The notes under the pieces are model-generated. The model was not told where the DNA came from, did no database searches, and worked only from the letters and a program-made list of their open reading frames with translations. DNA of 37,031 nucleotides from [Mycobacterium] vasticus (GTDB lineage Bacteria > Actinomycetota > Actinomycetes > Mycobacteriales > Mycobacteriaceae). Made by a program: the position numbers and the translations under genes. The first letter of the stretch is position 1. Every line of letters starts with the position of its first letter. Positions 1 to 37,031 of this stretch are shown piece by piece. Location: positions 3,711,291 through 3,748,321 of the forward strand of contig NZ_CP084028.1 in NCBI RefSeq assembly GCF_020181595.1. The letters are read 5' to 3'.

Positions 1-114
1 GCCCACAACCGGCTGCCACATCGCCCCAGGCTGGGGGAATTACGTGACAGACGGGGTGGGGGAATTACGTGACGGACAACCCCTCAAGCTGGGGGAATTA
101 CGTGACCGCTGACA
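1..114. repeat. End of a second IS21-like element with three direct repeats
   Basis: A 17-bp unit, TGGGGGAATTACGTGAC, occurs three times without mismatch at 32-48, 57-73 and 90-106. Short, unequally spaced direct repeats near the tip are typical of IS21-family ends, where the transposase binds. If the tip is placed at 114, the reverse complement reads TGTCAGCGGTCACG, starting with the TG expected for this family. The reading frame of the neighbouring leftward gene changes from plausible protein to low-complexity residues at this point. The transposase genes would lie left of the window. The repeats differ from those of the complete element at 1799-4444, so this is a different element. Assignment to IS21 is inference. 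Confidence 0.55.
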
Positions 115-735
115 CAAGACGGCCTGGCCGGACGAGTCGATCTGCGCAGCATCACGAATCAACGCGTCTGCGGCGGTCGCCGGCATTCGTCCGCCCATTC
201 CCGGCCTCACCCCGAAGGATCGATCCCGGAAACTCCAGAACTCTCCCGACACAGTCGTATCCGCGATGGTGACGGACCCGGCTGCCCGGCCGTGTTGGTA
301 GAACCGCCGATAGTCATCGACGACGGCACCGCCCACCCGCGTGAAGTGGTGTGACTCCTCGTACGGATCGAACTGTGCGCGCCATATCAGGTCAAAGGAC
401 ACCGGCGAATCAGCACACTTCTCTGCCACCAACCGAAACTCTCGCAACCCCTCGACCACTTCGATCCGCAGCGGGCCGACAGCCGGACTGAAATCGGGCC
501 GAAGCAGCCGCGAGACTCGCAGGTTGTGTTGAACACCGTCGACGACGGCCGAGGCGAAGCCGTCCACCACACCAGTGTTCTTGTAGACGCCCACCCCAAT
601 GGCAAGCCCGATCCGGCCTTGTTCGTCGTAAACGATGAACCAGTAGCGGTCAAAGAACCGCGGGTCGCTGTTGCCGGCATGATCCATCGTCGTCGCCAAC
701 TGATGGACCGGGTAGTCGTCATACTGCGTTAGCAC
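115..735 (-). pseudogene. 3'-truncated gene of a lipocalin/CrtC-like (DUF7064-type) hypothetical protein
   Basis: The leftward frame encodes about 207 native residues. It then runs into the IS-like end and stops at 40-42 after some 24 element-derived residues. The preferred start is GTG at 735, preceded by GGAGG at a workable distance; the frame is open up to 861 but that extension is basic and low in quality. The residues after the start (YDDYPVHQ, then DPRFFDRYWF) and the later SGEFWSFRDRSFGVRPG stretch resemble mycobacterial DUF7064/hydroxyneurosporene-synthase-like proteins of beta-sandwich fold, with no defined reaction. The family call is from memory and tentative. The C-terminal part of the fold appears to be missing. 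The gene is divergent from the LLM gene at 982, and the pair may have worked together before both were cut. Confidence 0.5.
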
Positions 736-981
736 GACCTCGACCTCCACGGTTGTCTCATCGATACCGAAGACACCACGACGACCTCGATGAGAATGCT
801 TGCGCCGCTGAGCCCCTCTACTGACGATGCCGAAACCGCGGTGCGGTAGCCATGCTTGCACTGATCTACAGGGACCTGGCGCCGTGGCCGCGGGAACGTC
901 ATTTTCGCGTGCGCAATCCCGTCGGCTGTCGGTGTCAACGAGGGGTTAACTACGAGACAGTTCATCCAGAATGGAGCCCTC
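736..981. promoter_or_regulatory. Divergent intergenic region with a 9-bp inverted repeat
   Basis: The 246 bp between the two truncated, divergent genes should hold both promoters. A perfect inverted repeat, TCTCATCGA at 756-764 and TCGATGAGA at 787-795, is separated by 22 nt and lies 21 nt upstream of the preferred GTG start of the leftward gene. It could be an operator or chance. GGAGC ending 7 nt before the ATG at 982 is the probable ribosome binding site of the rightward gene. No small gene is evident here. Confidence 0.3.
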
Positions 982-1860
982 ATGACGAATGCCACGGTGC
1001 AGACGGCGCTGCCGTTCACATTCGGTCGTACCATCGCGCCCCAAGCGGCCGGCGAGTTCGCGCGCGCGATCGAGGCATCGGGCGTCGTCGATGACTTTCA
1101 GTCGGTTGATCAACTTGTCAGCTGGACGACCCGTCAGCTTTGGAAGCCAGAGAATACGCCGCTGGCCAACGTCGTGGCCGATCCCGATTCGTTCGCCGAC
1201 GCGTTTCTGCTCGCGGCCTATGCCTCAGCTACGACGCAGCGGCTCGGGCTGTCCGTCAGTACCGATGCCATCCGCCGCGGGCCTGCCGAACTGATGCAGA
1301 CGATGCTGACTCTGGCGGGTGCCACAGATCGCCGCGTCGCGATAACTCTGGGCGCAGGAGAGCTCAAGCAGGCCAAGCCGTTTGGATACAAACGATCAGA
1401 GGGACTCAAACGCCTCGAAGACCACTTGAAGATCTCGCGCCTGTTATTGGACTGTGACGAGCCCTTTGACTTCGATGGTCACTACTGGACATACCGACAG
1501 GCCTGGATCGGCTCCGGCAAGTTGCGCAAACCCGAGATCTGGACGATGGGCGGTGGGCCGAAGCTGGCCGAACTATCCGCCCAGTACGCGGACGGTTGGA
1601 CCACGGCGATTCCAAACGCATTCTTCACACCCGAGGCCTTCGGCCGGGAAGTCAAGCGAATAAAGGATCTGCTTGAGAAAAACGGACGAGACCCCGATAC
1701 GTTCGCGATGGGTATCTGGGCAGCCGTGATGCTGCATGACAACCCTGAGATTCTTGACCGCGCCATGTCGAATCCGTTGGTGAAGTACATGGCTGCGGTG
1801 TCGGCGGACATGAAAAACTGCCCACTGGCGGACATGAAAGTGCCCAGTAGCGGCCATTAA
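982..1860 (+). pseudogene. 3'-truncated LLM-class F420/flavin oxidoreductase
   Basis: A luciferase-like monooxygenase-fold oxidoreductase, long type. Segments such as ITLGAGELKQAKPFGY, KPEIWTMGGGPKLAEL and QYADGWTTAIP align by eye with the phthiodiolone/phenolphthiodiolone ketoreductase branch (Rv2951c), whose members are about 380 residues. Only about 272 native residues remain. From base 1799 the frame reads into the left end of the IS21-family element, which supplies about 20 foreign residues (SADMKNCPLADMK and on) before TAA at 1858-1860. The missing C-terminal quarter is not visible right of the element at 4445, so the insertion was accompanied or followed by a deletion or rearrangement. 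The product is probably non-functional. Base composition looks less GC-rich than the core genes to the right. Confidence 0.75.
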
Positions 1861-1918
1861 GAACTGCCCACCAGCGGACACGAAAGTGCTCGCTGGCGGT
1901 CATGAATCTGCCCAGACC
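1803..1918. repeat. Left-end multiple terminal repeats of the IS21-family element
   Basis: Five imperfect tandem copies of a unit close to GGCGGACATGAAAACTGCCC occur at about 1803-1826, 1827-1848, 1849-1872, 1873-1894 and 1895-1918. Copies 1 and 2 are the best conserved. Such arrays are binding sites for IstA in this family. About 95 bp separate the array from the istA start. Confidence 0.75.
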
Positions 1919-2014
1919 TGTTTGGTGCCGCGCGGCGCGTCAGCGCCGTGGCGGCCTCTCCTGCGGTTTCGATGTCGATGCCTAGTCGAAACGAAACCCG
2001 CAGGAGAGACCTAC

Positions 2015-3529
2015 GTGAAGTCTGACGGAGAACTCATGGAAATACTCAATGCCTACGACCTGACCGGGTCCTACCGGGCGGCCGCCGAGCTGTGCGGGTG
2101 CTCGCACCACACCGTCAAGAAGGCCGTCGCCGACCGTAACGCCGGTCTGCCGCCGGCGACGCGGCGGGCCCGGATGATCGATGATTGGCGCGATGTCTTG
2201 GAGGGCTGGGTCGCTGATTCGAAGGGCAAGATCCGCGGCGACAAGGCCCACGACAAACTCGTTGCGTTGGGCTATGCCGGCACCGACCGCACCACCCGGC
2301 GTGCGGTGGCCGAGATCAAAGCCCAATGGCGACTGGGCAATACACGTGTGCACCGGCCGTGGATCACCGAGCCCGGCTTGTGGTTGCAGTACGACTTTGC
2401 CGACGGCCCTGTGGTGGCCGGCGGCAAGGTCGTGTTGCTGGTGGCCTGGCTTGCGTGGAGTCGCTACCGCGTGGTGATCGCACTGCGGGACCGCACTGCG
2501 CCCAGTGTGTTCGCCGGCCTGGATCGCATCTTCCGGATCGTTGGGGGCGCCCCGACCTATCTACTGACCGACAATGAGAAAACCGTCACCACCGGCCATA
2601 TCGCCGGGGTGCCGGTGCGCAACCGCGTCGCGGTCACCTTCGGTCGCTACTACGGCATCTCGGTGCTGACCTGCGAGCCGGCCGACCCGGCCTCCAAGGG
2701 CGGGGTGGAAAACGCCGTCAAGCTCGCCAAAGCCGACATCGTGCCCACCGAGACCAACCTGCTGCCCCACTACGACACCTTCGCCGACGTGGAGGCCGCG
2801 TGTGCGGGGTTCACCGCCGAAATCAACGCCCGCACCCACCGCACCACGGGCCGGCGGCCGGTCGAGATGCTCACCGCGGAACGACCGGCCCTGCACGCAA
2901 TTCCTGACCTGCCGCACACCGCTGCGTTGGGGGTGACCCGCCGGGTTCCCGACAACACCCCCATGGTCACCTTCGAACACTGCCAATACTCCGTGCCGGC
3001 AACATTATTGGGTCAGACCGTGTGGATCCGCCACCACGGCGGCACCGACGAAATCGTGATCTGCGCCCTCGATGACGGCGGCCCGGTCGAGGTCGCCAGA
3101 CACCGCCGCGCCACCCCGGGCAGTCCGGCCATCGACGATGCTCATTTCCCCGATCATCGCGACAAGGTGCCCGGCGACTACCGGGTGCGGGCCCGCACCG
3201 TCAGCGAGCAGACGTTTGTGGCACTCGGGCCAGGTGCGAGGGTGTGGCTCAAAGAAGCCGCCGCCGTCGGCACCGAACGGATCCTGCAGAAAATGGCTCA
3301 TGCGGTGCAACTGTCGGCTCTGGTCGGCCGCGCCGACGTCGACTGGGCGCTCGGGCATGCCGCCGTGCACGGCCGTTTCGCCACCGGCGACCTGGACTCT
3401 ATCCTGGCGGCCAAAGGCCTCGATGTCACCCGCCGCGGCGCCAACGAGGACACCTCCCTGGCCCAAGGCACCCAAGGATGGAACCTGTTCGGCGCCACCA
3501 TCATCACCACCGGTGAGGCGGGCATCTGA
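2015..3529 (+). CDS. istA: IS21-family transposase IstA
   Basis: A 504-residue DDE recombinase that cuts and joins the element ends. The start is GTG at 2015, preceded by CAGGAGAG at good spacing; the frame is open upstream to 1886 but lacks such a site there. An N-terminal helix-turn-helix (about residues 15-45, around GSYRAAAELCGCSHHTVKKA) precedes a retroviral-integrase-like core. Candidate catalytic acids are the Asp in LQYDFADGP, the Asp in LLTDNEK and the Glu in SKGGVENAVKLAK, in the expected order. A C-terminal beta-rich domain follows. The stop codon overlaps the istB start (TGATGA). It appears intact. Residues downstream of the core are typical of actinobacterial IstA proteins. Confidence 0.93.
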   Translation: MKSDGELMEILNAYDLTGSYRAAAELCGCSHHTVKKAVADRNAGLPPATRRARMIDDWRDVLEGWVADSKGKIRGDKAHDKLVALGYAGTDRTTRRAVAEIKAQWRLGNTRVHRPWITEPGLWLQYDFADGPVVAGGKVVLLVAWLAWSRYRVVIALRDRTAPSVFAGLDRIFRIVGGAPTYLLTDNEKTVTTGHIAGVPVRNRVAVTFGRYYGISVLTCEPADPASKGGVENAVKLAKADIVPTETNLLPHYDTFADVEAACAGFTAEINARTHRTTGRRPVEMLTAERPALHAIPDLPHTAALGVTRRVPDNTPMVTFEHCQYSVPATLLGQTVWIRHHGGTDEIVICALDDGGPVEVARHRRATPGSPAIDDAHFPDHRDKVPGDYRVRARTVSEQTFVALGPGARVWLKEAAAVGTERILQKMAHAVQLSALVGRADVDWALGHAAVHGRFATGDLDSILAAKGLDVTRRGANEDTSLAQGTQGWNLFGATIITTGEAGI

Positions 3530-4317
3530 TGAGCACCCACACGACCGCAAGCATGGCCACTGCCCAGTTGCCGGCCGAGGTGGAGTCGTTGATGAAGGCC
3601 CTGCGGTTGCCGCACGCCCGCGCGATCGCCGCCGACGTGCTGGCCACCGCCCGGGCCCAACGCTGGGACCCTACCGAAGTCATCAAAGCGTTGCTGAACG
3701 AAGAAGCCGCCGGACGAGCCCGCTCCATGCTGGCCTCACGCCGCAAAGCTGCGGGCTTCCCGACCGGCAAAACCTTTGACGCCTGGGACCCAGGCGCCTC
3801 CTCGATCCCGCTGCCCACCCAGCAGGCGTTGCAGACCCTGGAATGGGTCGAGCGTCGGGAGAATCTGGTGGTCTGCGGGCCGGCCGGCACCGGTAAGACA
3901 TTCTTCCTGGAGGCGTTGGGACAGAAAGTGATTGAGGCCGGGATGCCGGTAGCGTGGTTCACTCTCGAACAGATCGGCGTGCTGGTGCGGGCTCACCGTG
4001 CCGACGACTCACTGGGCAAGGCGGTCGCCAAGATTGTGCGCGCTGAACTCGTCGTCATTGATGACGTAGGCCTGTTGCCGGTCGGTGCTGATGCCGCTGA
4101 AGGGCTCTACCGCATTGTCGAAGCCGCCTACGAACGGAAATCGGTCGCGATCTCCTCGAACCTGCACCCGAGCGGATTCGATGAGCTGATGCCCAAAACG
4201 CTGGCCACCGCGACCGTCGACCGGCTGCTGCACCACGCCCACCTGTGCCAAACCAGCGGCGACTCCGTGCGCCTGGCCCAGGCCCTACACGGGAAAGGGG
4301 TCAAGCCCTTGAGCTGA
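3529..4317 (+). CDS. istB: IS21-family helper ATPase IstB
   Basis: A 262-residue DnaC/IstB-type AAA+ ATPase that assists IstA in target selection and strand transfer. The N-terminal helical domain contains EEAAGRARSMLASRRKAAGFP, typical of IstB. A Walker A motif (GPAGTGKT) lies near residue 120 and a Walker B-like LVVIDDVGLL near residue 175. A sensor-like ISSNL segment follows. The ATG overlaps the istA stop. Its length matches the family, and no frameshift is visible, so the element may be able to transpose. Confidence 0.93.
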   Translation: MSTHTTASMATAQLPAEVESLMKALRLPHARAIAADVLATARAQRWDPTEVIKALLNEEAAGRARSMLASRRKAAGFPTGKTFDAWDPGASSIPLPTQQALQTLEWVERRENLVVCGPAGTGKTFFLEALGQKVIEAGMPVAWFTLEQIGVLVRAHRADDSLGKAVAKIVRAELVVIDDVGLLPVGADAAEGLYRIVEAAYERKSVAISSNLHPSGFDELMPKTLATATVDRLLHHAHLCQTSGDSVRLAQALHGKGVKPLS

Positions 4318-4330
4318 ACCGAACCAAACC

Positions 4331-4372
4331 GGTGGCGGACAGACCCTCATGGGCAGATTCGTGTCCGCCACC
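4331..4372. terminator. 10-bp perfect hairpin downstream of istB
   Basis: GGTGGCGGAC at 4331-4340 and GTCCGCCACC at 4363-4372 are perfect inverted copies around a 22-nt loop. The hairpin starts 13 nt after the istB stop. The right arm is also part of the first right-end repeat (the CCGCC-containing unit), so the structure may be a folded pair of oppositely oriented transposase sites rather than a terminator. There is no U-tract, so intrinsic termination is uncertain. Confidence 0.4.
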
Positions 4373-4444
4373 GGGCAGTTCTTATTGGCCACCTACGGGC
4401 AGTCCTCATGTCCGCCCACGGGCAGTTTCCGATGTCCATTGACA
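4351..4444. repeat. Right-end multiple terminal repeats of the IS21-family element
   Basis: Four copies of a GGGCAG-N(8-10)-TGTCC-like unit begin at 4351, 4373, 4397 and 4420. They are in reverse orientation to the five left-end copies and about 22-24 bp apart. The last copy forms the outer tip. The second is the most degenerate. Confidence 0.7.
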
Positions 4445-4673
4445 ACCGACCGCGACGGCCGATCCTTGAGTGCGGCATCACTGGCCCGCCCACCCAAGAA
4501 ACCCCACCCGCGGTCGCACGCTGCAAAGGACCGACCGGCGAACGCGCCCAATGGTGGTGGTACCAACCGTTCCAACCACAGGCGCCACCGACGGCCAATT
4601 AGATCGGCCGCAGGTGAAACTCAAACCGGTTGGGGCACCACATAATTTATCTGCTCTACTCGCTGCCGCACGA
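4445..4673. other. Gene-free stretch between the IS and the nuclease-ATPase gene
   Basis: No convincing coding region is seen. A short rightward frame that starts inside the IS end and stops at about 4602 contains an odd WWWYQPFQPQ tail. It has no recognisable family and no clear ribosome binding site. The missing 3' part of the LLM gene is not here. The last 50 bp, around CATAATTTATC, are AT-rich by comparison and lie just beyond the 3' end of the leftward nuclease-ATPase gene. No tRNA or attachment site was recognised. Confidence 0.4.
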
Positions 4674-6638
4674 TTACCGCACTACCAGTGGGTCATCTTC
4701 CATGCAGTCGCTGCCAACAGCACCGGCCGCCGCCCCTGAGGCAGGCCAGGAGCGCTCCACACGTTGAGCAGCGCCAACAAGCGCACGGAGCACTTCCCGC
4801 GTCTCGCGATCAGTGGAATAGATAACCGTGCCGATCATCCCGCGCGTCAGGAGAACCTTGTACACGTGGCGCACGAGGACATCGAACCGGTTGTCGGGCA
4901 CAGTCTTCGAGTTTCGGAAATCGGGGTCCCTGTTCGCACTGCGGACTGTCACGAACCGCCCTTCCCGCCACACGATATCGGGCCCAAGTACCACGCCGCT
5001 CCAGTCGTATTCGAAGCCCTGGGCGGTGTAGATGCAACCCACCTGACCGAATCCACCCTCGTCGGTGGCCCATAACGCACTGGGAGGCGCCTCTCCGATC
5101 CGCCTGTCACTCTTGCTGTTCCACGGCCGCGACCAGGTTCCGATCTGAACGTCCGGCACCAGTGTCCCGTCTTTTCGAGCATCACTCCACGGCCAGCAAT
5201 ACCCGGCCGACATACGCGCGGAGTATCCCCTCTGTGTTTGCCCCAGCAGATAGTGCTCCATCTCCTCTGGAGTCTCTGCGAGTCGGACCTGGAACTGGGG
5301 GTCACCCGACCACACCGCCGGCGGATGATCGTCGTCGAGCCCAAGCAGCCGGACTACCCAGCGCACGTATTCCTCGCTCCCGCCGCACCGGAACTGCTCA
5401 CCGAGCCCAACATGCTGAAAATCGAGCCCAAGGTGCTGCGCGTGGTGCTCGATCTGCTTGAGGGTTCCCATTTCACCCGGACGCACCACTTGGTGTTCGT
5501 CGAGCAGAAAGACCGGTACCCGGGCGGCGGCGATGAGTTCGTCGATCTGCGGGCGATCGGTACGCAACTCCGCGCGGGTGTACCTGCCGGCGGACGTTTT
5601 CCGGATCCGATGGGCCTCGTCCATAACCAGGACGTCCAGGCCGTTGGGGTCAGCCGCCATGAACTGGTTGAAGTACTTGAACAGGCCCCTGACCTTAGGC
5701 GCCCTGACGGCGGCGACCTTCCGGAGTGTCTGGGTGAAAGAGCGCGAGCCGGTCGCATGGATGACGGTGCGGCCCCGTCGCGCCAGTTCGCCGACAAGAG
5801 AAAGCGCGATGACGCTCTTACCGCTGCCCGGCCCACCGGTCACCGCGATCACCCGCTTGCTGTTTCCAGCTCGCGCGTGCTCAACGGCGTGCATAACCAA
5901 ATCAACTGCCAACTGCTGGTTTCCGATCAACCGGAACTGCGGCCGGTCGCGGATCTCCGCGGCGGCAAGCTTCAGCAGCTGTTTGGACGGGGCCACCGGA
6001 GAGTTCATCAACAGATCGGCCGCCTCACGCCCGGGCCCTGGGGCAAGCCGGGACCGGAGGAAGTCGAACATGGCTCCCTTATCTCCGGCGGTGAAGAACC
6101 GGCCCGAGGTAGAAATCGGCACGGCCAGCAGATCCTTGACCAAAGCGGGATCGGAGGCGTTGTGTAGGTATGCCATTCCCGCCACCGAATCGGGATGCTC
6201 CGCCACCACCCGCGTGAAATCCAAGAGGTACTCGCAATAGCCGCGCACCTGGACCACGGGGTGCAATCGCGGTCCCCCTGGAACCCCCGGTACTTCGACG
6301 ATCTCCGGATCGCCTTCAAAAGTGTAAGCCGCCGACCACTGCTTGAGCTCAACCACGACGTAAGACACTCCGCCGGTCCGGGGGTGGGTGCCGGCAAGGA
6401 CGACATCAGCTCGTTGAGAGGTCAGCGGAAGGTGATACTCGACCAGCATCTCGACCTCGCCGAGGCCGGCCTCGGCAAGGTCGGCAGCCAAGATCGGAAG
6501 GCTCCGCTTCCACGAGGCCTGCTCAGCGGGTGCAGCGCGGCGACCGGTCCGATACAGCATCTGCTCCAGCAACTGTTCGACCAATGACTCGGGCGCCATC
6601 TCACGAACACGATCTGCGGTCGTGCGAATCAGCGTCAC
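4674..6638 (-). CDS. RecB-type nuclease fused to DUF2075 P-loop ATPase/helicase-like protein
   Basis: A 654-residue protein. The preferred start is GTG at 6638 (VTLIRTTADRVRE); the frame is open to 6686, but that extension crosses an 18-bp palindrome and looks non-native. Residues about 60-130 show a RecB-type PD-(D/E)XK nuclease pattern: E67, D78 in QRADVVLAG, E97-L-K99 in VVVELKQW, and a QxxxY motif (Q120, Y124). After a linker comes the DUF2075 NTPase, with Walker A GGPGSGKS (248-255) and DEAH (320-323). Helicase-like C-terminal motifs follow: a GEQFRC segment and IYTAQGFEYDW (near residue 560). This implies ATP-driven DNA or RNA cleavage in the cytoplasm. The architecture recalls single-protein nuclease-helicase immunity (Nhi-type) systems, and IS elements lie alongside. 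Family and motifs are fairly sure; a defence role is inference. Confidence 0.8.
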   Translation of the reverse strand: MTLIRTTADRVREMAPESLVEQLLEQMLYRTGRRAAPAEQASWKRSLPILAADLAEAGLGEVEMLVEYHLPLTSQRADVVLAGTHPRTGGVSYVVVELKQWSAAYTFEGDPEIVEVPGVPGGPRLHPVVQVRGYCEYLLDFTRVVAEHPDSVAGMAYLHNASDPALVKDLLAVPISTSGRFFTAGDKGAMFDFLRSRLAPGPGREAADLLMNSPVAPSKQLLKLAAAEIRDRPQFRLIGNQQLAVDLVMHAVEHARAGNSKRVIAVTGGPGSGKSVIALSLVGELARRGRTVIHATGSRSFTQTLRKVAAVRAPKVRGLFKYFNQFMAADPNGLDVLVMDEAHRIRKTSAGRYTRAELRTDRPQIDELIAAARVPVFLLDEHQVVRPGEMGTLKQIEHHAQHLGLDFQHVGLGEQFRCGGSEEYVRWVVRLLGLDDDHPPAVWSGDPQFQVRLAETPEEMEHYLLGQTQRGYSARMSAGYCWPWSDARKDGTLVPDVQIGTWSRPWNSKSDRRIGEAPPSALWATDEGGFGQVGCIYTAQGFEYDWSGVVLGPDIVWREGRFVTVRSANRDPDFRNSKTVPDNRFDVLVRHVYKVLLTRGMIGTVIYSTDRETREVLRALVGAAQRVERSWPASGAAAGAVGSDCMEDDPLVVR

Positions 6639-6656
6639 GTCGGGGTCCCCAGGGCA

Positions 6657-6690
6657 GCACGAATACATTCGTGCGGGTGGGGACATGTCC
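6657..6690. promoter_or_regulatory. Two palindromes upstream of the nuclease-ATPase gene
   Basis: GCACGAAT-AC-ATTCGTGC (6657-6674) is a perfect palindrome with 8-bp arms. GGACATGTCC (6681-6690) is a second perfect palindrome 6 nt further upstream. The first begins 19 nt before the GTG at 6638, the expected place for a repressor site or a transcript hairpin. It is not a mycobacterial LexA box: the distance between the GAA and TTC halves is 4, not 6. No promoter hexamers were identified with confidence. The remaining 150 bp to the next gene show no coding sequence. Confidence 0.45.
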
Positions 6691-6843
6691 GTGCCGGCTG
6701 GATAAGGCCGGGGAAGTCCGTCGGGCCGCAGAGGTCATGCTAGGGCAGTGCGGCTATTGACCGGCCGCAACCCGCGAGGACTGCCCGTCCTCCATCCGCC
6801 GCGCCAGCGCGGTTTCGGCTGCCAAACGCGCAATACTGAGCCA

Positions 6844-7638
6844 ATGCCTGTCGCCCGCCGAGCGCTCCTCGCGGTCCTGGCCGCCGCCCTGGCCCTGACG
6901 TCCCCTGTTTCGCCGGCCTCGCCCGCCTCCGCCGAGCCGCTGCAGGCCTCGTTCGCGCAGCTGGCAGGCACCATTCCCGCCACCATCGGCATCGCCTACG
7001 CCCCGGTCGGACAGAATGCGGCAGGCACGCTGGGCACCCTGCAGAACGGCGTCGCCTGGTCGACCATCAAGGTGCCGTTGTCCATCGCCGCGATCCACGC
7101 CAACGTCCCCAGCGCCCAGGATCTGGCCGCCAAGGCCGTCACCGCCTCCGACAACGATGCCGCCGAGAAGCTGTGGTCCGAGCTCGGGCCGGCTCCGCAG
7201 GCCGCCCAGCAGGTGCAGGCCGTGCTGCGGGCCGGTGGCGACAGCGGCACCGCGGTCGAATCCCGGCGGCTGCGGCCGGAGTTCAGCGCGTTCGGCCAGA
7301 CCCAGTGGCCACTGGCCCGCCAGGCCGTGTTCGCGGCGCACCTGCCGTGTCTGGGCGTGGCCGCACCCGTCTACCGCCTGATGAACAACACCGTTACGGA
7401 TCAACGCTGGGGCCTGGCCAGCCTTGGTGTCCCCACCAAGGGCGGCTGGGGCCCCGGACCGAGCGGCGGGTATCTGGTGCGGCAGTTCGGCGTCGTCCGC
7501 GGTCCCCAGGGCGACGTCGGGGTCGCGCTGGCCGCCGAACCGAATAACGGCAGCTTCGACGCCGGGGTGGCTGCGCTGAATCAGATGACCCAATGGCTGT
7601 CCGCCAATGCCGCCGCCCTACCGGGTGGCCACTGCTAG
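6844..7638 (+). CDS. Secreted class A beta-lactamase-fold serine hydrolase-like protein
   Basis: A 264-residue exported protein. The ATG at 6844 is followed by a classical signal peptide (MPVARR, a hydrophobic stretch, then Ala-rich SPASPASA before EPLQ at about residue 30). The mature part keeps three active-site signatures of the penicillin-recognising fold in order: S73-T-I-K76 (SxxK), S102-D-N104 (SDN) and K199-G-G (in place of KTG). No Glu166-type omega loop was recognised, so antibiotic hydrolysis is doubtful; a cell-wall or esterase-like role is possible. C169 and C264 could form a disulfide. No sterol link is seen. It is rightward and separate from gabD2 by 50 bp. Confidence 0.7.
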   Translation: MPVARRALLAVLAAALALTSPVSPASPASAEPLQASFAQLAGTIPATIGIAYAPVGQNAAGTLGTLQNGVAWSTIKVPLSIAAIHANVPSAQDLAAKAVTASDNDAAEKLWSELGPAPQAAQQVQAVLRAGGDSGTAVESRRLRPEFSAFGQTQWPLARQAVFAAHLPCLGVAAPVYRLMNNTVTDQRWGLASLGVPTKGGWGPGPSGGYLVRQFGVVRGPQGDVGVALAAEPNNGSFDAGVAALNQMTQWLSANAAALPGGHC

Positions 7639-7688
7639 CAGGTAGGTTGGCCGGTAACGCCCTTGTTACCCGCGAGTAGGAGGCCGCC

Positions 7689-9242
7689 ATGCCCGCCCCA
7701 TCCGCCACCGACTTCGACCGACTGCGCCAACTGGTCGCCATCGACGACATGGACAGCCGCCCGGTTCGGTCCATCGACGAGGTCTTCACCGGCAAGGAAC
7801 TGACGACCATCCCGATCGGCACGGCCGACGACGTGACGGCGGCCTTCGCCAAAGCGCGTGCCGCACAGGCTCGGTGGGCCGCCCGCAGCGTCAAGGACCG
7901 CGCCGCCATCATCGAGCGCTACCGCGACCTGGTGATCGCCAACCGGGACTTCCTGATGGACGTCTGTCAGGCCGAGACCGGCAAGGCCCGCTCGGCGGCG
8001 CAGGAGGAGATCCTCGACATCATGCTCAACGCGCGCTACTACGCGCGCAGCGCCGCCAAACTGCTGGCCCCGAAGCGGGTCGCGGGCCTGCTTCCGGGAA
8101 TCGTCAAGACCGTCGTCAACCACCATCCCAAGGGCGTCATCGGGGTGATCTCGCCGTGGAACTACCCGATGACACTGTCTATTTCGGACTCCATCCCCGC
8201 GCTGCTGGCGGGCAATGCGGTGGTGATCAAGCCGGACAGCCAGACGCCCTACTGCACGCTGGCCAACGCCGAACTGCTGTATCAGGCGGGCCTGCCACGC
8301 GACGTGTTCGCGGTGGTGCCCGGCCAGGGCTCGGTGGTGGGCACCGCGATCGTGAGCCAGTGCGACTACCTGATGTTCACCGGCTCCAGCGCCACCGGGC
8401 GCACCCTGGCCGAGCAGTGCGGTTCCCGGCTGATCGGCTTCTCCGCGGAGCTCGGCGGCAAGAACCCGATGATCGTCACCAAGGGCGCCAACCTCTCCGA
8501 GGTCGCCAAGGCCGCCACCCGCGCGTGTTTCTCCAACGCCGGCCAGCTGTGCATCTCGATCGAGCGGATCTACGTCGAGCGTGACGTCGCCGACGAGTTC
8601 GCCGCGAAGTTCGCCGAGCAGGTAAAGGCCATGAAGCTCTCCGCGGTCTACGACTTCAACGCCGACATGGGCAGCCTGATCTCCGAAGACCAGATCAAGG
8701 CCGTGTCCAACCACGTCGATGACGCGAAGGCCAAGGGCGCCAAGGTGATTGCCGGCGGAAACGCCCGCCCGGACATCGGGCCGCTGTTCTACGAGCCGAC
8801 GGTGCTCACCGACGTCACCGACGAGATGGAGTGCGGCCGAAACGAGACGTTCGGCCCGCTGGTGTCCATCTACCCGGTAGACAGCGTCGAAGAGGCCGTC
8901 ACGAAGGCCAACGACACCGAATACGGGCTCAACGCCAGCGTGTGGGCGGCCAGCAAGTCCCAGGGCGAGGCGATCGCCGCGCGCATCAAGTCCGGCACCG
9001 TCAACGTCGACGAGGGTTATGCGCTGGCTTTCGGCAGCGTCGCCGCACCGATGGGCGGCATGAAGGCCTCCGGGGTGGGCCGCCGCCACGGTGCGGACGG
9101 GATCCTCAAGTACACCGAGTCGCAAACGGTCTCCACCGCCCGGGTCCTGAATCTCGATCCGCCGCTGGGGATTTCCGGCCCGCTGTGGCAGAAGCTGCTG
9201 ACCCCGATGATCCGCGCGATCCAGGCGCTGCCGGGCCGGTAG
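7689..9242 (+). CDS. gabD2: Succinate semialdehyde dehydrogenase (NADP+), GabD2 type
   Basis: A 517-residue aldehyde dehydrogenase that oxidises succinate semialdehyde to succinate. It follows remembered M. tuberculosis GabD2 (Rv1731, about 518 residues) over the full length, including the opening MPAPSA, KPDSQTPYC and GYAxAxGS segments. Active-site elements are N158 (SPWN), K181 (VIKPDSQ), E254 (FSAELGGK) and nucleophile C288 (FSNAGQLC). The ATG at 7689 follows AGGAGG at 5-nt spacing. The gene converges with the acyltransferase gene, with only 3 bp between their stop codons, so no classical terminator separates them. It has no KstR box and is probably not part of the sterol regulon. Confidence 0.9.
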   Translation: MPAPSATDFDRLRQLVAIDDMDSRPVRSIDEVFTGKELTTIPIGTADDVTAAFAKARAAQARWAARSVKDRAAIIERYRDLVIANRDFLMDVCQAETGKARSAAQEEILDIMLNARYYARSAAKLLAPKRVAGLLPGIVKTVVNHHPKGVIGVISPWNYPMTLSISDSIPALLAGNAVVIKPDSQTPYCTLANAELLYQAGLPRDVFAVVPGQGSVVGTAIVSQCDYLMFTGSSATGRTLAEQCGSRLIGFSAELGGKNPMIVTKGANLSEVAKAATRACFSNAGQLCISIERIYVERDVADEFAAKFAEQVKAMKLSAVYDFNADMGSLISEDQIKAVSNHVDDAKAKGAKVIAGGNARPDIGPLFYEPTVLTDVTDEMECGRNETFGPLVSIYPVDSVEEAVTKANDTEYGLNASVWAASKSQGEAIAARIKSGTVNVDEGYALAFGSVAAPMGGMKASGVGRRHGADGILKYTESQTVSTARVLNLDPPLGISGPLWQKLLTPMIRAIQALPGR

Positions 9243-9245
9243 CGC

Positions 9246-10655
9246 TCAGCGTCGGCCGGTCCGGGCCTTCCCGCGGTCGATATCGCGCTCCAACTCCGCC
9301 AGCGCCGGCTCGATCGCGTCGGCCATCTTGTAGATGTCGTCGGCGACTTCGGGCGTGGTGACGAAGCCGAAGTCGAGGTGATCGCGGTAGGAGAAGCAGG
9401 TGATGTTCAGCGCCACGTCCATCACCGGCGGCCCCAGTGGCACCAGCGATTCCAGTTCCGCGCCGGCCATGTAGATCGGAATCGGCGGCCCCGGAACATT
9501 GGAGACCACGAGGTTGATCGGAGCCAATCGATTCGACAGACCGGTCGCGGTGTAAGCCCGCGCCGCGAGCTGCAGCAGCCCGGGCGGAGTGGTGTCGGTC
9601 AGCCCCATGATCTGGTGCGCCGACAGCGCCTTGGCCATCTGCTTGGCGCTCTGGGTGCTGGCGTGAATGGTCTTGAGCCGCTGGGCCGCTGACTCGATAT
9701 CGGTGGCCAGCGAAGCCGTCATCGAACTGACCTTGTTGCCGACCTCGCCCTGACTCTCCTCGGTACGGGTCGACACCGGGATCTGGGCGACCAGCGGCTT
9801 GTCGGGCAGCTCACCGCGCTTGCTCAGATAGTCGCGAACGGCACCGGCGACCATGGCCAGCACCACGTCGTTGAGTTTGACGTCGTAGGCGTCCTTGACG
9901 GCCTTGATCCGGGCGAGTTCGACCCGGCACGCGGTGATCCGCCGGTGCGGAGAGACGCTGGCGTTGAACCGGGTCACCGGCGCGTCGAAGAAGCGCGGCG
10001 GTTTGCGGGTCACGCCCATGGCGGCGATCTGCTGGCGGACGGTTTGCTGAAGCAGCCGGCCGATGCGGTACGGCGTCATCACCGCGACGTTGAGAAGTTC
10101 CTCGATCGCGCGGCGCTCGAAGCTGGGCAAACCGATTCCGGACAACGAACGAACCGACTCCGGTTGCGGCGGACGCGGTTCCCGCGTGATGTCGAACATG
10201 ATCTCGGCCAGTCCCGCCCCCGACACCCCGTCGATGATCGCGTGGTGCATCTTCGTCAGGGTCGCGATCCGACCACCCGCGACACCCTCGATCACCCACA
10301 GCTCCCAGAGCGGCCGGGACCGGTCCAGTTTGTAGGACATCAACCGGCCTACCAGCTCCTCGACCTCGCGTCGCCCACCCGGGGCGGGCACCCCGATGCG
10401 CCGCAGGTGAAAGTCGATGTCGAGTTCGTCGTCCTCGACGAACCACGGCCGGTCCAGGCCCAGCGGAGCCGGGCTGACCCGCCAGCGCAGCTGCGGCAAC
10501 TGAGGCAGTCGCTCGATCAGCAGCTGGCGGACCAACTCGAAGCTGTAGTTGGGCGCGTCGCTCGGATCCAAGATCGCCAGGCCGCCGATGTGCATATGCC
10601 AGCCCGCCGTTTCGGCCGACCAGAACGCCGCATCCACTCCCGAAAGTCGCTGCAT
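9246..10655 (-). CDS. Wax ester synthase/diacylglycerol acyltransferase (WS/DGAT)
   Basis: A 469-residue member of the bacterial WS/DGAT family, which transfers acyl groups from acyl-CoA to diacylglycerol or fatty alcohols and makes storage triacylglycerol. The N-terminal [12 protein letters not shown] start is characteristic. The catalytic HHxxxDG motif is at 137-143 (HHAIIDG). The C-terminal half contains the usual [11 protein letters not shown] segment. ATG at 10655. It is leftward and downstream of fadD19, with 56 bp between them, so it could be read from the fadD19 promoter. That would link acyl-CoA activation and lipid storage, but this is inference. Mycobacteria have many paralogues, so no specific symbol is given. 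Confidence 0.88.
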
Positions 10656-10698
10656 CGACCGAGATTAGCTCAGGCGACGGACCGCCGGGTGCAGCTCG

Positions 10699-10711
10699 CC
10701 GTTAAAAACGG
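10699..10711 (-). terminator. Small hairpin directly after the fadD19 stop codon
   Basis: CCGTT (10699-10703) and AACGG (10707-10711) pair around a 3-nt loop immediately beyond the fadD19 TAA at 10712-10714. The 5-bp stem is short and there is no long U-tract, so it would be a weak terminator at best. Part of fadD19 transcription could continue into the acyltransferase gene. Confidence 0.25.
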
Positions 10712-12364
10712 TTAACTGTCAGCCACCACATGCTTGGCGTGCACCTCGTCGGCCGGCCGCGCTTCGGTCTGCTCCTTGGCCCAACGGTAGTCGGGTTTGC
10801 CAGCCGGAGAGCGCTTCACCTCGTCGACGTACCAAAGGCTGCGCGGCACCTTGTAGCCGGCGATCTCGGTGCGAGCGCAGGCGTTGATCTCGTCCAACGA
10901 CGGGCGGGCGCCCGCGCGTGCCTGCACCACCGCGGCGACGTGCTGGCCGTAGCGCGGGTCCGGCACGCCGACGACCAGGGCGTCGAACACGTCCGGGTGG
11001 GTCTTGAGGGCGGCCTCGACCTCTTCGGGGTAGATCTTCTCGCCACCGGAGTTGATCGACACCGAGCCGCGGCCCAGCATCGTGACACTGCCGTCGGCCT
11101 CGACCTGCGCGAAGTCGCCGGGAATGGCGTAGCGCACCCCGTTGATGGTGCGGAACGTCTCGGTGGTCTTCTTCTCGTCCTTGTAGTAGCCGACCGGGAT
11201 GTGGCCGCGCTTGGCGATGATCCCCCGCACGCCCGAACCGGGCTGGACCTCGTTGCCGTCCTCGTCGAGCACCACGGTGGTCTTGTCGATGGTGACCCGC
11301 GGCCCGCCAGTGTGTGCTTCGCCCTTGGCGACGATGCTGGTGCCGCCGAAGCCGGTTTCGCTGGACCCGATCGAGTCGGTGATGATCCGGTTGGGCAGCA
11401 GCTCCAGCAGGCGTTCCTTGATGCTGGGGCTGAACAGCGCCGCGGTCGACGCGAGCAGGAACAGCGACGACAGGTCGTACTGGTCGCCGGCATCCTGGTG
11501 CGCCAACAGCGCGTCCAGCAGCGGGCGGGCCATCGCGTCGCCGGTGAAGAACAGCAGGTTGACCTTGTGGTCGTGAATGGTGCGCCACACCGCGTCAGCA
11601 TCGAATTCCGGTGCCAGCACCACGGTTTGGCCGCTGAACAGCGACATCCAGGTCGCCGACTGGGTGGCGCCGTGGATCATCGGCGGGATCGGGTGGCGGA
11701 TCATCCCCGGGTTGGCAGCCGCGGCCTTGGCCAGGTCGTACTCGTCGGCGACCGGTTCACCAGTGGCGAAGTCGGTGCCGCCGAACAAGACTCGGTAAAT
11801 GTCCTCGTGGCGCCACATCACACCTTTGGGGAACCCGGTGGTGCCGCCGGTGTAGAGCAGGTAGATGTCATCGGCACTGCGCGGTCCGAAGTCGCGCTCG
11901 GGCGAGCTCTGCGCCAGCGCCGACTCGAACTCCACGCCGCCGTAACGCTGGTAGTCCAGATCACTGCCGTCCTCGACCACCAGGATGGTCTTCACCTTCG
12001 GGGCGTCGGGAAGCACGTTGGCGACCCGGTCGGCGTACTGACGCTCGTGTACCAGCGCGACCATGTCTGAGTTGTCGAACAGGTAGCGCAGCTCGCCCTC
12101 GACGTAGCGGAAGTTGACGTTGACCAGAATCGCGCCGGCTTTAACGATGCCGAGCATCGCGACGACGATCTCGTTGCGATTCCGGCAGTAGAGGCCGACC
12201 TTGTCGTCCTTCTTGACGCCCTGGTCGATCATGTAATGAGCGAGCCGGTTGGCCTTCTCCTCCAGCTGCGCGTAGGTCAGCTGGTCGCCGCCACAGATGA
12301 GGGCAACCCGATCCGGTACGGCGTCGATGGCGTGTTCGGCGAGATCCGCAATGTTGAGAGCCAC
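10712..12364 (-). CDS. fadD19: Steroid side-chain acyl-CoA synthetase FadD19
   Basis: A 550-residue ANL-family ligase that forms the CoA thioester of C26-carboxylated sterol side chains. FadD19 is also known to be needed for degrading C24-branched sterols. The sequence follows remembered M. tuberculosis FadD19 (Rv3515c) throughout, from [19 protein letters not shown] to the [23 protein letters not shown] tail. The AMP-binding P-loop [11 protein letters not shown] is at 171-181, and the [13 protein letters not shown] region marks the hinge. The GTG at 12364 is chosen: it starts 11 nt from the KstR operator with no Shine-Dalgarno sequence, suggesting a leaderless mRNA. It is divergent from echA19 and shares that operator. 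Confidence 0.95.
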
Positions 12365-12375
12365 ACCACACAAAC

Positions 12376-12389
12376 TAGAACGTGTTACA
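12376..12389. promoter_or_regulatory. KstR operator between fadD19 and echA19
   Basis: TAGAACGTGTTACA fits TnnAACnnGTTnnA, the operator of the TetR-type sterol repressor KstR. It lies in the divergent gap and probably controls both genes. Derepression is expected when a cholesterol-derived CoA ester binds KstR. Confidence 0.85.
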
Positions 12390-12433
12390 TTTCGTTTTCA
12401 AGTCGAGGACCCAGCCTGGAAAGGCGGACGCCG

Positions 12434-13234
12434 GTGAGCGAATCGTCACAACAGCCCCACGCCCTCGTTGAGCAGCGCGGACACACCCTGATCGTGACGC
12501 TCAACCGGCCCGAGGCCCGCAACGCCCTGAGCGGCGAAATGCTGGCAATCATGGTCGACGCGTGGGACCGGGTGGACAACGACGACGACATCCGCTCGTG
12601 CATTCTGACCGGCGCCGGAGGCTATTTCTGCGCCGGCATGGACCTCAAAGCCGCCAACAAGAAGGCGCCCGGCGACTCCTTCGCCGACGGCAGCTACGAC
12701 CCGTCACGAATCGACGGACTGCTCAAGGGCCGGCGGCTCACCAAACCGTTGATCGCCGCGGTGGAGGGCCCCGCGATCGCCGGGGGCACCGAGATCCTGC
12801 AGGGCACCGACATCCGCATCGCCGGCCAGAGCGCCAAGTTCGGCATCTCCGAGGCGAAGTGGAGCCTGTACCCGATGGGTGGCTCCGCGGTGCGGCTGGT
12901 GCGCCAGATTCCCTACACGATGGCGTGTGACCTTTTGTTCACCGGCCGCCACATCACCGCCGCCGAAGCCCTGTCGATGGGTCTGATCGGGCACCTGGTA
13001 CCGGACGGCCAGGCGCTGACCAAGGCGCTGGAGATCGCCGAGCAGATCAACAACAACGGTCCGCTGGCGGTGCAGGCGATGCTGCGCACCATTCACGAGA
13101 CCGAGGGCATGCACGAGAACGAGGCGTTCAAGCTCGACACCCAGATCGGGATCAAGGTGTTCTTGAGCGAGGACGCCAAGGAGGGCCCGCGGGCCTTCGC
13201 CGAGAAGCGCAAGCCCGAGTTCAAGAACCGCTGA
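12434..13234 (+). CDS. echA19: Enoyl-CoA hydratase EchA19, sterol side-chain beta-oxidation
   Basis: A 266-residue crotonase-fold hydratase that adds water to the 2-enoyl-CoA of the sterol side chain. The GTG at 12434 gives the family length (Rv3516 about 263) and excludes an N-terminal stretch that would lie inside fadD19 and the operator. The oxyanion-hole region is [13 protein letters not shown] (60-72). The two catalytic Glu positions are E120 (AGGTE) and E140 (GISEAKW). It is divergent from fadD19. Its TGA overlaps the ATG of the following SDR by one base, so the two are translationally coupled. Confidence 0.93.
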
Positions 13235-14205
13235 TGCAGATCGCGGTCACCGGCGGCACCGGCTACCTCGGCGCGCACACCGTTAAGGCACTGCTGGAAG
13301 CCGGACATTCGGTGCGGCTGATGGTCGCCCCGGGGTGCGGCGACGAACCGGTCATTCCCCGGCTGCAGGAGTTGGGCGCGGTCGAGGTGCTCGACGGCGA
13401 CATCCGCGACAACGGGGTGGTGGCAGCGCTGCTGGACGGCTGCGACGCGGTGCTGCACGCCGCCGGCGTGGTCGGCACCAATGACCGCCACGAGAAACTG
13501 ATGTGGGACATCAACGCCTACGCCACCGAGTCGATCCTGACCCGCGCCGTCGCGGCGGGCCTGGACCCGGTGGTCTCGGTCAGCTCCTACAGTGCGCTGT
13601 TCCCGCCGCCGAACGGTGTGATCGGCCCCGATTCCCCGACCGTGCCGGGCCGCAGCGCCTACGCCCGCACCAAGGCCTACGGCGAGCGGGTGGCCCGCCG
13701 GCTGCAGGAGGAGGGTGCACCGGTGGTGGTCACCTACCCCTCCAGCGTTGTGGGGCCCGCGTTTTGGACCGCACCCGGCGTCACCGAACGGGGCTGGGCA
13801 CCGATCGTGAAGTATCGGGTGGCGCCGATCGTGCGCGGCGGCATGGCCATGGTCGACGTCCGCGACATCGGCCGGGTGCACGAGGCGCTGATGCGGCCCG
13901 GCCGCGGCCCGCACCGTTACCTGTGCGGCGGGATCATGGTCAGCTTCGAGGAGATGATCGCCGCGGTCGAAAAGGGCATCGGCAAGCCGGTGCGGCGAAT
14001 CCCCGTCGCTCCCAGCGTCTTCAAGGGCATCGGCCGGGTCAGCGACCTGGCCAGCAAGCTGCTGCCGCTGCCTGAGTCGCTGAGCTACGAGGCGGCCTGG
14101 CTGCTGACCTCGGCCACCCCGACCGACGACTCGGCCACGCTGGCGGATCTGGGCCTGGAGTGGAGTTCGCCGATCGAGGCGATCATCGAGTCGCTGCGGG
14201 CCTGA
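13234..14205 (+). CDS. Extended SDR, NAD(P)-dependent epimerase/3-beta-HSD-like
   Basis: A 323-residue extended short-chain dehydrogenase. The Rossmann motif GGTGYLG (7-13) is followed by DGDIRD and the catalytic Tyr-Lys pair in YARTKAYGE, about residues 143-147. The substrate is unknown; 3-beta-hydroxysteroid dehydrogenase or epimerase-like activity is possible given the place in the operon. ATG overlaps the echA19 stop. The stop is 12 bp from the convergent cyp142 stop. It probably belongs to the same KstR-controlled transcript as echA19. I do not recognise a named orthologue. Confidence 0.8.
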   Translation: MQIAVTGGTGYLGAHTVKALLEAGHSVRLMVAPGCGDEPVIPRLQELGAVEVLDGDIRDNGVVAALLDGCDAVLHAAGVVGTNDRHEKLMWDINAYATESILTRAVAAGLDPVVSVSSYSALFPPPNGVIGPDSPTVPGRSAYARTKAYGERVARRLQEEGAPVVVTYPSSVVGPAFWTAPGVTERGWAPIVKYRVAPIVRGGMAMVDVRDIGRVHEALMRPGRGPHRYLCGGIMVSFEEMIAAVEKGIGKPVRRIPVAPSVFKGIGRVSDLASKLLPLPESLSYEAAWLLTSATPTDDSATLADLGLEWSSPIEAIIESLRA

Positions 14206-14217
14206 CTTCGGGCTCGG

Positions 14218-15447
14218 CTACGTCAGCACCTTCGCCGTCGGCGTGAACACCACCGGCATCGCCTCCGGTCCGCTGACGAAGTTCGCCGGCCGCAGCGGCA
14301 CCTTGGCCCCGTCGGCCAGCCGCAGATCCGGCAACCGCTTCAGCACCCGCTCGGTCATTAGTGAAATCTCCATCCTGGCCAGCTGATTGCCCATGCAGAA
14401 GTGGGTGCCGAAGCCGAATGACAGGTGACTGTTGGGGTTGCGCTTTATGTCGAACCGGTCCGGATCCTCGAACACCGCCTCGTCGAAGTTCGCCGATTCG
14501 AACAGCAGCATGATCTTCTCGCCCTGCTTGAGCTCGGTGCCGTAGAACTCGGTATCGGCTGTCAGCGTGCGGCACATGTTCTTCACCGGCGAGGTCCAGC
14601 GCAACATCTCCTCGATGGCGCTGGGCAGCAGGCTCGTGTCGGCGCGCAGCATGTCCCACTGGTCGCGGTGGTGCATGAGTGCTCCGGTTCCCCCGGACAG
14701 CGTGTGCCGGGTGGTCTCGTCGCCGCCGATCAGGATCAACAGGGTCTCGAAGATGATCTCGTCGTCGGTCATCACCGCGCCGTCCACCTCGGCGTTGACC
14801 AGTACCGAGAACAGGTCGTCGGTGGGCTCGGCGCGGCGTTTGACGATGATCTCCCGGGTGAACTCGGTCCAGCCGGCGAAGGCCTCCATGACCGCCTTGA
14901 ACGTCGTCGATTCCGGGTCCAGGTGTGAGCTCTGCCCCTTCACCAGGTCGTCGGACCACTTCAGCAGCATCGAACGATCCTCGGGCAGGACGCCGAGCAT
15001 GTCGCCGATCACCGCCATCGGCAGCGGAGCGGCGATGGCGTGGACGAAGTCGCACTCGCCACGCTCACAGACCGCATCGATCAGCGTGTCGCACAGCGTC
15101 TCGATCGAGGGCAACTGGCCGTGCACGCGCTTGCGGGTGAAGCCGGCATTGACCAGCTTGCGGCGCACCAGGTGCTCCGGGTCATCCATGTCGATCATGT
15201 AGGGCATACCCGGCTGGTCGGGCCGGATACCTCCGAGGCTGGAGAACATCTCCGGGTTGCGTTCGGCGTCGATCACCGACGCATAGGTGGTCGCGGCGGC
15301 CTGCCCGTTGCGGTCCCGGAACACCGGCTCGTTCGCACGCATCCATTTGTAGGCGGCGCGAGCCCCGCCGTCGGAGTAGAACGTGCCGTCGGTCAGGTCG
15401 ACATCCGGCTTGGTAGTAGGCATGGTCTCGGCCATTACCTCGGTCAT
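14218..15447 (-). CDS. cyp142: Cytochrome P450 CYP142, sterol C26/C27 oxidase
   Basis: A 409-residue P450 that hydroxylates and further oxidises the terminal carbon of the cholesterol side chain, starting its beta-oxidation. It matches remembered CYP142A1 (Rv3518c, about 398 residues) along its whole length. Features: I-helix GGDETT (241-246), E280xxR283, and haem-binding FGFGTHFCMG with C351. ATG at 15447 is preferred because GGAGG stands 6 nt upstream; two further Met codons downstream (residues 5 and 9) are possible, and the frame is open upstream. It is divergent from the Rv3519-like gene with only 28 bp between starts and no KstR-type box in the gap. CYP142 partly overlaps in function with CYP125. 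Confidence 0.94.
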   Translation of the reverse strand: MTEVMAETMPTTKPDVDLTDGTFYSDGGARAAYKWMRANEPVFRDRNGQAAATTYASVIDAERNPEMFSSLGGIRPDQPGMPYMIDMDDPEHLVRRKLVNAGFTRKRVHGQLPSIETLCDTLIDAVCERGECDFVHAIAAPLPMAVIGDMLGVLPEDRSMLLKWSDDLVKGQSSHLDPESTTFKAVMEAFAGWTEFTREIIVKRRAEPTDDLFSVLVNAEVDGAVMTDDEIIFETLLILIGGDETTRHTLSGGTGALMHHRDQWDMLRADTSLLPSAIEEMLRWTSPVKNMCRTLTADTEFYGTELKQGEKIMLLFESANFDEAVFEDPDRFDIKRNPNSHLSFGFGTHFCMGNQLARMEISLMTERVLKRLPDLRLADGAKVPLRPANFVSGPEAMPVVFTPTAKVLT

Positions 15448-15475
15448 CGGCATCCTCCGGATTACAGTGGGCGTC

Positions 15476-16261
15476 ATGGCTCTTTCGCAGCACACCATCG
15501 CTGGCACTGTGCTTACCATGCCTGTGCGCGTCCGTCAGGCAGATGTCCATTCCGCCATGTTCTCGGTGTCGGCCGATGCCGCTCAGGCCATGATCGACTA
15601 CAGCGGACTGCGGGTCTTCCAGCACCGGCCGGGGCAGGCCGTGGTCAACCTGATGCTGGCCCGCTACCTCGACGGCGACCTCGGCCGCTACCTCGAGTTC
15701 GGCACCGCGGTGATGGTCAACCCGCCGCGTTTATACGGCGGTCCCAGTGTCGGCTCTCCTTCGTCGAGCCTCGCTGAACCGCCCGGCTCGACGGCAAGCG
15801 GCTGGCGAGCGTTGGGTGACGCCGGGGCGTTCATCCACCATCTGCCGGTGAACCAGGAGTTCACTCTGGAAGCCGGGCGCACCATCTGGGGATTCCCGAA
15901 GATCATGGCGGACTTCATCGTTCGCGACGGCCGGCGTCTCGGGTTCGAAGTGTCCGCCGACGGCGAGCACATCGCCACCATGGAGTTCGGGCGCGGACTG
16001 CCGGTTCCCGGCTTGTTCACCTCGAAGCCGCGGACGCTCATGGCGTTCAGCCACCTCGACGGTGTCACCCGGCAAATCCCTTGGGGCATGAAGGTTTCCG
16101 GGGTTCGCGGGGCGATGGGCGGGGCCAAGCTGGAGCTGGGCAACCACCCGTACGCCCGCGAACTGGCAGCGCTGGGGTTGCCGAAGCGGCCGATGATGTC
16201 GTCGATCGTGAGCCACGTCGACATGACGTTCGGCGACGCCGAGGTGATCGGCGCGGGGTGA
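15476..16261 (+). CDS. Acetoacetate-decarboxylase-family protein, Rv3519-like
   Basis: A 261-residue member of the acetoacetate decarboxylase superfamily; the exact reaction of the mycobacterial sterol-locus protein is not established. AGRTIWGFPKIMADF contains the conserved GFPK whose Lys is the Schiff-base residue in true decarboxylases. Remembered Rv3519 is about 236 residues, so this copy is about 25 residues longer. The excess falls in a Ser/Pro-rich stretch (YGGPSVGSPSSSLAEPPGST) encoded by a palindromic insertion at 15762-15793. ATG at 15476 is used; an in-frame GTG lies at 15467. It converges with the acyl-CoA synthetase gene. Confidence 0.8.
   Translation: MALSQHTIAGTVLTMPVRVRQADVHSAMFSVSADAAQAMIDYSGLRVFQHRPGQAVVNLMLARYLDGDLGRYLEFGTAVMVNPPRLYGGPSVGSPSSSLAEPPGSTASGWRALGDAGAFIHHLPVNQEFTLEAGRTIWGFPKIMADFIVRDGRRLGFEVSADGEHIATMEFGRGLPVPGLFTSKPRTLMAFSHLDGVTRQIPWGMKVSGVRGAMGGAKLELGNHPYARELAALGLPKRPMMSSIVSHVDMTFGDAEVIGAG
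15762..15793. repeat. 9-bp inverted repeat inside a probable in-frame insertion
   Basis: CGTCGAGCC (15762-15770) and GGCTCGACG (15785-15793) are perfect inverted copies around a 14-nt loop, within the Rv3519-like gene. The codons here encode a low-complexity Ser/Pro stretch not remembered from Rv3519. The frame is kept. This resembles small palindromic elements that insert in genes without breaking the frame, but no second copy was found in the window. Confidence 0.5.
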
Positions 16262-16266
16262 CGGCC

Positions 16267-17814
16267 CTAGATCTTCGCTCCCCGCCCCTCCCAGTACGGG
16301 TCCCGCAATTTGCGCTTGTACAACTTGCCGTTGGGGTCGCGCGGCATCTCGACGATGTAGTCAATCGACTTCGGCAGCTTGAACTTCGCCAGCCGCGCGC
16401 TCGCGTACTCCATCAGCTCGGCGGTCAGAGCGTCGTCACCGACCACGCCGTCGGCCGGCTGCACGACGGCCTTGATCGCCTCGCCCCAGTCCTCGTCGGG
16501 CACGCCGAACACCGCGACGTCGAGCACCTTGGGGTGCATGATCAACTCGTTCTCGATCTCGGCCGGATAGACGTTGACGCCGCCGGAGATGATCATGTTG
16601 GTCTTGCGGTCCTGCAGGAACAGGTAGCCGTCCTCGTCGAGGTAGCCGACGTCACCGACGGTGAACAGATCACCCGCGCGGTTCTCCTCGGTCTTCTTGT
16701 CGTCGTTGTGGTAGGCGAAGCTGGATCCGCCCATCTGCATGTAGACGGTGCCGACCTCGCCGGCCGGAAGTTCGTTGCCGTCGTCGTCGAGCACCTTGAC
16801 CACCGAGTACGGCCAGGCCTTGCCGACCGAGCCGGGGTGCGCGATCCACTCGACGCCGCTGATCTTGGTGCCGCCGCCCTCGGTGGCCGCGTAGTACTCG
16901 GTGATCACCGGCCCCCACCATTCGAGCATCTGCCGCTTGACCTCGGGCGGGCACGGCGCAGCGCCGTGAATGATGTTGCGCAGCGAGGACATGTCGTAGC
17001 GTGCCCGCACGTCGGCGGGCAGGGCCAGCATCCGGCGGAACTGGGTGGGCACCATGTGGCTGTGGGTGACCTTGTGCTCGGCGATCAGACGCAGATTCTC
17101 CTCCGGGTCCCACTTGTCCATCAGCACGACCTTGTGACCGAGCTGAACGGAGATGGCCGAAAAGTTCAGCACCGCAGTGTGATACAGCGGCGAGCCGCAG
17201 ATGTGCACGTGATCGTCGAACGGCGCCAGGTCATAGAGCGCGAAGAATCCGACCGACGCGACCGGCACGGCGTCGGGGTCGGCTCCGGTCAGCGGACGCT
17301 TGACGCCCTTGGGTTTTCCGGTGGTGCCGGAGGTGTAGAGCATGGCGGCGCCCATGGTGCGCACATCGGGCCGGCCCTGCTCCCCGGCGCCCAGCTCCGA
17401 CAGCGGGGCGAAGCCGTCGATCGAGCCGACGGCGAACCGCCGCTCGGCGGAAAGCCCGGCCTCCTCGGCGGCGATCTTCGACGCTTCGGCAAATCGCTCA
17501 TGGGCGACAAGGGCTTTGGCGCCACTGTCTGCCAGGATGTAGCCGATCTCCGGGCCGGTCAGGTGCCAGTTGATCGCGACGATGTACAGACCGGTCTGCA
17601 TGGCGGCGAAGTACACCGCCAAGGTGTCCACGGTGTTGGGCAGCACCATCACCAGCACGTCGCCGGGGGTAAGTCCCAGCTTTTGCAGGCCGCGGCCGTA
17701 GCGGTCGGCGCGGGCCGCCAGTTCGCCGTAGGTCAGCTCACCACCATGGACGTCGACCACCGCGACGGCGTCCGGGGTGTCACGGGCGATGTTCCACAGG
17801 CCGGCTTCACTCAT
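16267..17814 (-). CDS. Acyl-CoA synthetase (FadD4-like), KstR-controlled
   Basis: A 515-residue ANL-family acyl-CoA ligase. The ATP-binding loop LYTSGTTGKPKG is at 159-170. YYAATEGGG, GDVGYLDEDGYLFLQDRKTNMIISGGVNVYP and the C-terminal PRDPNGKLYKRKLRDPYW (catalytic Lys) complete the set. The short linker and overall look resemble FadD4/bile-acid-CoA-ligase-like enzymes, so a steroid or bile-acid carboxylate is a reasonable substrate, but that is inference. ATG at 17814 follows a perfect KstR operator by only 10 nt, with no Shine-Dalgarno sequence. A ligase gene at this point is not part of the M. tuberculosis order I remember. Confidence 0.85.
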   Translation of the reverse strand: MSEAGLWNIARDTPDAVAVVDVHGGELTYGELAARADRYGRGLQKLGLTPGDVLVMVLPNTVDTLAVYFAAMQTGLYIVAINWHLTGPEIGYILADSGAKALVAHERFAEASKIAAEEAGLSAERRFAVGSIDGFAPLSELGAGEQGRPDVRTMGAAMLYTSGTTGKPKGVKRPLTGADPDAVPVASVGFFALYDLAPFDDHVHICGSPLYHTAVLNFSAISVQLGHKVVLMDKWDPEENLRLIAEHKVTHSHMVPTQFRRMLALPADVRARYDMSSLRNIIHGAAPCPPEVKRQMLEWWGPVITEYYAATEGGGTKISGVEWIAHPGSVGKAWPYSVVKVLDDDGNELPAGEVGTVYMQMGGSSFAYHNDDKKTEENRAGDLFTVGDVGYLDEDGYLFLQDRKTNMIISGGVNVYPAEIENELIMHPKVLDVAVFGVPDEDWGEAIKAVVQPADGVVGDDALTAELMEYASARLAKFKLPKSIDYIVEMPRDPNGKLYKRKLRDPYWEGRGAKI

Positions 17815-17824
17815 CCGGCCAATC

Positions 17825-17838
17825 TAGAACGTGTTCTA
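17825..17838. promoter_or_regulatory. Fully palindromic KstR operator before the acyl-CoA synthetase
   Basis: TAGAACGTGTTCTA, extended to CTAGAACGTGTTCTAG, is the most symmetrical KstR-type site here. Its last three bases (17836-17838) are the stop codon of the upstream leftward SRPBCC gene, so a new, sterol-controlled promoter begins within the end of that gene. Confidence 0.88.
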
Positions 17839-18252
17839 GTCGGCCTGCAAGGCGGTGGCAGCGCGGATCGCGCGAAGCATATGCGTAGTGGCCAGCACGT
17901 GCAGTCGGGTTCCGATCACCAAGGCGCGGTAGATGCGGCCGTGGAGTCCGGGAAAGGCCCCAAAGCTGCGCGCGTGCACCAAAGTTGCGCCACCTGGACC
18001 ATCGCTGAGCTCGAAGACCAGTCGGTAACGCGAGAACCGATGCCGCCCTTCCAGACTGATGCGCCGCTGTTCGATGCTCTCGGCTACCGCGAAACCTGCG
18101 CGGGGTTGCGGGCCGAGCAGCACCAGCAGCGGATTGCGTTCGCCGCTGCGCAGCAACGACGTCGTGTATTGCTGCAGCGCAGCCCATACCGGCTCCCGTG
18201 GTGCGTCGACGCGCACCACGTGCTCATCGATGTAGGGCGTTTCCTCTTCCAC
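17836..18252 (-). CDS. SRPBCC/START-like small protein
   Basis: A 138-residue protein with the pattern of the SRPBCC (polyketide cyclase/START-like) ligand-binding fold. HVVRVDAPREPVWAAL forms the first strand and helix, the middle has RFSRYRLVFEL, and a long C-terminal helix (LHVLATTHMLRAIRAATAL) closes the cavity. The ligand is unknown. ATG at 18252. It lies 25 bp downstream of the Rv3520c-like gene on the same strand, so it is probably co-transcribed with it from the operator at 19353. The stop codon lies in the next KstR site. Confidence 0.65.
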   Translation of the reverse strand: MEEETPYIDEHVVRVDAPREPVWAALQQYTTSLLRSGERNPLLVLLGPQPRAGFAVAESIEQRRISLEGRHRFSRYRLVFELSDGPGGATLVHARSFGAFPGLHGRIYRALVIGTRLHVLATTHMLRAIRAATALQAD

Positions 18253-18277
18253 GTCGACCGAGTACCCCCAAGCGTCG

Positions 18278-19318
18278 CTAGATAAGCGAAGCCAACTGCT
18301 GAACCTGGGCGGTGTCGCGCGCGGTGACGACCATCATCGTGACCCCGGCGGCCTCCCACACCTTGATCTGGGAACGCACGTAGTCGATGTCGCCGACGAT
18401 CACGGCGTCGTCGACCAGCTCGTCGGGAATGATCTTGGCCGCTTGTTCTTTGCCGTCCTGCTGTCCGCTGCGGAACAGCTTGGTGACGTCGTCGACGACC
18501 TCGGAGTACCCCATCCGCCGGTACACCTCGGCGTGGAAGTTGGTGTCCTCGGAACCCATGCCGCCCATGTAGAGCGCCAGGTGGGGCTTGATTCCGGCGA
18601 ATGCGGCGGCACGGTCATCGGTGATGACCACCTGGGCCGTCGCACAGATCTCGAAGGTCTCGCGGGTGCGCCGCGCCCCCGGCCGGGCGAAGCCCTCATC
18701 GAGCCATTCGTTGTACATCTCGGCCAGCCGCGGGGCGTAGAAGATCGGCAGCCAGCCGTCGGCGATCTCGGCGGCCAGCGCGATGTTCTTCGGGCCTTCG
18801 GCGCCCAGCATCACCGGGATGTCGGCGCGGCGCGGGTGCACGATCGGCTTGAGAGCCTTACCGAGCCCGGTGGTGCCCTCACCGCTGAGCGGCAGCGGGT
18901 AGTGCGGGCCGGCGCTGGTCACCGGGGCCTGGCGGGCCCACACCTGGCGCAAGATGTCGATGTACTCCCGGGTCCGCGCCAGCGGCTTGCCGAAGCGCTG
19001 CCCGTACCAGCCTTCGACCACCTGCGGGCCGGACACGCCGAGCCCGAGGATGTGCCGCCCACCCGAGAGGTGGTCCAGCGTCAGCGCGGCCATCGCGCAG
19101 GCGGTCGGGGTGCGCGCCGAGAGCTGCACCACCGAGGTGCCCAGCCGCAGCCGAGAAGTCGACGAACCCCACCAGGCCAGCGGCGTGTAGGCGTCCGATC
19201 CCCAGGCCTCGGCGGTGAAGACGGCGTCGAAGCCGTTGTCCTCGGCCGCGGACACCAGTTCGGCGTGGTTGGTCGGCGGCTGAGCGCCCCAATATCCCAG
19301 TTGCAGTCCCAGCTTCAT
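18278..19318 (-). CDS. F420-dependent LLM-class oxidoreductase, Rv3520c-like
   Basis: A 346-residue luciferase-like TIM-barrel oxidoreductase; the M. tuberculosis counterpart Rv3520c (about 347 residues) is regarded as F420-dependent. Typical segments are MKLGLQLGYWG at the N-terminus, LDHLSGGRHILGLGVSGPQVVEGWYG (cofactor region, about 80-110) and a long C-terminal segment. Its physiological substrate is not defined; coenzyme and place suggest a redox step on sterol side-chain intermediates. The ATG at 19318 has GAGAGGA upstream. The KstR operator at 19353-19366 lies 34 bp upstream and is shared with the divergent DUF35 gene. Confidence 0.9.
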   Translation of the reverse strand: MKLGLQLGYWGAQPPTNHAELVSAAEDNGFDAVFTAEAWGSDAYTPLAWWGSSTSRLRLGTSVVQLSARTPTACAMAALTLDHLSGGRHILGLGVSGPQVVEGWYGQRFGKPLARTREYIDILRQVWARQAPVTSAGPHYPLPLSGEGTTGLGKALKPIVHPRRADIPVMLGAEGPKNIALAAEIADGWLPIFYAPRLAEMYNEWLDEGFARPGARRTRETFEICATAQVVITDDRAAAFAGIKPHLALYMGGMGSEDTNFHAEVYRRMGYSEVVDDVTKLFRSGQQDGKEQAAKIIPDELVDDAVIVGDIDYVRSQIKVWEAAGVTMMVVTARDTAQVQQLASLI

Positions 19319-19352
19319 CGCTGAATTCCTCTCGCCTTCTTGCTCAGATTCC

Positions 19353-19366
19353 TAGAACCTGTTCTA
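19353..19366. promoter_or_regulatory. KstR operator between the Rv3520c-like and Rv3521-like genes
   Basis: TAGAACCTGTTCTA fits TnnAACnnGTTnnA with symmetrical outer bases. It is in the divergent gap and can control both the leftward LLM gene and the rightward DUF35-ltp4-ltp3 operon. Confidence 0.85.
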
Positions 19367-19375
19367 CTCGATGCC

Positions 19376-20380
19376 GTGATCGCCAGCGAACACCGCTCCG
19401 CCCTGACAGACCAGCCAGAACCACCGTTGTCCGCGCCCCTGGGGTTGTCTTTCGACTACACCCGTTCGGTGGGCCCGGTCCTCGGCCAGTTCTTCACCGC
19501 CCTGCGCGAGCGCCGCATCGTCGGGGTGCGCGGTTCGGACGGCCGGGTGTACGTCCCACCCGCCGAATACGACCCGGTCAGCTACGAACAGCTCTCCGAG
19601 ATCGTACCGGTGGCCAGTGTCGGCACCGTCGTCTCGTGGTCCTGGCAGCCCGACCCGCTGCAGGGCCAACCGCTGGACACCCCGTTCGCCTGGGCACTGA
19701 TCAAGCTCGACGGCGCCGACGTGCCGTTGCTGCACGCGGTCGCCGCCGACGGCCCGGGCGCGATCAGCGTGGGCACCCGGGTGCACGCGCACTGGGCCGA
19801 CGAGACCGTCGGCGCGATCACCGACATCGCGTACTTCGCGATCGGGGACACCCCCGAGCCGGTCGAGGCCGGTTCGGACGATCGCGATCCAGTGACGATG
19901 GTGATCACCCCGATTCAACTCGAGATCCAGCACAGCGCCTCCTATCCAGAAAGCGCGTATCTGCGTGCGCTCAAGGAGGGCAAGCTGCTGGGGGCGCGCA
20001 CCCGAAGCGAGAGCGGCGAAACCGGCAAGGTCTACTTCCCCGCCCGCGAGGCCGACCCGGCCACCGGCCAGCGGCTCACCGACTACGTCGAGCTTCCCGA
20101 CGTCGGCATCATCACGACGTTCGCGATCATCAACATCCCGTTCCAGGGCCAGAAGATCAAGCCGCCGTATGTGGCGGCCTACGTGCTTCTCGACGGCGCC
20201 GACATTCCTTTCCTGACACTGGTTTCCGAGGTCGACGCCCACGATGTCCGGATGGGCATGCGAGTGCAGGCGGTGTGGAAGCCCCGCGAGGAATGGACCT
20301 ACGGCATGGAGAACATCGAGTACTTCCGGCCGACCGGGGAACCGGACGCCGAGTACGACACCTACAAGCACCACCTGTAA
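19376..20380 (+). CDS. Tandem DUF35 (OB-fold) protein, Rv3521-like
   Basis: A protein of up to 334 residues with two copies of a DUF35-like acyl-CoA-associated OB-fold unit. Each copy has an N-terminal helical part (FFTALRERRIVGVRGSDGRVYVPP; then YLRALKEGKLLGARTRSESGETGKVYFP) followed by a beta domain. The zinc-ribbon Cys residues usual in DUF35 are not seen in either copy. In the related ChsH2-Ltp2 pair, a DUF35 domain binds and activates an aldolase. By analogy this protein should partner Ltp4 and/or Ltp3, encoded immediately downstream. GTG at 19376 is chosen because it lies 9 nt past the KstR operator; no Shine-Dalgarno sequence is visible. Confidence 0.82.
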   Translation: MIASEHRSALTDQPEPPLSAPLGLSFDYTRSVGPVLGQFFTALRERRIVGVRGSDGRVYVPPAEYDPVSYEQLSEIVPVASVGTVVSWSWQPDPLQGQPLDTPFAWALIKLDGADVPLLHAVAADGPGAISVGTRVHAHWADETVGAITDIAYFAIGDTPEPVEAGSDDRDPVTMVITPIQLEIQHSASYPESAYLRALKEGKLLGARTRSESGETGKVYFPAREADPATGQRLTDYVELPDVGIITTFAIINIPFQGQKIKPPYVAAYVLLDGADIPFLTLVSEVDAHDVRMGMRVQAVWKPREEWTYGMENIEYFRPTGEPDAEYDTYKHHL

Positions 20381-20393
20381 GGGGAACCGCCAC

Positions 20394-21458
20394 ATGAGCA
20401 CTCGCGATGTCGCGGTGGTGGGCTTCGCCCACGCCCCGCACGTCCGCCGCACCGACGGCACCACCAACGGCGTCGAAATGCTGATGCCGTGTTTCGAACA
20501 GCTCTACCGCGAATTGGGCATCGCCCAGACCGACATCGGCTTCTGGTGTTCGGGAAGCTCGGATTACCTTGCCGGGCGCGCATTCTCGTTCATCTCGGCG
20601 ATCGACTCCATCGGAGCCGTTCCGCCTATCAACGAGTCGCACGTGGAGATGGACGGCGCATGGGCGCTGTACGAGGCCTACATCAAGGTGCTGACCGGCG
20701 AGGTCGACACCGCACTGGCCTACGGCTTCGGCAAGTCCTCGGCCGGTCAGCTGCGCCGGATCCTGACCCTGCAGACCGACCCCTACACCGTCGCGCCGCT
20801 GTGGCCGGACTCGGTCTCGATCGCCGGATTGCAGGCCCGGCTCGGCCTCGACGGCGGCCAGTGGACCGCCGAACAGATGGCCCGGGTGGCGATGGACTCC
20901 TTCGCCCACGCCGACCGGGTGGACTCGGTGGAGTCCTCGGACAGCCTCGATGAGCTGCTGGCGCGTCCGTTCTTCGCCGACCCGCTGCGCCGGCACGACA
21001 TCGCACCGATCACCGACGGCGCCGCCGCGATCATCCTCGCGGCCGGCGACCGGGCCCGCGAGATGTGCGAAAACCCCGCGTGGATCACCGGTTTCGAGCA
21101 CCGCATCGAGTCACCGGTGTTGGGCAGCCGGGACCTGACCCGCTCACCGTCGACCTTCGCGTCGACCCGGGCGGCCACCGGCGATGACATGCCCGCGGTG
21201 GACGTCGCCGAGATCCACGCGCCGTTCACCCACCAGCAGCTGATCCTCACCGAGGCGATGCGACTGCCGTCGAAGGTCAAGGTGAACCCGTCCGGAGGCG
21301 CGCTGGCGGCCAACCCGATGTTCGTCGCGGGCCTGGAGCGCATCGGCTTTGCGGCCCAACACATCTTCAACGGTTCGGCGAGCCGGGTGCTGGCGCACGC
21401 CACCAGCGGCCCGGCGCTGCAGCAGAACCTGGTCGCGGTGATGGAAGGACGCAACTGA
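20394..21458 (+). CDS. ltp4: Thiolase-fold aldol-lyase Ltp4
   Basis: A 354-residue SCP2-type thiolase-fold protein, the same length as remembered Rv3522. In Rhodococcus, Ltp3 and Ltp4 are needed to degrade C24-branched sterol side chains, probably as aldol lyases. Where thiolases carry the nucleophilic Cys, this protein reads ESHVEMDGAWAL (81-92) with no Cys, which argues against ordinary thiolysis. Conserved thiolase-like segments EIHAPF and VNPSGGALAANP remain in the C-terminal half. The ATG at 20394 is preceded by AAGGGGA. It is 13 bp after the DUF35 gene. Its stop overlaps the ltp3 start. Confidence 0.9.
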   Translation: MSTRDVAVVGFAHAPHVRRTDGTTNGVEMLMPCFEQLYRELGIAQTDIGFWCSGSSDYLAGRAFSFISAIDSIGAVPPINESHVEMDGAWALYEAYIKVLTGEVDTALAYGFGKSSAGQLRRILTLQTDPYTVAPLWPDSVSIAGLQARLGLDGGQWTAEQMARVAMDSFAHADRVDSVESSDSLDELLARPFFADPLRRHDIAPITDGAAAIILAAGDRAREMCENPAWITGFEHRIESPVLGSRDLTRSPSTFASTRAATGDDMPAVDVAEIHAPFTHQQLILTEAMRLPSKVKVNPSGGALAANPMFVAGLERIGFAAQHIFNGSASRVLAHATSGPALQQNLVAVMEGRN

Positions 21459-22630
21459 TGGCTCAACTCGCCGCGGTGCTGGGCACCGGACAGACCAAGT
21501 ACGTCGCCAAACGCCACGACGTGTCGATGAACGGCCTGGTGCGCGAGGCGATCGACCGCGCGCTGGCCGACTCCGGCTCGACGTTCGCCGACATCGACGC
21601 GGTAGTGGTCGGCAAGGCGCCGGACTTCTTCGAAGGCGTCATGATGCCGGAACTGTTCATGGCCGACGCGATGGGTGCCACCGGCAAGCCGCTGATCCGG
21701 GTGCACACCGCCGGGTCGGTGGGTGGGTCGACCGCGATCGTCGCCGCCAGCCTGGTCAAGTCCGGCAAGTACCGCCGGGTGCTGGCGATGTCGTGGGAGA
21801 AGCAGTCCGAGTCCAACGCCATGTGGGGCTTGAGCATCCCGATCCCGTTCACCAAGCCGGTCGGCGCGGGTGCGGGCGGCTACTTCGCCCCGCATGTGCG
21901 CGCCTACATCCGCCGGTCCGGCGCCCCGCTGGACACCGGCGCCAAGGTGGTGGTCAAGGACCGGCTCAACGGCGCCCGCAACCCGCTGGCCCACCTGCAC
22001 CAGCCCGACATCACCGTGGAGAAGGTGATGGCCTCGCAGATGCTGTGGGACCCCATCCGTTTCGACGAGACCTGCCCGTCCTCGGACGGCGCGTGCGCGG
22101 TGGTGATCGGCGACGAGGCCGCCGCGGACGCCCGCATCGCCGCGGGTCAGCCGGTGGCCTGGATCCACGCCACCGCGCTGCGCACCGAGCCGCTGGCCTA
22201 CTCCGGGCGCGACCAGGTCAACCCGCAGGCCGGCCGGGACGCCGCAGCCGCGCTGTGGAAGCAGGCCGGCATCACCAGCCCGATCGACGAGATCGACGCC
22301 GCGGAGATCTACGTGCCGTTCTCCTGGTTCGAGCCAATGTGGCTGGAGAACCTGGGTTTTGCACCCGAAGGTGAAGGCTGGAAGCTCACCCAGGCGGGCG
22401 AGACCGCGATCGGCGGCAAACTGCCGGTGAACGCCTCCGGCGGCGTGCTGTCGTCCAACCCGATCGGCGCGTCGGGCATGATCCGCTTCGCCGAGGCGGC
22501 GATCCAGGTGATGGGCAAGGCCGGCGACCACCAGGTCCCGAACGCCCGCAAAGCACTTGGGCACGCCTACGGCGGCGGCTCGCAGTACTACTCGATGTGG
22601 GTTGTCGGGGCCGACAAACCCGCCGGTTGA
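21458..22630 (+). CDS. ltp3: Thiolase-fold aldol-lyase Ltp3
   Basis: A 390-residue SCP2-type thiolase-fold protein matching Rv3523 (about 394). At the usual Cys position it reads VHTAGSVGG (82-90), so the thiolase nucleophile is missing. EIYVPFSWFEPMW, VNASGGVLSSNPIGASG and GHAYGGGSQYYS correspond to the NEAF-, N-x-GG- and C-terminal-loop regions. With Ltp4 and the DUF35 protein it probably forms a retro-aldol complex that removes the C24-branched side-chain unit. ATG overlaps the ltp4 TGA by one base. Confidence 0.9.
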   Translation: MAQLAAVLGTGQTKYVAKRHDVSMNGLVREAIDRALADSGSTFADIDAVVVGKAPDFFEGVMMPELFMADAMGATGKPLIRVHTAGSVGGSTAIVAASLVKSGKYRRVLAMSWEKQSESNAMWGLSIPIPFTKPVGAGAGGYFAPHVRAYIRRSGAPLDTGAKVVVKDRLNGARNPLAHLHQPDITVEKVMASQMLWDPIRFDETCPSSDGACAVVIGDEAAADARIAAGQPVAWIHATALRTEPLAYSGRDQVNPQAGRDAAAALWKQAGITSPIDEIDAAEIYVPFSWFEPMWLENLGFAPEGEGWKLTQAGETAIGGKLPVNASGGVLSSNPIGASGMIRFAEAAIQVMGKAGDHQVPNARKALGHAYGGGSQYYSMWVVGADKPAG

Positions 22631-22641
22631 GAGGAACGTCG

Positions 22642-23052
22642 ATGAAAGCAGATCACCCCGCACACCTGGCCGGTAAGCGGTCCCGCGACGCGGTGGCCGC
22701 CCGCGACAAGGACGCCTGGCTGGCGAACTTCGCCAACGACGCGATCGTGCAGGACCCGATCGGGCCGTCGCACTTCGACCCGGAGGGCAAGGGCCACCGG
22801 GGCCGCGACGCGATATCGGCGTTCTGGGACAAGGCGATCGCACCCACCGACAAGATCGAGTTCAATTTCTCCGACACTTTCCAGTGCGGTGATGAGGAAG
22901 CCAACACCGGCAACATCACGATCACCATGGCCGGCCACCAGATCGTCACCGAGGGCGTCTTCACCTACCGGGCCAACGAGGCGGGGCAGCTGGTCGCGCT
23001 GCGCGCGTACTGGGAGTTGGACCGCGCTGCGGCGAGTGCCCGCAAGCTCTAG
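22642..23052 (+). CDS. SnoaL-like (NTF2-fold) protein, possible ketosteroid isomerase-like
   Basis: A 136-residue NTF2/SnoaL-fold protein: an N-terminal helix (KRSRDAVAARDKDAWLANFANDAIVQDPIGP), GHRGRDAISAFWDKAI, then beta strands ending in LVALRAYWELDRAA. The fold is shared by ketosteroid isomerases and SnoaL cyclases; the pocket contains acidic residues but no activity can be assigned. The ATG at 22642 has GAGAGG 7 nt upstream and lies 11 bp after ltp3, so it belongs to that operon. M. tuberculosis has Rv3524, an unrelated membrane protein, at this point. The stop shares the CTAG with the convergent next gene. Confidence 0.75.
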   Translation: MKADHPAHLAGKRSRDAVAARDKDAWLANFANDAIVQDPIGPSHFDPEGKGHRGRDAISAFWDKAIAPTDKIEFNFSDTFQCGDEEANTGNITITMAGHQIVTEGVFTYRANEAGQLVALRAYWELDRAAASARKL

Positions 23053-23582
23053 TCCGGCTCCACCGGCTCCAGACCTTCGCGGTAGCGCTGCGCCAGATCC
23101 TGATAGTACTTCGGGTTCGCGTCGATCCACATCTGCGCGCCGGTACCGGCGATCGGTCCTTTGACGACGGCCGGAGAGCCGACCACCAGCACCCCGTCGG
23201 GAATCTTGGTGCCGGACAACACAGTCGCGCCGGCGGCAACCAGGCTGCGGCTGCCGATCACCGCGCCGTCGAGCACCGTGGCGTGGTTGCCGATCAGCGC
23301 CTCCGCGCCGACGTGCGCCCCGTGCACCAGGCACATGTGCGCCACCGTCGCACCGGGGCCGATGTCCACGGGAACACCCGGCGGGACGTGCAGCACCGAA
23401 CCGTCCTGAATGTTGGCTCCCTCGCGAACCACGATGGGTGCGTCGTCGGCGCGCAGAATGGCACCGAACCAGACCGATGCGCCGGCGGCGACGGTCACGT
23501 CTCCGATCAGGGTGGCGGTGGGCGCGACGAAGGCGGTCGGGTCGATCCGCGGCGAGCGCCCGTTGAAGGAGTACAGCTGCAT
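23049..23582 (-). CDS. Gamma-carbonic-anhydrase-like left-handed beta-helix protein, Rv3525c-like
   Basis: A 177-residue hexapeptide-repeat protein of the gamma-carbonic-anhydrase/PaaY group. It opens MQLYSFNGRSPRIDPTAFVAPTATLIGDV, close to remembered Rv3525c (about 174 residues). Metal-binding His candidates occur in VAHMCLVHGAHVG and IGNHATVLDG, as in the family. Members can be carbonic anhydrases or CoA-thioester-related hydrolases; the function in the sterol locus is unknown. ATG at 23582 is used by comparison; another ATG is at 23591. It is divergent from kshA across a KstR operator. Its stop overlaps the SnoaL gene stop by 4 bp. Confidence 0.88.
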   Translation of the reverse strand: MQLYSFNGRSPRIDPTAFVAPTATLIGDVTVAAGASVWFGAILRADDAPIVVREGANIQDGSVLHVPPGVPVDIGPGATVAHMCLVHGAHVGAEALIGNHATVLDGAVIGSRSLVAAGATVLSGTKIPDGVLVVGSPAVVKGPIAGTGAQMWIDANPKYYQDLAQRYREGLEPVEPD

Positions 23583-23649
23583 CGTCCACATATACCAGGA
23601 CTAAAGACCCTGAACCAGCAGGCCTTATTGCGCAAACAGGCGTCAAAAC

Positions 23650-23663
23650 TGTAACGTGTTCTA
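23650..23663. promoter_or_regulatory. KstR operator upstream of kshA
   Basis: TGTAACGTGTTCTA fits TnnAACnnGTTnnA. It lies 28 bp before the kshA GTG and 67 bp before the divergent carbonic-anhydrase-like gene, so it could control both. Confidence 0.85.
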
Positions 23664-23691
23664 GTTAGAAGCTAAGGGTTGGAGGCAACAG

Positions 23692-24843
23692 GTGAGCACT
23701 GACAGCGCTGAGGTCGGCGTCCGCGAAATCGACACCGGGACACTGCCGGATCGGTACGCCAGGGGCTGGCACTGCCTCGGCCCGGTGAAGGACTTCCAGG
23801 ACGGCAAGCCGCACGCGATCCACGCGTTCGGCGCCAAGCTGGTGGTGTTCGCCGACTCGCACGGTGACCTGCACGTTCTCGACGCCTACTGCCGTCACAT
23901 GGGCGGTGACCTGAGTCGCGGCACCATCAAGGGCGACGAGGTCGCCTGCCCGTTCCACGACTGGCGCTGGGGCGGCGACGGACGCTGCAAGCTGGTCCCC
24001 TACTCCAAGCGGACCCCGCGGGTGGCGCGCACCCGGTCGTTCCCGACCGACGTCCGTGGCGGCCTGCTGTTCCTGTGGCACGACCCGGAGGGCAACCCGC
24101 CGCCGGACGAGGTCCGGATCCCGGAGATTGCCGAGTGGGGCAGCGACGACTGGACCGACTGGCGCTGGAACTCCATGGTGATCGACTCCAACTGCCGCGA
24201 CATCATCGACAACGTCACCGACTTCGCGCACTTCTTCTACATCCACTACGGCCTGCCCACCTCGTTCAAGAACGTCTTCGAGGGCCACATCGCCTCGCAG
24301 TACCTGCATAACGTCGGACGTCCGGACATCCCGGGCCTGGGTACCGCCTACGGCGAGTCCGAACTCGATTCGGAGGCCTCGTACTTCGGCCCGTCGTTCA
24401 TGATCAACTGGCTGCACAACAGCTACGGCGGCTTCAAGGCCGAGTCGATCCTGATCAACTGCCACTACCCGATCAGCCAGGACCAGTTCCAGCTGATGTG
24501 GGGAGTCATCGTGCAGAAGCCCAAGGGCCTGGACGAGGCGACCACCGACAAGCTCGCCGACGTGATGACCGACGGTGTCAGCAAGGGCTTCCTGCAGGAC
24601 GTCGAGATCTGGACCCACAAGAGCCGGATCGAGAACCCGCTGCTGGTCGAGGAGGACGGCGCGGTCTACCAGCTGCGCCGCTGGTACTCGCAGTTCTACG
24701 TCGACGCCGCCGACGTCACCCCGGAGATGACCGATCGGTTCGAGATCGAAATCGACGCGACGGTGGCCAACGAGAAGTGGAACGCCGAGGTCGCCGACAA
24801 CCTGCGGGAGCAGGCCGACGCCGAGACCGTCAACGCGGAGTAA
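23692..24843 (+). CDS. kshA: 3-ketosteroid-9-alpha-hydroxylase oxygenase component KshA
   Basis: A 383-residue Rieske oxygenase that hydroxylates C9 of 3-ketosteroids, leading to opening of ring B; it needs the reductase KshB, not in the window. Rieske cluster ligands are C67-x-H69 and C86-x2-H89 (CPFHDW). The mononuclear iron site is H180, H185 and D303, with N174 and D177 (NVTDFAHFFYIHYG) linking the centres. All key residues are present, and the length matches the M. tuberculosis enzyme (386). GTG at 23692 follows GGAGG at 6-nt spacing. It is followed after 7 bp by the Rv3527-like gene. Confidence 0.96.
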   Translation: MSTDSAEVGVREIDTGTLPDRYARGWHCLGPVKDFQDGKPHAIHAFGAKLVVFADSHGDLHVLDAYCRHMGGDLSRGTIKGDEVACPFHDWRWGGDGRCKLVPYSKRTPRVARTRSFPTDVRGGLLFLWHDPEGNPPPDEVRIPEIAEWGSDDWTDWRWNSMVIDSNCRDIIDNVTDFAHFFYIHYGLPTSFKNVFEGHIASQYLHNVGRPDIPGLGTAYGESELDSEASYFGPSFMINWLHNSYGGFKAESILINCHYPISQDQFQLMWGVIVQKPKGLDEATTDKLADVMTDGVSKGFLQDVEIWTHKSRIENPLLVEEDGAVYQLRRWYSQFYVDAADVTPEMTDRFEIEIDATVANEKWNAEVADNLREQADAETVNAE

Positions 24844-24850
24844 CACCGCT

Positions 24851-25324
24851 ATGGCTCCCGAGGTGCCCGAGGTCGAAGATCTGGCCCGGTCCATGCTGAT
24901 GCTCTACGGCCCCCACGATGACCATGACGACCACGTCGACGAGCCGGCGGGCGAGTCCGGCCCCGACACCCGCTACGCGCGGCAACCACTGTTCCCGGTC
25001 GATCCGGACCGTTACGAGGCGATTCGTGCTGCGACCGAACGAGATTCGGACCGCTACCTGCATTCGGGCTTGGTGCCGGTGGAGTGCCGGCACTGCCGCG
25101 CCACCGTCGAGGTGAAGAAGCTCGGGCCGGGATACACCTCGGTGCAGTGGAATTCGGCTGCCGTGAGCCAGTGCGCGTACTTCCACGCCGAACGCGAGGC
25201 CGGTCACGACAGCAGCCGTAACCGCGGTTGCCCCAACCTGGGTAAAAGCATTCGACACGCCATCGCCGAGGGGAGCCTGGAGGAGACGTCCAGCGCTCCC
25301 CCGCCCGGCGACGGAATCGACTAG
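24851..25324 (+). CDS. Small Cys-containing protein, Rv3527-like
   Basis: A 157-residue protein of unknown function corresponding in place and size to Rv3527 (about 149). C79-x2-C82 (ECRHCRA), C108 and C127 could bind zinc or an iron-sulfur centre. An N-terminal His/Asp-rich stretch (HDDHDDHVDE, residues 22-31) could bind metal. The gene follows kshA after 7 bp and is almost certainly on the same transcript, so a role in KshA assembly, metal supply or electron transfer is imaginable but unproven. No signal peptide or membrane segment is seen. Confidence 0.75.
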   Translation: MAPEVPEVEDLARSMLMLYGPHDDHDDHVDEPAGESGPDTRYARQPLFPVDPDRYEAIRAATERDSDRYLHSGLVPVECRHCRATVEVKKLGPGYTSVQWNSAAVSQCAYFHAEREAGHDSSRNRGCPNLGKSIRHAIAEGSLEETSSAPPPGDGID

Positions 25325-25328
25325 GGCC

Positions 25329-26474
25329 TCACAGGCCGGCGAAGCGCTCCCGAACCTGCTCGGCGGTCAGACCGTAGTCCTCCAGCGCGTAGTGGTGCTT
25401 CGGCGCGCGCGGGCCGGTCTGGCTGGCCGCGTAGTCCTCGTCCATCGCCTGGCTGGCCTCGTCGGACAACGCGATACCGAACCGGTCGTAGATTCCGGAC
25501 GCCGTGGCCACCGGATCGGCTACGAACTCGCGGTAGTCGATGTCACAAAACTGCGCCGGATCATATTTGGCGCGTTGACTGTTGAACAGTTCCAATCCGC
25601 GGGCCCAGGTCTCCATCTCGTCGATCCCGATCTGCGCGCCGACGAACGTACCCGACTGGCCCTCGGTGGTGTGCTGAGCAAGTGAGCACATCGACGCCAG
25701 GATGGTCTCGGGCGGCCGATGGCATTGCACCACAAGAGCATCCGGGTACACGGCCATGATCGCATCGAGCGCGAACAGGTGGCTCGGGTTCTTGAGCACC
25801 CACCGCTTACCCGGGTCGTTCAACCCGATCAGCTGCAGGTTGCGGCGATGCCGCCGGTACGACGGCGTCCAGTCCCGCTCGGAGAGCCACCGCGAATAGC
25901 TCGGCAGGTGCGCCAGCGTCTCATAGGACACCGAGTGCAGCGACTGCCGCAGCAGCTGCCAGCACTCCTCCAGACCGTCGGCGGTCATGAAGTGCAGCCC
26001 GGTGTAGTCCGGGTTCTCCTCGTGATGCCGGGCGAACTGGGCCTGCATCTGCTGGTACACCGGGTTGGCGTCCCAGGTGTCGCGGGGCGGGCGGGGCTGA
26101 GGGAACTCGGCCAGCCACATCTCCAGACCCTGATGCTGCGGGTCGGCTCCCAACAACCGGTGCAGGGCGGTGGTTCCGGTGCGGGGCAACCCGGTGACGA
26201 AGATCGGCCGCTCGACGGCGACGCGCTCGTACTCGGGATGCGCATTCCAGCCGGCCTGCGACAGCAACCGGGCAACCAGCGCACCGCGCAGGAAGAACCG
26301 GTTCATCTTGCTGCCCAGCTCGGTCAGATCGGCCTCATGGGCGTAGGAGTCCAACAGCACGCCGAGCGCTTCGCGGTAGTCGTCGTCATCCGGCCCGAAG
26401 TCATCGAGACCGACCATCTTGGTGGCCGAGGCGTGCAGGTCCTCGACGGTGCCGACATCGGTGCGTTCGGCCAT
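25329..26474 (-). CDS. Sulfotransferase-family protein, Rv3529c-like
   Basis: A 381-residue protein of the sulfotransferase family (mycobacterial Stf-like group). The PAPS-binding loop is FVTGLPRTGTTALHRLLG (residues 92-109). A second typical segment, RWVLKNPSHLFALDAIMAVYPDALVVQCHR, lies near the middle and holds the 3'-phosphate-binding region. The acceptor is unknown; a sterol or its metabolite is possible. ATG at 26474 overlaps the SDR stop by one base. It forms a leftward group with the SDR and the Rv3531c-like gene. It converges with the Rv3527-like gene, 4 bp apart. Confidence 0.88.
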   Translation of the reverse strand: MAERTDVGTVEDLHASATKMVGLDDFGPDDDDYREALGVLLDSYAHEADLTELGSKMNRFFLRGALVARLLSQAGWNAHPEYERVAVERPIFVTGLPRTGTTALHRLLGADPQHQGLEMWLAEFPQPRPPRDTWDANPVYQQMQAQFARHHEENPDYTGLHFMTADGLEECWQLLRQSLHSVSYETLAHLPSYSRWLSERDWTPSYRRHRRNLQLIGLNDPGKRWVLKNPSHLFALDAIMAVYPDALVVQCHRPPETILASMCSLAQHTTEGQSGTFVGAQIGIDEMETWARGLELFNSQRAKYDPAQFCDIDYREFVADPVATASGIYDRFGIALSDEASQAMDEDYAASQTGPRAPKHHYALEDYGLTAEQVRERFAGL

Positions 26475-27256
26475 CAGTTGTGGTACTCCCCGCAGTTGAC
26501 GTCGATGACCTGACCGGTGATGCCACTGGACAGATCGCTGGCCAAGAACAGCACCGCCGAGGCCACTTCGTCCTCGGTGGGCAGCCGCTTGAGGTCGGAG
26601 TTGGCGGCGGTGGCGGCATAGATCTGCTCGACGGTGGTGCCGTACTTGCCGGCCTGGTGGGCGAAGTAGCTCTGCAGCGTGTCACCCCAGATATAGCCGG
26701 GCGCAACGGAGTTGACCCGGATGCCCTGCTCACCGAGCTCAGAGGCCAGCGACTGCGACATCGCCAGCAGCGCGGCCTTGGCCATCTTGTAGGCGCCGTA
26801 CTTGGGCTGCGAGTGCCGGATCACCATCGAGTTCAAGTTGACGATCGAGCCGTTGGCCGCCGCCAGCGCCTCGGTGAAGCCCTGCGTCAGGCGCAGTGCG
26901 CCGAGCCCGCTCAGCTCGATGGCGTCACGGATGTGCTGGAAGCTGGTCTGCGCCAACGGTTTCATCGACGGGACCCGGAAGGCGTTGTTGATCAAAACGT
27001 CGATGTGGCCGTACTCGGCGGTGGCAGCGTTCACCAGGTTGGCGACCGCGTCATCGTCGGTGATATCGGCCGGAACGGCCAGCGCGCGACGGCCGACGGC
27101 CTTGATCTGCTGCGCCACCTCTTCGAGGCGGTCGGCACTGCGCGCGACCAGCACCAGGTCGCCGCCTTGCGCCGCGATTCGGTGCGCCAGCGTGCTGCCG
27201 AGCCCCGGCCCGACCCCACTGATCACCGCTACCTTGCCGTCGAGCATTCCGGTCAT
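26474..27256 (-). CDS. Short-chain dehydrogenase/reductase, Rv3530c-like
   Basis: A 260-residue classical SDR, the same length as Rv3530c. The cofactor motif is G14-VGPGLG (TGxxxGxG type), with NNAF at 90-93, catalytic S143 (LNSM), Y156 and K160 (YKMAK). It is an NAD(P)-dependent alcohol/ketone oxidoreductase; substrate in sterol catabolism is not known. ATG at 27256 is used; a Met at residue 4 is an alternative. It lies 3 bp downstream of the Rv3531c-like gene and overlaps the sulfotransferase start. Confidence 0.9.
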   Translation of the reverse strand: MTGMLDGKVAVISGVGPGLGSTLAHRIAAQGGDLVLVARSADRLEEVAQQIKAVGRRALAVPADITDDDAVANLVNAATAEYGHIDVLINNAFRVPSMKPLAQTSFQHIRDAIELSGLGALRLTQGFTEALAAANGSIVNLNSMVIRHSQPKYGAYKMAKAALLAMSQSLASELGEQGIRVNSVAPGYIWGDTLQSYFAHQAGKYGTTVEQIYAATAANSDLKRLPTEDEVASAVLFLASDLSSGITGQVIDVNCGEYHN

Positions 27257-27259
27257 CTT

Positions 27260-28387
27260 CTACCCCAGCATCCTGTTTGCGATCTGTTGCTGCCGCAAGG
27301 CGATTCGCGCCCGCCAGCCTTCTTGGGAAATCTTGTTGTGGTCGTAGAACGGCAGCGCCTCCGGTACCGTGTCGACGTCGACCAGTTCGACGGTGGGGCC
27401 GTCGGCCTCGGTCAGCTCGCGTGACACGCGCTGCCAGCGGAACTGCAGGAAGCCCTTGCGGTGGCCCAGCGTCTCGACCCAGTTGGTGACGCCGGGGTCC
27501 GTGTCAGAGACCACGATGCGGATCTTGCCGTCCGGATCCGCCTGCGCCTGAGTACCGTTGAGTGAGGTCTGATGGTTGATGTAGTCCAGCGAGATGTACC
27601 ACAGGCTGCCGAGCTGGAACCCGAGGTAGGGCGCGTCGGTCACCGGCAGGGTGATCACCAGCGCCTGGCCGGGCGCCAACTCGTAGTGTCCGGCCGACGA
27701 GTACTGGGTGGCCAGACCGCCGGGAGTCAGCCGGGGTGCCACCATCGTGTTGACCGGCAGGTTCAGGTAGAACCACCCCGGGAACGCCAGCCAGGTCTTC
27801 ACCCGGTTGATCAGTTGCTTACCCGCTGCCGCATAGCGCCTCTCGACGAGCTCACGGGTCAGCGGAGGCGGCGCCGTGCCGACGGTGTCGGTGCGCGAGA
27901 TCGCCAACGTTCCGCGCTGGGCGGCCCAGTCATTGTAGACCTCGCGGATCACCAACTGCGCCGGCTTCTTCGGGCGGAACCGCCAGGTGAAGCTGCCGTC
28001 GTCGGCGACATCGAGCTCGCGGTCGTCGAAAGCCGCCTCGCTGGCCGGCACGTTGTCGTCGGTGTATTCGCCGCCGAGCAGCTGGAAGCTCAGGTCGGTG
28101 GTGCTGCCCCGCCGGCCGGTGACGACGTAGTCGTGGTCGGGACGCACGACAGTGCCGAAGTACAGCGTGTCGGGGTTGTCCAGCCCCATCTTGGTGAACG
28201 GTCCGGTTCCCGACATCAGAAACGGATGGTCGCGTTCGGAGTTGAACGCCGCGTGCACACACGCTTCGACACCACCGGCCAGATACTGCAGACCTTCGAG
28301 CAGGTCGGCCTCGGTCTCGATGTGCGGCGCCGCGGCGACCAGCTTCTCGGCCTCGGCGATCGCGGCCGACAGTGGCTCGGAGTACAT
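27260..28387 (-). CDS. DUF1214-type conserved protein, Rv3531c-like
   Basis: A 375-residue cytosolic protein, exactly the length remembered for Rv3531c when started at ATG 28387 (AGGAGG lies 9 nt upstream; a GTG at 28390 is equally placed). It resembles DUF1214/DUF1254 proteins in its C-terminal beta-rich half (LPVTDAPYLGFQLGSLWYISLDYINHQTSLNG and the ASGVTNWVETLGH-like WVETLGHRKG segment). No catalytic motif is recognised. It heads a three-gene leftward group with the SDR and sulfotransferase. It is divergent from the IclR gene. Confidence 0.82.
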   Translation of the reverse strand: MYSEPLSAAIAEAEKLVAAAPHIETEADLLEGLQYLAGGVEACVHAAFNSERDHPFLMSGTGPFTKMGLDNPDTLYFGTVVRPDHDYVVTGRRGSTTDLSFQLLGGEYTDDNVPASEAAFDDRELDVADDGSFTWRFRPKKPAQLVIREVYNDWAAQRGTLAISRTDTVGTAPPPLTRELVERRYAAAGKQLINRVKTWLAFPGWFYLNLPVNTMVAPRLTPGGLATQYSSAGHYELAPGQALVITLPVTDAPYLGFQLGSLWYISLDYINHQTSLNGTQAQADPDGKIRIVVSDTDPGVTNWVETLGHRKGFLQFRWQRVSRELTEADGPTVELVDVDTVPEALPFYDHNKISQEGWRARIALRQQQIANRMLG

Positions 28388-28411
28388 CACGCAGCACCCT
28401 CCTGGTTCAAT

Positions 28412-28443
28412 ATTGGACCAATTCGGTAGATATCTCGAACCGA
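28412..28443. promoter_or_regulatory. Candidate operator in the Rv3531c-like/iclR divergent gap
   Basis: ATTGGACCAAT (28412-28422) is a perfect palindrome around one base. TCGGT (28423-28427) and ACCGA (28439-28443) form an inverted repeat that encloses the palindrome AGATATCT (28428-28435). IclR regulators commonly bind short palindromes in the gap upstream of their own gene, so autoregulation and control of the leftward group are plausible. No KstR-type box is present in this 84-bp gap. Confidence 0.45.
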
Positions 28444-28471
28444 GATTAGCCGGTCGGGGTAGCATGCTGCA

Positions 28472-29389
28472 ATGGCTGTGCCTGAACAAGCGGCGACCGC
28501 GGCTCGGTCATCACCGCCGACCGAGCGGGTGGTGACCATCCTGGACTTTCTGGCGCACCACCCCGACCAGCGCTTCGGCCTGTCCGAACTGGCCCGCCGC
28601 ACCGGCCTGTGCAAGCCGACCTGTCTGGGTATCGCGACGACCCTGACCGCGGCGGGTTACCTGATGCGTGACGATCCGGACAAGACCTATCGACTCGGTC
28701 CGGGGCTGATCTCGCTCGGACGCGCCGCCCAGCAGTCGCTGCGGGTCGGACCCGGGGCCCGCGAGCAACTGCTGCGGCTCTCCGAGGACTTCGCCACTTC
28801 CGCCGCGCTGAGCGCGGTGGTCGACGATCGGATCACCGTGCTGGAACTGGTCGCCGCGCCCGATGCACATCTGGGCGTGCAGGCCGGGCAGAGCTATCCG
28901 TTTGCACCGCCGGTGGGGCTGATGTTCGTGCTCTGGGACGACGCCGCCCTGCGGGACTGGCTGGCCCGCCAGCCCACGGTCCCGTTGCGCGCCGAAAGCG
29001 AGCGGCTGCGGCGCGTGGTGGACGAATGCCGGGCCAACGGCTACCTGGTGGAGCGGCTGACCCCGGGCGGGCAACGGCTTTACGGCCTGATGGCCGGTCT
29101 GCCCAGCGACCTGCCCGACGAATTGCGGGCGCTGCTGGGCGAATTGGTCTCCGATATCGGAGAGCGGGTGTACCTGCGCGGCGAGGCCGGCGGCCGGGGC
29201 CGCCACGACATCAGCGTCATCTCCGCCCCGATCTTCGACCATCACCAGCGCCAGGCGATGGTCGTGTCACTGCACGCCCACCGTGGGCTCACCGACTCCG
29301 AGATCACCCGGTGGGCCCGCGGGCTGATGCGCGCCGCCGACGCGCTCACCGCGCAACTCGGCGGGACCAAGCCGAAGCCGCCGTCATGA
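28472..29389 (+). CDS. IclR-family transcriptional regulator
   Basis: A 305-residue regulator. The N-terminal winged helix-turn-helix is at about 18-75 (ERVVTILDFLAHHP, then FGLSELARRTGLCKPTCLGIATTLTAAGYL). The C-terminal GAF-like effector domain begins near residue 90 and includes QAGQSYPFAPPVGLMFVLW. The effector is unknown; the gene neighbourhood suggests a sterol or aromatic intermediate. Its TGA overlaps the ATG of the SnoaL-like gene, so it is probably the first gene of a regulator-plus-enzymes operon. M. tuberculosis does not have it here. Confidence 0.88.
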   Translation: MAVPEQAATAARSSPPTERVVTILDFLAHHPDQRFGLSELARRTGLCKPTCLGIATTLTAAGYLMRDDPDKTYRLGPGLISLGRAAQQSLRVGPGAREQLLRLSEDFATSAALSAVVDDRITVLELVAAPDAHLGVQAGQSYPFAPPVGLMFVLWDDAALRDWLARQPTVPLRAESERLRRVVDECRANGYLVERLTPGGQRLYGLMAGLPSDLPDELRALLGELVSDIGERVYLRGEAGGRGRHDISVISAPIFDHHQRQAMVVSLHAHRGLTDSEITRWARGLMRAADALTAQLGGTKPKPPS

Positions 29390-29847
29390 CCCTGACGTCG
29401 GCCGACCGGCTGGACCTGTCCGGACTGGTGCACCGCTACGCCGGCTACGTCGACGCCCGACGGTTCGGCGATCTCGCCGAATTGTTCACCGTCGACGCGG
29501 AACTGGTGACGCCCAAGCCCCCGGAACACCTCGAACCGTGCGTGCGTCACAACGGGCACGCCGGGGTGCTCGACGCGATGGCGGGACTGGCCGGGATCAC
29601 CCGGACCCACCACGGCATCCTCGGGGAGATCTACACCTCCGAGAACGATGCCACCGACACGGCGACCGGCGACATCACCGGCGTGGCGCACCACTGGATC
29701 GAGGCCGACGGCACCGTCACCGACCACATCTGGCACCTGCGCTACCGTGACGTCTACCAACGCGTCGGGCCGGCGTGGCGGATCGCGGCGCGCGCCTTGA
29801 CCATCGATGCGATCGAGACCCGAACGACACGGCAGGTGCGATCATGA
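29386..29847 (+). CDS. SnoaL-like (NTF2-fold) protein
   Basis: A 153-residue SnoaL_4-type protein: LVHRYAGYVDARRFGDLAELFTVDAEL is the usual N-terminal helix and first strand, followed by TRTHHGILGEIYTS and DHIWHLRYRDVYQRVGPAWRIAARALT. This group includes dehydratases and small hydroxylase components, but no reaction can be named. ATG overlaps the iclR stop by 4 nt, and its own stop overlaps the next ATG by 4 nt, indicating tight coupling. Confidence 0.82.
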   Translation: MTLTSADRLDLSGLVHRYAGYVDARRFGDLAELFTVDAELVTPKPPEHLEPCVRHNGHAGVLDAMAGLAGITRTHHGILGEIYTSENDATDTATGDITGVAHHWIEADGTVTDHIWHLRYRDVYQRVGPAWRIAARALTIDAIETRTTRQVRS

Positions 29848-30776
29848 CCAGGCCCCAGATCTCGCTGCAGCTCAAGACTTTCACCGACGATCCCGACCAT
29901 GACTGGGACGCCACGCTGGCGTTGGGCCGGGCAATGGACGCCGCCGGAGTGGACCGTGTGGTGGTCTCCGATCACGTGGTGTTCGGCGAGAACCCGGACG
30001 CCTACGCCGACCCCCGGCTCGGCGGGATCACCGGCGGCCGCCAGCCCACCGGGCCCGACGGGCAATGGCTGGACCCACTGATCGTGCTAACCGCGCTGGC
30101 GGCCACCACCACCGGAATCCGTTTAGGCACCGCAATCCTTTTGGCGGCGCTGCGCCGTCCGGCGGTGCTCGCCAAGGAGTTGGCCACCCTGGACGTGCTC
30201 TCGGGCGGGCGGCTGGATCTCGGTGTGGGGGTCGGTTGGCAGCGCGAGGAGTACGAGGCCGCGGGGTTGGCCTTCGAGAGCCGTGGGCGGCTGCTCGATC
30301 ACACCCTGGAGGTGTGCCAGTCGCTGTGGACCGAGCAGCGCAGCAGCTACCACTCCGCGGAACTGTCCTTCGACAATATCCACCAGATGCCCAAACCAGT
30401 TCAGTCACAAGGTGTTCCGATCTGGGTCAGCGGTACGGTGAACGACGCGGTGGCGCGCCGGCTGGCCCGGTTCGGCACCGGCTGGATCCCTTGGGGCCCG
30501 GCGATGCGCGACCCGGCCGACGCCATCGCCGCGATGAAAGACCGGATCGGCACCCTCGGCGGCGACCCGGCCGGCCTGCAGGTGCTGGGCCACGCCACCA
30601 CGGTCAAGGGCCCGGACGGCGCACTGGACACCAAGGCCACCGCGGCCGGCGCGCCGGCACTGGTGGCCGCCGGCGTCACCGACGTGCGGGTGACCTGTTC
30701 CCTGCCGCGTGACATCGGCCGGGCAGGCGATCTGTTGCACGAACTCGTCGAAGCGTTCCGCTCCGCAACCGATTAG
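29844..30776 (+). CDS. LLM-class F420/flavin-dependent oxidoreductase
   Basis: A 310-residue luciferase-like oxidoreductase of the short, probably F420-binding type. Evidence includes RVVVSDHVVFGENPDAY (an SDH(V/I)-type segment), LATLDVLSGGRLDLGVGVGWQREEYEAAG (cofactor loop, around 115-145) and VPIWVSGTVNDAVARRLARFGTGWIPWG. Substrate unknown. Start ATG at 29844 overlaps the SnoaL-like gene. Together with its neighbours it forms an IclR-associated redox module. Confidence 0.88.
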   Translation: MTRPQISLQLKTFTDDPDHDWDATLALGRAMDAAGVDRVVVSDHVVFGENPDAYADPRLGGITGGRQPTGPDGQWLDPLIVLTALAATTTGIRLGTAILLAALRRPAVLAKELATLDVLSGGRLDLGVGVGWQREEYEAAGLAFESRGRLLDHTLEVCQSLWTEQRSSYHSAELSFDNIHQMPKPVQSQGVPIWVSGTVNDAVARRLARFGTGWIPWGPAMRDPADAIAAMKDRIGTLGGDPAGLQVLGHATTVKGPDGALDTKATAAGAPALVAAGVTDVRVTCSLPRDIGRAGDLLHELVEAFRSATD

Positions 30777-30784
30777 GGAGAGTC

Positions 30785-31504
30785 ATGGAAAAGGTCATGA
30801 TCGTCGCGCAGAAAGCCGACCTCAGCGAGGCGTGGTGCCAGAATCTGCGCGGTCCCATCGCCGCACAGCTGCTGGACCTGGGACTGCCGGGAGTCGTGGT
30901 CAATGTGCGCGACGAACCGGTGCGCGACTCCATGCTGGCCCTGACCACTCTGGATCCGCCGGCTGCCGCGGTCATCAGCCTGTGGACCCAACGGTATTAC
31001 AGCGAGGCGGCCCAGGCGGCCATCGCATTGATAGCAGCCGAATCCGATTCGGCGGCAGCCTATCTGGTGACCGAATCGATTCCCATGCCGCCGCCGGACC
31101 CGGGCGAGGGCCGTCGTACCCCGGGCATGGCCAACGTCGCGCTGCTGCGCCGGCCGGACGATCTGGACGAGGCGACCTGGCTGCACCGCTGGCACATCGA
31201 CCACACCCAGGTCGCCATCGACACCCAGGCCACCTTCGGCTACACCCAGAACGCGGTGGTCCGCCCGCTCACTCCGGACGCACCGCGCATCGACGCCCTG
31301 GTCGAAGAACTGTTCCCCGAGGCCGCGGTGTCGGACCCGTACGCGTTCTACGGCGCCGCCGACCAGGCCGATCTCAGCGATCGGGTGGGCCGGATGGTCG
31401 CCAGCGTCTCGCGGTTCGGCGCGAACCAGAACATCGACACGGTGCCCACCAGCCGCTACGTCTTTCGGACGCCGTTCCTCACACGCACTGCTGAGACAGC
31501 GTGA
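30785..31504 (+). CDS. EthD-like dimeric alpha-beta barrel protein
   Basis: A 239-residue protein. The middle part, MANVALLRRPDDLDEATWLHRWHIDHTQVAIDTQ (read with breaks), matches the EthD-like pattern (W...H...H) of ferredoxin-fold dimeric barrels, which occur as small helpers or isomerase-like enzymes in catabolic operons. The N-terminal half may be a second degenerate copy. ATG at 30785 follows AGGGAGAG and lies 8 bp after the LLM gene, ending the module. The last 26 bp overlap the convergent hemophore-like gene. Confidence 0.65.
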   Translation: MEKVMIVAQKADLSEAWCQNLRGPIAAQLLDLGLPGVVVNVRDEPVRDSMLALTTLDPPAAAVISLWTQRYYSEAAQAAIALIAAESDSAAAYLVTESIPMPPPDPGEGRRTPGMANVALLRRPDDLDEATWLHRWHIDHTQVAIDTQATFGYTQNAVVRPLTPDAPRIDALVEELFPEAAVSDPYAFYGAADQADLSDRVGRMVASVSRFGANQNIDTVPTSRYVFRTPFLTRTAETA

Positions 31505-31745
31505 TCAGCGCCTGGCGCACGTGCGGGTGGCGTTCGAGATAGGACAGCACCGGGTTCGGAGCTCCGGGATCTTCTTGCCGTCCTTTCGCGTCCAGCTCGG
31601 CCCGGACGTCCGGGTGCCGGTTCAAGTAGCCGTCGACGCCCTCGCCGAACGTCTGGTCGCACTGCGGTGCGGCGTTCGCTACCGGTGCCAGCAGCCCGGC
31701 CACGCTCAGCAGGCCAACGGCAATCGCTCGCGTAATTGCGTTCAT
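31479..31745 (-). CDS. Small secreted hemophore-related protein
   Basis: An 88-residue exported protein with a signal peptide (MNAITRAIAVGLLSVAGLLAPVANA, read in two parts) ending at about residue 25. The mature part has two Cys (CDQTF near its start and the penultimate residue), which may pair. YLNRHPDV and YLERHPHV repeats recall the hemophore-related (Rv0203/Rv1174c-type) mycobacterial family. Haem binding is inference. The gene lies 21 bp downstream of the RecQ-like gene on the same strand, and its 3' end overlaps the EthD-like gene antiparallel. ATG at 31745 is used; a GTG stands just before it. Confidence 0.6.
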   Translation of the reverse strand: MNAITRAIAVGLLSVAGLLAPVANAAPQCDQTFGEGVDGYLNRHPDVRAELDAKGRQEDPGAPNPVLSYLERHPHVRQALITLSQQCV

Positions 31746-31766
31746 CACTCGACCGTACGCCCGTGC

Positions 31767-33863
31767 TCAGTTCACGCTGGCCAGCGCGAACGGCAGCACC
31801 TGCGGCGCACCGGCGGCACGCAGCACCCGAGCCGCCATCGTCAGCGTCCATCCGGTGTCGGTCACGTCGTCGACCAGCAACACGGGCCCGCCCGGCCCGA
31901 GTTCGGCCGGCTCCTGCCACGAACCGTGCAGGGCGGCCACCCGGTAAGCCGAGTTGGCGGCCGTCACCGCCCGCCGCCCGGCCGGGTAACGCAGGGTGCC
32001 CAGGTAAGTCAGCCGGCCGAGCTCGGCCAGCCGCTCAGTCAGCGTCCCGATCAGCACGGGGTGCGTGGCCGAGTCCAGCCCCATCACCGCGGTGGGCCGT
32101 TCCTGCCAGTCCCAGCTCGCCAGGACCGCAACCGCCGCCCGCACCACCTCGTCGGGCACCGGCTGATCCGGCTCGTCGAGCAGCCGGCGCAGCCGGGGGC
32201 CCCAGCCCAGATCTGTCAGTCGGCCGATGACCCGGCCGGGTTCCGGCCCGTCGACGATCCGGCCGGACAGCTCAACACCCAGTCGCGCCAGGCCTGAGGG
32301 CCATTGGCGGCGCGGGGTGATCTCCACCCCGGGGCGCATCAGCCGGTCCCGGGTGGCCGCGGCGGCCGCGGCATCCACCGCCCCGTCGAACCGCGACCCG
32401 GCGCAGTTGTCGCACCGCCCGCAACGCTCGCCTTCGGCCAGCTGCGGGTCGTTGAGCTGGGCGCGCAGGAAGCTCATCCGGCAGCCGTCGGTGCTCTGGT
32501 AGTCGAGCATGGCCTGCTGCTCGGCCCGGCGCAGCGCTTCGAGTGTGCGGTAGCGCTGCTCGTCGTAGCTCCAGGGCGCCCCGGTGGCCAGCCAGCCGCC
32601 CTTGACCCGGCGCACCGCACCGTCGACGTCGAGAACCTTGAGCACCACCTCCAGTCGCGACCGGTTCAAGTCGACCAGCGGCTCCAGGGCCGGCGTCGAC
32701 AGCGGCCGGTCTTGGGACAGCTCGCCGATCACCTTGCGCACCAACGCCTCCGACGGGAAGGCCAGCGACGCGAAGTAGCGCCAGATGTCCTGATCCTCTA
32801 CACCGGGCAACAGGACGACCTCGGCACTGTCCGTGGAGCGCCCGGCTCGGCCCACCTGCTGGTAGTAGGCGATCGGCGACGACGGCGCACCCAGGTGGAT
32901 CACGAAACCGAGGTCCGGCTTGTCGAAGCCCATCCCCAGCGCCGAGGTGGCGATCAACGCCTTGACCCGGTTGGCCAGCAGGTCGGCCTCCAGCTGCTCC
33001 CGATCGGCCGAGTCGGTCGAACCGGTGTAGGCGGCTACCGCGAACCCCTGCGCGCGCAGGTCAGCAGCCACGTCATGGGCCTGGGCCACGGTCAGGGTGT
33101 AGACGATCCCGGAGCCCGGCAGCTCGCCCAGGTGGGTGCCGATCCACGCGGCGCGCTGCGCCGGGCCGCCGGCGGCCACCACCGACAGCCGCAGCGATTC
33201 GCGGTCCAGGCCGCCGCGCAGCACCAGCGTGTCGCCGCCGCCGACCCCGAGTTGCCCGGCGACGTCGTCGACCACCCGGTCGTTGGCGGTGGCGGTTGTC
33301 GCCAGCACCGGGACGCCGGCCCCCAGCTCGGCGATCAGAGTGCGGATGCGCCGGTAGTCCGGCCGGAAGTCGTGCCCCCAGTCCGAGACGCAGTGCGCCT
33401 CATCGACCACCACCAGCCCGGCGCGGGCCGCCAGCGACGGCAGCACCTCGTCGCGGAAGTCCGGGTTGTTGAGCCGTTCCGGGCTGACCAGCAACACGTC
33501 GAGATCGCCCGCGGCGACTCGGCTCTGCACGTCGGCCCACTCGGTGACGTTCGCCGAGTTGATGGTGGCGGCATGCACCCCGGCCCGCTGCGCGGCGTCA
33601 ACCTGGTTGCGCATCAGCGCCAGCAGCGGCGAGACGATCACCGTCGGCCCGTGCCCGCGGGCCCGCAGCAGCTTGGCCGCGATGAAGTACACCGCCGACT
33701 TGCCCCAGCCGGTGCGCTGCACCACCAGGGCACGGCGGCGCTGGACCACCAAGGCCTCGATCGCCGCCCACTGATCGTCGCGCAGCCGCGCGTCCGGACC
33801 GGCGAGCTGCTCCAGGATCGCCTGGGCTTCGGCACGATCGATCGGGGTACTCACCCGCCCCAT
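31767..33863 (-). CDS. rqlH: RecQ-like DNA helicase with C-terminal phosphoribosyltransferase-like domain (RqlH type)
   Basis: A 698-residue SF2 helicase. Walker A is T-G-W-G-K55-S and the DEAH box is at 154-157 (VVVDEAHCVSDWGHDFRPDY). A RecQ C-terminal zinc site has four Cys in DGCRMSF and ERCGRCDNC. The C-terminal end carries GPVLLVDDVTDTGWTL, the PRPP-binding-loop pattern of type I phosphoribosyltransferases. No HRDC domain is seen. This fits RqlH, described in M. smegmatis as a 3'-5' DNA translocase/helicase. ATG at 33863 is preferred over an upstream TTG. It begins 22 bp after hsaF on the same strand. Confidence 0.85.
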   Translation of the reverse strand: MGRVSTPIDRAEAQAILEQLAGPDARLRDDQWAAIEALVVQRRRALVVQRTGWGKSAVYFIAAKLLRARGHGPTVIVSPLLALMRNQVDAAQRAGVHAATINSANVTEWADVQSRVAAGDLDVLLVSPERLNNPDFRDEVLPSLAARAGLVVVDEAHCVSDWGHDFRPDYRRIRTLIAELGAGVPVLATTATANDRVVDDVAGQLGVGGGDTLVLRGGLDRESLRLSVVAAGGPAQRAAWIGTHLGELPGSGIVYTLTVAQAHDVAADLRAQGFAVAAYTGSTDSADREQLEADLLANRVKALIATSALGMGFDKPDLGFVIHLGAPSSPIAYYQQVGRAGRSTDSAEVVLLPGVEDQDIWRYFASLAFPSEALVRKVIGELSQDRPLSTPALEPLVDLNRSRLEVVLKVLDVDGAVRRVKGGWLATGAPWSYDEQRYRTLEALRRAEQQAMLDYQSTDGCRMSFLRAQLNDPQLAEGERCGRCDNCAGSRFDGAVDAAAAAATRDRLMRPGVEITPRRQWPSGLARLGVELSGRIVDGPEPGRVIGRLTDLGWGPRLRRLLDEPDQPVPDEVVRAAVAVLASWDWQERPTAVMGLDSATHPVLIGTLTERLAELGRLTYLGTLRYPAGRRAVTAANSAYRVAALHGSWQEPAELGPGGPVLLVDDVTDTGWTLTMAARVLRAAGAPQVLPFALASVN

Positions 33864-33885
33864 CGTGCCCGAGGGCCCCGACAAC

Positions 33886-34917
33886 CTATTTTCCGGCGGC
33901 CCGCTCCCGCTGAATCTCCAGCGCGATGTCGATCAGCTGGTCCTCCTGGCCGCCGATCAGCTTGCGCTGGCCGACGCGCAGCAACAGTTCGTGGGCGGGC
34001 ACCCCGTAGCGCTCACCCTGGCGCACCGCATGCTTGAGGAAGCTGGAGTACACCCCGGAGTAGCCCATGACCAGCGCGTTGCGGTCCAGCACGCACTCGG
34101 CGGGCATCGCCGGGCGCACCACTTCTTCGGCGGCGTCGGCGATGTCGAAGAAGTCGATGCCGGTCTTGACGCCGATCTTGTCGAACACCCCGATCAGCGC
34201 CTCGACCGGCGCGTTACCCGCGCCCGCACCGAAACGGCGGACCGAACCGTCGATCTGCTTGGCGCCGGCGCGCACCGCCTCCACCGAGTTGGCGACACCG
34301 AGCCCGAGGTTCTCGTGCCCATGAAAACCAACTTGAGCATCCGACCCCAATTCGGCGACCAGCGCCGACACCCGATCGGCCACGCCCTCGAGCACCAGCG
34401 CACCGGCGGAGTCCACCACGTAGACGCACTGACAGCCGGCATCGGCCATGATCCGGGCTTGGGCGGCCAGCTTCTCCGGCGAGATGGTGTGGGCCATCAT
34501 CAGGAACCCGACGGTCTCCAGACCCAGCTCGCGGGCCAGCCCGAAGTGTTGGATCGACACATCGGCCTCGGTGCAGTGGGTGGCGATCCGACAGATCGAG
34601 CCACCGTTGCCCTGCGCCTCCTTCATGTCTTCCTTGGTGGCCACCCCGGGCAGCATCAGGAAGGCGATCTTGGCGTCCTTGACGGTCTGCGCGGCCAGGG
34701 CGATCAGCTGCTGGTCGGGGGTCTTGGAGAACCCGTAGTTGAAGCTCGATCCGCCCAGCCCGTCGCCGTGGGTGACCTCGATGACCGGAACCCCGGCGGC
34801 GTCCAGGGCGGCGACGATCGCGGCGACCTCGTCCTTGGTGAACTGGTGACGCTTGTGGTGGCTGCCGTCGCGCAGCGACGTGTCGGTGATCCGAACGTCC
34901 CAGAATGCTTCGCTCAT
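33886..34917 (-). CDS. hsaF: 4-hydroxy-2-oxo-acid aldolase HsaF
   Basis: A 343-residue DRE-TIM aldolase that splits 4-hydroxy-2-oxohexanoate (from sterol rings C/D side) into pyruvate and propanal; it works in complex with HsaG. Metal and catalytic residues visible are R16-D17 and H20 (SLRDGSHHK) and H199-x-H201 (GFHGHENLG). It is close to Rv3534c (about 346 residues). ATG overlaps the hsaG stop by 4 nt (ATGA), suiting a channelling complex made in fixed ratio. The next gene on the same strand is the RecQ-like helicase. Confidence 0.95.
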
Positions 34918-35846
34918 TTCGCGCCTCCAGCCTTCGCCGCCACCATCTCGCGGGCGATCTCCTCGCCCACCTTGGTGGCGGCCGCGGTCATGATGTCCAG
35001 GTTGCCCGCGTACGGCGGCAGGTAATCGCCGGCGCCCTCGACCTCGACGAACGTCGTGACCACGGCGCGCCCGCCGGAGTTCAGCGACGGCTCGTCGAAC
35101 TGCGGCTCGTTGAGCAGCCGGTAGCCGGGCACGTAGGTCTGCACCTGCTCGACCACGCTGAGGATCGACTTGGTGATCGCATCGCGGTCGATGTCCTCGG
35201 GGATCTGGCAGAAGATGGTGTCGCGCATGATCATCGGCGGGTCGGCCGGGTTCAAGATGATGATCGCCTTGCCCTTCTGCGCGCCGCCGATGGTCTCCAC
35301 GCCACGCGAGGTGGTCTTGGTGAACTCGTCGATATTGGCGCGGGTGCCCGGACCGGCCGACACACTGGCGACGCTGGCCACGATCTCCGCATACGGCACG
35401 GTGCCGCCCTGCTCCTTCACCGCACGAGTCACCGCGTAGACGATCGGGATGGTCGCCTGGCCGCCGCAGGTGATCATGTTGACGTTCGGGGCGTCCACAT
35501 GCTCATGCAGGTTTGCCGGCGGGATCACCGCCGGGCCCACCGCGGCCGGGGTCAGGTCGATCGCCCGGATGCCGGCGGCCTCGTACTTGGGCGCGTACGC
35601 CTTGTGCACGTAGGCACTGGTGGCCTCGAAGACGAAGTCCGGCTTCTCATCCTGGGCCAGCAGCCAGTCGGCCCCCTCGGCCGAGGTCTCCAGGCCCAGT
35701 TTGCGGGCTCGGGCCAGACCCTCGCTGTCGGGGTCGATACCGATCATCCAGCGCGGCTCCAGCCAGTCCGAGCGCAGCAGCTTGTACAGCAGGTCGGTGC
35801 TGATGTTGCCCGACCCGACGATTGCGACACTGGCTTTCGATGCCAT
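34914..35846 (-). CDS. hsaG: Acylating acetaldehyde/propanal dehydrogenase HsaG
   Basis: A 310-residue CoA-acylating aldehyde dehydrogenase that converts propanal (or acetaldehyde) from HsaF into the acyl-CoA. The Rossmann motif GSGNIS is at 11-16 and the catalytic Cys is C127 ([12 protein letters not shown]). The ATG at 35846 has AGAGGAGG 6 nt upstream, which decides it over a TTG 6 nt earlier. It follows hsaE by 12 bp. Confidence 0.95.
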
Positions 35847-35858
35847 GGCCAACCTCCT

Positions 35859-36644
35859 CTATTTGAACGAAAGGTGCACCGGGCCGAGGTGATCGAATTC
35901 GGCGACGAATTCATCCCCCGGCCGGGCATCGATGGCACGCGTGCACGAACCCGGCAACACGATATCGCCGGCCTTAAGCCGGACACCGAAGCTCTCCACC
36001 TTGCGGGCCAGCCAGGCCACCGCGGTCACCGGGTTGCCCAGCACCGCGTCACTGCGGCCCTCGGCGATCACCTCGCCGTTGCATTTCAGCGCGGCGTTGA
36101 TGTTCTTGACGTCGACGTCGCCCGGGGCGACCCGGCCCTTGCCGAGCACGAATCCGGCCGACGAGGCATTGTCGGCGATGGTGTCGCAGAGCTTGATCTT
36201 CCAGTCGGTGATCCGGGTGTCGATCAGCTCGATCGAAGGAACGACCGCCTCGACTGCGGCCAGCACGTCGTCCTCGGTGCAGTCCGCGCCGGGCAGATCC
36301 GCACCGAGGATGAAGCCGACCTCCACCTCGATCCGCGGATACAGGTAGTTGGCGGTGGGCACCGGGGTTTCTTCGAACACCTGCATCTCGTTGAGCAGAT
36401 GCCCGTAGTCGGGCTCGTCGACGCCCATCATCTGCTGCATCGCCAGGCTCGACAGGCCGACCTTGTGCCCGACGACCCGGGCGCCCTCGGCGATGCGCTG
36501 ACGGATGTTGATCAGCTGGATCTCGTAGGCGTCGACGACGTCGATGTCGGGGTGTGCCGCCGTCAGCGGGGAGATGGAGATTCGGCTGCGCTCGGCTTGC
36601 GCCAAGTCGGCGGCGAGTTCGTCGCGGATCGCGGCGCTGAGCAT
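35859..36644 (-). CDS. hsaE: 2-hydroxypenta-2,4-dienoate hydratase-family enzyme HsaE
   Basis: A 261-residue hydratase, the length of Rv3536c when started at ATG 36644. It hydrates 2-hydroxyhexa-2,4-dienoate from meta-cleavage of the sterol A ring to 4-hydroxy-2-oxohexanoate, the HsaF substrate. RVVGHKVGLSS (56-66) and metal-binding Glu residues in YPRIEVEVGF (E106, E108) are typical. The frame is open upstream to 36779, but that part includes the KstR operator and is rejected. First gene of the leftward hsaE-hsaG-hsaF group. Confidence 0.95.
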   Translation of the reverse strand: MLSAAIRDELAADLAQAERSRISISPLTAAHPDIDVVDAYEIQLINIRQRIAEGARVVGHKVGLSSLAMQQMMGVDEPDYGHLLNEMQVFEETPVPTANYLYPRIEVEVGFILGADLPGADCTEDDVLAAVEAVVPSIELIDTRITDWKIKLCDTIADNASSAGFVLGKGRVAPGDVDVKNINAALKCNGEVIAEGRSDAVLGNPVTAVAWLARKVESFGVRLKAGDIVLPGSCTRAIDARPGDEFVAEFDHLGPVHLSFK

Positions 36645-36701
36645 CTTCGGAGGTCCCCTCGGCTGGTGGTGAGCGGGCGAAAGAGCCGCTAGCGGCAATT
36701 C

Positions 36702-36715
36702 TATAACGTGTTCTA
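36702..36715. promoter_or_regulatory. KstR operator upstream of hsaE
   Basis: TATAACGTGTTCTA fits TnnAACnnGTTnnA. It lies 57 bp before the hsaE start and 95 bp beyond the 3' end of the cyp125-like gene, so it controls the leftward hsa operon. In M. tuberculosis the same gap separates hsaE from the divergent kstD; no kstD is found here. Confidence 0.85.
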
Positions 36716-36810
36716 ACTTTTGGCTCGGGCGGTCCCGTACGATCCGGCAGCGACGGAGAGCCGGCGGCATGATCGCCACCGGCCCCCGCCGAACACCACA
36801 GAATCCCGAA

Positions 36811-37031
36811 CTAGGACTTGCCGGTGTAGTCGACGTTCCAGTGCTTGATGCCGTTGAGCCAGCCCGACCGCAGCCGCGCGGGGCTCTCCAGCGGCCGCAG
36901 GTCCGGGATGTGGTCGGCGATCGCGTTGAACATCAGGCCGACGGTCATCCGGGCCAGGTGGGTGCCGATGCAGTAGTGTGCACCGGTGCCGCCGAAGCCG
37001 ACGTGCGGGTTGGGGTCGCGCAGGATGTTGA
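36811..37031 (-). CDS. cyp125: Cytochrome P450 CYP125-type, C-terminal part (cut by the window edge)
   Basis: The last about 73 codons of a leftward gene, stop TAG at 36811-36813; it has no start in the window. The reverse translation includes the haem-binding region FGGTGAHYCIGTHLAR, then DHIPDLRPLESPARLRSG and the ending NGIKHWNVDYTGKS. This is very close to remembered CYP125A1, the steroid C26 monooxygenase. The short distance to the KstR operator and hsaE means there is no room for kstD or the chsE-chsH-ltp2 block between them. It may be the main CYP125 or an extra copy; several fast-growing mycobacteria have more than one. Confidence 0.85.
   Translation of the reverse strand, partial: NILRDPNPHVGFGGTGAHYCIGTHLARMTVGLMFNAIADHIPDLRPLESPARLRSGWLNGIKHWNVDYTGKS

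Follow-up and report, generated by a model that had tools for sequence, protein, structure and literature searches.

Nhi unites a nuclease and an SF1 helicase in one protein, an idea it has in common with the protein described here. The nucleases Hachiman HamA, Shedu SduA, Can2/Card1 and McrBC work with other partners or signals, and metabolite riboswitches usually serve wider regulons. With Pfam family PF09848 (SLFN-g3_helicase, formerly DUF2075) the protein shares a full-length domain match and the SLFN11/SLFN14 helicase fold, and it differs in its N-terminal domain, which is predicted to be PD-(D/E)XK nuclease-like; the open-licence papers that use the word DUF2075 are, by their titles and the starts of their abstracts, not about its function. 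A partner gene beside some relatives has HNH_2 in common with the EVE-HNH modification-dependent endonucleases (VcaM4I, PMC7897488; survey PMC7641849), gives matches to EVE in some of its members, and differs in its leader core and its adjoining SLFN-g3 gene, neither of which is mentioned in the available portions of those two papers. Here, we describe a gene of [Mycobacterium] vasticus for a predicted nuclease-helicase, analysed in a 37,031-nt stretch of contig NZ_CP084028.1 (the window), and the leader RNA that precedes it. The leader is the most unusual part of the locus and lies outside the claims of an earlier note on this DNA. Like the riboswitches and other cis-regulatory RNAs of Rfam 15, it is an mRNA leader with a conserved 5' core and a 3' half that could bury the Shine-Dalgarno (SD) sequence; unlike them, it matches no family, and the associated genes encode nucleases.

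Gene and protein

The gene and its surroundings contain the following features:

4674-6638, minus strand: coding sequence, 654 aa, PD-(D/E)XK nuclease plus SLFN-group-3 (DUF2075) helicase, with a GTG start at 6638-6636
5994-6638, minus strand: N-terminal PD-(D/E)XK nuclease domain, residues ~1-215, with D78, E97, K99, Q130 and Y134
4758-5951, minus strand: SLFN-g3 SF1 helicase domain, residues ~230-627, with Walker A 268-275 and DEAH 340-343
1886-4317, plus strand: IS21-family istA/istB pair (HMM matches), context and not part of the system

The 654-residue protein that the earlier note placed at 4674-6638 is real and is encoded on the minus strand; the plus strand of this interval is interrupted by stops. 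Mechanical start calling gives an ATG at 6686, 48 nt upstream of GTG 6638. The GTG is the better start, because the ATG lies inside a stretch that relatives share in other frames and because the GTG is preceded by an SD-like GGGGA, which ends 7 nt upstream of it. IS elements adjoin the gene, as the note had it, in the form of the IS21-family pair.

The protein belongs to the SLFN-g3 helicases by its match to PF09848 over model positions 1-354 of 354 (279.3 bits against a Pfam gathering cut-off of 24), with Walker A and DEAH motifs, and its helicase part has a UvrD/RecD/SLFN-like core. A search of the genome at E≤0.001 gave no second PF09848 match besides this gene. In an alignment of 67 sequences (the window protein and 66 relatives, 56-86% identical), D78, E97, K99, Q130 and Y134 are invariant, and Walker A and DEAH are mostly so, with S272 and A342 at least 90% conserved. 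The D, ExK and helix QxxxY motifs lie on the core fold of a predicted PD-(D/E)XK nuclease, and the predicted model gives moderate matches to PD-(D/E)XK folds, EndoMS/NucS among them, as the earlier note expected of the N-terminal domain. Pfam lists no match to the N-terminal Schlafen endoRNase core domain that marks mammalian-type Schlafen proteins, and PD-(D/E)XK heads the fold list, whose absences exclude nothing. The joining of a nuclease to a helicase in one protein, proposed in the note, has the backing of invariant motifs, of HMMs and of two predicted structures. Its D78 and E97-x-K99 positions were right; the other motifs are present under shifted numbers, with Q120xxxY124 at Q130/Y134, Walker A 248-255 at 268-275 (K254 being likewise misnumbered) and DEAH 320-323 at 340-343.

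The protein is not Nhi, since the PADLOC Nhi model matches at positions 198-311 of 470 (30 bits), covering ~140 helicase residues rather than the full length. The PADLOC check that the note had named yielded partial matches throughout, PDC-S41 reaching 55 bits with its best stretch only at 557-622 of 657. No relative of the protein turned up among the sequences of the PDB, and there is no sequence match to the solved structures of HamA, SduA, Can2/Card1 or McrBC.

Leader RNA

The region upstream of the gene contains the following features:

6636-6742, minus strand: conserved leader RNA, defined by nucleotide conservation upstream of homologues
6737-6742, minus strand: -10-like hexamer TAGCAT (TANNNT lies ≤24 nt before GCGG in 79/79 leaders)
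6673-6729, minus strand: leader 5' core (state A), GCGG 6726-6729 with CCGC 6673-6676, GGAC 6716-6719 with GTCC 6681-6684, and P2 hairpin 6688-6714
6646-6684, minus strand: possible SD-sequestering hairpin (state B), with arm GTCCCCACCC 6675-6684, P3 GCACGAA/TTCGTGC 6657-6674 and SD arm TGGGGA 6646-6651

The stretch upstream of the homologues is conserved at the nucleotide level, not as protein. Of 80 homologue loci in named genomes, 78 have it ahead of the gene, and two Nocardiopsis loci (L044 and L079) are without it. Its consensus is GCGGCCCGACGGRCUUCC - variable hairpin - GGAYAYGYCCCCACCCGCACGA - loop - UUCGUGCUGCC(Y)GGGG(G/A) - 5-11 nt - start codon. The -10-like TANNNT box before GCGG, present in every leader against a mean of 14.6 in mononucleotide shuffles, suggests that transcripts probably begin at or near GCGG. 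A pattern search covering 5-12 nt after the SD run found a start-like codon in 74 of 79 leaders, the first at 6-8 nt in 68. A beta-lactamase-like ORF (PF13354; window 6748-7638, plus strand) begins within a few bases of the -10-like box and runs divergently; since the mechanical GTG would overlap the leader promoter region, the true start may be further in. Rfam 15 gave no family above the gathering threshold in the window or eight related loci, the sub-threshold matches being microRNA and snoRNA models (E>4). In searches of the open-licence literature no description of a leader preceding DUF2075/SLFN-g3 genes came up, and the available portions of the EVE survey (PMC7641849) and a BREX survey (PMC12839542) make no mention of it.

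RNAalifold on a plain MAFFT alignment yields GCGG:CCGC (H1), GGRC:GYCC (H2) and UCC:GGA (the base of P2), that is, state A only. In plain MAFFT alignment A4 (69 sequences selected to be diverse, 9 of which precede EVE-like genes), 93.2% of cells pair, compared with 27.8-53.0% when the partner is slid. Double-change cells number 34, whereas sliding gives 13 at the most and shuffling 8.3 ± 2.4 (0/500), although the leaders are related, so that the shuffle tests overstate significance and these cells are not independent events. H1 changes from G-C to A-U, U-A or U-G in 5 cells, and two pairs of H2 become A-U (14 and 12 cells). Against this, pairing is lost at the outermost H1 position in 9/65 cells, and an A.C mismatch is kept in H2 of 10/79 leaders, mostly from Rhodococcus. 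Alignment A3 (115 copies, fitted to the model and so leaning towards the structure) has double changes in 11/15 pairs. P2 differs among leaders in the length and sequence of its stem and keeps its pairing in most of them. Folded alone, the 5' half pairs GCGG with the arm at a probability of 0.81 across 79 leaders, and in 20 of the 79 GCGG:CCGC pairing stands at 0.82, compared with 0.32 after shuffling of the middle part, 19/20 exceeding their control. The leader thus has the conserved structured core with covariation that is asked of a riboswitch, and state A is well supported as a prediction.

UUCGUGC..GGGG, the stretch that contains the SD, offers the 3' strand of H1/H2 (GYCCCCACCCGCACGA) a second complement. 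The window leader folds as state B at -40.6 kcal/mol (z -2.5), with 4/200 shuffles equally good. The SD run is paired at a mean probability of 0.93 across 79 leaders; this says little, since in 20 of them it stays paired at 0.82 (vs 0.92) with the upstream part shuffled. In the 30/100 leaders whose arms are of a minority type, a partner-swap test of state B gave no significant excess (own 5.72, swapped 5.52, maximum 5.95), and the P3 stem has 5 double-change cells in A3. State B is therefore likely by complementarity rather than by significant covariation, and the leader is likely to be a bistable translational switch.

Leader copies and the EVE-like/HNH partner

Leader models R1 and R2 were used to find further copies. 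Of the 92 matches that R2 gave over 81 sources (weakest E 3.3e-5), 79 precede SLFN-g3 genes, 7 precede EVE-like/HNH genes and 6 are second copies; five of these six were read (all but L066), and those five lie before SLFN-g3 paralogues. Tandem paralogues, 38-39% identical, each have their own leader in five loci (L136, L138-L141). R1 at E≤0.01 matched in 46 of 394 genomes of the class; four were rejected, and the remaining 42 (E≤2.4e-4) all have the protein. The rejected matches, in G212, G172, G201 and G242 (E 0.005-0.008), lie inside open coding frames in three cases and, in G201, have no fitting gene behind them. Closer searching added leaders in G489, G496 and G160 (two copies, one weak), all protein-positive. 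A weak R2 match away from SLFN-g3 genes (G348, E 0.049) looks like chance.

No leader was found in 14 of 59 protein-positive class genomes, including those with the 56% identical homologues G327, G474 and G513; among the 14, G405 and G433 lie on truncated contigs, and these two with G288 and G306 were searched with stricter whole-genome filters only. By locus, the leader is missing before some homologues of 50-56% identity (L119, L120, L122, L125, L234) and 28-44% identity (L121, L126-L131, L133, L235-L238, L241), before two further homologues in L132, and in three plasmid relatives outside actinobacteria (Hymenobacter, Methanosphaera, Priestia).

Altered copies occur at three loci. In L148 (6893-6979, plus strand) a leader copy with an intact 5' core and a decayed 3' half has no homologue behind it and is probably the remnant of a lost tandem paralogue; in L134 (4362-5065, plus strand) the leader is kept before a homologue with a large internal deletion (residues ~100-520 missing); and in L220 (1691-1735, plus strand) a divergent core copy points away from an SLFN-g3 gene that is truncated, and is followed by no intact EVE-like frame.

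The 5' core is associated with two gene types: Rhodococcus, Gordonia, Williamsia and L135 also have a copy, joined to a different 3' half, ahead of an EVE-like/HNH gene, and Rhodococcus erythropolis (L009) has leaders of both types. The partner protein has the HNH nuclease domain HNH_2 in 8/8 members and EVE (PF01878) in 4/8 at E≤1 (best 3.7e-4). At L219 the gene is divergent from the SLFN-g3 gene, and at L118 the EVE-like protein has no Pfam match and a different C-terminus. A profile made from 8 of these proteins recognised ten EVE-like neighbours of SLFN-g3 genes in the loci scanned, and the core is present at 10/10. That count is no independent test, as the 8 profile members are among the ten and had been picked for their leader; 5 neighbours matching only the HNH part of the profile have no core. 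The 5' half of the EVE-like gene leaders alone folds into the H2/P2 core in 9/10, and in full-length folds of L009, L012, L016 and L219 the arm is predicted to pair with GGCAUG-type strands near the SD and start. The partner was not seen among the ten window ORFs scanned with HMMs.

Distribution and neighbouring genes

The gene is present in 2 of 148 sampled genomes of the genus, its own and G117 (92%), two more matches at E~1e-4 being short ATPase matches. The closest named proteins include those of Mycolicibacter terrae (86-87%) and Mycolicibacterium chitae (87%), and 59 of 394 sampled class genomes have protein matches at E≤1e-40. Relatives range over actinobacteria, and more distantly other bacteria and archaea, so the enzyme, which the earlier note called mycobacterial, is not specifically so. 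In five close relatives (L002-L005, L137) the available flanks, short ones for L004 and L005, contain none of nine other window genes tested; a one-neighbour synteny search returned short loci of little use. An accessory, patchy gene without common flanks would fit a mobile defence gene. Phage-labelled contigs (IMG/VR; MT836681) hold the gene with its leader, in L178 (2486-2588, minus strand) and L240 (4958-5005, plus strand); exact-pattern scans of viral contigs gave 34 loci with one real leader (L178) at E≤0.1.

A crude GC3 ORF caller yielded 170 near and 162 far ORFs from 45 loci, of which 127 near (40 loci) and 127 far were scanned, the near ORFs of L006 and L016 being hand-corrected to the EVE-HNH frame. 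Among the matches listed, HNH_2 occurs in 10/127 near neighbours, six of them EVE-like/HNH partners (two with hand-corrected frames), and the type IV restriction model in 3 and BrxC in 2. Far-flank control proteins match defence models too (PglW, PglZ), and the PADLOC families listed (25 of 119 near, 25 of 75 far) are not comparable protein by protein; the near-flank surplus of defence-type neighbours is modest and comes from counts rather than a statistical comparison with the far flanks. Relatives lie near restriction-modification or CRISPR genes in 3/8 plasmid or phage records examined: the Priestia record has an N-6 methylase and specificity subunit, the Hymenobacter record a DNA methyltransferase and the S. 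albidoflavus record cas3. MazG-like (PF12643) proteins make up 5/127 near neighbours (A7 neighbour set), and a nucleotide pyrophosphohydrolase stands immediately before the Priestia plasmid relative (L238 4522-4851).

The stand-alone defence role proposed in the earlier note is plausible from the patchiness, the lack of conserved synteny in five close relatives, the EVE-like/HNH partner and the restriction/BREX-type neighbours in some loci, and is tempered by the defence matches of the far-flank control.

Discussion

On balance, we lean towards a mobile antiviral nuclease-helicase that is silenced at translation by an undescribed RNA switch common to its EVE-HNH partner. The gene would be self-contained, moving horizontally with its own promoter, and the nuclease-helicase would most likely attack invading DNA. 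Its mRNA would begin at or near GCGG, so that the bistable leader comes first. The 5' core (GCGG:CCGC, GGRC:GYCC and P2), being transcribed first, would hold the switching arm GYCCCCACCCGC; while the core stays folded, the run GGGG(G/A) would be free and protein made. Were the core unfolded, the arm would pair with the UUCGUGC...GGGG strand, burying the SD and turning translation off, the state that predicted folding energies favour. The core with a different 3' half precedes neighbouring EVE-like/HNH genes in several relatives, and therefore one trans-acting signal probably acts on both nucleases, unrelated as they are. For the regulator, the leading idea is autogenous control through the SLFN-g3 protein itself, because leaders turned up beside SLFN-g3 genes and nowhere else; the main alternative is a ligand, either a small molecule or an RNA. 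Most simply, a gene moving with its own promoter and leader, plus, in some lineages, a modification-dependent-type nuclease under the same core, would be a defence module whose nucleases are held silent.

Other explanations were weighed against the same observations. In a riboswitch proper, the 5' core would be an aptamer for a small molecule or RNA raised by infection (a nucleotide signal, modified nucleotide, tRNA or tRNA fragment) that turns on both nucleases. The core comes with two kinds of 3' half and precedes two gene families that are unrelated, which speaks for this, but the accepted matches in 394 class genomes adjoin SLFN-g3 genes and regulons of metabolite riboswitches are usually wider, and we regard it as possible though doubtful. 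It is rather unlikely that the protein is a housekeeping DNA/RNA repair enzyme without an antiviral role, its leader a stress-linked control: its patchy presence, moving location, tandem paralogues, EVE-like/HNH partner and, in some loci, restriction or BREX neighbours count against this, even if the UvrD/RecD/SLFN-like helicase core and the EndoMS/NucS fold matches suit it.

Two further explanations concern the conserved stretch itself. Its high conservation near the -10-like box might mark a DNA operator or extended promoter element instead of RNA structure; this is improbable, given that the stretch lies downstream of the box, that compensatory changes link segments some 25-50 nt apart, and that P2 pairs in most leaders despite its variation. 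Attenuation through a translated leader peptide or upstream ORF draws on an ATG within GGACATGCCCC in 57/79 leaders, but is most improbable: the remaining leaders have ACG (19), AAG (1), AGG (1) or another codon (1) there, no frame can run through all leaders because their hairpin loops differ in length (2-8 nt), and the frame into the coding sequence differs among relatives.

Returning to the RNA switch, a tentative and more specific reading casts the leader as an undescribed riboswitch-like RNA of actinobacteria that responds to a signal linked to infection, which might be a nucleotide, a fragment of tRNA or the SLFN-g3 protein when it engages nucleic acid of an invader. The RNA would then turn on, at translation, an antiviral module of two nucleases, the PD-(D/E)XK/Schlafen-type helicase together with an EVE-HNH modification-dependent endonuclease. 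If true, this would place immunity under the control of a bistable RNA leader. Potent nucleases need to be silent until required, and how bacteria manage this is a weak spot in the picture of immunity. An RNA switch that travels with a nuclease-helicase and recurs before a second nuclease would exemplify defence control at the RNA level. The leader would also be a handle on the poorly characterised bacterial Schlafen-group-3 proteins, as what triggers the switch would tell what the protein responds to.
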